Assembly: GCA_947629905.1 (NCBI GenBank)
Contig: CANRFM010000005.1
Location: 1 to 64,000 of the forward strand
Direction: 5' to 3'
Length of the DNA: 64,000 nucleotides
DNA from: an uncultured Clostridia bacterium
Lineage (GTDB): Bacteria; Bacillota; Clostridia; Oscillospirales; Ruminococcaceae
The notes under the pieces were generated by a model, which did no database searches, was not told where the DNA came from, and worked only from the letters and a program-made list of their open reading frames with translations. The number at the start of each line of letters is the position of its first letter. Position 1 is the stretch's first letter. Both the position numbers and the translations under genes were made by a program. Shown one piece after another: positions 1-64,000 of the stretch.

Positions 1-2599
1 CCAGTCTTGCGATCGGCACACGGAACGGAGAGCAGGATACATAGGACAGACCGATCTTGTGGCAGAATTCCACGGAAGTCGGGTCGCCGCCGTGCTCGCC
101 GCAAATGCCCATGTGCATTTCCGGACGAACGCTCTTGCCCAGTTCTACAGCCATCTTCATCAGCTTGCCAACGCCGACCTGATCGAGCTTTGCAAACGGA
201 TCGTTCTCGAAGATCTTTGCATCGTAGTAAGCGCCCAAGAACTTGCCAGCATCGTCACGGGAGAAGCCGTAAGTCATCTGTGTCAGGTCATTCGTACCGA
301 AGCAGAAGAACTCAGCTTCCTTTGCGATCTCGTCAGCCGTCAGAGCAGCTCTCGGGATCTCGATCATCGTACCTACTTCGTACTTCAGATCTGCACCGGC
401 AGCAGCGATCTCAGCATCTGCGGTCTCAACGACAACCTTCTTGACATACTTCAGCTCCTTGACCTCACCAACGAGCGGGATCATGATCTCAGGAACGAGT
501 GCCCAGTCCGGATGTGCCTTCTTGACGTTGATCGCAGCACGGATGACAGCTCTTGTCTGCATCTTAGCGATCTCCGGATAGGTGACAGCCAGACGGCAGC
601 CACGATGACCCATCATCGGGTTGAACTCATGCAGGGATGCGATGATGTTCTTGATCGTCTCTACGGACTTGCCCTGTGCCTCTGCTAACTTCTTGATGTC
701 CTCTTCCTCAGTCGGAACGAACTCATGCAGCGGCGGGTCGAGGAAACGAATGGTAACAGGGTTGCCCTCCAGAGCCTCATACAGTGCCTCAAAGTCAGCC
801 TGCTGCATCGGCAGGATCTTCTCGAGGGCAGCTTCACGCTCCTCCACAGTATCGGAGCAGATCATTTCACGGAATGCAGCAATTCTGCTTTCCTCAAAGA
901 ACATATGCTCCGTACGGCACAGACCGATACCTTCAGCACCCAACTCACGAGCCTTCTTTGCATCTGCCGGTGTGTCGGCATTGGTGCGTACCTTCAGGGT
1001 TCTGTACTTGTCAGCCCAAGCCATGATGCGACCGAACTCGCCTGCGATCTTTGCATCTACAGTCGGGATAATGCCGTCATAGATGTTACCGGTCGTACCG
1101 TCAATGGAGATCTCGTCGCCCTCCTTGAATGTCTTGCCGGCAAGCTCAAACTTCTTGTTAGCCTCATCCATCTTGATGTCGCCGCAGCCGGAAACGCAGC
1201 AAGTACCCATACCACGAGCCACAACGGCAGCGTGGGAAGTCATACCGCCACGAACGGTCAAAATGCCCTGTGCGGACTTCATACCTGTGATGTCCTCCGG
1301 GGAAGTCTCGAGACGAACCAGAACGACCTTTTCGCCTCTTTCTGCCCATGCCACGGCATCGTCAGCAGAGAATACGATCTTGCCGGCAGCCGCACCGGGG
1401 GATGCACCCAGACCCTTACCGATCGGGGTAGCACTCTTCAGCTTAGCAGCGTCAAACTGCGGGTGCAGCAGTGTGTCGAGGTTTCTCGGGTCGATCATTG
1501 CAACAGCTTCCTGCTCGGAACGCATACCCTCATCCACGAGGTCGCAGGCAATCTTCAGGGCAGCCTGTGCGGTTCTCTTGCCGTTTCTTGTCTGGAGCAT
1601 ATACAGGTGACCGTGCTCAACGGTGAACTCCATATCCTGCATATCTCTGTAGTGAGCTTCAAGCTTCTGGCAAACGTCCTGAAAATCTGCGAAAGCCTCC
1701 GGGAACTTCTCTGCCATCTGTGCGATCGGCATCGGCGTACGAACACCGGCAACCACGTCCTCGCCCTGTGCATTGGTCAGGAACTCGCCCATGAGCTTCT
1801 TCTCGCCGGTTGCAGGGTCACGTGTAAAGGCAACACCTGTACCGCAGTCGTCGCCCATGTTACCGAATGCCATGGACTGTACATTGACAGCCGTACCCCA
1901 AGAGAACGGGATATCGTTGTCACGTCTGTAAACATTCGCACGGGGGTTGTCCCAGCTGCGGAATACAGCCTTGATCGCACCGACCAGCTGCTCCTTCGGG
2001 TCAGCCGGGAAGTCTGTGCCGATCTTTGCCTTGTATTCAGCCTTGAACTGAGAAGCGAGCTCCTTGAGGTCGTCAGCGGTCAGCTCAACGTCCTGTGTCA
2101 CGCCTCTTTCAGCCTTCATCTTGTCGATGAGTTCCTCAAAATATTTCTTGCCGACTTCCATAACGACGTCGGAATACATCTGGATAAATCTTCTGTAGCA
2201 GTCCCAAGCCCATCTGGGGTTGTTGGACTTCTTGGCGATAGAGTCCACAACAGCCTCATTCAGACCAAGGTTCAGGATCGTGTCCATCATGCCGGGCATG
2301 GAAGCTCTTGCACCGGAACGAACGGAAACGAGCAGCGGATTCTCGATGTCACCGAACTTCTTGCCGGTCACTTCTTCCATCTTTGCGATATTGGCTTCGA
2401 TCTCAGCCATGATCTCATCGCTGATACCGCCGTCCTCATAATACTGTGTACAAGCTTCTGTTGTAATGGTGAAGCCCTGCGGCACTCTGTCCTTACCGAA
2501 GATGGATGTCATCTCAGCAAGGTTTGCGCCCTTACCGCCGAGAAGCTCACGCATATTTGCGTTGCCCTCAGTGAACTGATAAACATATTTTTTGCTCAT
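1..2599 (-). CDS. ppdK: Pyruvate, phosphate dikinase (3' end truncated by window edge)
   Basis: PPDK interconverts pyruvate + ATP + Pi and PEP + AMP + PPi in the cytoplasm; anaerobes often use it in place of pyruvate kinase. The product starts MSKKYVYQFTEGNANMRELL and continues GGKGANLAEMT, the ATP-grasp start of the family. The swivelling-domain motif GGMTSHAAVVARG carries the phosphohistidine at residue 456, matching His455 of the well-studied clostridial enzyme. The readable C-terminus ends YVSCSPFRVPIARL in the PEP/pyruvate barrel. About 866 codons are present against a usual 875-880, so only a few residues are missing. The start has a GGAGGT ribosome site. It is transcribed away from htpG. 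Confidence 0.98.
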   Translation of the reverse strand, partial: MSKKYVYQFTEGNANMRELLGGKGANLAEMTSIFGKDRVPQGFTITTEACTQYYEDGGISDEIMAEIEANIAKMEEVTGKKFGDIENPLLVSVRSGARASMPGMMDTILNLGLNEAVVDSIAKKSNNPRWAWDCYRRFIQMYSDVVMEVGKKYFEELIDKMKAERGVTQDVELTADDLKELASQFKAEYKAKIGTDFPADPKEQLVGAIKAVFRSWDNPRANVYRRDNDIPFSWGTAVNVQSMAFGNMGDDCGTGVAFTRDPATGEKKLMGEFLTNAQGEDVVAGVRTPMPIAQMAEKFPEAFADFQDVCQKLEAHYRDMQDMEFTVEHGHLYMLQTRNGKRTAQAALKIACDLVDEGMRSEQEAVAMIDPRNLDTLLHPQFDAAKLKSATPIGKGLGASPGAAAGKIVFSADDAVAWAERGEKVVLVRLETSPEDITGMKSAQGILTVRGGMTSHAAVVARGMGTCCVSGCGDIKMDEANKKFELAGKTFKEGDEISIDGTTGNIYDGIIPTVDAKIAGEFGRIMAWADKYRTLKVRTNADTPADAKKARELGAEGIGLCRTEHMFFEESRIAAFREMICSDTVEEREAALEKILPMQQADFEALYEALEGNPVTIRFLDPPLHEFVPTEEEDIKKLAEAQGKSVETIKNIIASLHEFNPMMGHRGCRLAVTYPEIAKMQTRAVIRAAINVKKAHPDWALVPEIMIPLVGEVKELKYVKKVVVETADAEIAAAGADLKYEVGTMIEIPRAALTADEIAKEAEFFCFGTNDLTQMTYGFSRDDAGKFLGAYYDAKIFENDPFAKLDQVGVGKLMKMAVELGKSVRPEMHMGICGEHGGDPTSVEFCHKIGLSYVSCSPFRVPIARL

Positions 2600-2667
2600 T
2601 GGTCTTTACCTCCAAGAAAATTTTCCGGATACGGTTGCAGAACAGTTCGCAGCCGGATTACCATTCT

Positions 2668-2673
2668 ATTATA
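2668..2673 (-). promoter_or_regulatory. Extended -10 of ppdK promoter
   Basis: Read on the minus strand this is TATAAT preceded by ATGG, giving the extended -10 element TGnTATAAT about 70 bp upstream of the ppdK start. No good -35 hexamer lies 16-18 bp upstream; the sequence there is a T-run. The region 2600-2943 is the divergent intergenic between ppdK and htpG and holds only this element and the htpG control region. Confidence 0.6.
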
Positions 2674-2855
2674 CCATACATTTGAAAAAAAAGCTATCAT
2701 TTTTTGGTAGAATTTCAGTGTGAATTTTTTAGCACTTTTCACAAAAATTATGAATGTTCTCTAAACCTTTTCCGGCAAGCGCAGGACAGCAGGGCTCGAC
2801 AGCATTTTGAATATGTCCAAAATTTGAATATTTTATGAATTTTCAGAAAATTCTA

Positions 2856-2883
2856 TTGCAATTTCCGGAAAACGTGGTATACT
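2856..2883 (+). promoter_or_regulatory. Sigma-A-type promoter of htpG
   Basis: The -35 is TTGCAA (2856-2861) and the -10 is TATACT (2878-2883), with a 16-bp spacer and TGG directly before the -10. The CIRCE operator starts six bases downstream, overlapping the expected transcription start. Confidence 0.85.
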
Positions 2884-2888
2884 AAGTA

Positions 2889-2915
2889 TTAGCACTCAAA
2901 CTTCAAGAGTGCTAA
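2889..2915 (+). promoter_or_regulatory. CIRCE operator (HrcA binding site)
   Basis: A perfect inverted repeat, TTAGCACTC-N9-GAGTGCTAA, the consensus bound by the heat-shock repressor HrcA. It sits at the transcription start of htpG, 28 bp before the chosen ATG, so it can also fold in the 5' UTR of the mRNA. HrcA itself is not in this window. Confidence 0.97.
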
Positions 2916-2943
2916 ATCCTTGAAAGAGAAAGAGAGTGTTGGT

Positions 2944-4815
2944 ATGGAAACAAAAGCATTTCAGGCGGAATCGAAAAAGCTGCTCGACATGATGATCCAC
3001 TCTATCTATACGCATAAGGAAATTTTCCTGCGTGAGCTGATCTCCAATGCATCGGATGCCATTGACAAGCTCTACTTCCGTTCCCTGACGGATGATTCCG
3101 TTGGCATGAACAAGGAAGATTTTGCCATCCGCATTGACTTAGACAAGGATGCCCGCACGATCACCATTACAGATAACGGCATCGGCATGACCGCCGAGGA
3201 GCTCGAACACAACCTCGGTACGATCGCAAGCTCCGGTTCGCAGCAGTTCAAGACAGACAACGAACTGGGAGACGATCAGCAGATCATCGGGCAATTCGGT
3301 GTCGGCTTCTATTCGGCATTCATGGTTGCCAAGCGTGTGACCGTCTACAGCAAGGCATTCGGCGCAGCACAGGCTTACAAGTGGCAGTCCGAGGGCGTAG
3401 AGGGCTATACGATCGAGGAGACGGAAATGGACACCCACGGCACGAAGATCGTCCTCGAACTGATGGAGGACTCCGACGACGAGAACTACAGCGAATTTCT
3501 GGAGACCTACCGGATACAGGGGCTTGTCAAGCGCTATTCGGACTACATCCGCTTCCCCGTTCAGATGGAAGTCTCCCACCGGAAGCTTAAAGAAGGCACG
3601 GAGGACGAATATGAAGAGGAGATCACCCTTGACACCCTCAACAGCATGGTTCCCCTGTGGCGCAAGAACCGCACGGAACTGACGGAAGATGATTATAACA
3701 ATTTCTATCAGGAAAAATTCATGGACTATATGCCCCCCATGGCATACAAGCACGTGCACAACGAGGGCTCTGTAAGCTATGATGCCCTGCTGTACATCCC
3801 CTCGAAAGCACCGTTCGACTACTACACACGGGAATATGAAAAGGGCTTACAGCTCTATTCCAACGGCGTGCTGATCATGGAGAAATGCGGTGACCTGCTG
3901 CCGGATTATTACAGCTTTGTACGTGGTCTGGTGGATTCGGAAGACCTGTCGCTGAACATCTCCCGTGAAATGCTCCAGCACGACCGCCAGCTCAAGCTCA
4001 TCGCCAAGAGCATCGAAAAGACCATTCGCTCCGAACTGGTGCGCATGGTGAAGAACGACCGTGACAAGTACGAGAAATTCTTCGAGGCATTCGGCACACA
4101 GCTGAAATACGGCGTTTACAGCGATTATGGGATGCACAAGGAGGAATTGCAGGATCTGCTGCTCTTTGCCTCTTCAAGGGGAGAAAAGCCCGTCACACTT
4201 GCGGAATATGTGGAAGCCATGCCGGAAGGGCAGAAAGAGATCTACTATGCATCCGGTGCGACCCGGGAAGCGATCGCAGCCCTCCCGCAGACGGAAGCTG
4301 TCCTTGCCAAGGGGTATGAGATCCTGTATTTCACAGCCCCGGTGGATGAATTTGCTGCCAAACAGATGATGACCTACAAGGACAAGGAATTCAAGTCCGT
4401 CACCGCCAATGATCTTGACCTCGGCACGGAAGAGGAGAAAAAGGCACTCGAAGAGAAGCAGAACGAACATCAGGAACTGCTGACCGAAATGAGTGCGGCA
4501 CTGGACGGCAAGGTGGAGCGTGTAGCACTTTCGAGCCGCCTGAAGTCACACGCTGTCTGCCTGACAAGCGAGGGAGACCTCACACTGGAAATGGAGAAAG
4601 TCCTCAACTCCATGCCGACCGAAAAGAAGGTACAGGCAAAGCTTGTCATGGAACTGAACCCGGAACACCCCGTCTTTGCAAGGCTGACTGCCCTGCAAGG
4701 CACGGACAAGGTCGCCAAGTATGCCAAGCTGCTGTTTGATCAGGCACTGCTGCTTGAGGGTATGCCGATCGACAACCCGGCAGAATTTTCCGAACTGATC
4801 TGCGAACTGATGTAA
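2944..4815 (+). CDS. htpG: Molecular chaperone HtpG (bacterial Hsp90)
   Basis: Cytoplasmic ATP-dependent homodimeric chaperone. The N-terminal GHKL ATPase shows ELISNASDAIDK near residue 30 (Mg/ATP-binding Glu and Asn), DNGIGM, and the lid loop GQFGVGFYSAFM. The middle domain contains DSEDLSLNISREMLQ with the conserved catalytic-loop Arg. The 623-residue length matches the family. A TTG codon in frame 24 bp upstream is less likely, because METKAFQAESKKLLDMMI aligns with the usual N-terminus and follows an AAAGAGAG purine run. The perfect CIRCE operator upstream implies HrcA repression. Confidence 0.97.
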   Translation: METKAFQAESKKLLDMMIHSIYTHKEIFLRELISNASDAIDKLYFRSLTDDSVGMNKEDFAIRIDLDKDARTITITDNGIGMTAEELEHNLGTIASSGSQQFKTDNELGDDQQIIGQFGVGFYSAFMVAKRVTVYSKAFGAAQAYKWQSEGVEGYTIEETEMDTHGTKIVLELMEDSDDENYSEFLETYRIQGLVKRYSDYIRFPVQMEVSHRKLKEGTEDEYEEEITLDTLNSMVPLWRKNRTELTEDDYNNFYQEKFMDYMPPMAYKHVHNEGSVSYDALLYIPSKAPFDYYTREYEKGLQLYSNGVLIMEKCGDLLPDYYSFVRGLVDSEDLSLNISREMLQHDRQLKLIAKSIEKTIRSELVRMVKNDRDKYEKFFEAFGTQLKYGVYSDYGMHKEELQDLLLFASSRGEKPVTLAEYVEAMPEGQKEIYYASGATREAIAALPQTEAVLAKGYEILYFTAPVDEFAAKQMMTYKDKEFKSVTANDLDLGTEEEKKALEEKQNEHQELLTEMSAALDGKVERVALSSRLKSHAVCLTSEGDLTLEMEKVLNSMPTEKKVQAKLVMELNPEHPVFARLTALQGTDKVAKYAKLLFDQALLLEGMPIDNPAEFSELICELM

Positions 4816-4824
4816 ATAAGCCGT

Positions 4825-4848
4825 AAGCCTGCAAAAATGCAGGCTTTC
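4825..4848 (+). terminator. Stem-loop after htpG
   Basis: AAGCCTGCA-AAAA-TGCAGGCTT is a 9-bp perfect stem with a tetraloop 10 bp after the htpG stop. Only a short TTTC follows, so it may be a weak terminator or mRNA 3'-end stabiliser with some read-through into the gtrA-like gene. Confidence 0.5.
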
Positions 4849-4868
4849 TGGCGTTAGAAAGGACAACT

Positions 4869-5417
4869 ATGTTTGATAAGATTTTACAGTTTTTTGTGAA
4901 GCTGCTGCCTGCGCCGCTGAAAAAACTCTATGACAAGTTTGAAGAGCTCATCATTTATATTTATTATGGTGTTCTGACGACCATCCTGAATCTGATCGTA
5001 CAGGGCATCGCACAGGCGATCCTGAATCCGATGCCCATTCCTGCGCTTGTCATTGACGGACTCCTGACATGGGATTCCGTCAAGGTCAAGGCGACCATTG
5101 CCACGGCGATCGCATGGACGGTGGCTGTGATCTTCGCTTTCTATGTCAATAAGAAGTACGTCTTCAAAAGTGTTACCCGTGCAGGAAAGCAGCTCTGGTA
5201 CGAGTTCTGGACATTTATCTCCGCAAGGATCGCTTCCCTGTTCATGGAAATGGTCATCATGAATATCGGTGCCAATTTCTATTCCACGGATGGAATGACG
5301 GTCGATAACAAGCTGATGTACTGGGTATTCAAGTTCATGGCACAGGTCGTTGTCACACTGGCGAACTACTTCTTCAGCAAACTGATCGTGTTCCGGAAAA
5401 AGAAAGAGGACAGCTGA
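4869..5417 (+). CDS. GtrA-like membrane protein
   Basis: A 182-residue protein with about four hydrophobic segments, near residues 30-55, 70-98, 110-135 and 150-172. The pattern and the YVNKKYVFKS motif after the second helix are typical of the GtrA/DPMS family, small membrane proteins thought to help flip or move polyprenyl-linked sugars for cell-surface glycans. The start has a GAAAGGA ribosome site. Its stop overlaps the next start by one base (TGATG), so it is translationally coupled to the thioesterase. The substrate cannot be read from sequence. It lies after htpG and may be partly co-transcribed. Confidence 0.8.
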   Translation: MFDKILQFFVKLLPAPLKKLYDKFEELIIYIYYGVLTTILNLIVQGIAQAILNPMPIPALVIDGLLTWDSVKVKATIATAIAWTVAVIFAFYVNKKYVFKSVTRAGKQLWYEFWTFISARIASLFMEMVIMNIGANFYSTDGMTVDNKLMYWVFKFMAQVVVTLANYFFSKLIVFRKKKEDS

Positions 5418-5836
5418 TGGACATTTACGAACGCACCCCGCATTACTATGAAACGGATCAGATGGGGATCATCCACCATTCCAACTATATCCGCTGGTTT
5501 GAGGAAGCACGCATTCACCATCTGGCAAGCGTAGGCATCCGCTTTGCGGAACTGGAAGCCTCCGGCATTGTCTGCCCGGTGCTGCGTGTGGAGGCAGACT
5601 ATAAACAAATGGTACACTTCGGGGAAACGGTGCAGATCTGCACGAGTCTGGATTTTTACAACGGTGTGCGCTACGGCTACCGCTACGAGGTACGCAATGC
5701 GGCAGGGGAACTCTGCTGCACCGGGAAAAGCCAGCACTGCTTTCTCGATACGGCAGGGAACATCATCCGCCTGCGCCGGGAACGCCCGGAACTGCATTCG
5801 CTGATGCTGCAACAATTGCAAGCTGATAACGAATAG
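5417..5836 (+). CDS. Acyl-CoA thioesterase, 4HBT/YbgC-type hotdog fold
   Basis: 139 residues with the 4-hydroxybenzoyl-CoA thioesterase signature YETDQMGIIHHSNYIRWFEE near residues 11-30, in which the Asp of TDQMG is the expected catalytic acid. The hotdog core (VEADYKQMVHFGETVQI, then GYRYEVRNAAGELCCTGKS) is complete. It probably hydrolyses short or medium acyl-CoA; the physiological substrate is unknown. The start overlaps the gtrA-like stop by one base, so the two form a unit. No terminator follows before the glgP promoter. Confidence 0.85.
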   Translation: MDIYERTPHYYETDQMGIIHHSNYIRWFEEARIHHLASVGIRFAELEASGIVCPVLRVEADYKQMVHFGETVQICTSLDFYNGVRYGYRYEVRNAAGELCCTGKSQHCFLDTAGNIIRLRRERPELHSLMLQQLQADNE

Positions 5837-5933
5837 TATATTTTTCACTAAATTTCACAAGTTTTTTCCCTCTTTTTTCCTGTTTTTGATAAATCGTGAT
5901 AACTACGGGGAGAATATTTGTAGAAAAAGTCAA

Positions 5934-5962
5934 TTGCGTTATTGTCAAAAATCGGGTATACT
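5934..5962 (+). promoter_or_regulatory. Promoter of glgP
   Basis: TTGCGT (5934-5939), a 17-bp spacer and TATACT (5957-5962), about 90 bp upstream of the glgP ATG. The gap 5837-6050 holds only this promoter and a purine-rich 5' UTR. Confidence 0.75.
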
Positions 5963-6050
5963 AATAATTGAAGGGCTATGAAGACCGAAGTCCGAAAACG
6001 TTTTTCAGGAAAGGAGATCGCTCCGGACGGTGCGGAGCGGAAACAGTTTT

Positions 6051-8450
6051 ATGGCAGCGATCGAATCGAATCAGGTCAAGCAGATGAAAAAAGCATTCAG
6101 CGAGAGACTGATGTCCAAGTTCAGTGTCTCCCCGGATGAAGCTTCTGATCAGCAGGTATATGAGGTGCTCTCCTCTCTCGTTGTGGAGCAGCTGAAACAA
6201 AAGCGCCGCAAGTTCATCAACGGCGTACACTCCGCCGGCAAGAAGCAGGTATACTACCTCTCGATGGAATTCCTGATGGGACGTTCCCTCAAGACCAGCC
6301 TGTACAATCTGAAAATGCAGGATGCCGCTAAGGATATGCTTGCAGATTTCAACATCAACATTGATAAAATTTACGAATGTGAGCCGGATGCCGGTCTGGG
6401 CAACGGCGGTCTGGGACGGCTTGCCGCCTGCTATCTGGACGGCATGGCAACGACAGCAATGCCGGCAATGGGGCATTCTATCTGCTACGAGTACGGTATC
6501 TTCAAGCAGAAATTAGAGGACGGCTGGCAGACGGAACTGCCGGATAACTGGCTGCCCGGCGGCAGCGTATGGCTTGACCCCAAGCCGGAACGTGCCATCG
6601 AGATCCACTTCGAGGGCGAACTGAATGAGTACTGGGACAACCAGTATCATCACATTTCCCACGTGAACTACAACACTGTCATGGCAACACCGGTGGATAT
6701 GTATGTCTCCGGCTATGACAGCCCCGGCGTGTCCGTCCTCCGCCTGTGGACGGCAAAAGCACCCTCGTTCAACATGGAAATGTTCAATCAGGGCGACTAT
6801 GCCAAGGCACTCGGACAGAATTCCATGGCAAATGCGATCTCTAAAATTCTCTACCCGAACGACAATCACCTTGAGGGTAAATCTCTCCGTCTGCGCCAGC
6901 AGTATTTCCTCTGCGCAGCAGCCGTGGGCGATATCGTCAACACCCACATGAACGTCTACGGGACACTCGATAACCTGCATGAAAAGGTAGCGATCCACAT
7001 CAACGACACCCACCCGACCCTTGCGATCCCGGAACTGATGCGTATCCTGCTCGATGACTGCGGCTACGGCTGGGAAAAGGCATGGCACATCGTGACAAAT
7101 ACTTTCGCCTACACCAACCATACTGTCATGGCAGAAGCACTGGAAAAGTGGGATGTCAACATGGTCAAGCACATCATCCCCCGTATCTTCTCCATCATCG
7201 TAGAGATCAACAACCGCTACTGCGCTTCCCTCATGGAACGCAACGGCTACGACAGTGCCAAGACCACCAGAATGTCCATCATCAAGGACAACACCATCCA
7301 CATGGCTACCCTCTGCGTGGCAGCTTCCCACAGTGTCAACGGCGTTTCCAAGCTGCATTCTGAAATCATCAAGACCGATGTCTTTGCCGATGAGGCAAAG
7401 GACACGCCGCACAAGTTCAAGAACGTCACCAACGGTATCGCCTACAGACGTTGGCTGTACCAGTCCAATCCGGGGCTGACAGACCTGCTGCGGGAGAAGA
7501 TCGGCGACGGCTTCCTGAAGGATGCTTCCGAACTTGCCAAGCTGGCAGTCTTCAAGGACGACCCTGATGTACTGGAACGCATCATGGCTGTCAAGAAGCA
7601 GAACAAGGAGCGTTTTGCCAAGTTCGTCAAGCACTCCACCAAGGCTGTTCTCAACACGGACAGTATCTTTGACGTACAGGTCAAGCGGCTGCACGAGTAC
7701 AAGCGGCAGCACCTGAATGTCATGAACATTCTCGCACAGTACAACTATCTGCTGGCGAACCCGAATGCAGAATTTACGCCCAAGACCTATATCTTCGCTG
7801 CGAAGGCTGCACCGGGCTACTATTTGGCAAAGCAGATCATCAAGATGATCTGGGCAATTTCCGAAGAGATCCGCAAGAACCCGAGAATTTCCGAAAAGCT
7901 TGCTGTCCACTTCATCGAGGACTACCGGGTAACGCTCTCCGAGCTGCTCATGCCGGCAAGTGATATTTCAGAGCAGATCTCACTGGCAGGCACGGAAGCT
8001 TCCGGTACGGGCAACATGAAGCTTATGCTCAACGGTGCTGTGACACTGGGTACACTGGACGGCGCAAATGTGGAGATCCGGGATGCCGTGGGCGATGACA
8101 ACATCATCATCTTCGGCATGAAGACCGAGGAAGTCAATGCCCGCAAGGCACACTACAACCCCGAACAGCTCTACAACGAGAACGAGGTCATCCGTGACTG
8201 CATCAACAGAATGTACCACGGCATCAACGGCTGTACCTTTGCCGAAGTGGCAAATTCCCTCAAGACACAGGATCCCTACATGGTACTGGCAGACTTTGAG
8301 GACTACAGACGGGCACAGGCATTCAGCACGGAGTGTTACAACGACACGCAGCGCTGGGCAAGGATGTCCCTCATGAATACTGCCGGGGCTGGCATTTTCT
8401 CCGCAGACCGGAGCGTAAGAGATTACGCACGTGACATCTGGGGACTTTAA
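6051..8450 (+). CDS. glgP: Glycogen/maltodextrin phosphorylase
   Basis: PLP-dependent GT35 enzyme releasing glucose-1-phosphate from alpha-1,4-glucans. It shows the N-terminal YYLSMEFLMGRSL, the glucan-site region EPDAGLGNGGLGRLAACYLD, INDTHPTLAIPELMR, and the PLP lysine (residue 657) in GTGNMKLMLNGAVTLGTLDG. Length is 799 residues, normal for bacterial forms. A GTG at 6030 in frame would add seven residues; the ATG is preferred on codon type, though both have a GGAG about 13 bp upstream, so the start is uncertain. It has its own promoter and terminator and precedes a GH13 hydrolase, suggesting internal glucan mobilisation. Confidence 0.96.
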   Translation: MAAIESNQVKQMKKAFSERLMSKFSVSPDEASDQQVYEVLSSLVVEQLKQKRRKFINGVHSAGKKQVYYLSMEFLMGRSLKTSLYNLKMQDAAKDMLADFNINIDKIYECEPDAGLGNGGLGRLAACYLDGMATTAMPAMGHSICYEYGIFKQKLEDGWQTELPDNWLPGGSVWLDPKPERAIEIHFEGELNEYWDNQYHHISHVNYNTVMATPVDMYVSGYDSPGVSVLRLWTAKAPSFNMEMFNQGDYAKALGQNSMANAISKILYPNDNHLEGKSLRLRQQYFLCAAAVGDIVNTHMNVYGTLDNLHEKVAIHINDTHPTLAIPELMRILLDDCGYGWEKAWHIVTNTFAYTNHTVMAEALEKWDVNMVKHIIPRIFSIIVEINNRYCASLMERNGYDSAKTTRMSIIKDNTIHMATLCVAASHSVNGVSKLHSEIIKTDVFADEAKDTPHKFKNVTNGIAYRRWLYQSNPGLTDLLREKIGDGFLKDASELAKLAVFKDDPDVLERIMAVKKQNKERFAKFVKHSTKAVLNTDSIFDVQVKRLHEYKRQHLNVMNILAQYNYLLANPNAEFTPKTYIFAAKAAPGYYLAKQIIKMIWAISEEIRKNPRISEKLAVHFIEDYRVTLSELLMPASDISEQISLAGTEASGTGNMKLMLNGAVTLGTLDGANVEIRDAVGDDNIIIFGMKTEEVNARKAHYNPEQLYNENEVIRDCINRMYHGINGCTFAEVANSLKTQDPYMVLADFEDYRRAQAFSTECYNDTQRWARMSLMNTAGAGIFSADRSVRDYARDIWGL

Positions 8451-8468
8451 GCAGAACGGAAAAAATCT

Positions 8469-8500
8469 GCCCGGGGTGCTTCACTCCGGGCGGCTTTTTA
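8469..8500 (+). terminator. Rho-independent terminator of glgP
   Basis: GCCCGGGGTG-CTT-CACTCCGGGC is a 10-bp stem with one mismatch, followed by GGCTTTTT. Confidence 0.85.
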
Positions 8501-8527
8501 TGCGACAGAATGCGACAAGTGTCGCAT
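8500..8527. promoter_or_regulatory. Palindrome plus direct half-site upstream of the GH13 gene
   Basis: ATGCGACA-AG-TGTCGCAT (8510-8527) is a perfect 8-bp inverted repeat with a 2-bp centre. A third copy of the half-site, ATGCGACA, lies at 8500-8507, ten bases upstream. It lies between the glgP terminator and the GH13 start codon at 8575, where a sugar-responsive repressor could bind. No obvious sigma-A promoter overlaps it. Confidence 0.5.
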
Positions 8528-8574
8528 AAGCACCGGGAAACACCCCGGAAATTTCACACAGGGAGATAATACAA

Positions 8575-10443
8575 ATGAGCCATCTGTATGACAGTTGGGA
8601 TGCGGACTACAAAACGCCGTTCGGTGCGGTCAGACTGGGGAGAGTCTGCTATTTTTCCATACGGCTGCCGAAAGAGGTCACGCCGGATTTTGCGCCAAGT
8701 CTGGTGCTGTTCCGGACGGGATTCAAGGAGCGCTTCATCCATATGCGCCGTGTGCGGGAGGAGGACGACTGCATCGTCTGGGGATGCGGCTATATCCCGA
8801 AATTCATCGGCGTGCACTACTACTATTTCGCCTATATCGTCAATAATGAGCGGTTCTACATCAAAAAGACAGCCGGGCACATCGGCAATCTCAATGACGG
8901 CGACCTGTTCCAGCTGACGGTCTATGACGAGGATTTCAAGACACCGGACTTCCTGAAAGGCGGCATTATGTACCAGATCTTCCCCGACCGCTTTGCGAAA
9001 AGCGGCAAGGTACATGAGAACATCCCGGAAGGCAGAGTACTCCGGGAGGACTGGGGCGGCACACCGTTCTATAAGCCGGACGAAAACGGGCACGTCTGGA
9101 ACAACGACTACTTCGGCGGCGACCTTGCGGGCATACAGGAGAAGCTGCCCTACCTGAAAGATTTAGGCGTGACGTGCATCTACCTGAACCCGATCTTTGA
9201 ATCGCACGAGAACCACCGCTATAATACGGCAGACTACCGAAAAGTTGATCCCCTGCTTGGCACGAACGAGGACTTCCGGGAACTGTGCCGGGAAGCCGGG
9301 AAACTGGGCATCAGTGTCATTTTGGATGGCGTATTCTCCCACACCGGGGCGGACAGCGTGTACTTCAACAAATTCGGGCGGTATGAAAATCTGGGTGCTT
9401 ACCAGTCGCAGGACAGCCCCTACTACCCGTGGTACACGTTCTACCGCTATCCGGACGAGTACGAAGCATGGTGGGGCATCGACACCCTCCCGAACGTGCA
9501 GGAAAACAATTTGGAATACACCAATTTCATCTGCGGTGAGGACGGTGTGCTGGACTACTGGATCTCTTTGGGGGCAGCCGGTTTCCGGTTAGATGTGGCA
9601 GACGAACTGCCGGATAATTTTTTAGACAACCTCCGCACCCGTGTGAAAAAATGCGGTGAAGAAAAAATCGTCATCGGCGAAGTCTGGGAAGATGCCTCCA
9701 ACAAAGAGGCTTACGGCATAAAGCGCCGCTATCTGCTCGGCGCACAGCTCGATTCCGTGATGAACTATCCGTTCCGGGAAGCGATCATCCACTATATCAA
9801 GGGCATGAGCGGACGGGATTTCCAGCTCGGCATTATGACCATTTTGGAGAATTACCCGAAAGACGTTGTGGACGTGCTGATGAATTTCGTCTCCACGCAT
9901 GACATTGAACGGGCGATCAACCGGTTCGGTGGTGAGAACTGTGACGACAAGTCGAAAGACTGGATGGCAGAGCGCTATCTGAACGAGGAACAGTACAACC
10001 GTGGCAAATCCATGCTCAAGGCAGCTATGGCGCTGATGTTCTACCTGCCGGGCGTGCCGAGTATCTACTACGGTGACGAGGCAGGTTTGCAGGGCTACAA
10101 AGACCCCTTCAACCGCCGCTGTTATCCGTGGGGGCATGAAGATCAGGATCTGATCGCCTACACCAAGGAACTGGGGCGCATCCGGCGTGCGCACCGGGTA
10201 TTCCGGGACGGACGGCTGAAATTTTTCCGCACGCAGGACGATGTGATGATGTTCTCCAGACGGTACGAACGGCAGGCAGTCCTCATCTGCGTGAACCGCA
10301 GCGCACAGGAACAGCAGGTCACATTCCCGGAGGGAGAGTTCCAGCCGGATCGCTGTGAACATGGCAGCATTCAGGACAGAACGATCACCATTGCACCGTA
10401 TGACTACACGGTGGTTGTCTGTGTACCGGCAGCATCAGAATAA
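8575..10443 (+). CDS. GH13 alpha-glucan hydrolase (neopullulanase/cyclomaltodextrinase-like)
   Basis: 622 residues. Residues 1 to about 120 form a beta-rich N-terminal domain like the CBM34-type module of neopullulanases. The catalytic barrel has all GH13 regions: DGVFSHTG (Asp251, His256), GFRLDVADEL (nucleophile Asp340, Arg338), VIGEVWED (acid/base Glu369) and STHDIER (Asp443). LNPIFESHENHRYNTADY near residue 203 is the conserved-region-V context. No signal peptide is visible, so it is probably cytoplasmic and acts on imported malto-oligosaccharides or on products of the glycogen phosphorylase just upstream. The ribosome site is GGGAG. Exact specificity cannot be assigned. Confidence 0.93.
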   Translation: MSHLYDSWDADYKTPFGAVRLGRVCYFSIRLPKEVTPDFAPSLVLFRTGFKERFIHMRRVREEDDCIVWGCGYIPKFIGVHYYYFAYIVNNERFYIKKTAGHIGNLNDGDLFQLTVYDEDFKTPDFLKGGIMYQIFPDRFAKSGKVHENIPEGRVLREDWGGTPFYKPDENGHVWNNDYFGGDLAGIQEKLPYLKDLGVTCIYLNPIFESHENHRYNTADYRKVDPLLGTNEDFRELCREAGKLGISVILDGVFSHTGADSVYFNKFGRYENLGAYQSQDSPYYPWYTFYRYPDEYEAWWGIDTLPNVQENNLEYTNFICGEDGVLDYWISLGAAGFRLDVADELPDNFLDNLRTRVKKCGEEKIVIGEVWEDASNKEAYGIKRRYLLGAQLDSVMNYPFREAIIHYIKGMSGRDFQLGIMTILENYPKDVVDVLMNFVSTHDIERAINRFGGENCDDKSKDWMAERYLNEEQYNRGKSMLKAAMALMFYLPGVPSIYYGDEAGLQGYKDPFNRRCYPWGHEDQDLIAYTKELGRIRRAHRVFRDGRLKFFRTQDDVMMFSRRYERQAVLICVNRSAQEQQVTFPEGEFQPDRCEHGSIQDRTITIAPYDYTVVVCVPAASE

Positions 10444-10451
10444 ACAAGAAA

Positions 10452-10481
10452 GGCATCCGGCGACCCGGATGCCTTTGTTTT
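10452..10481. terminator. Bidirectional terminator
   Basis: GGCATCCGG-CGAC-CCGGATGCC is a perfect 9-bp stem followed by TTTGTTTT on the plus strand. It lies between the convergent GH13 and kinase-like genes, and the latter's stop codon falls in the T-tract. Confidence 0.85.
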
Positions 10482-11097
10482 ATGCTTTTTCAGCGAGATG
10501 TTCCGCAGCGTTCACGATCAGCCCGGCGCTGCCCTCGATACCGAGCAGACCGCTGTTGATGCACAGGGCATAGCTGCCCTTGTCGTGCCAGTTGCCGCCG
10601 GTGTTGATGTTGTAAAATTTCTCACGCCGGCTGTCGATGCGGGGGAGAAGCGTGTCCACTTCCTTTTCCGAAACGCCGTACTGCGACATGGCATATGCCC
10701 GCCGGAACGCTTTCGGTGCATAGATAAAGGTACTGAACCGGTGCGGGTTGTCCCGCAGGATCCAGTTGGCACACCGCCCCACGATCACGCAGCTCCCCTC
10801 TGCGGAAAGCTCCTTGATGATCTGCGTTTCCGTGATGTAGAGCTTGTCGGAGACCGGGATATTATCCTCCATGGTGCGGGCAGGGTTGGAGTTCATCAGC
10901 AGCGCATAGAGGAAGCTTTTCGGTGAGGATTCCTCTGCGCCCTCTAACTTTGCCACCGGAACGCCCAGCCGTTCGGATGCCATTTCGAGAATATCGTGAT
11001 TATAAAAGGGAATATGCAGCTGCTCGGCGACCAGCTTGCCGATGACACTGCCGCCGCTGCCGTATTCCCGTTCAATGGTAATAATCGGGTGTTTCAT
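10480..11097 (-). CDS. Cytidylate kinase-like family protein
   Basis: 205 residues starting MKHPIITIEREYGSGGSVIG, a P-loop variant typical of the cytidylate-kinase-like family (PF13189), followed by ARKLAE-like helix IGKLVAEQLHIPFYNHDIL. SCVIVGRCANWILRDNP and the Arg-rich helix with RIDSRREKFYNINTG match the family's lid/NMP region. Many clostridia carry several paralogues of unknown role; a true CMP kinase is usually fused or placed with ribosomal protein S1 genes, so function as CMP kinase is doubtful. Monocistronic, with its own -10 element and a terminator shared with the GH13 gene. Confidence 0.8.
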   Translation of the reverse strand: MKHPIITIEREYGSGGSVIGKLVAEQLHIPFYNHDILEMASERLGVPVAKLEGAEESSPKSFLYALLMNSNPARTMEDNIPVSDKLYITETQIIKELSAEGSCVIVGRCANWILRDNPHRFSTFIYAPKAFRRAYAMSQYGVSEKEVDTLLPRIDSRREKFYNINTGGNWHDKGSYALCINSGLLGIEGSAGLIVNAAEHLAEKA

Positions 11098-11140
11098 GGT
11101 ATGTATTCCTCCGTATTGAAACGTGTAAATTCCTTCTTCT

Positions 11141-11152
11141 TATTATAGCACA
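11141..11152 (-). promoter_or_regulatory. Extended -10 of the kinase-like gene
   Basis: The minus-strand sequence is TGTGCTATAATA, a strong extended -10, about 45 bp upstream of the ATG. The -35 position (ATGATT) is poor. This exact 12-mer recurs at four other loci in the window. Confidence 0.7.
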
Positions 11153-11346
11153 GATTTTACAAAAAATCATCCCATTTCTGAAAAAAATTAAGCATTTTCT
11201 GATTTTCTCTATTTCAGACAAATCTGACCCTGTTTTTTTATGCAAAATGGGGAAAGCTTTGACAGGACAGCCTTGTAAAAACTGTGAAAAATCCTGATTT
11301 TCCAAAAAGTTTACAAATAAAGATTTCCAAATACAGCCGGATATGA

Positions 11347-11352
11347 TATAAT
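11347..11352 (+). promoter_or_regulatory. -10 of the GH5 lipoprotein gene
   Basis: TATAAT, 29 bp before the ATG. The -35 region 17 bp upstream is TTTCCA, a moderate match. The 11098-11381 intergenic is AT-rich and otherwise holds only the divergent promoter of the kinase-like gene. Confidence 0.6.
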
Positions 11353-11381
11353 AAAACTATAAGCACAAGGGAGGAATTTCC

Positions 11382-13466
11382 ATGAAATTGTCCATTCGTT
11401 CCCGTCTGGGGGCTTGCTTGCTATCTGTTGTGCTTGGCTGCACGGCACTGACCGGATGTTCCGGCAAATCGCAGGACACATCCGAGACCGAAGCGCCGGT
11501 ATCCTCCGCCGTGGAGGAGACAGAAGCCGCCACGGAAGCCCCCTCCGAAACCGAACCGCCTGCCACGGAACACATCAGCCCGACCGAACAGGTGACTTCC
11601 GTTTTAGGGACACAGATCGACACCAATGCAACGCTGAACCGTGACAGCGAGGATGACACCCAGAAGAATTATAAAATGCCCCTCTCCGACTTCATCGAGG
11701 ACGGCGATGTGATACAGTCGTTCACGTTCGTGTTCTATGCGGCGGACGGGACTTCCGATATCGGCACCTATCAGGGCGGCTGCGGGATCTCCGTCAATGC
11801 TGACTGCGCCGCAGCGACTGACCCCGGCTGGTTTCAGTCTCCGGATTTCAGCGCACAGGCAGAGGGTTCCTATGCCGAAGTGAAATGGGATGTCCCCGGC
11901 GATGTTGCGCCCTATGCAGCCGCCTCCGGTGAGGTACAGATCGGCTACTGGTGGGGCAATACCGCAGAGGTCACGCTGAAAAACGTCATCTGCACCTACA
12001 CCCGGACGAAAACGCTTCCGGTGGACGGCACGCAGACGATCAACGTCGGACAAAGCCTGAATTTCGGCAGCGATACGACCAATTCCGTGAAAGTCCCCCT
12101 TGCCGATGTGCTTGGCGAGGAGGGCGTACCGCAGGCGATCACCTTTGACATCAGTGCGGGCGGAACGATCGGGAAATTTACCGGCGCATTCGGCATCACG
12201 ACTGACGACTGGTATCAGACCGGAACGATTGCCGTCCCGACCGAATCCGGCAGCCTGAACCTGACGTGGATCCTGCCGGACAGCATCAAGCCCGCCGTGC
12301 CGCAGAATGCGGAAGTCATGCTTGGCTACTGGTGGGGCGAGGTCAGCGACATCACGCTCAACAGCATTACCGTAAAATACAGCACCGGCAGCAGCACGTC
12401 CGCCGTGCAGCAGCCTGTTGCTGTGGGAAATGGGGAGAAACCGGTGACAACAGAGGGACAGGCGGCAGAGATCGCCGCATCGATCAAGGCAGGCTGGTGT
12501 CTGGGAAATACACTCGACTGCTACGATATTGACTGGGTAGAGGACGACTTTGAAACGGCATGGGGCAATGTCCGGACAACGCATGAGATCATCGACACCG
12601 TGAAAGCTGCCGGGTTCAATGCCGTGCGCATCCCCGTTTCGTGGACAGATCATATGGACGACAGCGGCAATGTGGAAGCCGCATGGATGGACAGAGTGAA
12701 GGAAGTCGTGGACTACGCCATGGATGACGGGCTTTACACGATCCTGAATGTACACCATGACGATTATACATGGATCCATCCGGTCTATGCCGAGGAAGAA
12801 ACCGTTACCGCCAAATTCGTCCACCTTTGGGAACAGATTGCGGAACGCTTTCAGGACTACGACACGCACCTGCTGTTTGAGGGGCTGAATGAACCCCGCA
12901 TGGTCGGTTCTGCCAACGAGTGGATGGGCGGCACAGACGAGGAACGGGACGTGATCAATCATCTGCTTCAGAAATTTGTCGATACCGTGCGGGCTTCCGG
13001 CGGCAAGAATCCGGAACGGACGCTGGTCGTGACGACCCATGCCGCCTCTATCACGGATGCAGCCCTGAACGGCTTTGTCCTGCCCTCGGATGATAACCTG
13101 ATCCTCTCCATACACAACTATGCACCGTGGCAGTTTGCGACCATCATCGAGGGGCAGGAAAATCAGAACACCGTATTCGACAGTGCCGGCGAAGCCGAAC
13201 TGAACAGCGAATTTGACAAGCTCTATGACAAATTCGTCAGCAAGGGCATTCCGGTCATCATCGGTGAATTTGGGGCAGAGAACAAGGATAACTCTGCCGA
13301 CCGGGCAAGGTATTACAGCTATTATATACAGGCAGCCGCACAGCGGGGCATTCCGTGCTTTATCTGGGACAATGGTCTGTCCGACAGCTTCGGCTTGCTT
13401 GACCGGGCACATCTGTCATGGTTTGACGGAAATATCCTGAATGGCATTCAAGAAGCGATTCAATAA
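11382..13466 (+). CDS. Cell-surface GH5 endoglucanase lipoprotein with two tandem beta-sandwich modules
   Basis: 694 residues. A lipoprotein signal ends in LTGC (Cys26), followed by a Thr/Glu-rich linker to about residue 75. Two homologous modules of about 130 residues follow, both closing with a YWWG...(V/I)TL pattern (near residues 190 and 325); they resemble carbohydrate-binding modules of ruminococcal cellulases. After a short linker the GH5 barrel begins at GWCLGNTLDCYD; acid/base Glu504 is in GLNEPR and nucleophile Glu629 in IGEFGAE. This fits endo-beta-1,4-glucanase activity on the cell surface. No dockerin is seen; membrane anchoring replaces it. The start has a GGGAGGAA site. Glucan versus xyloglucan or mannan preference is not decidable here. 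Confidence 0.93.
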   Translation: MKLSIRSRLGACLLSVVLGCTALTGCSGKSQDTSETEAPVSSAVEETEAATEAPSETEPPATEHISPTEQVTSVLGTQIDTNATLNRDSEDDTQKNYKMPLSDFIEDGDVIQSFTFVFYAADGTSDIGTYQGGCGISVNADCAAATDPGWFQSPDFSAQAEGSYAEVKWDVPGDVAPYAAASGEVQIGYWWGNTAEVTLKNVICTYTRTKTLPVDGTQTINVGQSLNFGSDTTNSVKVPLADVLGEEGVPQAITFDISAGGTIGKFTGAFGITTDDWYQTGTIAVPTESGSLNLTWILPDSIKPAVPQNAEVMLGYWWGEVSDITLNSITVKYSTGSSTSAVQQPVAVGNGEKPVTTEGQAAEIAASIKAGWCLGNTLDCYDIDWVEDDFETAWGNVRTTHEIIDTVKAAGFNAVRIPVSWTDHMDDSGNVEAAWMDRVKEVVDYAMDDGLYTILNVHHDDYTWIHPVYAEEETVTAKFVHLWEQIAERFQDYDTHLLFEGLNEPRMVGSANEWMGGTDEERDVINHLLQKFVDTVRASGGKNPERTLVVTTHAASITDAALNGFVLPSDDNLILSIHNYAPWQFATIIEGQENQNTVFDSAGEAELNSEFDKLYDKFVSKGIPVIIGEFGAENKDNSADRARYYSYYIQAAAQRGIPCFIWDNGLSDSFGLLDRAHLSWFDGNILNGIQEAIQ

Positions 13467-13472
13467 AGGCAA

Positions 13473-13507
13473 CACCCGCAGCTGAAAATGCTGCGGGTGA
13501 TTTTTTT
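13473..13507. terminator. Bidirectional terminator
   Basis: CACCCGCAGC-TGAAAAT-GCTGCGGGTG is a 10-bp perfect stem followed by ATTTTTTT, between the convergent GH5 and deacetylase genes. Confidence 0.9.
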
Positions 13508-14231
13508 ACACGGTATAGCCCATCTCCCGGAAATGGTCGATGAGTTCGCCTAAAATTGCCGCATTGGTCGAGGAGACCGAGTGCAGCAGGAGAATTTCAC
13601 CGCCGTGCGCCTGTGCGGTCAGCTTTTCGAGGGCAGCTTCCGGGTCGGGCTGATCATCGACCAGCCAGTCCACGTGCGCCCCGCTCCAGAAAATCGTCTT
13701 ATATCCCAACGACTGCGCCGTACAGAGCGCATCCTCCGAATACTCCCCGCACGGGCAGCGGAAATACTGCATGGGATAGCTGTATTTTTCGATCATATAG
13801 TCATGCAGCGACTGCAATTCCTCCACAGCGGAAGCCTTATCGAGCAAAGGCAGAGAAGCGTGTGTCATGCCGTGATTGCCAAGCATATGCCCCTCAGCGA
13901 TCATGCGGCGGACGAGTTCCGGTTCGCTTTTGGCATACTCTCCGGTGAGAAAGAAAATCGCCGTCACGCCTTTTTCTTGCAAGATGTCGAGAATGTCACT
14001 CGTGTAGCCGTTTTCATAGCCCTGATCAAAGGTCAGGATGATGCGGTTTCTGTCCGGTGTCGTGGCATAAGCACCATACTGCCGGTACTGTGCATCGAAA
14101 TCCAGTGCGCCGAGCGGTACATTGTCCGCATCGGTCTGTGTGCCCTGCCCATAGCCGATCGCCGTGCCTGCATGGACAGGAAGGCTTGTCAGTGCGGTCA
14201 GCATGAGCAGCAGACAGCAAATGTGTTTCAT
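13506..14231 (-). CDS. Polysaccharide deacetylase, PdaA-like
   Basis: 241 residues with a cleavable signal peptide (MKHICCLLLMLTALTSLPVHA). The NodB fold shows motif 1 LTFDQGYENGYTSDIL, motif 2 GNHGMTHASL with the two metal His, and motif 3 RCPCGEYSE. The TFDxGYENGYT form is characteristic of PdaA, the peptidoglycan N-acetylmuramic acid deacetylase that helps make muramic delta-lactam in spore cortex, rather than of chitin or xylan deacetylases. In a non-sporulating ruminococcus it may modify vegetative peptidoglycan. Acts outside the membrane. The ribosome site is AAGGAGG. Confidence 0.85.
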   Translation of the reverse strand: MKHICCLLLMLTALTSLPVHAGTAIGYGQGTQTDADNVPLGALDFDAQYRQYGAYATTPDRNRIILTFDQGYENGYTSDILDILQEKGVTAIFFLTGEYAKSEPELVRRMIAEGHMLGNHGMTHASLPLLDKASAVEELQSLHDYMIEKYSYPMQYFRCPCGEYSEDALCTAQSLGYKTIFWSGAHVDWLVDDQPDPEAALEKLTAQAHGGEILLLHSVSSTNAAILGELIDHFREMGYTV

Positions 14232-14275
14232 ACCATTCCTCCTTTCTGCGGTTTTGCCGCAATCTTAGTTTATGC

Positions 14276-14305
14276 AAAAAAGCAGGACGCAACCGCCCTG
14301 CTTTT
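14276..14305 (-). terminator. Terminator of the membrane protein gene
   Basis: AAAGCAGG...CCTGCTTT is an 8-bp stem with a 10-nt loop. On the minus strand it is followed by a run of T residues just downstream of the stop at 14310. Confidence 0.75.
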
Positions 14306-14309
14306 CGTT

Positions 14310-15878
14310 TTATTTTGCCAAATATTTGAAGAAAATAGAATCCTCGCTCTCCCCAAGGAAATTCGTGGTAAGTCCCTCCGTCAGAAGATCAACCTCTTCC
14401 GCATAGAGCGGTGTGCTCTGATCATAGGAATAACGGACAGAATTGCCGATCGAACGGTCCATCTCATGGTAGGCAGTCAGGCTGCCGACAAGCAGCAAAG
14501 CGACCGTGGGGATAAACACCTTCCAGTCTTTTTTTGCTTTGGAAACTGCTACCGTGTCCATGACCATGAGCATCAAAATCAGCAATGCAGGGATAGAAGC
14601 CCGCATACAGAAGTCAATGCTATAGCCGCAGCGTATGACCGGAATGATGAGCAGCGATACAAGGCAGACCGCATACATCGGTTTCTGCCCCTGATATTTG
14701 TAAATGGCAATAAAATAGACCAGCACTTCAAGGAAGATGAACAGCAGATAGCTCGGCATGAGCAGCTCCATGGGTGCCATATGAAATCCGTTGGTGGTGG
14801 TACTGTTGACCGTGAGGAAGAGATAGGACAGGAGCGTAATAAAACACCCGCAGATCAGATTCTGGAATGTCAGCGCTTCCCCTATGATGCGCCAGACATT
14901 CTTCTCCACGGACAGCGCCTTGTCATAGCTTTCGATGATGCGCCGGATGCCAAGAAAGGCAAGGATCGGCACAAGTCCGACCGCAGGCAGCGTACAGAAC
15001 AGGAAGCTGAAAGCGTAGATGAAGATCACAGAGCGGTTGTCTTTCTGGACGAGGAGCAGCATGGTGATGAGCCATGCCGGGATCGCCTGATTGTACACCC
15101 AGAACAGCTGTGTAGACATACTGGAAAACTGGAACCCGTTTGCCCAATGTTCAAGATGGCTGCCGGAAAACCAGAGGAAGGACGGTGAATTGTTCAGGAC
15201 AAAATCCCCGACCGTGTCCAGACCGGAGAAGAAAATAAAGGCAAGCACGATCCAGACAGAGCATTTCTTCATATGCCCCATGACCAGCAGCAGTGTCAGC
15301 AGAATACCGATCAGACACCAGAAATACAAAAATATCTGCGAGGATACAAAGCCAAAGATTTTTCCCCACAAAGCCGCCGGGAGCCATAGCATGAAGTAGT
15401 AAACCATAGCGACCTGCCCGCCGGAAGAGCCCGGCACATCCGTATATACAACAGGCCACGGCCGGTCAACCAGTTCACGCAAAATGGCATTGCGCCAGTG
15501 GTGATCGGCATTCTGATAGCAATAGCCGCCTACGCCGGACAGATAGAGCCAGAATACGACGATCATGCCCAGACAGAGCAGTTTGACAGTGGAATTCTTG
15601 CGCAGAAAGGAAATGTCGATTTGCGGTGCATCTTTCCATGCCAAATACAGCCCGAAAGTCAGGATAGCCCCCATGAGCAGCGCCAGCAGCAGTTTCAGCC
15701 ATCCGAAAATGAACATGTACATCGGAATTGCCAGATACAGATAGCTCAGCCGCACAGGCAGGGCAGAGGTGTCTGAAAGGGTAAAACGTTTTGGTTTTTT
15801 GGCAGCTTTATCGGACGAAACCGCCGGAGCAGGTGCTTCGGCGGCAGTCTTTGGCTGCTTTTCGGCAGTTTTTTTCAT
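14310..15878 (-). CDS. Polytopic membrane protein, glycosyltransferase-like, unassigned
   Basis: 522 residues. About 35 charged and Ala/Pro-rich residues are followed by roughly ten to twelve hydrophobic helices. A soluble-looking loop near residues 120-155 (YCYQNADHHWRNAILRELVD, then WPVVYTDVPGSSGG) resembles the first extracytoplasmic loop of polyprenyl-phosphate-sugar-using membrane glycosyltransferases, where acidic or His residues act. No motif is strong enough to name a family. The gene starts 11 bp after the stop of the aldolase-like gene, and the pair shares one promoter and one terminator, so the products probably serve one pathway, perhaps a surface glycan. The start has a GGAGGGTC site. 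Confidence 0.7.
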   Translation of the reverse strand: MKKTAEKQPKTAAEAPAPAVSSDKAAKKPKRFTLSDTSALPVRLSYLYLAIPMYMFIFGWLKLLLALLMGAILTFGLYLAWKDAPQIDISFLRKNSTVKLLCLGMIVVFWLYLSGVGGYCYQNADHHWRNAILRELVDRPWPVVYTDVPGSSGGQVAMVYYFMLWLPAALWGKIFGFVSSQIFLYFWCLIGILLTLLLVMGHMKKCSVWIVLAFIFFSGLDTVGDFVLNNSPSFLWFSGSHLEHWANGFQFSSMSTQLFWVYNQAIPAWLITMLLLVQKDNRSVIFIYAFSFLFCTLPAVGLVPILAFLGIRRIIESYDKALSVEKNVWRIIGEALTFQNLICGCFITLLSYLFLTVNSTTTNGFHMAPMELLMPSYLLFIFLEVLVYFIAIYKYQGQKPMYAVCLVSLLIIPVIRCGYSIDFCMRASIPALLILMLMVMDTVAVSKAKKDWKVFIPTVALLLVGSLTAYHEMDRSIGNSVRYSYDQSTPLYAEEVDLLTEGLTTNFLGESEDSIFFKYLAK

Positions 15879-15889
15879 GGAGACCCTCC

Positions 15890-16867
15890 TTACGGTTCGA
15901 GGTCAAAAAGCTGATGATAGAAATCCACATAGTCCCGTCTGTCCTCTTTGGTAAAGGCAATCGCAGAGGACGGGTGCAGATTCATCTTGCCGGTCAGCAG
16001 GTACTGAATATCATAGCCCCATTTCAGCCCGGATTCTTTCAGCCCTAAAATATAATGCTCATAGAAATCCAAAATGGGCGTAAGGTTGTATTTCGGGTTC
16101 TTCAGGAAGCCGAGAAGCAGTTCCATCGCACAGTTGCCTGCCCCTCTGCCCATGCTGCCGACAGTCGCATCAAGGAAACTTGCCCCCATGGAGCACGCCT
16201 CAACCGTATTGGCAAATGCCATCTGCTGGTTGTTGTGGGCGTGGATGCCGACACGCTTGCCAGCTTTTTCCATGGTTTCCACATACAGGGAAGCAAGCTG
16301 CTGAATCTGTTCCGGGAAGAGTGCGCCGTAGCTGTCCACGATGTACACGGCATCGACCGGCGACTTGGCAAGCAGAGCAAGGGCTTCCTCAATGTCGGGG
16401 GTATTTGCCTTGGAAATTGCCATGATGTTGCAGGTCGTCTCATAGCCGAGCTTGTGGGCGTATTCGATCATCTCGATCGCAGCGGGCATGGTGTTGATGT
16501 AGGTCGCCACACGCACCATGTCGAGCACGCTTTCCTCTTTGGGGAGGAGGTCACGCTGCAGATTGGCACGTCCCACGTCTGCCATGACAGAGAGCTTCAT
16601 GTCTGTGTCATTGTTCCCCACGATGCGGCGGATCGCCTCATCCCGGCAGAATTTCCAGTCCCCGAATTCCTCCGGGTTGAAAATATCCTTGTCCGCAAGG
16701 TAGCCCATTTCCATGTAGTCCACCCCGGCACGCAGATTGGCAATGTAGAGTGCCTTGACAAATTCATCCGTGAAGAAGAAGTTATTCACCAGTCCGCCGT
16801 CCCGCACGGTTGCGTCAAATACCTTGATGTCCGGTCTGTAGGTCATCAGATTTCCTTTTCTTTCCAT
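15890..16867 (-). CDS. DRE-TIM metallolyase/aldolase-like protein (HMG-CoA lyase-like)
   Basis: 325 residues with the DRE-TIM N-terminal motif FDATVRDGGLVNN, where an Asp binds the divalent metal and an Arg stabilises the enolate. The HAHNNQQMA strand carries the two metal His, and GRGAGNCAMELLL is the closing loop. This resembles the 4-hydroxy-2-oxovalerate aldolase / citramalate-synthase superfamily, but the overall sequence fits the group annotated only as aldolase catalytic domain proteins, often near polysaccharide genes. The expected reaction is Claisen- or aldol-type cleavage or condensation of a 2-oxo acid. The start has GGAGG at good spacing; an internal ATG seven codons later (MTYRPDIK) is possible. 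It is first in a two-gene operon. Confidence 0.8.
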   Translation of the reverse strand: MERKGNLMTYRPDIKVFDATVRDGGLVNNFFFTDEFVKALYIANLRAGVDYMEMGYLADKDIFNPEEFGDWKFCRDEAIRRIVGNNDTDMKLSVMADVGRANLQRDLLPKEESVLDMVRVATYINTMPAAIEMIEYAHKLGYETTCNIMAISKANTPDIEEALALLAKSPVDAVYIVDSYGALFPEQIQQLASLYVETMEKAGKRVGIHAHNNQQMAFANTVEACSMGASFLDATVGSMGRGAGNCAMELLLGFLKNPKYNLTPILDFYEHYILGLKESGLKWGYDIQYLLTGKMNLHPSSAIAFTKEDRRDYVDFYHQLFDLEP

Positions 16868-16921
16868 TCTAAAAACCTCCGTCTAATGCTTTTATGCGCT
16901 AAAATTGTAATGCACCATATT

Positions 16922-16950
16922 ATTATACCACTATTCCGGGAAATCTGCAA
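16922..16950 (-). promoter_or_regulatory. Promoter of the aldolase/membrane protein operon
   Basis: On the minus strand: TTGCAG, a 17-bp spacer and TATAAT, preceded by GTGG (extended -10). It lies 55 bp upstream of the ATG. The intergenic 16868-17223 contains this promoter and the divergent lipoprotein promoter; nothing else is recognisable. Confidence 0.8.
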
Positions 16951-17152
16951 GCCTTTTCCGGAAATTGCACGGATATTTGGAGATTTGCACAAAAAATAGT
17001 GTTAAAACCATCTGCCCGATTTAGCCTGTGACACGCAGAAAAATCAATTCACCTATGCCAATTTATCATAGCTTTTCCCTGCATTTCCGACATTTCAGCG
17101 ATTTGGTAAAAAGCAAACAAAAAAGGCTTGGATTATTTATGGATAATTGCAG

Positions 17153-17181
17153 TAGACATTTTCTGCTTCTTGTGCTATAAT
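17153..17181 (+). promoter_or_regulatory. Promoter of the first orphan lipoprotein
   Basis: TAGACA, a 17-bp spacer and TATAAT, with the shared core TGTGCTATAATA at 17171-17182. Confidence 0.8.
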
Positions 17182-17223
17182 AAATATGTATGCATAGGGC
17201 TTTTTTCATAGAGAGGTAATTAC

Positions 17224-18042
17224 ATGAAATATCAACACTGGCTGCTGCTCCTTTGTGCAGCACTTTGTATGACAGGCTGCAATCATGCCGAACCCGACAC
17301 TTCTTCCGAAACGGCAGAAGCCACTGAGGGCGTGGAGATCACAGCCCCGGCGGAGACCGAAACGCTCCCCCTTCCCACCAATGCCCCCCTTGCCGAGGCA
17401 GACCCGAATGCCGTGACCTTTGACGAAGTCGGTGCGGACATCGCTGTACTCATCGCCGATGATTCCACAGCCGTGACCGGAACGCTTTCCGTCGAAGCCG
17501 TTGAGGGGAACAATATGCTCAAGCTCACGGACACTTCCACCACGGCAGACAATCTCGAAACCGCCGTGCAGAAAGTACGCATCAACGTCAGTCCCCTCCT
17601 TGCCCCGGAACAGCTGTCACTCGTTGACCGTATTGAATTTGACCTCTACGCCGAGGCAAAGGACACACTGCTTGTCACAGAGGACGGCGAAAGCCGGCAG
17701 GCACCCGGCTGGATCGGCGGCGGCGGCGGTACGGAGATGGCAGACAAGGAATGGTATACCTTTGCAGACTTTTCTGGTTCGGGGCTGAGTGAATATGTTC
17801 TCCCCCGCTGTGATGCGTGCCATGTGACGTTCAAATTCCTGCTTGCCGCATCCGGGAAAAAATGGGATGAAACCATGACAGAACCGAATTTCCAGATCAT
17901 GCGCTGGGGCATGCAGAATGTTTCTGACCTGTATATCGACAATATCACATTCTATGATGCGGACGGGAACTCCATCCCGCTGACCTTGGGCGGTGCAGAA
18001 GAAGCGGAGACTGATCCCGCTGCGGAGGCAGAAGCGACCTGA
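17224..18042 (+). CDS. Orphan lipoprotein with a possible carbohydrate-binding-like domain
   Basis: 272 residues. The signal peptide ends in MTGC (lipidated Cys19), followed by a Thr/Glu/Pro linker to about residue 60. The rest is predicted beta-rich, with a Gly-run GWIGGGGG and a closing stretch QNVSDLYIDNITFYDADG. That ending resembles the end of the two modules in the GH5 lipoprotein upstream (EVSDITLNSITVKYS), suggesting a jelly-roll binding domain. No catalytic motif is visible. It has a strong promoter of its own and a GAGAGG ribosome site. It could be a non-catalytic glycan-binding surface protein, but this is inference. Confidence 0.6.
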   Translation: MKYQHWLLLLCAALCMTGCNHAEPDTSSETAEATEGVEITAPAETETLPLPTNAPLAEADPNAVTFDEVGADIAVLIADDSTAVTGTLSVEAVEGNNMLKLTDTSTTADNLETAVQKVRINVSPLLAPEQLSLVDRIEFDLYAEAKDTLLVTEDGESRQAPGWIGGGGGTEMADKEWYTFADFSGSGLSEYVLPRCDACHVTFKFLLAASGKKWDETMTEPNFQIMRWGMQNVSDLYIDNITFYDADGNSIPLTLGGAEEAETDPAAEAEAT

Positions 18043-18141
18043 CCCTGCCGGACAGAAAGGGACAGTTTGTACAAAATGTATAGGTTTTCGGCTGGAGATA
18101 TGCAGGATACATGCAATACGCTGATATGCTACCGGTGTTTC

Positions 18142-18170
18142 TTGACAAAGTCTGTCGTCTGTGCTATACT
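18142..18170 (+). promoter_or_regulatory. Promoter of the second orphan lipoprotein
   Basis: TTGACA (18142-18147), a 17-bp spacer and TATACT (18165-18170), with TGTGC before the -10. A near-consensus strong promoter. Confidence 0.9.
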
Positions 18171-18226
18171 AATAACGTAAGTTTTATTTACCGGAAAACA
18201 CCGGATACATGAAGGAGAACATACCT

Positions 18227-18904
18227 ATGAAGATGAGAATTGCTGCCTGTGGTGCTGCCGCTGTAACGCTGCTGTCCCTGACAGGCTGCGGAAATGCCGC
18301 AAAGACCTATACTGACTATGTGCAGTCAGTACTGGACTGTACCTATAAGAATATCACCGACAAATACATGGAGCTGACTGAGTCCACCACCGAAGAAGCT
18401 GCGGACGTTTATCAGGGCGAAGTCGATTATATGGTACAGCTCATTTACTACTATTATGATGTGTATGAGGACTATGTGGACGACAGCACAAAGACCGGCT
18501 ACGAGGCACTTGCCAAGGATATTCTGGCAAAGGTGAATTACACTGTAGAACCGGCTGTACGTTCTGGATCGTCCTACCATGTGACCGTGACTTCTCAGCC
18601 GATCGACTTCTGGGATATTACCTATGATGCCGTGAATGAACTTTATGATGACAAGTATGCTGATCGGTTTTTAGACGAGTCGTTGAGCGATGAGGACTAT
18701 GAAGCAGCGGAAGGCGAATGGGCAAGCGATGTGCTGACGACGCTTTCCGGTTACACCTCACAGATCGGCTACAAGGACACACAGAGTACGATCGTGGAGA
18801 TCACGACAGCCGATGACGGCACATATGGCATTGACGAGAAAATGTGGCTGGACATTGATGATCTGCTGCTGGATGTTGACGGAAATATCAGCAGTGAAGA
18901 ATAA
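18227..18904 (+). CDS. Small acidic lipoprotein, unknown function
   Basis: 225 residues. MKMRIAACGAAAVTLLSLTGC is a lipoprotein signal with Cys21 as the lipidation site. The mature part is very acidic and Tyr/Asp-rich (VQLIYYYYDVYEDYVDD) and mostly helical. I recognise no domain. I chose the ATG at 18227 because AAGGAG lies at ideal spacing; an in-frame ATG at 18209 would swallow that site and spoil the signal peptide. It is transcribed from a near-consensus promoter and ends at a strong terminator, so it is probably abundant and monocistronic. Confidence 0.7.
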   Translation: MKMRIAACGAAAVTLLSLTGCGNAAKTYTDYVQSVLDCTYKNITDKYMELTESTTEEAADVYQGEVDYMVQLIYYYYDVYEDYVDDSTKTGYEALAKDILAKVNYTVEPAVRSGSSYHVTVTSQPIDFWDITYDAVNELYDDKYADRFLDESLSDEDYEAAEGEWASDVLTTLSGYTSQIGYKDTQSTIVEITTADDGTYGIDEKMWLDIDDLLLDVDGNISSEE

Positions 18905-18943
18905 AAGCAACCCCGCACGATCTTTGTGCAGTGTTGCTTCACA

Positions 18944-18976
18944 AATACCTCTCCTTTCCGGAGAGGTATTTTTTTC
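18944..18976 (+). terminator. Terminator of the acidic lipoprotein gene
   Basis: AATACCTCTCC-TTTCC-GGAGAGGTATT is an 11-bp perfect stem followed by TTTTT. A weaker imperfect hairpin (AGCAAC...GTTGCT) precedes it at about 18906-18938. Confidence 0.92.
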
Positions 18977-19119
18977 AAAAAAAACGGACCCTTCCGGATC
19001 CGCTAAAAATAAAGGATGTATATCTTATGACAAATATAGTATAGCACAAATGCTCAACATTGTCAACAGTTTCCGTAAAATTTGTGCAACCTGTCAAAAA
19101 ATATTGTTAAAATTCACAA

Positions 19120-19983
19120 TTACTTGTCCTCCAGCTTGCGCAGTTCCTTTTCCTCTTTGGAAAATCTCGCCCTTGCCTCCCGGAGCACTTCCACCTCGGA
19201 ACGGTCGATCACATAGGGTATGGCATCCTCTCCATCCGGGCGGATACGGAGCTTCCCGGTGATCAGGTTAGCATCCTCGACACGCCCCTTGCCCTGCGGT
19301 GTCTTGACAATTGAACCAATACGGGGCGTGCATTTTTGCAGCTCCTCGTACATTGCCTGCTCGTGCTTGAGGCAGCACATCAGCCTGCCGCACGTGCCGG
19401 AAATTTTGGTGGGGTTGAGGGACAGCCCCTGCTCCTTTGCCATTTTAATAGAAACCGGCTGAAAATCGCTCAGATAGCCCCGGCAGCAGAATTCCCTGCC
19501 GCACACGCCCAATCCCCCGAACATTTTCGCTTCATCCCGCACCCCGATCTGCCGCAGTTCAATGCGCATCCGGAACACGGAAGCCAGATCCTTGACCAGC
19601 TCCCGGAAATCCACCCGCTGATCTGCCGTAAAATAAAACAGCAGCTTACTGTTGTCAAACGTACAGCTCACATCGACCAGTTTCATTTTCAAGCCACGCT
19701 GTGCAATTTTCTGTTCACAGACGGAAAAGGCACGCTTTTCTTTTTGGGCGTTCTGCTCCACCTGCCTGTGATCCTCCGGTGTCATGATGCGGACGACGTT
19801 TTTCAGGGGTGCAACGACCGACTCACTCGCAATCCGGCGGTTTGGGATGGACACCGTACCGCATTCCAGCCCCCGTGCCGTCTCCACGACCACCTTTGTC
19901 CCCATGGGCAATTGCAGCCCGTTGGGTGAAAAATAGTACACCTTCCCGGTATTCTGAAAGCGTACACCAACAATTTCTGTCAT
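19120..19983 (-). CDS. ricT: RicT/YaaT, PSP1-domain regulator of RNase Y
   Basis: 287 residues. The PSP1 C-terminal domain carries the Cys-rich motifs CGREFCCRGYL and SGTCGRLMCCLKHE, which ligate Fe-S clusters in the B. subtilis RicAFT (Y) complex that redirects RNase Y for mRNA maturation. I chose the ATG of MTEIVGVRFQ because AGGAGG sits seven bases upstream; an earlier ATG at 20007 has no such site. It is the third gene of darA-holB-ricT, the same neighbourhood as B. subtilis yaaQ-yaaR-holB-yaaT. RicA and RicF are not in the window. Confidence 0.92.
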   Translation of the reverse strand: MTEIVGVRFQNTGKVYYFSPNGLQLPMGTKVVVETARGLECGTVSIPNRRIASESVVAPLKNVVRIMTPEDHRQVEQNAQKEKRAFSVCEQKIAQRGLKMKLVDVSCTFDNSKLLFYFTADQRVDFRELVKDLASVFRMRIELRQIGVRDEAKMFGGLGVCGREFCCRGYLSDFQPVSIKMAKEQGLSLNPTKISGTCGRLMCCLKHEQAMYEELQKCTPRIGSIVKTPQGKGRVEDANLITGKLRIRPDGEDAIPYVIDRSEVEVLREARARFSKEEKELRKLEDK

Positions 19984-20043
19984 AGGACCTCCTTTGCTTT
20001 TCCCCACAATACGGGAGAAACGCTATATGCTAAACCACATTCT

Positions 20044-21009
20044 TCAAACCGACAGCGCTCCGCCCAAGGCAGCAAGGGTGAGCTTCACGCTGACACTTGC
20101 CTGTAAGGCATCCGCAGCTTCCTGTACCGCCGTGTGCAGCTTCCGGAACCGTGACAGGGAGAGCTGCCCGGAAAGCAGCTGTGCGCTCTTCGGGTCGCAG
20201 CCCATACGAGGGAGATCCGGACGATACTGCATCACCAATGCATCCCGGAGCTGCCTGTCGAGCAGCCGGAGCAGCACCGCCGCAGTCTGCCTGTCCTTTT
20301 CAAAGCCTGCTAAAATACGCAGCACCTCATAGCTGCTGCGCTTGGCGACTGCCTCTGTAAGGGCAGCTGCCTGCCGAGTCAGTTCCTGCTTGTCCGTATC
20401 CTCCAGCCATTCCACGGCATTGCCGATATTCCCCCCGCAAGCCTGCACCGCACGTTCTGCATCGGCAGGCGTGCAATCATGTGCTTCTGTCAGTGCCATG
20501 CGGCATTCCTCTGGCGAACATGGGCGCACCGCAAGCGGCACGACCCTCGAAAGCATCGTCGGCAGCAAAGCATTCCTGTGTTCGGCAGTAAACAGCAGCA
20601 GCACGTGCGCCGGCGGTTCTTCCGTCAGTTTGAGCAGTGTATTCTGCGCCCGTTGATCCATGCCGTCACAGTCCGCAAAAATATAGACCTTCCGCTCCCC
20701 GTCATTCGGGGCAACGATGGCATCCTTGCAGATCGTGCGCACCGTCTCTACGGAAAAGCCATTTTTCTTGCCGCTGTGTTCTGCCCAGATCACATCCGGG
20801 TGAATGTCCTGCATCACCTTGCGGCAGCTTTTGCAAGTGCCGCAGGGGGCATTGCCGCTTTTACAAAGGGCAGCCATGGCAAAATACCGTGCGATCGTCC
20901 GCCGTCCCATGCCCTTTTCCCCGAAGATCAGGGCAGCATGCGGGATCCTGTCCTGCGCTGCCATGGTACGGATGAGGGAGAGGATGGCATCATTTCCGTA
21001 GATCTTCAT
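20044..21009 (-). CDS. holB: DNA polymerase III delta' subunit
   Basis: 321 residues of the clamp-loader AAA+ family. The P-loop GEKGMGRRT has Arg in place of the usual Lys, as expected for a delta' that does not hydrolyse ATP. The four-Cys zinc finger is in CKSGNAPCGTCKSC, followed by the Walker-B-like VYIFADCDGMDQRAQNTLLK and a degenerate sensor-1 region. It loads the beta clamp together with tau/gamma and delta. Its ATG overlaps the darA stop by four bases (ATGA), so expression is coupled to darA. Confidence 0.95.
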   Translation of the reverse strand: MKIYGNDAILSLIRTMAAQDRIPHAALIFGEKGMGRRTIARYFAMAALCKSGNAPCGTCKSCRKVMQDIHPDVIWAEHSGKKNGFSVETVRTICKDAIVAPNDGERKVYIFADCDGMDQRAQNTLLKLTEEPPAHVLLLFTAEHRNALLPTMLSRVVPLAVRPCSPEECRMALTEAHDCTPADAERAVQACGGNIGNAVEWLEDTDKQELTRQAAALTEAVAKRSSYEVLRILAGFEKDRQTAAVLLRLLDRQLRDALVMQYRPDLPRMGCDPKSAQLLSGQLSLSRFRKLHTAVQEAADALQASVSVKLTLAALGGALSV

Positions 21010-21323
21010 ACTTTCTCAAAATGCTCCACATCGGTCACAAAGATCGTAGCACCGCCGGTCTCCACCTCGACCGGGAACTCAGCCCCGGCAGCAAAGGACA
21101 CGCCGGAAGGCACAGTACGCTTGCGCCTGTGCGATTTTTCACGGATCACGTCGATCACAGCATTCACCCGTTCATCCTCCACGCACATGAGAAATGTGGT
21201 ATTCCCGGCGCTCAGGAAACTGCCGGTAGAGGCAAGCTTCGTGGCAAAAAAGCCATTTTTCGCAAGGGCTTTTGTCACAGCCTGACTGTCATCCCCGCCC
21301 ACGATGGCAAACACAAGTTTCAT
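21006..21323 (-). CDS. darA: Cyclic-di-AMP-binding PII-like protein DarA
   Basis: 105 residues starting MKLVFAIVGGDDSQAVTKAL, then FFATKLASTGSFLSAGNTTF. These are the YaaQ/DarA hallmarks: a PII-like ferredoxin fold whose G-F-x-x-T-K-L-A-S-T-G-S/G loop binds c-di-AMP. The length matches the family (about 109). I reject an upstream in-frame ATG because AAAGGAG lies at correct spacing before 21323. It is first in the darA-holB-ricT operon. The signalling target of DarA is unknown even in B. subtilis. Confidence 0.95.
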   Translation of the reverse strand: MKLVFAIVGGDDSQAVTKALAKNGFFATKLASTGSFLSAGNTTFLMCVEDERVNAVIDVIREKSHRRKRTVPSGVSFAAGAEFPVEVETGGATIFVTDVEHFEKV

Positions 21324-21355
21324 AGCGTTCTGCTCCTTTCGTTCGCCTATGTTTC

Positions 21356-21385
21356 TATTATAGCACATTCTCTGTGAAATTGCAA
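21356..21385 (-). promoter_or_regulatory. Promoter of darA-holB-ricT
   Basis: Minus strand: TTGCAA, a 17-bp spacer and TATAAT within the shared core TGTGCTATAATA. It lies 34 bp upstream of the darA ATG. Confidence 0.88.
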
Positions 21386-21425
21386 TTGTTTTTGTAATTT
21401 TTATCCGGAATACCCCCATAAAACA

Positions 21426-21454
21426 CAAACCCCCGGCACAAAGCCGGGGGTTTT
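21426..21454 (-). terminator. Terminator of the S10-spc-alpha operon
   Basis: AACCCCCGGC...GCCGGGGGTT is a 10-bp GC-rich stem with a 5-nt loop, just past the rplQ stop; on the minus strand TTTGTGTTTT follows. Confidence 0.9.
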
Positions 21455-21463
21455 CGTCAAATC

Positions 21464-21808
21464 TTAGTCAACCAGCTTGATGATCGCCATTTCAGCGGCA
21501 TCACCACGGCGGGGACCGGTCTTGATGATCTGTGTGTAACCGCCCTTACGGTCGGCATACTTCGGCGCAATTTCGTCAAACAGTTTCTTAGCTACGCCTT
21601 CTTTTGTGATATAGGAGAATACCTGACGCTTGCTGTGCAGGTCGGTATTCTTGCCCAGCGTGATCATTTTTTCAGCTACGCTGCGAACCTCCTTGGCTCT
21701 GGTGACAGTCGTCTCGATCTGCCCGTTTTCCAGCAGATACGTTACCATTGCCCGGAGCATAGCGGTTCTGTGGGCAGAGGTCCTGCCCAGCTTTCTTGTA
21801 CCCGGCAT
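21464..21808 (-). CDS. rplQ: 50S ribosomal protein L17
   Basis: 114 residues beginning [20 protein letters not shown], the conserved L17 N-terminus, and containing [21 protein letters not shown] and [15 protein letters not shown]. Last gene of the ribosomal operon, with a strong terminator right after it. The ribosome site is AAAAGGAG. Confidence 0.98.
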
Positions 21809-21885
21809 TGTATTTCACTCCTTTTCTTCAGACCACAGCGGACTGCCATGTGCGTTCCGCCGGGGGTAGGGTCGGGTGCAGTCCC

Positions 21886-22842
21886 TCAGTCCTCCTCCGA
21901 GGAGAGGTCAAACCCCAGTGACTGGAGCTTCTCCTTGACCTCATCAAAGGACTTCTTGCCGAGGTTACGCACCTTCATCATTTCTTCCTCGGACTTGTTG
22001 ATCAAATCATCCACGGTATTGATACCGGCACGCTTCAGGCAATTGAACGAACGTACCGATAAGTCAAGTTCCTCAATGGTCATCTCAAGGATCTTCTCCT
22101 TGCCCTTATCATCCTTTTCTACCAGAACTTCGGGAATGCACGCTTCGTCAGAGAGATCGACGAACAGTTTCAGGTGCTCGTTGAGGAGATTGGCTGCCTG
22201 CGACAGAGCCTCCTTTGCGGAAATGGTTCCGTCTGTCCATACTTCCATGGTAAGCTTGTCATAGTCGGTGACCTGTCCGAGACGTGTGTTCTCTACGGTA
22301 TAGTTCACCTTCAAAACAGGAGTATAAATGCTGTCCACGGCAATCACATCGATCGGCATATCGCTGAACTGCTGCTTGTTGCGCTCGGCAGATACATAGC
22401 CTCTGCCCCGGTCAATGGTGATTTCCATGTGAAGCTTGGCGTCCTTGCCCAGAGTTGCAATGTGCATCCCCGGATTCAGAATAGTAACTTCAGAGTCTGC
22501 CTCAATATCACCGGCAGTCACCTCGCATTCGCCCTCGGCATCGATCAGAAGTGTTTTCGGACCGTCACCATAGAGCTTTGCGGTCAGTCCTTTCAGACTC
22601 AGAATGATCTCTGTCACATCTTCCTTTACGCCCGGTATCGTGGACAGCTCATGGTGTATCCCGTCGATCTTGACGAAATTGACTGCCACACCCGGAATGG
22701 AGGAGAGAAGTACCCGTCTGAGACTATTGCCGATGGTTGTGCCGTAACCCCGTTCCAGAGGAGTGAGGATAAACTTGCCATACTTGCCGTCAGGTCTCAG
22801 ATCTTCGGGAACAATTTCCGGCTTCTCAATTTTCTCAAGCAT
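21886..22842 (-). CDS. rpoA: RNA polymerase alpha subunit
   Basis: 318 residues. The N-terminal dimerisation domain has [20 protein letters not shown] and the beta/beta'-contact region. After an acidic linker the C-terminal domain has [18 protein letters not shown] and [16 protein letters not shown], the helix-hairpin-helix that binds UP elements and activators. Standard length for Firmicutes. Located between rpsD and rplQ as in other clostridia. Confidence 0.98.
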
Positions 22843-22903
22843 ATAAACCCTCCTATTTCGTAATTACTAATGTTCGTGTGTGCGTACAGTGAGCAATTAC
22901 GCC

Positions 22904-23590
22904 TTACTTGGAGTACAGCTCGACGATCAGATGTGTTTCTGCTTCGTAATCAATATCGGTCGGGTTCGGCAGACGTGTTACCTTTGCAGAGAAAGTCTCC
23001 TTGTTTGCCTCCAGCCACAGCGGAACGACTCTGCCGTTGGTCTGTTCTGCCATGCCCTTGAACTTCTCGCTTGCACGGCTCTTCTCGCTGACAGCGATGA
23101 CATCCCCCACGTGTACACGGTAGGAAGGAATATCCACTCTCTTGCCATTCACAGTAAAATGTCCATGACCTACCAGCTGTCTTGCCTCACGTCTTGTCAG
23201 CGCCATACCCATGCGGTAAGCGACATTGTCCAGTCTGGATTCCAGCAAAGTGATGAGGTTGTCACCGGCTTTGCCCTCCATCTTTTCAGCCAGCTCAAAA
23301 TAGTGGCGGAACGGCTTCTCCATCATGCCATAGATGAACTTGAGCTTCTGCTTTTCCTTGAGCTGTGTCCCGTATTCAGATACCTTCTTGCGTCTGCCGT
23401 CAGTCGGATCTCTGAATTCCACTTTGTCCGTGATGCCTTCCTTGCGGGAGTCGAACTTCTTGCCCTTCTCACGGTCTTCCTTCATCTTTTCCTTGAAATT
23501 GTCCGGAACTCTGGGGTTGACACCCATTACGGCAGGGCTGATGCCCAATGCACGGCACTTCTTCAGGATCGGTTCTCTATTTACTGCCAT
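22904..23590 (-). CDS. rpsD: 30S ribosomal protein S4 with an expanded N-terminal region
   Basis: 228 residues starting MAVNREPILKKCRALGISP. The body (VSEYGTQLKEKQKLKFIYG; LLESRLDNVAYRMGMALTRR; the S4 RNA-binding VGHGHFTVNGKRVDIPSYRV) is orthodox. Residues about 25-70 form a charged insertion, rich in Lys, Asp and Arg, absent from the 200-residue B. subtilis protein and longer than in related clostridia. There is no Cys zinc motif at the N-terminus. I start at 23590 because GGAGG is nine bases away; an ATG six bases upstream is too close to it. Confidence 0.95.
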   Translation of the reverse strand: MAVNREPILKKCRALGISPAVMGVNPRVPDNFKEKMKEDREKGKKFDSRKEGITDKVEFRDPTDGRRKKVSEYGTQLKEKQKLKFIYGMMEKPFRHYFELAEKMEGKAGDNLITLLESRLDNVAYRMGMALTRREARQLVGHGHFTVNGKRVDIPSYRVHVGDVIAVSEKSRASEKFKGMAEQTNGRVVPLWLEANKETFSAKVTRLPNPTDIDYEAETHLIVELYSK

Positions 23591-23607
23591 TCTCATGTAC
23601 CTCCAAA

Positions 23608-24012
23608 TCAGACACGACGTCTCTTAGGCGGACGGCAACCATTGTGCGGGATCGGTGTAACATCCTTGATCATGCTGACTGTCAGACCTACACTCTGCAA
23701 TGCACGGATGGCAGCTTCTCTGCCGCTTCCGGGACCCTTGACATACACTTCTACCGTTTTCAGACCATGTTCCATAGCAGCCTTGGCAGCTGTCTCGGCA
23801 GCCGTCTGTGCTGCAAACGGTGTAGATTTTCTCGAACCACGGAATCCCAGCTCGCCGGCACTTGCCCACGAAATGACGTTGCCCTGGGTATCGGTAATGG
23901 TCACGATGGTGTTATTGAATGTGGACTGAATGCGCACTGCACCGCTCTCGATATTCTTGCGCTCTCTGCGGCGGCGTACAGCCGTTACTTTCTTACCCTT
24001 CTGCTGTGCCAA
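23608..24012 (-). CDS. rpsK: 30S ribosomal protein S11 (TTG start)
   Basis: 134 residues: [40 protein letters not shown], and the Arg-rich tail [18 protein letters not shown]. Forms the mRNA exit-site platform with S6/S18 and S7. The start is TTG, not ATG: GGAGGGCG lies ten bases upstream and the encoded MAQQKGKK is the expected N-terminus. Confidence 0.97.
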
Positions 24013-24027
24013 AAAAATTCGCCCTCC

Positions 24028-24396
24028 TTACTTCTTCTTGTTAGCGATCGTCTTAGCCGGACCCTTGCGTGTCCTTGCATTGGTCTTGGTACGCTGACCT
24101 CTTACGGGCAGCCCCTTTCTGTGGCGCACGCCCCTGTAGCAGCCGATCTCGACCAGACGCTTGATATTCAGGGATACCTCACGGCGGAGGTCGCCCTCTA
24201 CAGTCACGTTGGCATCGATATAATCACGCAGCTTGGCAACATCCTGCTCCGTCAGATCCTTGACTCTCGTATCGGGGTTGACACCGGTAGCAGCGAGGAT
24301 CTTGTTGGCAGTAGGTCTGCCGATGCCGTAGATATAAGTCAGACCGATCTCGACTCTCTTTTCCTTGGGCAGGTCAATACCTGAAATTCTTGCCAT
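24028..24396 (-). CDS. rpsM: 30S ribosomal protein S13
   Basis: 122 residues: [36 protein letters not shown] (helix-hairpin-helix region) and [20 protein letters not shown]. The basic tail reaches toward the P-site tRNA. Standard length and place after rpmJ; GGAGG lies 11 bases upstream of the ATG. Confidence 0.98.
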
Positions 24397-24420
24397 TGAT
24401 GTTTCACACCTCCATTGGGT

Positions 24421-24779
<359 letters not shown>

Positions 24780-24780
24780 A

Positions 24781-25026
24781 TCAATTACCTCCTTGCAGCG
24801 TATCCCGCAGCTTCCGGTGCAGCGCCCGATCGGTCATGCCGTCCAGTTCCCAGATATGCTGTGTCGGACGGATATGCCGGATATTCTTGCGCTTTGGTTT
24901 CTCCAGCGTTCTATGTTTCCCGTCAGCCAGCCAGACGAAACCGTCCTCCAGCCGTGTGACAACGTAGAAGCCGTTCTGTTCCTTTCCGGCGGTCGCACAA
25001 ACCACCATACCCACCTGCACCTGCAT
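24781..25026 (-). CDS. KOW-domain RNA-binding protein (L14e-like)
   Basis: 81 residues: a short KOW/SH3-like barrel ([20 protein letters not shown], then [20 protein letters not shown]) and a helical tail. Clostridia commonly carry this small archaeal-L14e-like protein between map and infA; its role is unproven, but the fold and operon imply ribosome or rRNA binding. Its ATG overlaps the map stop by one base (TGATG) and its stop is one base before infA, so translation is coupled on both sides. Confidence 0.85.
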
Positions 25027-25790
25027 CAGTCCGGATTTGTCAGGATGAACGGACCGTCCGGTGTAATGGCGATGGCGTGTTCAAAGTGCGCCGACAGGGA
25101 GCCGTTCTTGGTGCGGACTGTCCAGCCGTCACGGCAGGTACGGACCGCATCCCCTTTCTGATTGATCATCGGTTCGATGCAGATACACATACCCGGCTGT
25201 AACTTCAGGTGCATATCCCGTGCGCCCTGCTGTACATAATTCGGGACCTCCGGGGATTCGTGCAGATTCCTGCCGATGCCGTGACCGCAATACTCCCGGA
25301 CGATGCCGTAACCTCTGGAAGCGCAGTAGCGTTCGACCGCCCCGCACACCTCCTGAAGCCGTACACCGGCGACTGCCTTGGCAATGCCCTCGTAGAGTGC
25401 AGCCTGTGTCACATCCAGAAGCGCCTGTGCCTCCCCGGAGATCCTGCCCACCGGAAAGGTAGCGCAGGTATCGCCGTGAAAGCCGTTCAGCTTCGCACCG
25501 ACATCAATGCTGACGATATCACCCGGCTTCAGCCTGCGGTGACGGCTGGGGATGCCATGGATGACCTCCTCGTTGACGGACACACAGGCGCTCCCCGGAA
25601 ACCCTCCGTAATGGAGGAAAGACGGGTAAGCCCCCTGCCCGACGATGTAGTCGTGCACAATTTTGTCCACGTCCATCGTCGTCATGCCCGGTTCGAGGGA
25701 CTGTCCCGCAAGCTGCAAAGCCCTTGCGGCAACCCGCCCCGCCTCACGCATTTTCAGCAGATCTGTCTTAGATTTAATCGTAATACTCAT
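25026..25790 (-). CDS. map: Methionine aminopeptidase, type I
   Basis: 254 residues of the M24 pita-bread fold. The metal ligands are visible in [22 protein letters not shown] (two Asp), [16 protein letters not shown] (His) and [12 protein letters not shown] and the C-terminal [12 protein letters not shown] (Glu). It removes the initiator Met from nascent proteins. The start overlaps the adk stop by four bases (ATGA). No N-terminal SEC-C extension is present. Confidence 0.97.
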
Positions 25791-26428
25791 TCGGTAGCTG
25801 CCCCCACTGCCTTGAGTGTGAGCTTCACCGTATCAGCAACCTCTTCCTGTCCGACAACAGTATCGAGCTTGCCCTGCTTTTCGTAGTAGTCCTTGAGCGG
25901 TGCTGTCTGCTTGTGATAAACAGCGAGACGCTCCAGTACGGTTTCAGGCTGGTCATCCTTGCGGATCACCGTCTTGCCGCCGCACTTGTCGCACACACCC
26001 TCGACCTTGGAAGGCTTGTACTGAACGTGGTAGGAAGCGCCGCAGCCCTCACATACCCGTCTGCCGGATACCCGGTTCTTGATGGTCTCATCATCCACAT
26101 AGATCTCCAGCACCTTGTCGATCCGCACGCCCATGGCATCGAGTGCCTCTGCCTGCGGTACGGTTCTCGGAAAACCATCCAGAATAAAGCCATTCTTGCA
26201 GTCGTCTGCCGCAATGCGGTCTTTCAGGATACCGATCACGATGTCATCGGAGACCAGCGCACCGCTTTCCATAGCAGCCTTTGCTTTCAGTCCGTACTCC
26301 GTGCCGTTCTTGACAGCCTCACGCAGCATGTTGCCGGTGGAGATCTGCGGAATGTGCAGCGCCTCGGAGATGACCTCCGCCTGTGTGCCCTTGCCTGCGC
26401 CGGGCGCACCGAGTAAAATCAGGTTCAT
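25787..26428 (-). CDS. adk: Adenylate kinase (zinc-lid form)
   Basis: 213 residues: P-loop [17 protein letters not shown]-binding region [11 protein letters not shown], and [14 protein letters not shown]. The lid carries four Cys, CEGC...CDKC, the structural zinc site of Gram-positive adenylate kinases. Interconverts ATP + AMP and 2 ADP. The gene follows secY by 12 bp and overlaps map by four, as in the standard spc operon extension. The ribosome site is AAGGAGGGG. Confidence 0.98.
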
Positions 26429-26440
26429 ACTTGCCCCTCC

Positions 26441-27790
26441 TTATCCTAAGAAGCCCTTGTGGTGACGCATCATCAGCTGGGATTCCAGTGTTCTTGCCGT
26501 TTCCAGTGCCACGCTGACCACGATCAGGATGGAAGTACCGCCCATGGACAGGGAGGAAAGGTTCTCATCCATTCTGGAGATGAAGATCGGCAGGATAGCG
26601 ATGATACCGAGGAAAACAGCACCTACCAGCGTGATCTTTGACAGGACCTTCTGGATGTAGTCCGAAGTCGGCTTACCGGGACGGATGCCCGGAATTGCGC
26701 CGTTGTTCTGCCGCAGACTGTTCGCAATTTCAATGGGGTTATACTGCATTGCCACGTAAAAATAGTTGAATGCCACGATCAGGATCAGGTACAGGATCGC
26801 ATAGCTGATACTTCTTGTGCTGAAGAACTGAATGAATCTGAAATAGAATCTTGCCCAGAAACCTTCAGCCTGTTCCAGTGTTGCTGCCGGATGCACGAAC
26901 ATCGCGATTGTGGACGGCAGTGACATGAATGCCATAGCGAAGATGATCGGCATAACACCGCTCATGCAGACCTTGATCGGGATGTGGGTATTCTGCCCGC
27001 CGAACTGCTTTCTGCCGACCACACGCTTTGCGTACTGGATCGGGATGCGGCGTTCGGACTCGTTCATGAAAACGATAAAGCCAATCATGACCACAAACAG
27101 CACCAGCACACCGAGTGTCGTCCAGAAGTATTTTGCAGAGACCCTGCCGCCCTCTTCACTGAAGATCAGTGTGATGAGGTGTCCCACATCGGTAGGGAAG
27201 CGGGCAAGGATGCCGGCGAACAGGATCATGGAAACACCGTTGCCGATGCCCTTTTCGCTGATGCGGTTGCCCATCCAGACCACGAAGGAAGCCCCTGCGG
27301 TCATGCAGACAATGATGACGATGGCTGAGAACCAGCCTGCAAAATCGTTCCCGGTGTACTCCACGGCATTCATCTGTCTGCGCATGATGAAATAGTAGCC
27401 AATGGACATGAACAGCGCAAGCCCCAGTGCCACGTAGTACATGATCTTATTGATGACCTTGCGCCCTTCTTCGCCCTCTTCCTGCAAACGTTCCAGCGGT
27501 GGGAGCGCATAGGTGAGCAGCTGGATGATGATGGATGCATTGATATAGGGCGTGATAGAAAGGGAGAACACGCTCGCCTTTGACAGGTTGCCGCCGGAGA
27601 TAACATCCAGGTATTCCAGAAAGTTACCGCCCGTGGCTGCCTGTGACACCCATTCCTGCACCTGCGACTGGATGAGGAACGGTACTGTTACCGCACTGCC
27701 CAGCCGGAAAATGATGATCATTAAGAGCGTGTAGAGGAACTTCTTCCGGATCTCCGGCACGCTCCAAGCGTTTCGCAGAGTCTGAAACAA
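26441..27790 (-). CDS. secY: Preprotein translocase subunit SecY (TTG start)
   Basis: 449 residues with ten membrane helices. Recognisable are VPFLIQSQVQEW early, the plug/TM2 region GGNLSKASVFSLSITPYINA, and the cytoplasmic loop NESERRIPIQYAKRVVGRKQ, which contacts the ribosome and SecA. It forms the SecYEG channel; secA is in this same window. The start is TTG, one base after the rplO stop, with GAGGTGAT as ribosome site; MFQTLRNAWSVPEIRKKF is the expected beginning. Confidence 0.98.
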   Translation of the reverse strand: MFQTLRNAWSVPEIRKKFLYTLLMIIIFRLGSAVTVPFLIQSQVQEWVSQAATGGNFLEYLDVISGGNLSKASVFSLSITPYINASIIIQLLTYALPPLERLQEEGEEGRKVINKIMYYVALGLALFMSIGYYFIMRRQMNAVEYTGNDFAGWFSAIVIIVCMTAGASFVVWMGNRISEKGIGNGVSMILFAGILARFPTDVGHLITLIFSEEGGRVSAKYFWTTLGVLVLFVVMIGFIVFMNESERRIPIQYAKRVVGRKQFGGQNTHIPIKVCMSGVMPIIFAMAFMSLPSTIAMFVHPAATLEQAEGFWARFYFRFIQFFSTRSISYAILYLILIVAFNYFYVAMQYNPIEIANSLRQNNGAIPGIRPGKPTSDYIQKVLSKITLVGAVFLGIIAILPIFISRMDENLSSLSMGGTSILIVVSVALETARTLESQLMMRHHKGFLG

Positions 27791-27791
27791 G

Positions 27792-28232
27792 TCAGATCAC
27801 CTCAGCTTTCCCGCCTGCCTTTTCGATCTTCTCAAGCGCAGATCTGGTGAATTTTGCTGCTTTTACTGTCAGCTTGGTATCCAGTTCACCATCGCCCAGA
27901 ATTTTAACGCCGTCGCAGACCTTCTTGACCAGTCCGCTTGCGCAGAGCAGCTCGGTATCCACAACCGTGCCCTCGGTAAACTTATTCAGATCACCGACAT
28001 TGACAGTCGCATACTCTGCTGCGAAAATGTTGTTGAAGCCTCTCTTCGGGATTCTTCTTGCCAGCGGCATCTGACCGCCTTCAAAACCGATTCTGACACC
28101 GCCGCCGGAACGAGCCTTCTGACCCTTATGTCCCTTGCCTGCGGTCTTACCGTTGCCGGAGCCGTGACCTCTGCCCACACGCTTGACGGGCTTGTTGGAA
28201 TCCGGTGCCGGTACGAGTTCATGAATCTGCAT
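27792..28232 (-). CDS. rplO: 50S ribosomal protein L15
   Basis: 146 residues, [20 protein letters not shown] followed by [20 protein letters not shown], the Gly/Lys-rich extension that threads into 23S rRNA. I chose the ATG at 28232, eight bases after GGAGG; a GTG three codons upstream overlaps the ribosome site itself. One base separates it from secY. Confidence 0.97.
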
Positions 28233-28249
28233 CGTGTGCACCTCCTTGC

Positions 28250-28423
28250 TTATGCTTCTTCTACCTTGATGAGGTGGATGATCTTGTGGATCTTGCCAGC
28301 GGTGCAGGGATTGTCGGGCTGTGTTGTCACATCACCGATTTTCCGCAGACCAAGGGACTGTGCCGTTGCGATCTGGTCCTTCTGGCAGCCGATCAGGCTT
28401 TTTACGAGTGTGATTTTTTTCAT
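28250..28423 (-). CDS. rpmD: 50S ribosomal protein L30
   Basis: 57 residues, [20 protein letters not shown] then [19 protein letters not shown]. Standard short bacterial form. The start has AAGGAGGGC at ideal spacing; longer in-frame readings run into rpsE and are rejected. Confidence 0.97.
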
Positions 28424-28433
28424 AGTGCCCTCC

Positions 28434-28934
28434 TTAGCCCAGGATTTCCTTGACGGTCTTGCCACGCTTTGCGGCAACTTCCTCGGCGGTGGTGCATCCG
28501 GTCAGTCCTGCGATCGTAGCTCTTACCACATTGCAGGGATTGTTGGAGCGCAGGGACTTGGTACGGATGTCCTTGATGCCGGAAACCTCGATCACGGCAC
28601 GCACCGGACCGCCGGCGATCACACCGGTACCGGGAGCAGCCGGACGCATGAGGACTTCGCCTGCACCAAACTTGCCTACGATCTCGTGAGGGATTGTCGT
28701 ACCCTTCAGCGGTACTCTCACCATGTTCTTCTTGGCATCCTCGATACCCTTGCGGATGGCATCCGGCACTTCTCCGGACTTGCCCATACCGAAGCCGACC
28801 AGACCCTTGCCGTCACCGACAACGACCAGTGCGGAGAACTTCATGATACGTCCGCCCTTGACGGTCTTGGAAACTCTGTTGATGTGTACGACCCTTTCGA
28901 GGTACTCATTCTCTTTTGCTTCAAAATTAGCCAA
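28434..28934 (-). CDS. rpsE: 30S ribosomal protein S5 (TTG start)
   Basis: 166 residues: [40 protein letters not shown] and the C-terminal TSLRSNNP-like [16 protein letters not shown]. It acts in translational fidelity and mRNA unwinding. The start is TTG with GGAGGG seven bases upstream; no ATG lies near the conserved N-terminus. Confidence 0.97.
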
Positions 28935-28952
28935 TCGTGTTCCCTCCTCTTC

Positions 28953-29312
28953 TTAGAACTGTAAGCCGTTCTCACGGGCAGCCTCAGCCAGTGCCTGTAC
29001 TCTGCCGTGATACAGATAGCCGCCTCTGTCGAATACGACATTGGTGATACCCTTTTCTGCGGCAGCCTTAGCGATCATCTCGCCGACTTTCTTTGCACCC
29101 TCGACATTGCTGCCGCTTCCCGCAAAGCCCTTTGCCATGCTGGAAGCACTTGCAAGGGTCACGCCCTGCACGTCATCAATGATCTGTGCATAGATGTGCT
29201 TGCTGCTGCGGAACACATTCAGTCTCGGAACGTCAGGAGTTCCGGAGATCTTTCTGCGAACACGGGCGTGCCGTCTGAGGCGTGCCTTGTTGCTGTCAAA
29301 CTTTTTAATCAT
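28953..29312 (-). CDS. rplR: 50S ribosomal protein L18
   Basis: 119 residues: [38 protein letters not shown] and the C-terminal [19 protein letters not shown]. Binds 5S rRNA with L5. Spacing to rpsE is 18 bp. Confidence 0.98.
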
Positions 29313-29330
29313 AGCCGTTTACTCCCTTCC

Positions 29331-29876
29331 TTACTTCTTACCCTTACCGGCCTTGCCTTCCTTGCGGATAATACGCTCGCCCAGATAATGGATACCCTTG
29401 CCCTTGTAAGGCTCAGGCAGTCTCTTTTCACGCACCTCAGCGGCAAACTGACCTACCTTCTGCTTATCGATGCCCTTGATGATGATCTGGTTCGGCTGCG
29501 GTACTTCGATCTGGATGTCGTCCGTCTCCGGAACGATCACCTGATGGGAGAAACCGAGGTTCATGACCAGATTCTTGCCCTGCTTGGCAGCACGGTAGCC
29601 GACACCGTCAATTTCCAGTGTCTTGCTGTAGCCGTTCACAACGCCCTCTACCATGTTATGGATGAGCGTTCTGGTCAGACCGTGGAGCGATCTGTGCTTC
29701 TTGTCGTCCGAAGGACGGGTAACAGTGATGCTGCCGTCCTCACACTTGATCTCGAGTTCCTTGGAGAACTGCTGAGAAAGTGTACCCTTCGGTCCTTTCA
29801 CGGTCACAAGATTGTCTGCGACCTTGACATCCACACCGGCAGGAACGGCGATCGGCATTCTACCAATTCTTGACAT
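29331..29876 (-). CDS. rplF: 50S ribosomal protein L6
   Basis: 181 residues, [20 protein letters not shown], two repeated L6 folds, and the C-terminal signature [21 protein letters not shown] chose the ATG at 29876, preceded by AAGGAGGGC; an upstream in-frame ATG would extend the protein into rpsH. Confidence 0.98.
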
Positions 29877-29889
29877 TGTCTTGCCCTCC

Positions 29890-30288
29890 TTACCAGATAT
29901 ATGCGAGCACTTCACCGCCGACATTCAGGTTTCTTGCCTTCTTATCGGTCATAATGCCCTTGGATGTGGAAACGATCGCAATGCCCAGTCCCTTGCGGAC
30001 TTTCGGCATATCCTCACAGCTTGTGTAGATTCGCAGACCCGGCTTGGACACTCTGCGTAAGCCGGAAATGACCGGCGTTCTGTTCTCTGTATATTTCAGA
30101 GTAACTCTGATAATGCCCTGCTTACCGTCATCCACGATCTGAAAGTCCTTGATGTAGCCCTCGTCTGCAAGGATCTGGGTGATCGCCTTCTTCACGTTGG
30201 ATGCGGGAATGTCAACCGTGGCGTGCTTCGCAGAGCTTGCATTGCGGATTCTCGTCAGCAGATCTGCGATGGTATCAGAAATTTGCAT
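29890..30288 (-). CDS. rpsH: 30S ribosomal protein S8
   Basis: 132 residues: [20 protein letters not shown], and the C-terminal [20 protein letters not shown] which binds 16S helix 21. In E. coli S8 is also the translational repressor of the spc operon; whether this holds here cannot be seen. GGAGG lies upstream. Confidence 0.98.
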
Positions 30289-30310
30289 GCCAATGACCTC
30301 CTTACTATTT

Positions 30311-30496
30311 TTACCAGCTTGCCTTCTTTACACCGGGGATCTGTCCGTCATTTGCCAGCTCTCTGAAGCAGATACGGCAGATACCGTACTTTCTCAGATA
30401 GGCATGGGGTCTGCCGCAGATCTTGCATCTGGTGTAAGCTCTTGTGGAGAACTTGGGGGTTCTCTGCTGCTTGTTAATCATTGCCTTCTTTGCCAT
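30311..30496 (-). CDS. rpsZ: 30S ribosomal protein S14, zinc-binding type Z
   Basis: 61 residues with the zinc ribbon CKIC...CRIC ([20 protein letters not shown]), the short C+ form. No zinc-free paralogue is in the window. Located between rplE and rpsH as normal. Confidence 0.97.
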
Positions 30497-30508
30497 GATC
30501 TTCCCTCC

Positions 30509-31048
30509 TTAATCAGCGAACGGAGCGCCCAGAAGCTTCAGAAGCTCCTTTGCCTCCTCATCGGTATGCGCCGTGGTGATGAAGTTGATGTCCATACCAC
30601 GTACCTTGTCGATCTTGTCATACTCGATCTCAGGGAAGATCAGCTGCTCACGGATACCGGTGGAATAATTGCCCTTGCCGTCAAAGGAGTTGCCGTTGAT
30701 CCCACGGAAGTCACGTACACGGGGGAAAGCCACGTTGAACAGCTTATCCACGAAATCATACATTCTCTCACCACGAAGTGTTACCTTCACGCCGATCGGC
30801 ATTCCCTCACGGAGCTTGAAGTTTGCAACGGACTTCTTGGCACGGCATACGACCGGCTTCTGTCCGGTAATTGCTGCAATATCAGTCATGATGGCATCGA
30901 TGACCTTTGCATTATCCTTTGCCTCACCGGCACCTACGTTGATGACGACCTTGTCGAGCTTCGGGATCTGCATGACGCTCTTATACCCGAATTTCTGCAT
31001 CAATGCGGGAGCAACGGTGCTGACATACTGTTCTTTTAATCTTGCCAT
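30509..31048 (-). CDS. rplE: 50S ribosomal protein L5
   Basis: 179 residues: [40 protein letters not shown], and [20 protein letters not shown] near the end. Binds 5S rRNA and contacts P-site tRNA. Confidence 0.98.
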
Positions 31049-31060
31049 TTCGTTTCTCCT

Positions 31061-31405
31061 TTACTCGAAAGTCTTGCCGCACTTCTTGCATACACGCAGC
31101 TTCTTGTCGCCCTCTACTGTATGACCTACTCTGGTAGGCTTGCCGCAGTGGGGGCATACGAGCTGTACTTTGCACGCATAGACCGGAGCTTCTGCTCTCA
31201 CGATATTGCCGGACTGACCCATTGCGGTGGGCTTGAGGTGCTTGGTGATCATGTTGATGCCCTCAACGATGACCTTGCCCTCCTTGGGGCTGACTTCGAG
31301 CACCTTGCCGGTCCTGCGGTCCTTGTCCTTATTCCTGAACTTGTCGTCGAACTTGCCTGTTCTCAGAACAACGGTGTCGCCTGTTTTTACGTGAACCTTA
31401 CTCAT
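31061..31405 (-). CDS. rplX: 50S ribosomal protein L24
   Basis: 114 residues. A KOW domain (VHVKTGDTVVLRTGKFDDKF) is followed by VEGINMITKHLKPTA and a C-terminal part with CPHCGKPTRVGHTVEG and RVCKKCGKTFE, a Cys4 arrangement that could bind zinc. It initiates 50S assembly. Confidence 0.97.
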   Translation of the reverse strand: MSKVHVKTGDTVVLRTGKFDDKFRNKDKDRRTGKVLEVSPKEGKVIVEGINMITKHLKPTAMGQSGNIVRAEAPVYACKVQLVCPHCGKPTRVGHTVEGDKKLRVCKKCGKTFE

Positions 31406-31417
31406 GACGCACCTCCA

Positions 31418-31786
31418 TCACAGCACTTCCGGTGCAAGGGAAAGGATCTTCATGTAGTCCTTTTCACGAAGCTCTCTTGCAACCGGCCCGAAGATACGGG
31501 TACCTCTCGGGTTCTTGTCTTCCTTGATGATAACGGCAGCATTTTCGTCAAAGCGGATATACGTGCCGTCCTCTCGTCTCAGACCCTTTGCGGAGCGGAC
31601 GATGACAGCCTTTACCACGTCGCCCTTCTTTACCACACCGCCGGGTGTTGCTTTCTTAACGGATGCCACGACAACATCACCGATATTCGCATATCTTCTG
31701 CGAGTACCGCCCAGCACACGGATACACATCAGTTCCTTTGCGCCGGTGTTGTCTGCAACCTTCAGATACGTCTGCATCTGAATCAT
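31418..31786 (-). CDS. rplN: 50S ribosomal protein L14
   Basis: 122 residues: [40 protein letters not shown] and the C-terminal [20 protein letters not shown]. At the subunit interface; binds RsfS and L19. Confidence 0.99.
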
Positions 31787-31818
31787 GGATGCTTCCTCCT
31801 CTCAGTATGGCTTCTATC

Positions 31819-32076
31819 TTACTTAGCCTTCTCGATAATGCTGACAACACGCCATCTCTTATCCTTAGAAAGCGGGCGAGTCTCCATTATCTGCACACGG
31901 TCACCTACTCTGCACTCATTCTTCTCGTCATGAGCCTTGAGGCGAACGGTGCGCTTGATGATCTTCTTATACAGCGGATGCTTGACGTTGTCGGCAATTG
32001 CTACAACAACGGTCTTATCCATCTTGTCGCTGACGACCATACCGGTTCTGGTCTTTCTCAGATTTCTTTCAGCCAC
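31819..32076 (-). CDS. rpsQ: 30S ribosomal protein S17 (GTG start)
   Basis: 85 residues: [61 protein letters not shown]-fold 16S binder. The start codon is GTG with GGAGG eight bases upstream. Confidence 0.97.
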
Positions 32077-32093
32077 AGCGTTTTCCTCCTATC

Positions 32094-32297
32094 TTACTCT
32101 GCACTCTGTGCCAGCTCTGCTTCACGCAGGCAGGTCTTGACCCGTGCAATGTCCTTCTTGACAGCCTTCACTCTTGCTGTGTTCTCCAGCTTATTGACAG
32201 CAAGCTGGAAGCGGAGTCTGAAAAGCTCATCCTTGAGGCTGACAAGCTTCTCGTTCATCTCCTCGACAGTCATCTCTCTGATTTCTGTTGCTTTCAT
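32094..32297 (-). CDS. rpmC: 50S ribosomal protein L29
   Basis: 67 residues, [20 protein letters not shown] then [20 protein letters not shown], the two-helix hairpin near the peptide exit tunnel. Standard place between rplP and rpsQ. Confidence 0.98.
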
Positions 32298-32312
32298 AGC
32301 GACTCCCCTCCT

Positions 32313-32738
32313 TTACTCAGCAGCCTCGGCAGTCTCTTTTGTCACAAATCTGCACTTGATCGGCAGCTTGTGCATGGCAAGACGCATAGCCTCTCTTGCC
32401 GTCTCCTCAGAAACACCCTTGATCTCGAACATCACTCTGCCGGGCTTGACAACGGCTACCCAGTACTCCGGGGAACCTTTACCGGAACCCATTCGTGTTT
32501 CTGCCGGCTTTTCCGTGATCGGCTTATCCGGGAAAATCTTGATCCACACCTGACCGCCTCTCTTGATGTAACGCGTCATCGCGATACGGGCAGCCTCGAT
32601 CTGGTTGGAAGTGATCCATGCGGGCTCCAGTGCCTGTAAGCCGTAATCGCCGTAGGTCACTGTGTTGCCCCTGTATGCCTTACCGGTCAGACGTCCTCTG
32701 TGGACTCTGCGGTATTTTACTCTCTTCGGAAGCAGCAT
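32313..32738 (-). CDS. rplP: 50S ribosomal protein L16
   Basis: 141 residues: [40 protein letters not shown], and [20 protein letters not shown]. Binds near the peptidyl transferase centre. The start overlaps the rpsC stop by one base (TAATG). Confidence 0.98.
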
Positions 32739-33529
32739 TACTTGTTACCCCCTTCTCTCCTTGCACCGGAACGGTTATTGCCGCCGGAGCGTCTGTTGCC
32801 GCCTTCACGACGGTCGCCGCGCTTTCTGTCAGGTCTTGCCTCTCTGCGCTGTCTGCGCTCGTTTCTTTCTCTTGCTGCCATAGCCTTAGCAGCATCGCCC
32901 TTGAGCACTTCGCCCTTATAGATCCATACCTTGACGCCAAGCTTGCCGTAGGTCGTATCTGCCTCTGCAAAGCCGTAGTCAATATCCGCACGGATGGTCT
33001 GGAGCGGGATCGTGCCCTCGTGATAGCTCTCAGAACGTGCAATTTCCGCACCGGCAAGTCTGCCGGAAACCGTTACCTTGATGCCCTTGGCATTCAAGCG
33101 CATAGCTCTGCCGATGCTCTGCTTCATGGCACGGCGGAAAGACACTCTGTCCTCCAGATCCTTAGCGATCTTCTCTGCAACAAGCTGTGCATCCATATCG
33201 GGGACTTTGACCTCCACGATGTTGATGGATACCTGCTTCTTCATAATTTTTTCAAGCTGAACTCTCAGCTTCTCGATCTCAGCGCCCTTCAGACCGATCA
33301 CAAGACCGGGCTTGGCAACATGGATGTGGATTCTTACTCTGTCCTCAGCGAAACGCTCGATCTCCACACGGGGTACACCGGCTGCCTTATACTTCTTCTG
33401 GATCAGCTCACGGATCTTGTAATCCTCCACGAGCATATCACCGAAGTCAGCCTTTTTGGCATACCAGCGAGAATCCCATTCCTTGATCACGCCGACACGC
33501 AGTCCACGTGGATTCACCTTCTGGCCCAT
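32738..33529 (-). CDS. rpsC: 30S ribosomal protein S3 with Arg/Gly-rich tail
   Basis: 263 residues: [20 protein letters not shown], the KH domain ([20 protein letters not shown]), and the C-terminal [20 protein letters not shown]. The last 45 residues or so are a low-complexity Arg/Gly/Asn tail ([16 protein letters not shown]), making the protein longer than the 218 residues of B. subtilis S3. S3 forms the mRNA entry gate with S4 and S5, and S4 is also extended here. Confidence 0.97.
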
Positions 33530-33547
33530 ACTAAACCTCCTCTGGGA

Positions 33548-33883
33548 TTATTCTTTTTCTTTCAGCACAACAGTGATGTGCGATGTTCTCTTCAGGATCC
33601 GGTATGCTCTGCCCCGAGCCCTCGGCATGATGCGCTTCAGGATCGGACCGGGTGCGGCATAGCACTCCGCAACATACAGGGCATCCTTGTTCATGCTGTG
33701 GTTATTGTCTGCATTAGCAGCGGCAGACTTTACAAGCTTCTCCACGATGGGACTTGCTGCCTTGGGTGTCAGGCGAAGCATTGCAAGTGCCTTATCCACA
33801 GGCTGATTCCGGATGAGATCCAGTACGATCTGTACCTTGCGGGGCGAAATACGGACATTACGCAGGGTTGCTCTTGCTTCCAT
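33548..33883 (-). CDS. rplV: 50S ribosomal protein L22
   Basis: 111 residues: [20 protein letters not shown], the tunnel-lining hairpin [20 protein letters not shown], and the end [18 protein letters not shown] precedes the ATG. Confidence 0.98.
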
Positions 33884-33904
33884 TGTGTTTTCCTCCTTCC
33901 GCCA

Positions 33905-34189
33905 TTACTTCTTGCCGTTGTTGGACGTCTTGGAGCCTGCATGACCCTTGAACGTTCTCGTGGGTGCAAACTCGCCGAGCTTATGACCTACCATATCTTC
34001 TGTGACATAGACCGGCACATGCTTTCTGCCGTCATGCACTGCGAACGTGTGTCCCACAAAATCCGGGAAGATCGTGGAAGAACGGCTCCATGTCTTGAGC
34101 ACCTTCTTCTCTCCTGCTTCGTTCATAGCCATGACTCTTTTCAGGAGCGCCTCTTGTACATAAGGTCCTTTTTTTACGCTTCTGCTCAT
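33905..34189 (-). CDS. rpsS: 30S ribosomal protein S19
   Basis: 94 residues: [60 protein letters not shown]. Head protein partnering S13. Confidence 0.99.
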
Positions 34190-34211
34190 AATTGCAGTCC
34201 CTCCTTTCCGA

Positions 34212-35045
34212 TCACTTGCCGTTGCGGCGCTTTACGATATACTTATCGGTGCGGTTATGTGTCTTTCTGGTCTTGTAACCCAGAGCAGGCTTGCCCCACG
34301 GGGTAACAGGTCCGGGACGGCCGACAGGTGCCTTACCTTCACCGCCGCCGTGCGGGTGATCGCAGGGGTTCATGACAGAACCACGAACGGTCGGTCTCCA
34401 GCCCATGTGACGTCTCCTGCCGGCTTTGCCGTAGTTGACGTTCTCGTGGTCGATGTTGGATACCTGCCCGATGGAAGCCTTGCAGTTGATCGGGACTTTT
34501 CTCATTTCGCCGCTGGGCAGACGGATGAGCGCATAAGCGCCTTCCTTACCCATGAGCTGTGCCATATTGCCGGCGCTTCTGACAAGCTGTGCGCCCTTGC
34601 CGGGATACAGCTCAATGGCGTGGATGAACGTACCTACGGGGATATCGTTCAGCTTCAGGGCATTGCCGGGCTTGATGTCGGCATCTGCGCCTGCCCGTAC
34701 CACATCGCCCTTATCCAGACCGTGCGGTGCGAGGATGTAGCGCTTCTCGCCGTCCTCATACTGCACGAGTGCGATGAATGCGCTTCTGTTCGGGTCATAC
34801 TCCAGGGTGAGTACGGTAGCGTTCATGCCTTCCTTATCACGCTTGAAGTCGATGACACGGTACTTTCTTCTGTTGCCGCCGCCTCTGTGGCGGACGGTGA
34901 TCCTGCCGTAGCTGTTTCTGCCGCTGTTCTTCTTCAGCGGTTCGAGCAGGCTCTTCTCCGGACCGTCCTTGCTCAGGGCGGTATGATCCGTCACGGTCAT
35001 CTGACGGCGGGAGGGAGAAGTCGGCTTATAGCTTTTGATCGCCAT
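34212..35045 (-). CDS. rplB: 50S ribosomal protein L2
   Basis: 277 residues, [20 protein letters not shown]; the peptidyl-transferase-proximal loop [20 protein letters not shown] holds the conserved His. I start at the ATG 35045, eight bases after AAGGAG; a GTG three codons upstream is too close. Confidence 0.98.
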
Positions 35046-35106
35046 GATTTTCACTCCTTACATGCTGTTTGCGGGAGCATGGCTCCCATACCTGAATGGG
35101 TCTTTC

Positions 35107-35439
35107 TTAGAACATGCCCTCGAAGAATTCGATCTTGCCCTTCTTCTTGTCAGCCTTCTTGGTGCCCTTTGCATTGGTGGGCTCCGGATTTACTGTGACA
35201 ACGGCTTTCTTATAGGAAGCGGTTGTGCCGACAAATCTGCCCATTCTCTTCTGCTTGCCACGGCAGTTCTGTGTGTTGACCTTTACGACCTCCACGTTGA
35301 ACAGCTCCTCGACAGCAGCCTTGATCTCAAGCTTGTTCGCATCCTTTGCGACTTCAAAGGTGTACTTGTTCAGCGGCAGATTATCCGTGGACTGCTCCGT
35401 GATGATCGGGCGGATGATGATGTCCTGTGCTGCTTTCAT
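35107..35439 (-). CDS. rplW: 50S ribosomal protein L23
   Basis: 110 residues: [40 protein letters not shown] and [20 protein letters not shown]. Docking site for trigger factor and SRP at the tunnel exit. The start overlaps the rplD stop by one base. Between it and rplB lies a 61-bp gap with a small perfect hairpin (GGGAGC-ATG-GCTCCC, 35073-35087). Confidence 0.97.
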
Positions 35440-36062
35440 TATGCGTACACCTCCTCGATTCTGGCAATGGCATTCTTGGCAACGATGAACTTGCCGCCGT
35501 TGAGAATGTCATACACATTGAGTGTGTTGACCGCTGCGGTCTTGACACCCGGAATATTGGCTGCGCTTCTGTAGACCTTCGGGTCTGCTTCTGCGGTTAC
35601 GATCAGTGCCTTCTTTTCCACGCCAAGTGCCTTGAGCATTGCCACGATGGTCTTGGTCTTGTAGCTGTCTACCGTCAGGGTATCCAGTACGATCAGATCA
35701 CCGTCCTGCACCTTAGCGGAAAGAGCGGACTTCATCGCCAGTCTGCGTACCTTCTTGTTCAGTGTATACCGATAGCTTCTCGGCTTCGGTCCGATCGCAA
35801 CGCCGCCGTGTACCCACTGCGGAGCACGTGTCGAACCCTGTCTTGCATGGCCTGTACCCTTCTGTCTCCACGGCTTTCTGCCGCCGCCGCTCACTTCGGT
35901 GCGGGTCAGTGTGGACTGTGTGCCCTGACGCTGGTTGGCAAGATAATTGACAACTGCCATATGCATAACCGCCTGATTCGGCTCAATGCCAAACACGCTG
36001 TCAGCAAGCTCTGTCTCGGAAAGTTCCGTGCCAGCCATATCAAAAACTTTAACTGATGCCAT
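35439..36062 (-). CDS. rplD: 50S ribosomal protein L4
   Basis: 207 residues: [20 protein letters not shown], the tunnel loop [20 protein letters not shown] and [20 protein letters not shown]. In E. coli L4 represses its own operon by acting on the S10 leader; a structured leader is present here too (see 37124-37440), but the link is untested. Confidence 0.98.
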
Positions 36063-36080
36063 TTTCGGTTTCCTCCTTCC

Positions 36081-36710
36081 TTACGCTTTCACACTGTCAA
36101 CAATTGTAACAATGCCGCCTTTAGGACCCGGAATAGCGCCCTTGATGGCAATGAGATTATTTTCAGCGTCTACCTTGACGATCTCAAGATTCTGGACTGT
36201 TACCTTTTCAGCACCCATATGACCTGCCATGCCCTTGCCCTTGTAAATTCTCGAAGGCGAGGAGCAAGCGCCCATAGAGCCTGCCTGTCTGTGAACAGGA
36301 CCTGTACCGTGTGTTTCCTTCAGTCTGTGCTGGTTGTGGCGCTTGATCGCACCCTGAAAGCCCTTGCCCTTGCTGGTGCCCGAAACGTCCACGATATCGC
36401 CCACTGCGAATGTGTCTGCTTTTACGAGTGCACCTGCCTCAAGTGTGCTGTTCTCCAGCCGGAATTCCTTGAGCGTTCTCTTGTAGCCTGCATTTGCCTT
36501 GTCAAAATGTCCCTTCATGGGCTTGTTGACTCTGGTAGCTTTCTTGTCGCCGTAGCCAAGCTGTACTGCCGCATAGCCGTCATTCTCCACGGTCTTGACC
36601 TGAACGACAACGCACGGACCAGCCTCTACAACGGTTACCGGAATTACCTTGCCTGCCTCATCGAAGATCTGCGTCATACCGACCTTCTTGGCGATAATAC
36701 CTTTCTGCAT
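36081..36710 (-). CDS. rplC: 50S ribosomal protein L3
   Basis: 209 residues: [20 protein letters not shown], and the 23S-probing loop [20 protein letters not shown] then [20 protein letters not shown]. First of the 50S genes after rpsJ, separated by a 98-bp gap that contains two tandem hairpins. Confidence 0.98.
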
Positions 36711-36736
36711 ACTGCTTCCTCCTTATTCGGTTATTG

Positions 36737-36781
36737 GTCGGATCGCTCCGACATGACCCCGTCAGCGGTCGGTCGCCCGAC
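36737..36781 (-). promoter_or_regulatory. Tandem GCGA-capped hairpins in the rpsJ-rplC intergenic RNA
   Basis: Read as RNA (minus strand), there are two hairpins: GUCGG-GCGA-CCGAC (36781-36768) and GUCGGA-GCGA-UCCGAC (36752-36737). Both have the same GNRA tetraloop and both are preceded by CAU. They lie in the gap between rpsJ and rplC, upstream of the rplC ribosome site. No T-tract follows, so they are not terminators. Confidence 0.6.
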
Positions 36782-36808
36782 ATGGCAGAGGACGTGTTTT
36801 GTGGAAAC

Positions 36809-37123
36809 TTACTTGGTTTCCATCACAATGTCAACGCCTGCCGGAAGCTCCAGCTTCTGGAGTGTCTCCATTGTCTTGGGGGTAGGACGGAGCACGTCGA
36901 TCAGACGCTTGTGGGTGCGCTGCTCAAACTGCTCACGGCTGTACTTGTACTTGTGTACAGCACGGAGGATCGTTACGATCTCCTTTTCGGTCGGCAACGG
37001 GATCGGACCGGAAACACTTGCGCCGCTGCGCTTGGCTGCCTCTACGATTTTTGCAGCCGCAGAGTCGACCATTACGTGCTCATAGCCCTTGATCTTGATC
37101 CTGATCTTTTCGCTTACTGCCAT
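36809..37123 (-). CDS. rpsJ: 30S ribosomal protein S10
   Basis: 104 residues: [60 protein letters not shown]. First gene of the operon; S10/NusE also joins transcription antitermination complexes with NusB. GAGGAGG lies upstream of the ATG. Confidence 0.99.
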
Positions 37124-37440
37124 TGTTCTTTCGCCTCCTCGGTGTTAATGTGGGGGCTTGTGTTCAGAAATGCTGACACCCCTCCGGGTGTTCCGCACCC
37201 GTGAGATGCAAAAAGCGGAATCATGCAGAGCAGATCCCGGACAGAAAGCACAGCAGGAACCTCCGCAGGGTGTGCATTCTCCCGTAACCCGAAAGACCGC
37301 AGCCCCGTTTTCCACCTACTGTGTCAGCATCTCTTATCGCCCGGTTTGAAATCGGACATACTCCACGAAAATTCCCCGGCAAACCGCCGGCAACCTTTCG
37401 CTTCCTCGCATATCGTTCGTCGGACACAGCCCGACTTTTA
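37124..37440 (-). ncRNA. Structured 5' leader of the S10-spc-alpha operon
   Basis: About 310 nt separate the promoter from rpsJ, with no gene on either strand that I can support. In the transcript AUGCUGACAC (37330-37321) is perfectly complementary to GUGUCAGCAU (37179-37170), allowing a 10-bp long-range helix that encloses about 140 nt and closes 46 nt before the rpsJ start. Local hairpins include GUCGG...CCGAC next to the transcription start (about 37434-37418), CCGGC...GCCGG (37390-37376) and GGGUG...CACCC (about 37199-37185). This has the look of a ribosomal-protein or attenuation leader; I cannot match it to a named family. Confidence 0.55.
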
Positions 37441-37442
37441 AT

Positions 37443-37471
37443 AGTATACCATACTTTTTCCCCGCTGTCAA
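37443..37471 (-). promoter_or_regulatory. S10 operon promoter
   Basis: Minus strand TTGACA, a 17-bp spacer and TATACT, with ATGG before the -10. It has a perfect -35 and optimal spacing, as expected for the largest operon here. Confidence 0.93.
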
Positions 37472-37518
37472 GCAATTTTTTCCGGTTCGGGGAACAAAAT
37501 TGTAAATTTTTTGTGAAC

Positions 37519-37551
37519 AAAAGCTTCTCCGGAAACCGGGGAAGCTTTTTT
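37519..37551 (-). terminator. Terminator after tyrA
   Basis: AAAAGCTTC-TCCGG...CCGGG-GAAGCTTTT is a long stem with a 3-nt loop just beyond the tyrA stop; on the minus strand the T-run is short (CTTTTGTT). Confidence 0.8.
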
Positions 37552-37567
37552 AGCCTGTTTCTGCCGT

Positions 37568-38449
37568 TCAGTCCAGTTTTCTGTCCGTCAGGTCGATCAC
37601 GGACGGGGCGTTCCGGCGGTTCTGCAAATTCTGCTCCTTGCGCAGTCTGCCCGTCTGTATCAGCGTATGCACCCGTTCGGCATCCCCGGCAGCAAGGGCT
37701 TCCCGGTACTCTCCCAAATGTTCCATGAGAATGTCCAGCTCCTTGAGCAGGCTTTCCCGGTTCTCCATGAACAGATCCGTCCACATCGTCTCGTTCATGG
37801 TCGCAATGCGTGTCATATCGTGGAAACTGCCGCCCGAAAAGCCGCATTCCAGCTCGATCACGGGGCTTTCCACATAGGAACTTGACACCACGTGCGCAAG
37901 CTGTGATGTGTAGGCGATCATGCGGTCGTGCATTTCCGGGGTCGTGATAACAAACCGCCGGAACCCGATCTGATGCGCTAAGTTCTGCACCTGCGCAATG
38001 ACATATTTCGGGGTGTCTGCCGTGGGGGTCATAATGAAATTCGCCCCCTGATACAGCCCCTCGTCTGAAACATCGTAGCCCGCCTTTTCCTTGCCCGCCA
38101 TCGGGTGCGTGCTCAGGTAGTGAACACCCTTTGCGGCGCAGCACCGTGTCAGCACTTCCGGGATGTCCTTTTTGACACCGCTCACGTCAATGACGATCGT
38201 ACCCTCGGACATGGTCTCCAGCCGCTGTTCCACCCAGTCCCGGATCTGTGCCGGGTACAGGCAGACGATGATCATGTCAAACCCGCTGCAATCCTGCTCC
38301 ACGATACCATCGATCACGTGTTCGTCCAGTGCCCGCTGTGCCGTGGCAAGTGTCCTGTTCCAGCCAAAAACGCTGTGCTCCGTGTAGGCATGGAGCGCCT
38401 TGCAGATCGAACCGCCGATCAGCCCCAGCCCGGCAACCAGTATTTTCAT
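37568..38449 (-). CDS. tyrA: Prephenate dehydrogenase
   Basis: 293 residues, MKILVAGLGLIGGSICKALH with the NAD-binding GxGxxG. The catalytic region shows STHPMAGKEKAGYDVSD (His), and the helical C-terminus SQLAHVVSSSYVESPVIELE and CGFSGGSFHDMTRIA are typical. It converts prephenate to 4-hydroxyphenylpyruvate for tyrosine. No C-terminal ACT domain, so feedback control by Tyr through ACT is absent. I chose the ATG at 38449, behind GAAAGGAG; longer readings lack a site. Last gene of a six-gene run beginning at 43643. Confidence 0.95.
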   Translation of the reverse strand: MKILVAGLGLIGGSICKALHAYTEHSVFGWNRTLATAQRALDEHVIDGIVEQDCSGFDMIIVCLYPAQIRDWVEQRLETMSEGTIVIDVSGVKKDIPEVLTRCCAAKGVHYLSTHPMAGKEKAGYDVSDEGLYQGANFIMTPTADTPKYVIAQVQNLAHQIGFRRFVITTPEMHDRMIAYTSQLAHVVSSSYVESPVIELECGFSGGSFHDMTRIATMNETMWTDLFMENRESLLKELDILMEHLGEYREALAAGDAERVHTLIQTGRLRKEQNLQNRRNAPSVIDLTDRKLD

Positions 38450-38471
38450 AGTCGTATGCTCCTTTCGCAGG

Positions 38472-40238
38472 TCACTGTGCGGCATTCACCAACCGGGTGA
38501 TACGGTAGCCGTCACCGTCTTTTTGCAGTGTCGCCTGCATGGTTTTTTCGTTGTCTGTCCCGAAATTTCCGGCGTGTTCCTGCCACTGTGCTGTGTCGCT
38601 CCGGTAGTGCACCGTTACGGTATAAATATCACCGCTGCGCCGGATCTCCTCCGCTTCCGGGGCGTAGGAAAAGATCACCGGCGAATCCGTGACATTATAG
38701 CAGCTGTTCTCGCTGTCATAGTAAAAGGTTTCCCCCGCCGCATACAGCATTCCCTCAGGCGTATAGCTCACGCCGAACATTTTTTCTGCCCGTGCTGTCA
38801 CATCCGCTTCCGGAATGGTCAGCATCCCGAAATCCACCGTATAACCGGACAGATCGTCATGCATCAGAATATCCATCATCGCTGCCGCAAGCGCATTGTC
38901 CGCCGGCAGTTCTGCCGCTTCTTCAAAGGCAGGCAGATCCACTACGACTGCCGGGTACAGGGCATCCTCGATCTCCTCACGCAGAGAATTGCCGCCGATA
39001 AAGCCCCTTGTCCAGCCAATTCCGGCTCTCACAAGCGTCACAAGCCCCACGACCGCCAGCCCGAAACACACCAGCCCGGCAATAAAATAGGTATTCCGTT
39101 TCAGGAAATGCGTCCGGGGCGTTTCATCGGGTTCGGGCATCGGTTCTGCCCGTATTTCGGCAAGTTCGTCCGCCGTCTCGTCAAGTGCTTCCTGCCACAC
39201 GCTCCGGAACTTCTTCTCCGGCTGCGGCAGGGGCGGGAGCTGCGATTCTTCCTGCGGGGCAGGGGGTTCGGGTTCTTCCGGCTGTGCGGGGGTTTCCACC
39301 ATTTCCGGCTCTTCCCGGAAATACTGTCCGCCATACGCTTCCGGCGGCACTGTTTCGGCTATATCATCTTCCGGGAACGTTTCCGCCGGGTCAGCGCCGG
39401 TGTCTTCCTGCTCCGTATCTTCGGAAGTACGCTGTTTCCGCTGCCGGAAACGCCCGAACAGTGAGGGCTTTCTCGGCGGCTCTGCCGGTTCGGCAAGGTG
39501 CCGCAGCCGGGGCGCAGTTTTCTGCTCCGGCGGAACGGGCGGTTCTTCCGGCAGGCGTTCTTCCGGTGCAGCTTCCTCGATTTCCGGCTCTTCAGACTTC
39601 CGCAGAAAGTGAAAAAATCCCTTTTTCGCTGTTTCCGGCTCCGGCTCTGCGGGAACTGTCTGCTCCGGTTCTTCCGGCAGCACGGGCGCAGCAATCTCCT
39701 GTGCGGCTTCTTCCTCGGCTCTGCGGCGCATCTGCTCCCGTATCAGCTCCGCACGGGAGCGCACCTGTTCTTCCCGCTTCGTATCGACTGCTACAGCCGA
39801 CTGCCGCCGGACAACAGGCGGCACGGTCTCCGCACTGCGTGGACGGCTCTGTTCCGGCACGATCGGCACGGCTCTCGGCTTGCGGCGGTGCTTGGGCTGA
39901 TCTTTCCGGGCAGCGTGTATCTGACTGGGCCGGCGGTCGGGGTCGGGCTTGGGGAGGGTCGCTTCCTCGAGCTTGTCCCGCATCCGGACAGCCGTGTCCG
40001 GTGACGGTTCATCCGTGAAATGGCTCACCGGCGGCGGCACGACCACAGGCGTATGCCGGGGCGCAGGAATTTCCCGCTTCGGCGGCTCGGCGGGCGGTTC
40101 ATAGGCATTGTCCACGTGCTGCCCGATCTCCTCTGCCCGCCGGAGGGCTTCTTCACTGGCGGGCGGTTCGGTATGCAGGGGTTTGCGTTCCTTTTCCTGT
40201 AAAAGGCTATTCAGCAGGGCATCTATTTCTCTGTCCAT
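38472..40238 (-). CDS. Single-pass membrane protein with long Pro/Glu/Arg-rich cytoplasmic region, unknown
   Basis: 588 residues. Residues 1 to about 380 are low-complexity and rich in Pro, Glu and Arg, with short basic amphipathic stretches (KGFFHFLRKS, PSLFGRFRQRKQR). One hydrophobic helix lies near residues 383-408 (YFIAGLVCFGLAVVGLVTLV). The C-terminal domain of about 180 residues is predicted outside the membrane, mixed alpha/beta with DSENSCYNVTDSPVIFSYA. I recognise no family. It starts 20 bp after proA and ends 22 bp before tyrA, so it is in their operon, but its link to amino acid synthesis is not evident. Its layout resembles the N-terminal tail of the 812-residue protein at 59780. 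Confidence 0.75.
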   Translation of the reverse strand: MDREIDALLNSLLQEKERKPLHTEPPASEEALRRAEEIGQHVDNAYEPPAEPPKREIPAPRHTPVVVPPPVSHFTDEPSPDTAVRMRDKLEEATLPKPDPDRRPSQIHAARKDQPKHRRKPRAVPIVPEQSRPRSAETVPPVVRRQSAVAVDTKREEQVRSRAELIREQMRRRAEEEAAQEIAAPVLPEEPEQTVPAEPEPETAKKGFFHFLRKSEEPEIEEAAPEERLPEEPPVPPEQKTAPRLRHLAEPAEPPRKPSLFGRFRQRKQRTSEDTEQEDTGADPAETFPEDDIAETVPPEAYGGQYFREEPEMVETPAQPEEPEPPAPQEESQLPPLPQPEKKFRSVWQEALDETADELAEIRAEPMPEPDETPRTHFLKRNTYFIAGLVCFGLAVVGLVTLVRAGIGWTRGFIGGNSLREEIEDALYPAVVVDLPAFEEAAELPADNALAAAMMDILMHDDLSGYTVDFGMLTIPEADVTARAEKMFGVSYTPEGMLYAAGETFYYDSENSCYNVTDSPVIFSYAPEAEEIRRSGDIYTVTVHYRSDTAQWQEHAGNFGTDNEKTMQATLQKDGDGYRITRLVNAAQ

Positions 40239-40258
40239 TGTCTGTCTCCTGTATCTGT

Positions 40259-41506
40259 TCAGCGTGTCTGTCCGTTGCCGGTAATGCGGTACTGTATGGT
40301 CGTCAATGCCGGAAGTCCCATTGGTCCTCTGGCGTGCAGTTTCTGGGTGGAAATGCCAATTTCAGCCCCGAAGCCAAATTCCTCCCCGTCCGTGAACCGG
40401 GTAGAGGCATTGACATACACGGCTGCGGAGTTCACATGATTCAGGAAATATTCTGCACTTTCCATGGACTCCGTCACAATGCACTCGGAATGCCGGGTGC
40501 TGTAGGTCTCGATATGTTCCACAGCCTGTTCCACGCTGTCCACCACACGAACGGCAATTTCATAATTGCCGTACTCCGTCCGGTAATCTTCCTCCGTGAC
40601 CGGAATGACACTGTCCCCTAAAATGCGCTGCACCGTCTCATCTCCGTGAAGGATCACATCATGCGCCGCAAAGGCGTTCCGGATCTCCGGCAGAAAGGCT
40701 TCCGCAATGTCCTTATGGACAAGCAGCGTTTCAATGGCATTGCACACGGAAGGGCGCTGTGTCTTGGCGTTGTCCGTAATGGCAACTGCCATCGGAATGT
40801 CTGCCGAAGCATCCACATATACATGGCAGTTCCCTGCACCCGTTTCAATTACGGGCACAGTCGCCTGTTTCACGACGGCTTGGATCAGCCCTGCACCGCC
40901 CCTCGGAATGAGGACATCGAGGTAACCGTTGAGCCGCATCATGTCGGCAGCCGTTTCCCGGTCGGTCTTTTCCACAAGCTGCACCAGATCAGCCGGCAGT
41001 CCCGTGGCTTTCAGTGCTTCCCGCATGACCTGCGCAAGGCAGGTGTTCGAGTGAATGGCTTCCTTGCCGCCCCGGAGAATGACCGCATTGCCCGCTTTCA
41101 GGCAGAGCACGGCAGCATCTACCGTCACATTCGGGCGGGATTCAAAAATAATGCCGATCACGCCGAGCGGCACACGCACCTGCCGGATGCGCAGCCCATT
41201 CGGGCGCAGCCAGCCGGAAACCTCCTCACCGACCGGATCGGGGAGAGCTTTCACCTTGAGGACGGCGGCGGCGATCGCCTGTATCCGCTTTTCGTCAAGG
41301 CGCAGTCTGTCCTGCATGGCAGCAGACATCCCGTTTGCCTGTGCAGCTTCCATGTCCTGTGCATTTGCCTGTACGATGCGCTGTACATTGGCACACAGTG
41401 CTTCAGAGATCGCCTGTAGCGCCTGATTTTTCAGTTCCGTTCCGGCAACCGAACCGGCACGACTTGCCGTCCTTGCCCGTTCGCCGAGTGTTTCCATATA
41501 ATTCAT
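40259..41506 (-). CDS. proA: Gamma-glutamyl phosphate reductase
   Basis: 415 residues of the aldehyde dehydrogenase superfamily. The catalytic Cys255 is in QRPSVCNAIETLLVH; PLGVIGIIFESRPNVTVDAA and FGFGAEIGISTQKLHARGPM are diagnostic. It reduces glutamyl-5-phosphate to the semialdehyde, the second step of proline synthesis. I start at the ATG of MNYMETLGERART, behind GAGGAGG; an upstream in-frame start would reach into proB. The gap to proB is 22 bp. Confidence 0.97.
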   Translation of the reverse strand: MNYMETLGERARTASRAGSVAGTELKNQALQAISEALCANVQRIVQANAQDMEAAQANGMSAAMQDRLRLDEKRIQAIAAAVLKVKALPDPVGEEVSGWLRPNGLRIRQVRVPLGVIGIIFESRPNVTVDAAVLCLKAGNAVILRGGKEAIHSNTCLAQVMREALKATGLPADLVQLVEKTDRETAADMMRLNGYLDVLIPRGGAGLIQAVVKQATVPVIETGAGNCHVYVDASADIPMAVAITDNAKTQRPSVCNAIETLLVHKDIAEAFLPEIRNAFAAHDVILHGDETVQRILGDSVIPVTEEDYRTEYGNYEIAVRVVDSVEQAVEHIETYSTRHSECIVTESMESAEYFLNHVNSAAVYVNASTRFTDGEEFGFGAEIGISTQKLHARGPMGLPALTTIQYRITGNGQTR

Positions 41507-41528
41507 ATCGCTGCCTCCTCGTCTGTCG

Positions 41529-42329
41529 TTATGCGCCCCGGTTTGCCGGGAAATATGTGCCGATCTGCTCCCCGTCAAACAGACGGTACAGATCTTCCGG
41601 GTCTCTGCCGTTCATGATCAGCATATCCACACCGGCAGCTTTCGCAATGCGGGCTGCATTGATCTTGGTGATCATGCCGCCGGACCCCAGTCCGCTGCCT
41701 GCGCCGCCGGCGATCGCCTCTATGGAGCTGTCGATCTCCTCCACGACCGGGATGATGCTTGCCTGTTCGTCCTTGCGGGGGTCGGAAGAATACAACCCGT
41801 CAATGTCCGACAGGATGATGAGCGCTTCTGCCCCGGCGATCGATGCGACCACCGCCGAAAGCGAATCGTTCTCCCCGATCTCCAGTTCCAGTTCGTCAAT
41901 GGCGACCGTATCATTTTCGTTCACGATCGGGATAACGCCCATACTCGTGAGCGCATCGATGGCATTGCGGACATTGTCCACCCGGTCGGGGGTGCTGATG
42001 ATCGTTTTCGTGAGCAGGATCTGCGCCACGGTCACGCTGTATCTGGAAAACATCTCGTCATAAATATGCATCAGCTCGCACTGCCCGACAGCGGCTGCCG
42101 CCTGCTTGCCGGGGGTGTCTTTCGGGCGTTCGGGGAGATTGAGTTTCCCCACGCCAAGCCCTACCGCACCGGACGAGACTAAGATCAGTTCATGCCCGGC
42201 GTTCTGGATATCTGCCAGTACACGGGTCAGGTTCGTCATGCGGCGGATGTTGAGCTTTCCGGTCTTATGGGCAAGCGTAGACGTGCCCAGCTTGATGACG
42301 ATGCGTTTTTTGCTTCTGATGTCCAACAT
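41529..42329 (-). CDS. proB: Glutamate 5-kinase (no PUA domain)
   Basis: 266 residues of the amino acid kinase fold: RIVIKLGTSTLAHKTGKLNI, LVSSGAVGLGVGKLNL, PIVNENDTVAIDEL and GGMITKINAARIAKAAG. It phosphorylates glutamate in the first step of proline synthesis. The C-terminal PUA domain of the 370-residue form is absent, a common short variant. It begins one base after the dehydrogenase stop. Confidence 0.97.
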   Translation of the reverse strand: MLDIRSKKRIVIKLGTSTLAHKTGKLNIRRMTNLTRVLADIQNAGHELILVSSGAVGLGVGKLNLPERPKDTPGKQAAAAVGQCELMHIYDEMFSRYSVTVAQILLTKTIISTPDRVDNVRNAIDALTSMGVIPIVNENDTVAIDELELEIGENDSLSAVVASIAGAEALIILSDIDGLYSSDPRKDEQASIIPVVEEIDSSIEAIAGGAGSGLGSGGMITKINAARIAKAAGVDMLIMNGRDPEDLYRLFDGEQIGTYFPANRGA

Positions 42330-42330
42330 A

Positions 42331-43293
42331 TCAAACTCCTTTGGGGCGGTTCACCCAGTTTTGGGGGTGTCCGTCCAGAAATGCCTGTAAATTGTCCCGC
42401 ACGATGCCGATCAGCCGCTGTCTGGTCTCCAGTGCCGACCATGCGATATGGGGCGTGATGAGACAGTTCGGGATGCCTTTCAGCGGCGTGTCGGGAGACA
42501 TTGGTTCCTGTTCCAGCACATCCAGCCCCGCACCGGCAAGTTTCCCGGTACGCAAAGCCTGCGCAAGTGCCGCTTCGTCCACGATGCCGCCCCGTGCGGT
42601 GTTGATGAGGAAGGCGGTCGGCTTCATGAGGGCAAGCGTTTCCTGCCGGATGAGGTGTGAAGTCTGCGGATTCAGCGGGCAGTGAATACTCAGCACGTCC
42701 GCTTCCCGGAATGCATCTTCCTGCGAAACAAGCGGATAGGGGCAGTGCTCCGGCACGGAACGGGTATGCACCAGCACCCGCATCCCGAATGCATCCGCTG
42801 CCTTTGCCGTACCCTGCCCGATACTGCCGTAGCCGATGACACAGAAGGTCTTTCCTGCCAGTTCATGCACCGGGTAAGGGAAATACGAAAATGTCTTGCT
42901 CCGTTCCCATGCGCCGTCCTCCACAGCCCGGAAATAGGCAGGCAGATTCCCTGCCAGTGCAAACAGCAGCGCAAAGGTGTGCTGCACGACTGCTTGTGTA
43001 GAATACGTTCCTGCATTGCTCACCACAATGCCACGTTCCGTAGCTGCTTCGAGGTCGATATTGTTGCACCCCGTAGCAAAAAGCCCGATGTATTTCAGGT
43101 TCGGGCATTGTGCCATGACTGCACGGGTGATGGGGGTCTTGTTGACAAGCACGATGTCGGCATCCCCGATCCGGGCAGCGGCTTCTTCCGGGCGTGTACT
43201 GCCGCAGCAGACGACCTCCCCGAATTCTGAAAACGCCGAAAAGCCCATGTCCTCGGCATCCATGGTACTCCAGTCCGGAATGACGATCTTCAT
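42331..43293 (-). CDS. D-2-hydroxyacid dehydrogenase, glycerate-dehydrogenase-like
   Basis: 320 residues. The Rossmann motif VIGYGSIGQGTAKAA is followed by the catalytic triad context INTARGGIVDEAALAQ (Arg), GLDVLEQEPM (Glu) and CLITPHIAWSALETRQR (His). The pattern is closest to NAD-dependent hydroxypyruvate/glycerate dehydrogenases (HprA-like). The native substrate is not certain. Its ATG overlaps the preceding small-membrane-protein stop by four bases, and proB follows one base later, so it is tightly coupled to the proline genes. Confidence 0.9.
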   Translation of the reverse strand: MKIVIPDWSTMDAEDMGFSAFSEFGEVVCCGSTRPEEAAARIGDADIVLVNKTPITRAVMAQCPNLKYIGLFATGCNNIDLEAATERGIVVSNAGTYSTQAVVQHTFALLFALAGNLPAYFRAVEDGAWERSKTFSYFPYPVHELAGKTFCVIGYGSIGQGTAKAADAFGMRVLVHTRSVPEHCPYPLVSQEDAFREADVLSIHCPLNPQTSHLIRQETLALMKPTAFLINTARGGIVDEAALAQALRTGKLAGAGLDVLEQEPMSPDTPLKGIPNCLITPHIAWSALETRQRLIGIVRDNLQAFLDGHPQNWVNRPKGV

Positions 43294-43643
43294 GCTTCTT
43301 CGTCCTCTGCGGGGGATTCTTCCTCTGCCGGGGCTTCTTCCCCGACAGGGGCTTCCTCTGCCTGTTCCGGCAGCTTTCCGGTGACGGGGGAAACTTTTTG
43401 CCTGTCCACCGTCTTGGAGAGGATGAATGCCAGCAGCAGGGCTGCCAGTTCAAACACGCCGATGCCGTAAAAGAACGTCTGACTGTCCGTCAGATACGGC
43501 AGCAGCGTACACGGCAGCGCAATGCCCAGTACCAGATAGCAGATCTTGTGATAGCGGATAAACTGCATCCCGAATACCAGCACCGCCAGCAGTGCTAAAA
43601 TGATATGTACGTGAAGCGGGATGGGAAAAAACGAACTGTCCAT
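43290..43643 (-). CDS. Small membrane protein with acidic C-terminal tail
   Basis: 117 residues, MDSSFFPIPLHVHIILALLA, three hydrophobic helices (about residues 10-27, 31-50 and 58-78), then a tail made almost only of Glu, Ala and Pro repeats (EEAPVGEEAPAEEESPAEDE). I do not recognise a family. I start at 43643 behind AAGGAGA; a far upstream ATG would read through the divergent promoter region. First gene of the dehydrogenase-proB-proA-unknown-tyrA run. Confidence 0.7.
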   Translation of the reverse strand: MDSSFFPIPLHVHIILALLAVLVFGMQFIRYHKICYLVLGIALPCTLLPYLTDSQTFFYGIGVFELAALLLAFILSKTVDRQKVSPVTGKLPEQAEEAPVGEEAPAEEESPAEDEEA

Positions 43644-43685
43644 ACTTCTATCTCCTTTTTGTCCTGTTCGGATACACTCTTTTTT

Positions 43686-43715
43686 TATTATAGCACAAAG
43701 TCTCTGCAAATGCAA
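43686..43715 (-). promoter_or_regulatory. Promoter of the proB/proA/tyrA run
   Basis: Minus strand TTGCAT, a 17-bp spacer and TATAAT within the shared core TGTGCTATAATA, 44 bp upstream of the first ATG. It is divergent from the promoter at 43807. Confidence 0.85.
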
Positions 43716-43806
43716 GAGCGCAGAATATTTTTTCACAGAAATCCTGCCCTCTGCCTGCCGGACGGGGAAAAATTTTACAGACGGCGGAATTTTTTTCAGA
43801 AATTCC

Positions 43807-43836
43807 TTGAATTTCCGCTGCAACTGTGCTATAATA
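43807..43836 (+). promoter_or_regulatory. Promoter of the parvulin/nth operon
   Basis: TTGAAT (43807-43812), a 17-bp spacer and TATAAT (43830-43835), with the same TGTGCTATAATA core. It lies 34 bp upstream of the ATG at 43869. Confidence 0.85.
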
Positions 43837-43868
43837 AAAGTATTGCCGTATTGCAAGGAGGTGTCTGA

Positions 43869-44243
43869 ATGCGGTATTATATGAAAGCCTATGAGAAATT
43901 TCTCCGGGATTTTCTGCAAGATCCGGATAAATCGCAGCTTTCCGCTGTCCGGAAAGAAACGCTCGTGCAGATCGGTCTGATGCAGCACGAACGGCTGGTG
44001 CATTTTCTGGTGTGCATTCTGGTCGGGGTCGCTTTCATGATCGTTCTGGGACTGGTGCTGTACTACAAGACCATGGGGCTGCTCCTGCTCGAGCTGCTCC
44101 TGCTCGGACTGCTTGCGCCGTATCTTGGGCATTACTACTTCTTGGAGAATACCACGCAGCGTATGTATGTGCTCTATAATATGCTTGCAGCGATGGAGGA
44201 CGGCGTGGGCTATCCCAACACAGACCCTGACGGGAAAATATAA
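43869..44243 (+). CDS. Small two-helix membrane protein, unknown
   Basis: 124 residues: about 40 basic/polar residues, then two hydrophobic helices (near 42-64 and 68-90, the second very Leu-rich: GLLLLELLLLGLLAPYLGHY), and a short polar tail. No recognisable domain. AAGGAGG precedes the ATG at seven bases. It is 40 bp upstream of the parvulin gene and shares its promoter, so it may belong to the envelope or the foldase system. Confidence 0.7.
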   Translation: MRYYMKAYEKFLRDFLQDPDKSQLSAVRKETLVQIGLMQHERLVHFLVCILVGVAFMIVLGLVLYYKTMGLLLLELLLLGLLAPYLGHYYFLENTTQRMYVLYNMLAAMEDGVGYPNTDPDGKI

Positions 44244-44283
44244 GGGAGACGAACAAACCGAAACACACAGAATGGAGGAAAGT

Positions 44284-45819
44284 ATGAACGAAGAAAACAA
44301 GCAGAATCCTGCTGAAACAGAAGAAACGCCGGAATACGAGGGTATTTTAGGCGACTACACGGAGACACCGGAAGAGGAGGAAACTCCTGCTGCACCGACA
44401 TCCGAAGAAAAAGCCCCTGCCAAAAAGAAGAACGGCAGTAAGGTCGCTGCCATTGCCGGCATTTCGGCTGTGGCTGCACTGATCGCCTGTCTGGGCGTGG
44501 TCGGCGTGGTCAGAGGTGTACGGAGCAATCAGGCTGCCGTCAGCACTGCCCATTTCAAGGTCACGGAAAAGGGCATGGCTTGCGCTTTGCAGGGCACGCT
44601 CGATATGTACAAGAACTATTTCGGGGAGGACTATCTTGCCAGCAATTACGGGCTGGATGTGAATGCCCCCCTGAAAGATCAGGCTTCCCCCGTGGAGGAC
44701 TTTGAGACATGGTTTGATCTGCTGATCAGCGATGCCAAGCAGACGATCTCGGCACAGCTTGTGCTTGCAGAAGCTGCCAATGCTGCCGGGTTCGAGATGA
44801 GCGATGAGGACAGGCAGGAAATGGAAAATGCTGTTGCTGCCATTGACCTTTCCACCTACGGGTATGGCATAACAGAAGCCGACCTGCGGGAGGCAATGGA
44901 GCTGGAATTTTACAGCTCTGCCTACTATGATGCCAAAATGGCGGAAGACGTGGACGATGCCGATGTGGAAGCCTATGCCGATGCTGCCGGGAATACCTAC
45001 AAGACCTGCGGTGTTATGGGCTTTTCTGCCATTTATGACACAGAGGACGATGGCTCGGGAGATATGATAACGCAGGACAGTGCCAAGGAATGGGCTGACA
45101 AGTTCGCAGCCTGCAAGACACCGGAAGAACTGCGGAAAAAGGCGAAGGAATACCTTGAGAAGGAAATGGATTATTCCGAAGAGGACGCTGCCGCTACGGT
45201 TTCCACGATCGAAAACCCGAATTTTGCCTATTCTGAGGGCAATGAACTGTGTGAGTGGGCTTTCGGCGGTGCAAAGGTCAATGATATCTATACGATCGAA
45301 GATGACGGTGCCTACTACGTCTATATGCTGACCAGTGAACCGGTGCGGGACGACAGCAAGACCGTCAATGTCCGGCACATCCTGTTCTCCCTGAATCCTT
45401 CTTCCGGCGAGGAAAGCCGCACCATGGACGAATGCCGTCAGCTTGCGGAGGACTGTCTCGAAGAATGGAAAAACGGCGAAGCGACCGAGGACAGCTTTGC
45501 AGCCCTTGCCACCGAAAAGACCGACGATACCGGGTCTGCCTCGACGGGCGGACTGTATGAGAATGTGTATATCGGGCAGATGGTTGCATCCTTTGAGGAA
45601 TGGTGCTTTGACGAGAACAGGAAGCCGGGCGATACGGGCATTGTAGAATCCGATTACGGCGTACACGTGATGTACTTCGTCAGCGATGATGAACCGACAT
45701 GGAAACTCAATGCCGCTTCCGACCTGAAAAGTGAACGCTACGAGGAATGGTATAACGAACAGGTCGAACTGTATCCGGTCACATTCCATGACGATGTCAT
45801 CAACAGTATCGGGGACTGA
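44284..45819 (+). CDS. Membrane-anchored parvulin-type peptidyl-prolyl isomerase (PrsA/SurA-like)
   Basis: 511 residues. A 50-residue acidic cytoplasmic head and Lys-rich stretch precede a signal-anchor helix (VAAIAGISAVAALIACLGVV, about residues 58-80). A helical SurA_N-like region follows, then the parvulin domain: VNVRHILFSLNP, FAALATEKTDDTGSASTGGL and VESDYGVHVMYFVSDDEP. It lacks the lipobox of classical PrsA, so it is anchored by its N-terminal helix. Likely role: folding of exported proteins. I chose the ATG at 44284 behind GGAGGAAAG; nth starts three bases after the stop. Confidence 0.9.
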   Translation: MNEENKQNPAETEETPEYEGILGDYTETPEEEETPAAPTSEEKAPAKKKNGSKVAAIAGISAVAALIACLGVVGVVRGVRSNQAAVSTAHFKVTEKGMACALQGTLDMYKNYFGEDYLASNYGLDVNAPLKDQASPVEDFETWFDLLISDAKQTISAQLVLAEAANAAGFEMSDEDRQEMENAVAAIDLSTYGYGITEADLREAMELEFYSSAYYDAKMAEDVDDADVEAYADAAGNTYKTCGVMGFSAIYDTEDDGSGDMITQDSAKEWADKFAACKTPEELRKKAKEYLEKEMDYSEEDAAATVSTIENPNFAYSEGNELCEWAFGGAKVNDIYTIEDDGAYYVYMLTSEPVRDDSKTVNVRHILFSLNPSSGEESRTMDECRQLAEDCLEEWKNGEATEDSFAALATEKTDDTGSASTGGLYENVYIGQMVASFEEWCFDENRKPGDTGIVESDYGVHVMYFVSDDEPTWKLNAASDLKSERYEEWYNEQVELYPVTFHDDVINSIGD

Positions 45820-45822
45820 GAC

Positions 45823-46455
45823 ATGACAAAAAAGGAACGTACCCTCGAAGCCGTGCGGCTTCTGAAGGAACGCTATCCGGATGCGCTCTGCTCCCTCACC
45901 TATGAGCAGCCCTATGAGCTGATGATCGCCGCAAGGCTTTCGGCACAGTGTACGGATGCACGGGTGAATATCGTCACCAAAACGCTGTTCGTGCAGTACC
46001 CCACGCTCGAAGCCTTTGCCGGGGCGGAGCTTTCCGAACTGGAAGAAGCGGTCAAGCCCTGCGGTTTCTACCGCACCAAGGCAAAGAGCATCAAGGAAAT
46101 GGCACAGCGGCTGCTCTCCGTCTACGGGGGGAAGATACCGGACACCATGGACGAGCTGCTCACGCTGCCCGGTATCGGGCGCAAGACGGCGAACCTGCTG
46201 CTCGGCGATGTGTACGGCAAGCCGGCGGTCGTGGCGGATACGCATTTCATCCGGATCACCGGACGGCTGGAGCTGACAGCACACACCGAACCGCAAAAAG
46301 TCGAGGCGGATCTGCGGAAACTCCTGCCGCCGGCGGAGTCCTCGGATTTCTGCCACCGGACGGTGCTGTTCGGCAGGGATGTCTGCCGGGCAAGGAAGCC
46401 CCGCTGCGGGGAATGCCCCCTGCGGCACTTCTGCCCGTCTGCGGCACAGGCATGA
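45823..46455 (+). CDS. nth: Endonuclease III
   Basis: 210 residues. The helix-hairpin-helix LPGIGRKTANLLLG carries catalytic Lys121, and VADTHFIRITGRL carries Asp139. The C-terminal 4Fe-4S loop is complete: Cys-x6-Cys-x2-Cys-x5-Cys in CRARKPRCGECPLRHFC. It removes oxidised pyrimidines and nicks the AP site. Coupled to the parvulin gene; no terminator is seen before the secA promoter. Confidence 0.97.
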   Translation: MTKKERTLEAVRLLKERYPDALCSLTYEQPYELMIAARLSAQCTDARVNIVTKTLFVQYPTLEAFAGAELSELEEAVKPCGFYRTKAKSIKEMAQRLLSVYGGKIPDTMDELLTLPGIGRKTANLLLGDVYGKPAVVADTHFIRITGRLELTAHTEPQKVEADLRKLLPPAESSDFCHRTVLFGRDVCRARKPRCGECPLRHFCPSAAQA

Positions 46456-46463
46456 TGTATGCC

Positions 46464-46492
46464 TTGACAAATCGGTGAAGATACGGTAAAAT
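46464..46492 (+). promoter_or_regulatory. secA promoter
   Basis: TTGACA (46464-46469), a 17-bp spacer and TAAAAT (46487-46492). A palindrome GGTGCA-C-TGCACC (46501-46513) sits right at the expected transcription start and could be an operator or a short 5' hairpin. Confidence 0.8.
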
Positions 46493-46543
46493 GATAAATA
46501 GGTGCACTGCACCGTGCAATAAATGATAAGGCGGTAACATACA

Positions 46544-49282
<2,739 letters not shown>

Positions 49283-49289
49283 TGCAGCA

Positions 49290-49315
49290 GGGCAGGGCGT
49301 GACCCTGCCCTTTTC
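49290..49315 (+). terminator. secA terminator
   Basis: GGGCAGGG-CGTGA-CCCTGCCC is an 8-bp perfect GC-rich stem followed by TTTTCCT, seven bases after the secA stop. Confidence 0.85.
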
Positions 49316-49338
49316 CTGTCATTCAAAAAGGAAACGCT

Positions 49339-50121
49339 ATGGACTACATGGAATTTGCCGCATTCTACGATCAGCTGACGGAGAATGTGGACTACAGAAA
49401 CCGGGCTGCAAGGCTGCACGCCCTTGCCCGGCAATATCTGCACACGGAAACGGACGGCACGCTTCTGACCGACCTTGCCTGCGGCAGCGGCGGTTTCAGC
49501 GAAGCACTTGCACGGCTCGGCTATGACGTGATCGGCGTGGACAATTCCCCTGCCATGCTCTCGAAAGCCATGGAAAAAAAGCTGCAAAGCGGGCTGCCCA
49601 TCCAGTACCTGTGTCAGGATATGCGGGAACTGGATATGTTCGGGACGATCGATGTGACGGTCTGTATGCTCGACAGCCTGAATCACCTGCCCTCGCTTGC
49701 GGACGTGGAGCAGGTGTTCCGGCGGGTGTCGCTGTTTGCACAGCCGGGCGGGGTGTTCCTGTTTGACATGAACACGCTCTACAAGCACCGGGAAATTCTT
49801 GGCAGCCGGGTCTTTCTCTATGATTTAGAGGACGTGTTCTGCGCATGGGAAAACCGCCTGCAAGCCGACCGTGCCACGGTGGAAATGCAGCTGACTTTTT
49901 TTGCCAAAGAGGGGGAGCAGTATGTCCGGAGCGATGAATTCATCCGGGAAACTGCCTACCCGGTCACGGAGATCGAAGCTGCCCTGCAACGGGCAGGGCT
50001 GACGGTCTTGGGGGAATTTGATGCCGACAAGGGTCTGGACACACCGGAAACGCTGTTCCCCGTGAGCGAAACGACGGAACGCATTCTCTTTGCGGCAGGG
50101 AAGCCCCTCACACAGCCATAA
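49339..50121 (+). CDS. SAM-dependent methyltransferase, class I
   Basis: 260 residues. Motif I TDLACGSGGFSEALARLGYD and the acidic end VIGVDNSPAML define the Rossmann SAM pocket; the CQDMRELDM and VTVCMLDSLNHL stretches are motifs II-III. It resembles the YqeM-like family of uncharacterised Firmicutes methyltransferases. The substrate is unknown. The start has AAAGGAA. hslO begins 10 bp later, so the two are probably co-transcribed. Confidence 0.85.
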   Translation: MDYMEFAAFYDQLTENVDYRNRAARLHALARQYLHTETDGTLLTDLACGSGGFSEALARLGYDVIGVDNSPAMLSKAMEKKLQSGLPIQYLCQDMRELDMFGTIDVTVCMLDSLNHLPSLADVEQVFRRVSLFAQPGGVFLFDMNTLYKHREILGSRVFLYDLEDVFCAWENRLQADRATVEMQLTFFAKEGEQYVRSDEFIRETAYPVTEIEAALQRAGLTVLGEFDADKGLDTPETLFPVSETTERILFAAGKPLTQP

Positions 50122-50131
50122 AGGAGGAAAT

Positions 50132-51001
50132 ATGAGCATCATCCAAAGAGCCATTTCCGCTGACGGATGTGTTGTTGCTTCGGCGATCGATGCAACGGAC
50201 ATTGCGGCAGCGATCGAACACTACCACAAGCCCTCGGCGGTCGTGACGGCTACATTGGGGCGGCTTGCAGCGGCTGCCTCCCTGATGGGTTACGGGCAGA
50301 AAAACGAAAACGACCGCCTCACGCTGCGCATAGACGGAGACGGTCAGATCGGCAGCATGGTCGCCGTAGCCGACAGCCATGGCAATGTCAAATGCTGTGC
50401 CGATCAGTATATTGTGGAAATTCCCCTCAATGCCAAGGGAAAGCTCGATGTCGGCGGTGCGGTCGGAAACGGCACGCTGTCCGTCATCAAGGATCTGGGG
50501 CTGAAAGAGCCGTATGTCGGCACCGTGCCGCTGATCTCGGGTGAAATTGCGGAGGACATTGCAAGCTACTATGCGGAAAGCGAACAGGTGCCGACCGTCC
50601 TCAGCCTTGGGGTGCTGGTCGCTCCTGATTTGAGTGTGGTGTGTGCGGGGGGCTTTCTCATTCAGCTGCTCCCCTTTGCGGATGAAAGCTGCATCCCCGT
50701 TCTGGAAAAAAATGTGGCAGCCATGCCGCCCGTGACAGAACTCCTGAAAAGCGGTATGACTGCCGAAGCCATTGCCCTGCGCTGTCTGGACGGTCTCGAG
50801 CCGAACCTGCTGGACAGTGCCGAAGCGCATTATCACTGCGATTGCAGCCGGGAGCGCACCTCGAAGATCCTCATCGCCCTCGGCAAAGACGAGCTGAAAG
50901 CGCTATCCGATGCGGGCGAAGCTATTGAGGTCTGCTGCCATTTCTGCAATAAGAAGTATGTGTTCACCCCGGAGGAGGTTCTTGCTCTGACGGAGGGCTA
51001 A
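50132..51001 (+). CDS. hslO: Redox-activated chaperone Hsp33
   Basis: 289 residues. The N-terminal substrate-binding domain includes GRLAAAASLMGYGQKNEN and ADQYIVEIPLNAKGKLDVGG. The C-terminal zinc switch has CDC (HCDCSRERT) and CHFC (EVCCHFCNKKYVF); oxidation of these Cys releases zinc and activates holdase activity. I chose the ATG at 50132 behind AAAGGAGG; earlier in-frame codons overlap the methyltransferase. Its stop overlaps the convergent tspO stop by four bases, with no terminator between. Confidence 0.96.
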   Translation: MSIIQRAISADGCVVASAIDATDIAAAIEHYHKPSAVVTATLGRLAAAASLMGYGQKNENDRLTLRIDGDGQIGSMVAVADSHGNVKCCADQYIVEIPLNAKGKLDVGGAVGNGTLSVIKDLGLKEPYVGTVPLISGEIAEDIASYYAESEQVPTVLSLGVLVAPDLSVVCAGGFLIQLLPFADESCIPVLEKNVAAMPPVTELLKSGMTAEAIALRCLDGLEPNLLDSAEAHYHCDCSRERTSKILIALGKDELKALSDAGEAIEVCCHFCNKKYVFTPEEVLALTEG

Positions 51002-51468
51002 TTCAAGACGTAAATGCCGATCGTCAGGTAGCTTGCATAGGCGCACCAGAGCAGATAGGGCAGGTTCAGCCACCCGGCAAGGGGCTTTACCCGGAAACAG
51101 AGATAGCACATCCAGCCGACAAGCCCTGTCAGCGCAAGGATGATCACGACCGCCGTGAGCCGTGCCTGCAAGCCGAAAAAGACCGGACTCCAAACAAAAT
51201 TGACTGCCAACTGCACCCCGAAAGCGAGCAGCGCCTGCCGCTTTCCGGGGTGTTTGCTTTCCAAGAGCCAGAACAGTGTCAGCCCCATCAGCGCATACAA
51301 AATGCCCCACGCCGCCGGAAATACCCACCCCGGCGGCGCAAAGGGCGGACGGTCGTAACTGCGGTACACTGCCCCGAAGCTGCCGCCAGCCGCAATGCCG
51401 GACAGCGCCCCCACAAGCTCCACGCTCACGATACACAAAAGCAGATTTGTCAGTCTTTGTTTCTGCAT
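50998..51468 (-). CDS. tspO: TspO/MBR family membrane protein
   Basis: 156 residues with five hydrophobic helices. The family signature is present: YRSYDRPPFAPPGWVFPAAW and GILYALMGLTLFWLLES, then VQLAVNFVWSPVFFGLQARL. TspO proteins bind porphyrins and are linked to tetrapyrrole breakdown or stress. Monocistronic as far as I can see; 57 bp separate it from the ArsC-like gene, with no clear terminator. Confidence 0.92.
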   Translation of the reverse strand: MQKQRLTNLLLCIVSVELVGALSGIAAGGSFGAVYRSYDRPPFAPPGWVFPAAWGILYALMGLTLFWLLESKHPGKRQALLAFGVQLAVNFVWSPVFFGLQARLTAVVIILALTGLVGWMCYLCFRVKPLAGWLNLPYLLWCAYASYLTIGIYVLN

Positions 51469-51525
51469 AGCTGCACCCCTTTTCGTTCAGTGGTATAGTC
51501 TATGCAGAAGGTGTAGGGGGTATGC

Positions 51526-51876
51526 TTATTGCAGAGCCTGTGCCCAATCCTTTTCCCGAAAACCGACCAGTACCGTCTCGTCCGTCACCAAGATCGGGCG
51601 TTTCACCAGCATTCCGTCTGTTGCCAGCAGGGCAAGCTGCTCCGCTTCCGTCATGTCCGGCAGCTTGTCCTTGAGCTGCATCGAACGGTAGAGCTGTCCG
51701 CTCGTGTTGAAGAACCGCTTCAGCGGCAAGCCGCTTTTCTGCTGCCATGTGTGAAGTTCTTCCGCTGTGGGGTTTTCTTCCTTGATGTGGCGTTCCGTAA
51801 ACGAAATGCCGTTGGCTTCCAACCATTTCTTCGCCTTCTGACAGGTCGTACATTTGGGGTAGCAGATAAATTCCAT
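51526..51876 (-). CDS. ArsC/Spx-family protein
   Basis: 116 residues of thioredoxin-like fold: ICYPKCTTCQKAKKWLEANG contains a CxxC redox pair near residue 9, and DGMLVKRPILVTDETVLVGF holds the conserved KRP. The CTTC motif and length fit the Spx/MgsR/YffB group. Spx proper binds the alpha CTD of RNA polymerase; whether this one is a regulator or a reductase is not decidable. It follows prmA by 9 bp and is the last gene of the long minus-strand run. Confidence 0.8.
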   Translation of the reverse strand: MEFICYPKCTTCQKAKKWLEANGISFTERHIKEENPTAEELHTWQQKSGLPLKRFFNTSGQLYRSMQLKDKLPDMTEAEQLALLATDGMLVKRPILVTDETVLVGFREKDWAQALQ

Positions 51877-51885
51877 ATAAACCTC

Positions 51886-52851
51886 CTATTTTTCCAGTAA
51901 TGCTGCCGTCCAACCCTCTGCGGAACGGACTTCGGTCTGCCGGAAACCCTGCTGTTTCAGCACCCCCAAAACTTCTTCCGCACGTTCGGTGATGATGCCG
52001 GAAACGATCAGCCTGCCGCCCGGTTTCAGGAATGCCCCGAATCGCCCTGCCATGGCGATCAGCACATCTGCCACGATATTGGCGCAGATCAGGTCATACC
52101 CGTCCCCGAGCGTTTCACGCAGTGCCGCATCCGTACAGATGTCGCCGCAGTATGTCCGGTACACTGCTGCATCAATGCCGTTTTCCGCTGCATTTTCGGC
52201 AGCCGTCCGGACGGAATTATCCGCAATGTCCACCGCAGCCGCCTCACCTGCCCCTAACAGCATTGCCCCGATGGACAGGATACCGCTTCCGCAGCCGAGG
52301 TCAAGCACCCGGTCGCCCCGGTGCAGCACCGTTTCCACAAATTCCAGACAAAGCCGTGTTGTGTGATGCTGCCCTGTCCCGAAACTCGATGCCGGGTCGA
52401 TGCGCAGGATCGTGCGGGTGTTTCCGGCAGGTACTGCTTCCCATGAGGGCAAGATCAGGAGCGTTTCGCCAACGGGCAGGGGCTTGAAATACTGCTTCCA
52501 GTTGTTTGCCCAGTCCTCCTCCCGCACATTGCCGCAGGAGAGGGCAAGGCTTCCGTAAAATGCCGCATTTTCGCCGCTTTTCAGCTGTTTCAGCAGCTCC
52601 CGCACCCCCGCAAGCTGTTCTGCCCCCTGTGCATCTTCCGGGAGATAGAACGTGATCTTCGTCTCGCTGTCTGCAAGCTGCATGAGGCTTTCGTCGATAT
52701 AGTCCCACTGTCCGTTCTTGCCGTCCAGAAATTCCTGAAAGTCTTCCTTATCCTCAATGGCAAACCCACGCACCCCGTAATCCGTCAGCAAAGCACAGAG
52801 GGGTTCAATGGCAGGGGTCTCCGTGCAGATCTTAATTTCCATCCAGTTCAT
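51886..52851 (-). CDS. prmA: Ribosomal protein L11 methyltransferase
   Basis: 321 residues. The N-terminal L11-recognition domain (MNWMEIKICTETPAIEPLCA) is followed by the Rossmann domain: RIDPASSFGTGQHHTTRLCL, LDLGCGSGILSIGAMLLGAG (SAM motif I) and CANIVADVLIAMAGRF. It trimethylates L11. The start lies inside the last 20 bases of the transglutaminase gene, with a weak GGGAA site, so it relies on coupling. An earlier in-frame ATG at 52920 is further inside that gene and less likely. Confidence 0.95.
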   Translation of the reverse strand: MNWMEIKICTETPAIEPLCALLTDYGVRGFAIEDKEDFQEFLDGKNGQWDYIDESLMQLADSETKITFYLPEDAQGAEQLAGVRELLKQLKSGENAAFYGSLALSCGNVREEDWANNWKQYFKPLPVGETLLILPSWEAVPAGNTRTILRIDPASSFGTGQHHTTRLCLEFVETVLHRGDRVLDLGCGSGILSIGAMLLGAGEAAAVDIADNSVRTAAENAAENGIDAAVYRTYCGDICTDAALRETLGDGYDLICANIVADVLIAMAGRFGAFLKPGGRLIVSGIITERAEEVLGVLKQQGFRQTEVRSAEGWTAALLEK

Positions 52852-55084
52852 GATTTGTTCCCTTTCTTGCTTTTTTTGCTTCACGGGCAAGTTTCCGCTG
52901 CTGCTTTTCATAGGCAGCACGCTGTTCCTGCCACGTCACATAGCCCTTGGAAAGACGTTCCGTGGTGCTGTGGTGTCCCGTTCCGTACAGGATCATATCC
53001 AGTTCCGCAAACAGCGGCGCATCCGCAAAGAATTTCGCCGAATCCTCGCCCAATTCACGGACTGTCGTGCTGTCAGGAAGATCCCGCATTTTCCGCATCC
53101 GGCAGAACATGGCAGCTGCACAAGCTTCGGGCTGCATTTTTGTGATGTCTTTCCGGAATTTCTTTTCCCGGATAGACGGCAGCAGCAGATACACGCCGCC
53201 TGTCAGCAGCAGCAGTCCGAGCAGGACAAAGCCCCACTGCATCACGACCTGATTTTCGGCAGTGTCGTCCTCCATATCCATGGAAGCCACTGTCGGTTCA
53301 AAACTCATCCACCCGTAGCCCGAAATATAGACCTCCGGGAAAGCATGGGCATCCCGTTCCTTGATGACGTAATTCGTCTCCCTGCCGCCCCGGTTGCTGG
53401 CATCGTACATCTGATTCATGTTGTAGCCCTGTGCGAACCGTGTCGGCAGCCCGGCACTCCGGCAGAGCAAGGTCATAGCCGTGGCAAATTCATAGCACAC
53501 GCCCCTGTGTGAAACGGTCAGAAAGTCCTCGATATTCTCTCCCTCTGCCTTTACATAGTCCGCATCGTAGAGATACCCCTGCTCCGTGAAATAGCGTTCG
53601 ATGGCAAGTGCCTTGTCAATATCCGAGTTCAGTCCCTCGGTGATCTCCTCGGCAAGCGCATCAATGGCATCGCTGTGCCAGTCGTCCAGTAACGTCCTGA
53701 AATGATACAGGTCGGCATCGATCGCCTCATCATAGGCAGCATCAAGCAGTTCTTGCCGTTCGGTGTTCCCGGCTTCCTCCGCAATGGCAGAAGCATCGTG
53801 CAGCAGCAGCGAGTATTCGTCATTGTTCAGCTGCTCCAGTACCGGCAGCACGCTGCTGCTCCGGGCGTAGGTGTCCGGATAGTAGGTCAGCGTTGCAGCC
53901 CGGTAATTTGCCTGAAAGGCATTTGTTGCCGAAATGGTGATATTGGCAGCACCGCTTTGCAGTTCATTTGTCCGTGTCGGTGAAGGAAGCACCCGGAAAC
54001 CGTACCATGTGTACAGATACAGCTCATTTTCCCGCTGTTCCGGCAGCGTCTCCCCGGCAAATTCCGTCAGCCCGTATGTCTCCGCAAAGTCCGCATCCTC
54101 CGCAGCCGTGTCTAAAATGGCTTGCAGCAGTGTCTGTGGTTTGTAGGTCATGGGGGCTGTGTATGGCTGATCCGGTTTGTCCCAGCTCTCAAGCACCGAC
54201 CAGCTGTCGTCCTCGCTGTAGTAAGTAAATGTCTGCGTCCGCAGGCGGAGCGCTTCCGGCGAATTGGCATAGTACAGCGTTCTTGCGCTGTTGGAGATCG
54301 TTCCGGTGTTGTCGGTCGTTTCCGTGAACATGGAGATGGCACTCATCAGCACATCGGAGATCGTGCTGTATGCCATGGCGTTATCGATAAATTCTCTGTC
54401 CGCCGTGATCGCAGGCTTGGGGATAATGGCAGCTAAAATGCTGAACGCTGCCACATAGACAGCAACAGACAGACCGCTGTGAAAGCTGCTGATGCGCCGT
54501 ACTTCCTTGTTTTCCCGGATCTGCCGGCAGTAGACCATCAGCAGGAAATAGCTTGCGAGCAGGATAATGACAAACAGTGCCGGCATCTGCGCACCTTCCT
54601 TGGCATACAGGCTCAAGGGGATGAGCATGATGAGAAACTGCATCGTCATCCGGTAGCGCACTTTGGCAAAATAATATACCGCACTCGTCAGAAATCCGAT
54701 CATCAGCAGATAAATGGAAATCGTATAGATCTGGGAAAAGTCCACAACGCTCTGCGGCGTGAGGAACCAGACACCGAAGCTGATCGGGTAGTTCATCCTG
54801 CCCATGGTGATGAGCATATTCACCCCGTACAGCCCCGCAAATAAATACACAAGATAACAGATCGAACCCAAAAAGCCCTTTTTCGCAACAAAATCATAGA
54901 ACCGCATCAGCACAAAGGACACAAAGACTGCGATGATCGTATACAGCCACGTCCAGTCCTCGTGGTAGTAGTACATACAGGTCATGACCAGAAAGACCGC
55001 ATAGACCTGCACCGGGTCACCGCAGAGTTTCCGGAGAAACTGTACAGCGGGGTGCTGTGCGGTTTTTTTCAGCGTATCCCACAT
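52832..55084 (-). CDS. Transmembrane transglutaminase-like protein (TgpA-like)
   Basis: 750 residues. About six N-terminal helices to residue 225 are followed by an outer domain. The transglutaminase core has catalytic Cys in SHRGVCYEFATAMTLLCRSA and His in ERDAHAFPEVYISGYGWMSF; the expected Asp position reads FEPT rather than FDPT. One more helix (WGFVLLGLLLLTGGVYLLL) precedes a basic cytoplasmic tail. With DUF58 and MoxR directly upstream it forms the common MoxR-DUF58-transglutaminase trio, thought to act on surface proteins. Its 3' end overlaps prmA by 20 bases. Confidence 0.9.
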   Translation of the reverse strand: MWDTLKKTAQHPAVQFLRKLCGDPVQVYAVFLVMTCMYYYHEDWTWLYTIIAVFVSFVLMRFYDFVAKKGFLGSICYLVYLFAGLYGVNMLITMGRMNYPISFGVWFLTPQSVVDFSQIYTISIYLLMIGFLTSAVYYFAKVRYRMTMQFLIMLIPLSLYAKEGAQMPALFVIILLASYFLLMVYCRQIRENKEVRRISSFHSGLSVAVYVAAFSILAAIIPKPAITADREFIDNAMAYSTISDVLMSAISMFTETTDNTGTISNSARTLYYANSPEALRLRTQTFTYYSEDDSWSVLESWDKPDQPYTAPMTYKPQTLLQAILDTAAEDADFAETYGLTEFAGETLPEQRENELYLYTWYGFRVLPSPTRTNELQSGAANITISATNAFQANYRAATLTYYPDTYARSSSVLPVLEQLNNDEYSLLLHDASAIAEEAGNTERQELLDAAYDEAIDADLYHFRTLLDDWHSDAIDALAEEITEGLNSDIDKALAIERYFTEQGYLYDADYVKAEGENIEDFLTVSHRGVCYEFATAMTLLCRSAGLPTRFAQGYNMNQMYDASNRGGRETNYVIKERDAHAFPEVYISGYGWMSFEPTVASMDMEDDTAENQVVMQWGFVLLGLLLLTGGVYLLLPSIREKKFRKDITKMQPEACAAAMFCRMRKMRDLPDSTTVRELGEDSAKFFADAPLFAELDMILYGTGHHSTTERLSKGYVTWQEQRAAYEKQQRKLAREAKKARKGTNHELDGN

Positions 55085-55093
55085 ACTGCCACC

Positions 55094-56287
55094 TCATTTC
55101 TGCACGGCTGTCATGGAGAAATCCTCCGAGAGCAGCCAGAGTGCATCTGCCGTCAGTGCTTGGGTGTCCGAACCGGACGGACAGACACAGCACACATAGC
55201 CCGCATTCCGCAGCGAAACAAGCCTTGCGGAGAGCAGTTCATCCGGGCGGCTGGTATACACCAGAAATGCCCCAGCCCGTTCCTGATCGGCAGAAAGGTC
55301 AATGCGGTTGCCGTCATTCCGGAAATCCGCTGCCGCCAGTTCCACCGCTGCCATGCGCACGGCATCTTCACTTTCGAGGTAAAGACAGTGCCATACACCG
55401 TCCGCCGCATACCGCAGCGAACAGACAATGCCCTGCCTTACCAGCAGCAGCAAGAAGCCCAGCGCCCCCTCGATCAGGGTCTGCCGCTTGCGCAGCAGTT
55501 CCGCCGTCACTTCCGGCTGCAAATCCAGTACCACGGTCGGACGCACGGTCGCAGCTGCTTCGTCCATGCGCACCATGAGCTTGCCACGCTTGGCAGAGAG
55601 CTTGTAATTGATGCGTTTCAGGTTATCCCCCGGCACATAGTCCCGGTGGATATAGCCCGGCATGGTCTGTGAGGAAAAGGCAGCGGCGCTTTCCTCTTCT
55701 TCATCGTCCTGTGTCAGCACCACATCGCTGACGGTGTGCAGCATTTTCGCCGCACCCGAAAGAGACGGGATCGCCGGGATCACACCGACCTTGAGCGTTT
55801 CCGCATTGTTTTTCACCGCAAAGCTGAACAGCCCCAGATAATCCGATACCCGCAGATTTTCCAGAAAGATCAGCCCGCACCCGGCATATTCTGCCGTCAT
55901 GCCGGATTCGATGACAAGCGGTTCGGCAGGTGTCATGGCGCACTGCACTATGCGCCCATCCTCCGGGGTGAAATTGGCATCCTGCCCGATCTGACAGCGC
56001 AGGAACGGTACGGGCAGCTTGCCGGTCGCTGTGATCTGGGTTTTCACGGCAAAGTGCCGTCCCTTGGCAAGGCAGGACGGCGATTCCAAAGAAACCGTAA
56101 TGTGCCGGCTTGCATACCATGATAGCAGTGCCGAGATCAGCGGCGCAAGGAGCAGAAAAGCGCAGATGACCACCCCGATGTCCGCATCGAGATAAAATGT
56201 AAATACATATGCCATGCCTGCCATAGCAGATAGTCCGAACACAAGTTTCAGCCTGTCTGCTACCACGGCAAACCGTGAACGTTTCAT
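55094..56287 (-). CDS. DUF58-domain membrane protein
   Basis: 397 residues: two helices near residues 12-62, then a beta-rich part and the DUF58 signature YVPGDNLKRINYKLSAKRGK near residue 220, followed by a vWA-like segment (RPTVVLDLQPEV). DUF58 proteins partner MoxR ATPases. It starts four bases after the moxR stop and ends nine bases before the transglutaminase. Confidence 0.9.
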   Translation of the reverse strand: MKRSRFAVVADRLKLVFGLSAMAGMAYVFTFYLDADIGVVICAFLLLAPLISALLSWYASRHITVSLESPSCLAKGRHFAVKTQITATGKLPVPFLRCQIGQDANFTPEDGRIVQCAMTPAEPLVIESGMTAEYAGCGLIFLENLRVSDYLGLFSFAVKNNAETLKVGVIPAIPSLSGAAKMLHTVSDVVLTQDDEEEESAAAFSSQTMPGYIHRDYVPGDNLKRINYKLSAKRGKLMVRMDEAAATVRPTVVLDLQPEVTAELLRKRQTLIEGALGFLLLLVRQGIVCSLRYAADGVWHCLYLESEDAVRMAAVELAAADFRNDGNRIDLSADQERAGAFLVYTSRPDELLSARLVSLRNAGYVCCVCPSGSDTQALTADALWLLSEDFSMTAVQK

Positions 56288-56291
56288 GACA

Positions 56292-57227
56292 TCACGCTCC
56301 GGCAGGGACAGGCAGACTGTCTAAAAGCTGCTTGACCAGTGCTTCCGGGCTGCCAAGCTGGTTGCGCCCCTTCGGGGAGAGCAAAATTCTGTGCGCCAGT
56401 ACCGGCACGGCAAGGGCTTTCACATCGTCCGGTGTGACGAAATTCCGCCCGTGTACGAATGCCGAAGCCCGCACTGCCTTGAAGCAGGCGATGCTTCCTC
56501 TCGGGCTGACACCCAAGGCTGCCATGTCGCTTTCCCGTGTCGCATGGACGAGGGCGATGATGTAATTACGCACCCCCTCCGAAACCTGCACGTCATTCAC
56601 CTGTGCCTGAAGCTGTTCCACCTCTGCCGTGGAAATGACCGGTTCGGAAATATTGTTGATCGGGTTGCCCTCTCCGTTTCTGTCTAAGATCGCAAGCTCT
56701 TCCTGCAAAGTCGGGTAGCCCATGGAGATCTTCATGAAGAACCGGTCCATCTGTGCTTCCGGCAGGTGATATGTACCGTAAGTCTCCACCGGATTCTGTG
56801 TCGCAATGACCATGAAAGGACTCGGCAGAATATGGGTCTGCCCGTCCAGTGAGATCTGGTGTTCTTCCATGATCTCCAGCAAGGCGGATTGTACTTTCGG
56901 GGAAGCACGGTTGATCTCGTCGGCTAACAGAAAATTACAGATCGCCGCACCCGGACGGTATTCGAGAGAACCGTCTTTCTGATTGACGACCGAATAGCCC
57001 GTAATATCGGACGGCATGATGTCCGGTGTAAGCTGTATCCGGTGAAACTCTCCGCCCACCGAACGGGAAAGCGCAGCTGCCAGCTGTGTTTTCCCCACGC
57101 CCGGCACATCCTCAAGCAGCACGTGCCCGTTGCAGAGCATGGCAATGACTGCCTGTAAGATCGTCTCATCCTTGCCGACAATGACTTTCCCGGCACTTTG
57201 CAGAATATTCTGAACATCCTTTTGCAT
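56292..57227 (-). CDS. MoxR family AAA+ ATPase
   Basis: 311 residues: Walker A EDVPGVGKTQLAAALSRSV, the PDIMPSDITGYSV loop, Walker B FLLADEINRASPKVQSALLE, sensor 1 VIATQNPVETYGTYHLPEAQ, and the lid with SPRGSIACFKAVRASAFVHG. It is a chaperone-like ATPase that works with DUF58/vWA proteins to mature partner complexes. I start at the ATG of MQKDVQNILQ behind AAGGAGGA. First of the moxR-DUF58-transglutaminase trio. Confidence 0.95.
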   Translation of the reverse strand: MQKDVQNILQSAGKVIVGKDETILQAVIAMLCNGHVLLEDVPGVGKTQLAAALSRSVGGEFHRIQLTPDIMPSDITGYSVVNQKDGSLEYRPGAAICNFLLADEINRASPKVQSALLEIMEEHQISLDGQTHILPSPFMVIATQNPVETYGTYHLPEAQMDRFFMKISMGYPTLQEELAILDRNGEGNPINNISEPVISTAEVEQLQAQVNDVQVSEGVRNYIIALVHATRESDMAALGVSPRGSIACFKAVRASAFVHGRNFVTPDDVKALAVPVLAHRILLSPKGRNQLGSPEALVKQLLDSLPVPAGA

Positions 57228-57324
57228 CGCTGTTCCTCCTTGCAAGGGCAAAATGCCCTGAATTGTCCTTATTTTACCACAATCATGTGATAATTCTGTG
57301 AAATCTGCATGAAAGCAGTTATGG

Positions 57325-57356
57325 AAAAGAGGAAGAAGGCTGCTTCTTCCCTTTTC
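57325..57356 (-). terminator. Terminator between the TPM lipoprotein and moxR
   Basis: AAAAGAGGAAGAAG-GCTG-CTTCTTCCCTTTTC is a stem of about 13 bp with one mismatch, 5 bp after the TPM gene stop. On the minus strand it ends in CTTTTCC. So the rlmB-to-TPM and moxR-to-arsC parts may be separate or partly separate transcripts. Confidence 0.7.
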
Positions 57357-57360
57357 TGTC

Positions 57361-58398
57361 CTATTTCAGCCCCTCTAAAAATACATCTGCTGCCGCATAG
57401 GCATCCTGTTCTGCCAGTGCCGCCTGTACAGCCGCAGTCAGTTCCGCCGGGACACTGCCGGCAATGACACTTTGTTTCCCCGGTACATCGATCAGCAGAA
57501 AGCCCTCTGCTTCCGTCTGCACCCGTAACTGTTCCGCATAGGCAGACAGCGGCTCCGCTTCGGTCGGGGCAGGTGCTGTCTCCGTGGGCTGCGTTTCACC
57601 CTCTGTGGGCTGCGTTTCACCCTCTGTGGGCTGTGTTTCCGTGGGTCGTGTTTCTGTTTCTGAGGGCTGCGGCTCTGTCGCTGCGGGCTGCGTTTCCGCT
57701 TCGGCAGGGGCAGGAATGCTTGCCGCAAAATACACGCAATACTTTTTCGGCAGTGCATCTGCCTTGGTGGTCAGTGCCTGTACCTGTTCCGGGGAAAGCG
57801 TTCCGCTGCGTTCCAGAATCCGATCCGGAATGCGTTCGCCGAGCGGCAAAAAAATTTCCAGTGCATCGGCATAGCGCCCCTCCACCAGTGCCGGGCTTGC
57901 CTGTGCAATGGCAAGTGAAACTGCCGCATCATCCACATATGAGGACACAACGCCCTCCCGGTAAATGCAGTCCTGTCCGGTATCATTGTTGATGAGCACC
58001 AGAAAGCCGCTTGTACCCGTTCCCCAGAGTGTCTGATAATACGTCTGTGCGAATGCCTCCGGGCTGCTGCCGTTCAAGTCGTCCGTCAGTACCACCGTTG
58101 TGCAGAGCAGTCTTGTTTCCGCAAGCCACCCGAGGTAGTTGTTGTAGGTCTTTACCGTCTCCCCGTCCAGTACGCCGCACTCGTCAAACACATACGTATC
58201 CCCGGCTTTCCGCAGGGATGCGGCACGTGCGGCAATATCCCGCACGGGTGCAGGCTCCGTTTCCGTGGGAGCTTCCGTTTCTCCGGCAGTCTCTGCCGCT
58301 GTTTCAGGCTGTGTTTCCTCCGGAACAGAAGAACTGTCCGTTTTGCTGCACCCCGTCAGGCACAGCAGCGCAAGGCACAGCAGGAGCAGTTTTCGCAT
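57361..58398 (-). CDS. TPM-domain lipoprotein with repeat linker
   Basis: 345 residues. The signal MRKLLLLCLALLCLTGC gives lipidated Cys17, then a Thr/Glu/Pro linker. Residues about 60-190 form a TPM (YgcG/TPM_phosphatase) domain: YVFDECGVLDGETVKTYNNY and QTLWGTGTSGFLVLINNDTG. A second low-complexity segment with exact repeats of PTEGETQ (about residues 247-275) follows, then a helical end. TPM proteins are linked to membrane-protein repair and envelope biology, but their role is unsettled. Start ATG with GGGGG upstream, two bases from the LCP stop, so the two are coupled. Confidence 0.8.
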   Translation of the reverse strand: MRKLLLLCLALLCLTGCSKTDSSSVPEETQPETAAETAGETEAPTETEPAPVRDIAARAASLRKAGDTYVFDECGVLDGETVKTYNNYLGWLAETRLLCTTVVLTDDLNGSSPEAFAQTYYQTLWGTGTSGFLVLINNDTGQDCIYREGVVSSYVDDAAVSLAIAQASPALVEGRYADALEIFLPLGERIPDRILERSGTLSPEQVQALTTKADALPKKYCVYFAASIPAPAEAETQPAATEPQPSETETRPTETQPTEGETQPTEGETQPTETAPAPTEAEPLSAYAEQLRVQTEAEGFLLIDVPGKQSVIAGSVPAELTAAVQAALAEQDAYAAADVFLEGLK

Positions 58399-58399
58399 A

Positions 58400-59752
58400 T
58401 CATTCCCCCACCGATTTCGTATAGGCATAGGCACTCTGTTTCAGAATGTCCTGATTCGCTTCAAAATTGACCTGCAGTGCCTGCTGCCCGTCCGGCATGG
58501 TGATACCCGACCAAGTCCCGTCCGCCGGAATTTGCTGCTGCTGCAAATCATATCCGACCAGAAGCGGCGCACGCAGCGAAAGCACGTACAGTTCCGCCGT
58601 GCTCATATTCGTTGACAGGTGCGGCATGGCAGAACCGACCAGTTCCGGAATGGCTGCGGCGGCGTTGGTCTTTGCCTTTTCAAGGAGTTTTTCCATGACC
58701 TCACGCTGCCGGGAAGTGCGCTCAAAATCCGCATTCCCCACATACCGTATCCGTGCATAGGCAAGCGCCTGCTTGCCGTTGAGCTTATATGTTCCCTCTC
58801 CGTTCAGGAAATCCGCCATCGGGTCGTCCCCCATCAGGGCATTGACTTCACTCTGCAAAATGACATTGACCGCCTGTGCTTCAGAATCTGAGAGAGTCAG
58901 TTCCACCCCCCCGAACGCATCAATTACCCCCGCAAATCCCGCAAAGCTCACGCACAGATAATCATCAATGCGCACATTAAAATTCTGCTCGACCGTATCG
59001 AGCAGCAGATCTGCACCGCCGAGCGAATAAGCGGCATTCAGCTTGTTCATGCCATGCCCGGGAATGTTCACATAGCTGTCCCGCATCAGGGAGCTCAGGT
59101 ATAACTCCTGCGTGTGGTCATTGATCGTCAGTAAGATCATCGAATCCGACCGCCCCCGCTCCTGCGTCAGGTCACGGGAATCTGTTCCGATCAGCAGAAT
59201 GCTCCGGGTATTGCTCCCCGTTCCGATCTGCCCGGAAAAAATGCTCCGGCTGCCGGAAGGTACTTTTTCGAGACGTGAGATCAGCAGCAGTGCGATCACG
59301 GAATACAGTACAAACACAATGACAAACAGGCTGAGAATGCCTTTCAGGATGCGCCCGAGACAGCTGCTCCGGCGCTTTCTCCGGCGGGGAGGGGGGGCAG
59401 CAGTATACTGTCTGCTGCCATGTCCGGAGGCTGTACGCCTTTTCCGGGGTGCAGGGGCAGCGGTATAGTCCCCATAGCCGGGCGTATCGTCGTAGCTGTA
59501 GTCATCTTCGTATTCCATCGGGGGAATGGGTATTTCAGCCGTATCGCTTGCGTAGGGGTGACGGCTGTCCTGTTTGCGCACGGGGGGAGCAGAAGTGTTC
59601 CGGTTCTTTGGCTTGCGTGCAGCAGGCCGCCCCTGTTCCGCACGGGCAGGCTTTTTCTGTGCTGCACGGTGCAGTTCACCCGGTTTTTCCGGGGGCTTCG
59701 GCGGTTTTTTCGGCTTCGGCAGATCAGAGCCGTTTCCCCGCTGTTCGTCCAT
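58400..59752 (-). CDS. LytR-CpsA-Psr (LCP) family ligase
   Basis: 450 residues. A Pro/Arg-rich cytoplasmic head of about 130 residues precedes the anchor helix (LSLFVIVFVLYSVIALLLIS). The LCP domain shows LLIGTDSRDLTQERGRSDSM (conserved Asp and Arg), LYLSSLMRDSYVNIPG and ALAYARIRYVGNADFERTSR followed by QREVMEKLL. LCP enzymes attach teichoic acids, capsule or other polyprenyl-linked glycans to peptidoglycan. It lies between the pseudo-ATPase and the TPM lipoprotein. The usual C-terminal LytR_C domain is missing. Confidence 0.93.
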   Translation of the reverse strand: MDEQRGNGSDLPKPKKPPKPPEKPGELHRAAQKKPARAEQGRPAARKPKNRNTSAPPVRKQDSRHPYASDTAEIPIPPMEYEDDYSYDDTPGYGDYTAAPAPRKRRTASGHGSRQYTAAPPPRRRKRRSSCLGRILKGILSLFVIVFVLYSVIALLLISRLEKVPSGSRSIFSGQIGTGSNTRSILLIGTDSRDLTQERGRSDSMILLTINDHTQELYLSSLMRDSYVNIPGHGMNKLNAAYSLGGADLLLDTVEQNFNVRIDDYLCVSFAGFAGVIDAFGGVELTLSDSEAQAVNVILQSEVNALMGDDPMADFLNGEGTYKLNGKQALAYARIRYVGNADFERTSRQREVMEKLLEKAKTNAAAAIPELVGSAMPHLSTNMSTAELYVLSLRAPLLVGYDLQQQQIPADGTWSGITMPDGQQALQVNFEANQDILKQSAYAYTKSVGE

Positions 59753-59779
59753 CGTTCAGACTCCCTTCTGTATGTGTAT

Positions 59780-62218
59780 TCAATAGGTGCGCCGGATATT
59801 CACGGCGATCAGTGTAATGAGCGATGCAGCAAGCTGTACAAGAAGCAGCCGGGCGGGCGAAATGCCCACATTCAGCAGCCCTTCGAGCAAAACAAGCCCC
59901 AGCCCCAGTAAGATCGCAGCCGCCTGAATGAATATGCCGTACACCGCCGCATGGCGGATGACTTTTGCACCGATGATCAGCTGCGCCACCCCGGAAAAGC
60001 TGCCGGAGCAAGCCATGGAAGCGCTCATCTCCCGGACCGGAGCGGTTTCTGCTTCGTAGGCTTCATGGAGTTTGGCAGGGATGATCTTCAGGATACTTTG
60101 CGGCACTTCAAGCAGGGAGGAAAGCCCTGCCAGTGTCAGCATCGGGTCAACGCTCCGCAGGATCAGGCAAATATTATGCCTTGCCGCCTGTTTCGCCCAG
60201 AATTTTACATTCCTGTCTGCCTTCAGCTGCACCAGAAACATCGCCGACAGACTGCCTGAAACAGACAGGTACACGGCTTCCTGATTGACACCGACCATTT
60301 CGGCTTCCCTCGCACGGGAGGGAAGTCCCTCAATGCTGTGGGATTCCATCAGTTCCCGGTTGCCAAGCAGGACACGCTGATTGTCGATCCAGCCGCACAG
60401 TCCCATAGAATCTTCATAGACATAATTTTCCACACGGGAGAGTTTATATTCCTTGCCCTGCAATGCCTCATCGAAAGCCTTTCCGAACACGCTCGAAGCG
60501 CACCGGGCAAGGCTTGCGGCAGTGAGCAGGGTTCTTTCCGGCTTGATATTGGCATAAATTTTCACACCGGCAAGCGTGACAGAACCATCCGGAAAGAGGG
60601 ATTCCGCATCCACCAAAAGTGCATTGGTGTCATAGAAATCATCCACGCTCTGATAGCCAAGCATCAGTGCGCCGTTCTTTGTCATCTGCCGGGTCGCTTT
60701 CAGCAGCGGCAGATTGACCACGAACGTGATCGCAGCGGCACTGCTTGCCGCCGTGAACATCGAAAACAGCCGCAGACCATATACGATCGTATCAGCCCGC
60801 AGCACCGTCAGTGCCACGGCTGCCGCAATGGAAAACAAAGTCGCAAGCGGTGCGGCATAGCGGCAGAAATGGTCTGCCATGTCTGCTGAATAGGTATACT
60901 TCCGGAAATCGATCAAAGAATCCGTCCGGCGCATCGTCGCCATGATCGGGAAATCCCCCAGCACGCCCCTTGCCAGCGCATCGGCACGCTGTTCATCCTC
61001 AATAATGCTCAGACCGCTGCACGTGGTGCGGCTTGCGGCAAGTCGGAGATTCGTCTCCTCCCGGCGGATGATGAGCAGCTTGCCAGCTGTGTGCAAAAAC
61101 AGTGCCAGCACCGTGCATGGCAGATAGTAGGGCAGCGTTTCTTTTCCGCCGACAGCCATTATGAAATTACCAATATCTGCCGCAAAGCACCCGACCAGTG
61201 CCACAGCCCCCAAGCTGTCCGTATCTGCCCGGAAACGAAACAGCCGGGAAAAGCCATTTTTCAGAACAGGCGCACAGGCAACGGCTGCTGCTATCGTCAG
61301 CAAGCATTCGATCACTGCCCGCATTACGGGGTGCATCTGCATGACCCAATTGAATTGAAAATGTCCGCCGATCACAAACAGACCGCTGACAAGCAGCACC
61401 AAAAACAGTGCCCCTGTCCGGAAATTGATCGCACCACGCAGCTCCGCAATGTCATGCCGGATGTCGGATACATTGTCCAGATCCATGCTGTTGGTGATCT
61501 CCTGCCGGCGGCGGGTCTCGGCTTCGGCTTCCTCTCTCGTGCGGCGGATGTCCACATCGATGGAATCCGCACCCACGGCATTACCGGCGCTGAGGTCAAT
61601 GCTGGTCTTGGCTGCTCTTGGGGCAGGAGGAACCTCGACCGGTTCTACCGGCGGAACGGGTGTCGTCTGCGATACCGTCACGACATCCCGCAGATCCAGA
61701 TGAATGGTCTCCGTTCCGGCAGCCGTCAGATCGGGCATCTGCCGGTTTTTCCGGCGGCTTCTTGCCTTGCGTGCGCCGTGGATCTGGGTATAGAGATACT
61801 CTCCCTCCGGGCGCTCCTTTTCGTAGGTATAGTCCTTTTCCTTGCGGGCAGAGCGCTTTTTGCGCTTCTTGTCCTTGGCGATCTCCCGTGCCCGTGTGGA
61901 ATCGCTCATGCGCCGGATCTTCGGCGTATCCGCAGAAAAAACAGGCGGTTTCTCCGGTTCGGGCTCGACAAAGCGCTGCCCGCCGGACGAACCGTTGACA
62001 CGCATCGGCATTGGCTCGGCTTCGGCAGCATCCGATTCTAAAAAGGAAATTTTCGTGCGTCCCGTTCCTGCCGGCGGACGGCGCAGCAGGGGCGGTTCGG
62101 CGGTCTCCTCTTCCGGGGCGGGCGGAGGGGACACCGGTTTGACCGGGGGTGTTTTCTTTTCGGACTGGGGAGCGTATTCGTCAAGGATCTCCTCCAGTGT
62201 CAGATCTTGTTTCTCCAT
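59780..62218 (-). CDS. Degenerate P-type-ATPase-like membrane protein with long N-terminal tail
   Basis: 812 residues. Residues 1-262 are a charged Pro/Glu/Arg-rich cytoplasmic tail. Then come four helices (from about 265), a short loop, two helices, a cytosolic domain (about 505-750) and two final helices: the layout of a P1B-type ATPase. The cytosolic part keeps P-type landmarks: VLLGNRELMES near 618, VYLSVSGSLSAMFLVQL, and LRSVDPMLTLAGLSSLLEV near 690. The catalytic motifs are gone: the DKTGT position reads VDAESLF (Asp537), no TGES is seen in the first loop, and no GDGxNDxPAL is seen. It is most likely a pseudoenzyme with a structural or sensory role. It lies between rlmB (10 bp) and the LCP gene (27 bp). 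Confidence 0.72.
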   Translation of the reverse strand: MEKQDLTLEEILDEYAPQSEKKTPPVKPVSPPPAPEEETAEPPLLRRPPAGTGRTKISFLESDAAEAEPMPMRVNGSSGGQRFVEPEPEKPPVFSADTPKIRRMSDSTRAREIAKDKKRKKRSARKEKDYTYEKERPEGEYLYTQIHGARKARSRRKNRQMPDLTAAGTETIHLDLRDVVTVSQTTPVPPVEPVEVPPAPRAAKTSIDLSAGNAVGADSIDVDIRRTREEAEAETRRRQEITNSMDLDNVSDIRHDIAELRGAINFRTGALFLVLLVSGLFVIGGHFQFNWVMQMHPVMRAVIECLLTIAAAVACAPVLKNGFSRLFRFRADTDSLGAVALVGCFAADIGNFIMAVGGKETLPYYLPCTVLALFLHTAGKLLIIRREETNLRLAASRTTCSGLSIIEDEQRADALARGVLGDFPIMATMRRTDSLIDFRKYTYSADMADHFCRYAAPLATLFSIAAAVALTVLRADTIVYGLRLFSMFTAASSAAAITFVVNLPLLKATRQMTKNGALMLGYQSVDDFYDTNALLVDAESLFPDGSVTLAGVKIYANIKPERTLLTAASLARCASSVFGKAFDEALQGKEYKLSRVENYVYEDSMGLCGWIDNQRVLLGNRELMESHSIEGLPSRAREAEMVGVNQEAVYLSVSGSLSAMFLVQLKADRNVKFWAKQAARHNICLILRSVDPMLTLAGLSSLLEVPQSILKIIPAKLHEAYEAETAPVREMSASMACSGSFSGVAQLIIGAKVIRHAAVYGIFIQAAAILLGLGLVLLEGLLNVGISPARLLLVQLAASLITLIAVNIRRTY

Positions 62219-62228
62219 CTATGTAAAC

Positions 62229-62951
62229 TCATCCTCTCTGACGCACAACTTCATACATAAAAATACCTGCTGCCACGGAAGCATTCAGGGATGTGATCTT
62301 GCCTAACATGGGCAGTTTCACCAGAAAATCGCATTTTTCCCGGACAAGACGGCTGATGCCGCTGCCCTCCGAACCAATGACGAGTGCCACGCCCCCGTCA
62401 AAGCTTGTCTCCGTGTACAATGTTCCGTTCATATCCGTGCCGTAGATCCACACGCCCGCTTCTTTCAGGCGGTCAATGGCTGCGGCTAAATTGGGGACTC
62501 TTGCGACCGGGAGCCAGCTTGCTGCCCCGGCAGAGGTCTTGTGGACTGTGGCATTCAGCACGGCGCTGCGGCGTTTCGGGATGATGACCCCGTCTGCCCC
62601 GGCAGTCTCCGCCGTGCGGATGATCGCTCCTAAATTATGGGGGTCCTCGATCCCGTCACAGAGTATCAGGAAAGGCTGTGTCCCCTTGTTCCGGGAAACC
62701 GATAGCAGATCCTCCAGTTCCGCATACTTGGCACAGGCACCCAGTGCCACAACGCCCTGATGCACCCCGCCGCCGGATAGCTGGTCAAGCTTCTGTTCCG
62801 TTGCCGTCTTGACGACGGCACCTGCCTCGGCTGCCAACTTGCGTATTTCACCGAGCCCGCTGCTCTGGCTGACATAGACCGTGTCGATCGGCTGACCGCT
62901 GCGCAGTGCTTCCCGGACGGGATTCCTGCCGATGATAATGGTTTCCTCCAT
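62229..62951 (-). CDS. rlmB: 23S rRNA 2'-O-methyltransferase RlmB (SpoU family)
   Basis: 240 residues. The N-terminal rRNA-binding part IIIGRNPVREALRSGQPIDT is followed by the SPOUT trefoil knot: motif 1 ILCDGIEDPHNLGAIIRTAE, motif 2 LVIGSEGSGISRLVREKCD and motif 3 KLPMLGKITSLNASVAAGIF. It methylates G2251 (E. coli numbering) in the P loop. It is first gene of the long minus-strand run that continues with the pseudo-ATPase. Confidence 0.95.
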   Translation of the reverse strand: MEETIIIGRNPVREALRSGQPIDTVYVSQSSGLGEIRKLAAEAGAVVKTATEQKLDQLSGGGVHQGVVALGACAKYAELEDLLSVSRNKGTQPFLILCDGIEDPHNLGAIIRTAETAGADGVIIPKRRSAVLNATVHKTSAGAASWLPVARVPNLAAAIDRLKEAGVWIYGTDMNGTLYTETSFDGGVALVIGSEGSGISRLVREKCDFLVKLPMLGKITSLNASVAAGIFMYEVVRQRG

Positions 62952-62990
62952 GACCTCACTCTTTTCTCGCTGAATTCTTACCCATCTTCT

Positions 62991-63019
62991 ATTATAACAT
63001 GGTTACAGAAGTTTTACAA
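62991..63019 (-). promoter_or_regulatory. Promoter of the rlmB run
   Basis: Minus strand TTGTAA, a 17-bp spacer and TATAAT preceded by ATGT, giving TGnTATAAT, 40 bp upstream of the rlmB ATG. Confidence 0.8.
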
Positions 63020-63100
63020 GCTTTTTTTACACGGCTTCAGAAAAAATTAATTTCTTTTCCGTCAATGCTCAAAAAAACTGTACAAACCTACCCATTTTCA

Positions 63101-63346
63101 TCACAGCAGCAGGCTGAACCCCCACCAGACTGCCGCCGAAACGGCTGCCCCGAGCAGAAACCACAGTGCACCCCGCAGACGTTCCCGTCTCCGTTCCGGC
63201 TGTGAAAAATAGGCTGCGGCTGTCAGCTGCGTTTCGTGCAGCGGTACTTCGTTCACGTCCGGGCGGAGATACAGCACTGCCCGTTCAAAATATTCGCTGT
63301 CCGGGCGGTTGATCTCAATGACTTTCCTGTTCACACCTTTGATCAC
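63101..63346 (-). CDS. Small tail-anchored membrane protein (GTG start), unknown
   Basis: 81 residues. The start codon is GTG, six bases after AAGGAGG; upstream ATG readings have no such site. The first 55 residues are polar (GVNRKVIEINRPDSEYFERA), then an Arg-rich stretch and one C-terminal helix (ALWFLLGAAVSAAVWWGFSL), so the protein is probably inserted by its tail. I recognise no family. Its promoter region abuts the DnaA-box-like cluster. Confidence 0.6.
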   Translation of the reverse strand: MIKGVNRKVIEINRPDSEYFERAVLYLRPDVNEVPLHETQLTAAAYFSQPERRRERLRGALWFLLGAAVSAAVWWGFSLLL

Positions 63347-63394
63347 GGAATTGCCTCCTTCCTGTTTAAGGATAGGATTGCCGGAAACCGGTAA

Positions 63395-63422
63395 AGTATA
63401 CAAGCTGTATTGCATTTTTCAA
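63395..63422 (-). promoter_or_regulatory. Promoter of the small tail-anchored protein
   Basis: Minus strand TTGAAA, a 16-bp spacer and TATACT, about 49 bp upstream of the GTG. The nearest TGTGGAAAA site begins 19 bp upstream of the -35. Confidence 0.7.
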
Positions 63423-63426
63423 CCGG

Positions 63427-63562
63427 GTTTTCAACAGTGCTGTGGAAAACGAAGTGAAAAACCCTGTGCTGCGCAGGTGTGTCTCCACACGAATTGTGGA
63501 AAACTCTGTGGAAACCGTTGAAAAATCCCATAGGCAAGCCCCAAAAGCGACATTGTGGAAAA
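63427..63562. other. Cluster of four DnaA-box-like 9-mers
   Basis: TGTGGAAAA occurs at 63441-63449, 63495-63503 and 63554-63562, and TGTGGAAAC at 63507-63515, all in the same orientation. Their complement TTTTCCACA is one mismatch from the DnaA box TTATCCACA and is a known Firmicutes variant. The first lies in an inverted repeat, GTTTTCAACAG-TG-CTGTGGAAAAC, with one mismatch. The non-coding stretch is 63347-63669; the part after the cluster (63563-63640) is AT-rich. No dnaA, dnaN or rpmH is nearby. Confidence 0.55.
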
Positions 63563-63640
63563 TTTCCCGACATTTCATTACAAAATGTAGTAAATGCTGT
63601 AACAAATGTTACCAAAACGTCATTTTGTGAATAATAATTT

Positions 63641-63663
63641 TGCAGGGAGCATTGCCCCCTGCA
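63641..63663 (-). terminator. Hairpin after the DHHW-type gene
   Basis: TGCAGGG...CCCTGCA is a 7-bp stem with a 9-nt loop just past the stop codon at 63670. The T-run on the minus strand is poor (AAAATTATTATT), so termination strength is uncertain. Confidence 0.5.
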
Positions 63664-63669
63664 TAGAGG

Positions 63670-64000
63670 TTACTTTGTGAGGTTGCCGGCTACCTTGTCC
63701 ACCTTGCCCGATGTGCAGCAAGCCACGGTCGAAAGGGCGAACAGCAGGTCGGTCGCCCCGACTTCCTGCATGAAGCTCACGGCATTTCTGCCAAAATACC
63801 GGAAGTCGCACAGATAGATCCGCTTGAAAGACTGTGTGAGGAACGGCACAAGGGCGTTTCCGTAGCTGTCCTTGAAGATCACCAGCACCCGTTCATTGGG
63901 GGCATCCGTGTCCACCTGTAAAATGCAGTCATCCCGTCCGACAAAGACCGTGTAACTGGAACTGATGCCGTTGTTCTCAAAGAACAGTGACCCGGTCTTG
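63670..64000 (-). CDS. C-terminal end of a DHHW/AlgX-like SGNH-type protein (5' truncated)
   Basis: The readable last 109 residues or so include SLFFENNGISSSYTVFVGRD, then VLVIFKDSYGNALVPFLTQS and IYLCDFRYFGRNAVSFMQEV. KDSYGNALVPFL followed by a D-x-RYF strand is the closing motif of DHHW-type proteins, relatives of AlgX/AlgJ SGNH hydrolases that acetylate or handle exported polysaccharides and often sit beside MBOAT acyltransferases. The N-terminus and catalytic Ser lie beyond the window edge. Confidence 0.75.
   Translation of the reverse strand, partial: KTGSLFFENNGISSSYTVFVGRDDCILQVDTDAPNERVLVIFKDSYGNALVPFLTQSFKRIYLCDFRYFGRNAVSFMQEVGATDLLFALSTVACCTSGKVDKVAGNLTK

Follow-up and report, generated by a model that had tools for sequence, protein, structure and literature searches.

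The window, as we call the whole 64,000-nucleotide stretch of DNA analysed here, contains an intact open reading frame for a protein of 812 amino acids that resembles a P1B-type ATPase deprived of its catalytic motifs. The gene lies on the minus strand, between a gene for a 23S rRNA methyltransferase and a run of envelope genes. The features of the region, all on the minus strand, are as follows.

52832-59752, minus strand: run of LCP, TPM, MoxR, DUF58 and transglutaminase (TgpA-like) genes, downstream of the pseudo-ATPase gene.
59780..62218, minus strand: putative pseudo-P1B-ATPase gene, ATG start, 812 amino acids, frame intact.
59795..59944, minus strand: helices 7-8, residues 759-808 (hydropathy, hhalign).
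59945..60700, minus strand: remodelled P/N remnant, residues 507-758, GDGxND segment deleted (profile and family alignments).
60143..60160, minus strand: LRSVDP, residues 687-692, in which D691 corresponds to the Asp of TGD (family alignment).
60593..60613, minus strand: VDAESLF, residues 536-542, at the DKTGT phosphorylation site (LpCopA register, family alignment).
60701..60856, minus strand: helices 5-6, residues 455-506, CPC cysteines replaced (hydropathy, family alignment).
60857..61066, minus strand: actuator domain remnant, residues 385-454, TGES deleted (family alignment, loop lengths).
61067..61423, minus strand: helices 1-4, residues 266-384 (hydropathy; collinear with LpCopA 80-217).
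61424..62218, minus strand: charged cytosolic tail, residues 1-265, probably disordered (composition before the first helix).
62174..62197, minus strand: LEEILDEY, residues 8-15, N-terminal motif.
62229..62951, minus strand: rlmB, SpoU family 23S rRNA methyltransferase, 10 bp upstream of the pseudo-ATPase gene and its order-wide neighbour.
63101-63415, minus strand: small single-helix protein, 104 amino acids, no Pfam match above cut-off, upstream of rlmB.

Hydropathy analysis of the window protein predicted eight helices arranged 4+2+2 (residues 269-287, 301-319, 338-356 and 366-384; 455-473 and 488-506; 759-777 and 790-808), with a loop of about 250 residues preceding the last two. This is the P1B membrane layout around a cytosolic P/N-like domain that the original prediction had proposed, and the end-to-end profile alignment described below agrees with it. 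The two landmarks on which that prediction drew, VLLGNREL and LRSVDP, are both present, at residues 616 and 687 respectively. In some relatives a simple hydropathy scan found only six or seven helices.

Comparison of the window protein with PDB sequences (phmmer) identified CopA of Legionella pneumophila (LpCopA; 3rfu) over residues 447-716 (E=8.7e-9), in an alignment that puts VDAESLF on the DKTGT site. A family profile, A1, made from an alignment of 29 cores, reached LpCopA at E=4.7e-37; the match falls into three collinear blocks, which score 19.1, 111.0 and 1.1 bits, the third being carried by its collinear order and not by its own score. When 72 family rows were compared by hhalign with 30 genuine P1B rows, both sets being drawn from one joint alignment, they matched over 549 columns (probability 100, E=1.6e-40). 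These three results rule out a chance resemblance to P1B ATPases and extend the likeness first read from the window protein to an end-to-end homology. Among curated models, TIGR01525 (NCBIfam) matched the window protein at E=3.1e-10 with 39.6 bits, below its curated cut-off of 346.25, and was matched by 20 of the 29 cores at E<=1e-3; the CopA model NF007952 was matched by 21 of them at the same threshold, all far below cut-off among the scores tabulated. Pfam gave no family above cut-off for the window protein and no match at E<=0.01 for any of the 29 cores, and recognised no enzyme domain. No Pfam or NCBIfam model claims the family, as represented by the window protein and these cores. A quick tree, for which two P2 pumps served as outgroup, separated the family and the P1B ATPases from P2 with an SH-aLRT support of 100 and made the family one group, also at 100; the genuine P1B rows grouped at only 52, and the program warned of long branches meeting. 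Judging from these comparisons, the family is related to the P1B ATPases by common descent, its position inside or beside them being left at that support of 52. From helix 1 to helix 8, including the N domain and part of the P domain, it is collinear with CopA (3rfu; NF007952, TIGR01525). It differs from CopA in being without DKTGT, TGES, CPC, the His of SEHP and GDGxND, in its shorter actuator loop, and in carrying a long N-terminal tail where CopA has metal-binding domains.

The catalytic parts were followed through 74 copies of the gene (74 loci, the window included), 72 of which gave alignable rows. Neither DKTGT nor TGE[SP] occurs in any of the 74 copies. Shorter strings were found here and there (TGE in 13, TGD in 11, CP[CSH] in two and GDG..D in one, the last at a place other than the GDG columns). 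At the DKTGT site, the first position is Asp in 36/72 rows, the window's among them (D537); the Lys and the last Thr are found in no row, and the G position is occupied by Asp or Glu in 50. Gaps fill the TGES columns in 69 of the 72 rows and the GDG columns in all of them. The first Cys of CPC, in helix 6, is A, S, V, T, G, L or I in 70/72 rows, the SEHP His of the N domain is replaced by other letters in at least 71/72, only 23/72 rows still have the first Gly of GxG, and the YN and MxxS metal-site residues of helices 7-8 are replaced in most rows. Loop lengths changed as well. The interval from helix 4 to helix 5 has a median of 73 residues (60-90) against 138 in the 30 genuine pumps, and that between the TGD Asp and helix 7 measures 81 (74-84) against 113, while the spacing between the DKTGT and TGD sites is kept (154 in both). 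With both stretches shorter than in pumps, what is left of the actuator domain is a remnant, and the P domain is cut at its end. The loss of DKTGT, TGES and GDGxND, originally read from the window protein, holds for the motifs and is shared by the homologues, none of which has DKTGT; the reading has to be corrected in one respect, in that the window protein lacks the K, T, G and T of the phosphorylation motif but still has the aspartate. As the alignments show, the family has an altered phosphorylation motif, has lost the TGES and GDGxND segments and carries other residues in place of the metal ligands. Its status as a family of pseudoenzymes is well supported, so far as sequence can tell.

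Other positions have been kept or newly fixed. The Asp of TGD (D691) is present in 71/72 rows, with Thr or Ser at the T of this motif in 59, and glycines 606 and 619 of the N domain are invariant in the 72 rows, as they are in genuine pumps. Together, the acidic residue retained in half of the rows at the DKTGT site, the TGD aspartate and its Thr/Ser leave room for a residual ligand-binding or chemical role. A further set of residues is conserved in the family and differs from genuine pumps: F438 (60/72), D446 (49/72), P504 (62/72), F542 (63/72), P543 (62/72) and Lys or Arg at 553 (65/72). Tyr at 665 (52/72) and Trp at 798 (55/72) belong to the same set, the window protein departing from the family at both. 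Against its nearest relative (L035, 94% identical), the NG86 values of dN and dS were 0.031 and 0.398, a ratio of about 0.08, and for the tail alone 0.038 and 0.410. The protein was remodelled under purifying selection and is not decaying.

The A1 profile, at E<=1e-50, matched 241 of 247 sampled genomes of the order, a large order of gut bacteria that we take to be GTDB Oscillospirales, in 133 of 135 genera and in 22 labelled families. With at most five candidates scored per genome, a single family match was found in 240 of the 241 positives and two in the remaining one (G539). In a sample of the class, 14 of the 15 genomes of the order matched over the full length, with 314 bits or more, and none of the 278 genomes outside it did; the best of these 278 scored 129.9 bits over helices 5-6 and the P/N part only, where genuine pumps match. 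In a sample of the phylum, 3 of 249 genomes matched at E<=1e-45, all three from the same order. Weak matches within the order (59/61 genomes at E<=1e-3, for example G040) were left out of these counts and may be genuine pumps. Named relatives came from Oscillospiraceae, Ruminococcus, Clostridium, Clostridia MAG records, Vescimonas fastidiosa and Subdoligranulum variabile. The six genomes of the order that failed to match, and G005 from the window's own genus, gave only pump-like partial matches. In five of the six and in G005, no SpoU match exceeded 64 bits, as against at least 192 for the rlmB neighbours scored; in the sixth, G350, rlmB lies at a contig end and is followed by a truncated family-like N-terminus. 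The misses lacking SpoU may reflect loss of the gene together with rlmB or gaps in the assemblies, co-loss being a weak reading in that one gap could hold both genes. Retention in 241/247 genomes, the absence of DKTGT from all 74 copies and the low dN/dS rule out a recent loss of the catalytic motifs. The early suggestion of an undescribed family is borne out to the extent that no model claims it and that it does not stem from one such loss; as sampled, it is an order-specific family of predicted pseudo-P1B-ATPases. Plasmid and PHROG searches revealed no link to mobile elements.

Two side observations concern individual copies. Of the 74 copies, just two, L048 and L059, are split, that of genome G058 (L048) having one in-frame TGA. 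The locus L185 (NZ_AP023416.1) belongs to an 860-kb Vescimonas replicon that is filed as a plasmid and carries rlmB, ftsH and groEL; it looks more like a second chromosome than a plasmid.

The neighbourhood of the gene was surveyed at the 74 loci (23 labelled families, two loci without a label), neighbour names resting on one representative per cluster. At 73 loci the gene is preceded, on its own strand, by a SpoU/RlmB gene, which is the immediate neighbour at 71; a stricter distance test also placed rlmB upstream at 71. The exception is L067, with an Obg GTPase upstream instead. No other neighbour family rose above 13 of the 74 loci in the clustering. An EF-G-like protein is encoded nearby at 13 loci, at 12 of them downstream (e.g., L138:7999-10080, plus strand), and an LCP gene is found downstream at 11, of which ten belong to the window's genus and one (L114) to another genus of the same family. 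The LCP, TPM and MoxR genes from which the original prediction drew an envelope setting are thus real in the window but not order-wide: an envelope operon is ruled out as the general context, LCP being confined to the genus of the window and a single near relative, and the neighbour that persists across the order is rlmB. A small membrane protein precedes rlmB on the same strand at 13 of the 74 loci by clustering and at 19 by profile, and the single-helix protein of the window could be a further member of the rlmB/pseudo-ATPase unit. In the window, the pseudo-ATPase gene starts 10 bp after the rlmB stop codon and a purine-rich AGAGAGG lies within the last rlmB codons; translational coupling of the two genes is plausible. 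In Vescimonas, too, rlmB is followed after 10 bases by the family gene (WP_212820792.1, annotated "hypothetical protein"), and the Subdoligranulum record, which carries no annotation, has the same pair. Neither isolate's copy contains DKTGT, TGE[SP], GDG..D or CP[CSH]. Gene order (RlmB, Obg once, EF-G-like proteins downstream at 12 loci) suggests a link to ribosome maturation; the pairing with rlmB may also be only co-transcription.

Residues 1-262 of the window protein include 46 Lys or Arg and 48 Asp or Glu, a composition from which the tail is probably disordered; Pfam recognised no known domain in it. The charged 262-residue tail described at the outset is present, but instead of being a domain added to the window protein alone it is an N-terminal extension that recurs through the family, with 17 to 901 residues ahead of the first helix. 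For ten relatives with long tails, inspection by eye covered the first 260 residues. A relaxed motif, [LIVFM][DE][DE][IL][LMF], occurs within the first 80 residues of 38/71 copies, where 500 shuffles gave 0.56 on average and never more than 3, and was not found in the other 33; a stricter form occurs in 27/74 tails, against 0.25 in shuffles, all of these counts being inflated by relatedness, most of all within the window's genus. The strict form was not found in any of 603 other ORFs of 41 loci. Genome-wide, a DNA pattern of the motif matched in 31 of 61 genomes, while a backward control gave two matches. Of the 30 loci listed for these matches, 28 were readable: 12 were family genes, nine fell in the C-terminus of one protein of about 285 amino acids, three in a disordered protein and four in others. 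As the pattern also occurs in unrelated proteins of the same genomes, its use as the marker of a partner network is not established. In the window's genus, a disordered acidic protein of about 800 amino acids (L208:7-2379, L209:1-2352 and L212:1-2559, all on the minus strand) contains repeats of DDMLAQF/IDEILAEF, which resemble the family's N-terminal motif.

The chemistry and the metal path have been lost, the core formed by the membrane helices and the N domain has been kept, new positions are conserved and the tail resembles a docking segment. From these features we infer, with somewhat more belief than doubt, that the pseudo-P1B-ATPase does not pump and would instead be a scaffold in the membrane, docking partners by a disordered tail. 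The eight helices would anchor the protein in the membrane, the remodelled P/N remnant would present a surface to which proteins bind, and the long tail, bearing the motif [LIV][DE][DE]IL.E[FY] at its N-terminal end, would capture cytosolic partners, perhaps in a process co-expressed with the methyltransferase RlmB. Several points count against a scaffold: the 33 of 71 tails in which the motif was not found, the occurrence of its pattern in unrelated proteins, a pairing with rlmB that may be mere co-transcription, and the Asp that half of the rows retain at the DKTGT site and nearly all at TGD. The retained Asp residues would be explained if the protein were a ligand sensor, the P/N remnant binding nucleotide, phosphate or Mg2+ without hydrolysis and signalling its state through the helices or the tail. 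The Thr or Ser adjoining the TGD Asp, the two invariant N-domain glycines and the acidic character of the DKTGT site, with Asp or Glu at its G position in most rows, are in keeping with such a sensor, which we nevertheless consider rather improbable: the SEHP His is missing from nearly every row, GDGxND is deleted, the first Gly of GxG is seldom kept, and the glycines, being equally invariant in genuine pumps, may be structural. A more specific form of the scaffold, which we put forward very tentatively, would make the dead metal pump a defining protein of the order, rebuilt into a platform whose charged tail ties factors of ribosome maturation or translation (RlmB and, depending on the lineage, the neighbouring Obg or EF-G-like GTPases) to the inner membrane face.

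Shared descent and membrane layout would also suit a protein that regulates the genuine P1B pumps of its own cell as a partner, or acts as their decoy, and in 117 of the 118 genomes sampled from the order a genuine P1B protein was matched at E<=1e-60. This seems unlikely in view of G438, which has the family and no P1B match at that threshold, and of the fact that no adjoining pump gene was recognised among the annotated representative neighbours. Still harder to sustain is an ATP-independent channel or carrier using the old membrane path; all eight helices are kept, but the CPC cysteines are replaced in at least 70/72 rows, as are YN and MxxS of helices 7-8 in most. Recent inactivation, a pseudogene or an assembly artefact, to which the two split copies might point, is scarcely credible given order-wide retention, purifying selection and the open, motif-free frames of two named isolates.

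Besides CopA, the nearest known system we encountered is eukaryotic. According to PMC6592433, Plasmodium guanylate cyclase beta contains a degenerate P4-ATPase-like domain; it belongs to the P4 subfamily and is joined to a cyclase, whereas the present family is of P1B type, bacterial and without an enzyme domain detectable by Pfam. In the open-access literature searched, no stand-alone bacterial pseudo-P-type ATPase was described, absence from print at large being beyond the scope of that search. The presence of an inactive pump in 241 of 247 genomes, with no comparable match elsewhere in the class and phylum samples, points to a conserved, lineage-specific function. The family would be a case of the P1B scaffold put to another use in the absence of its chemistry, and its genes should not be annotated as metal pumps.
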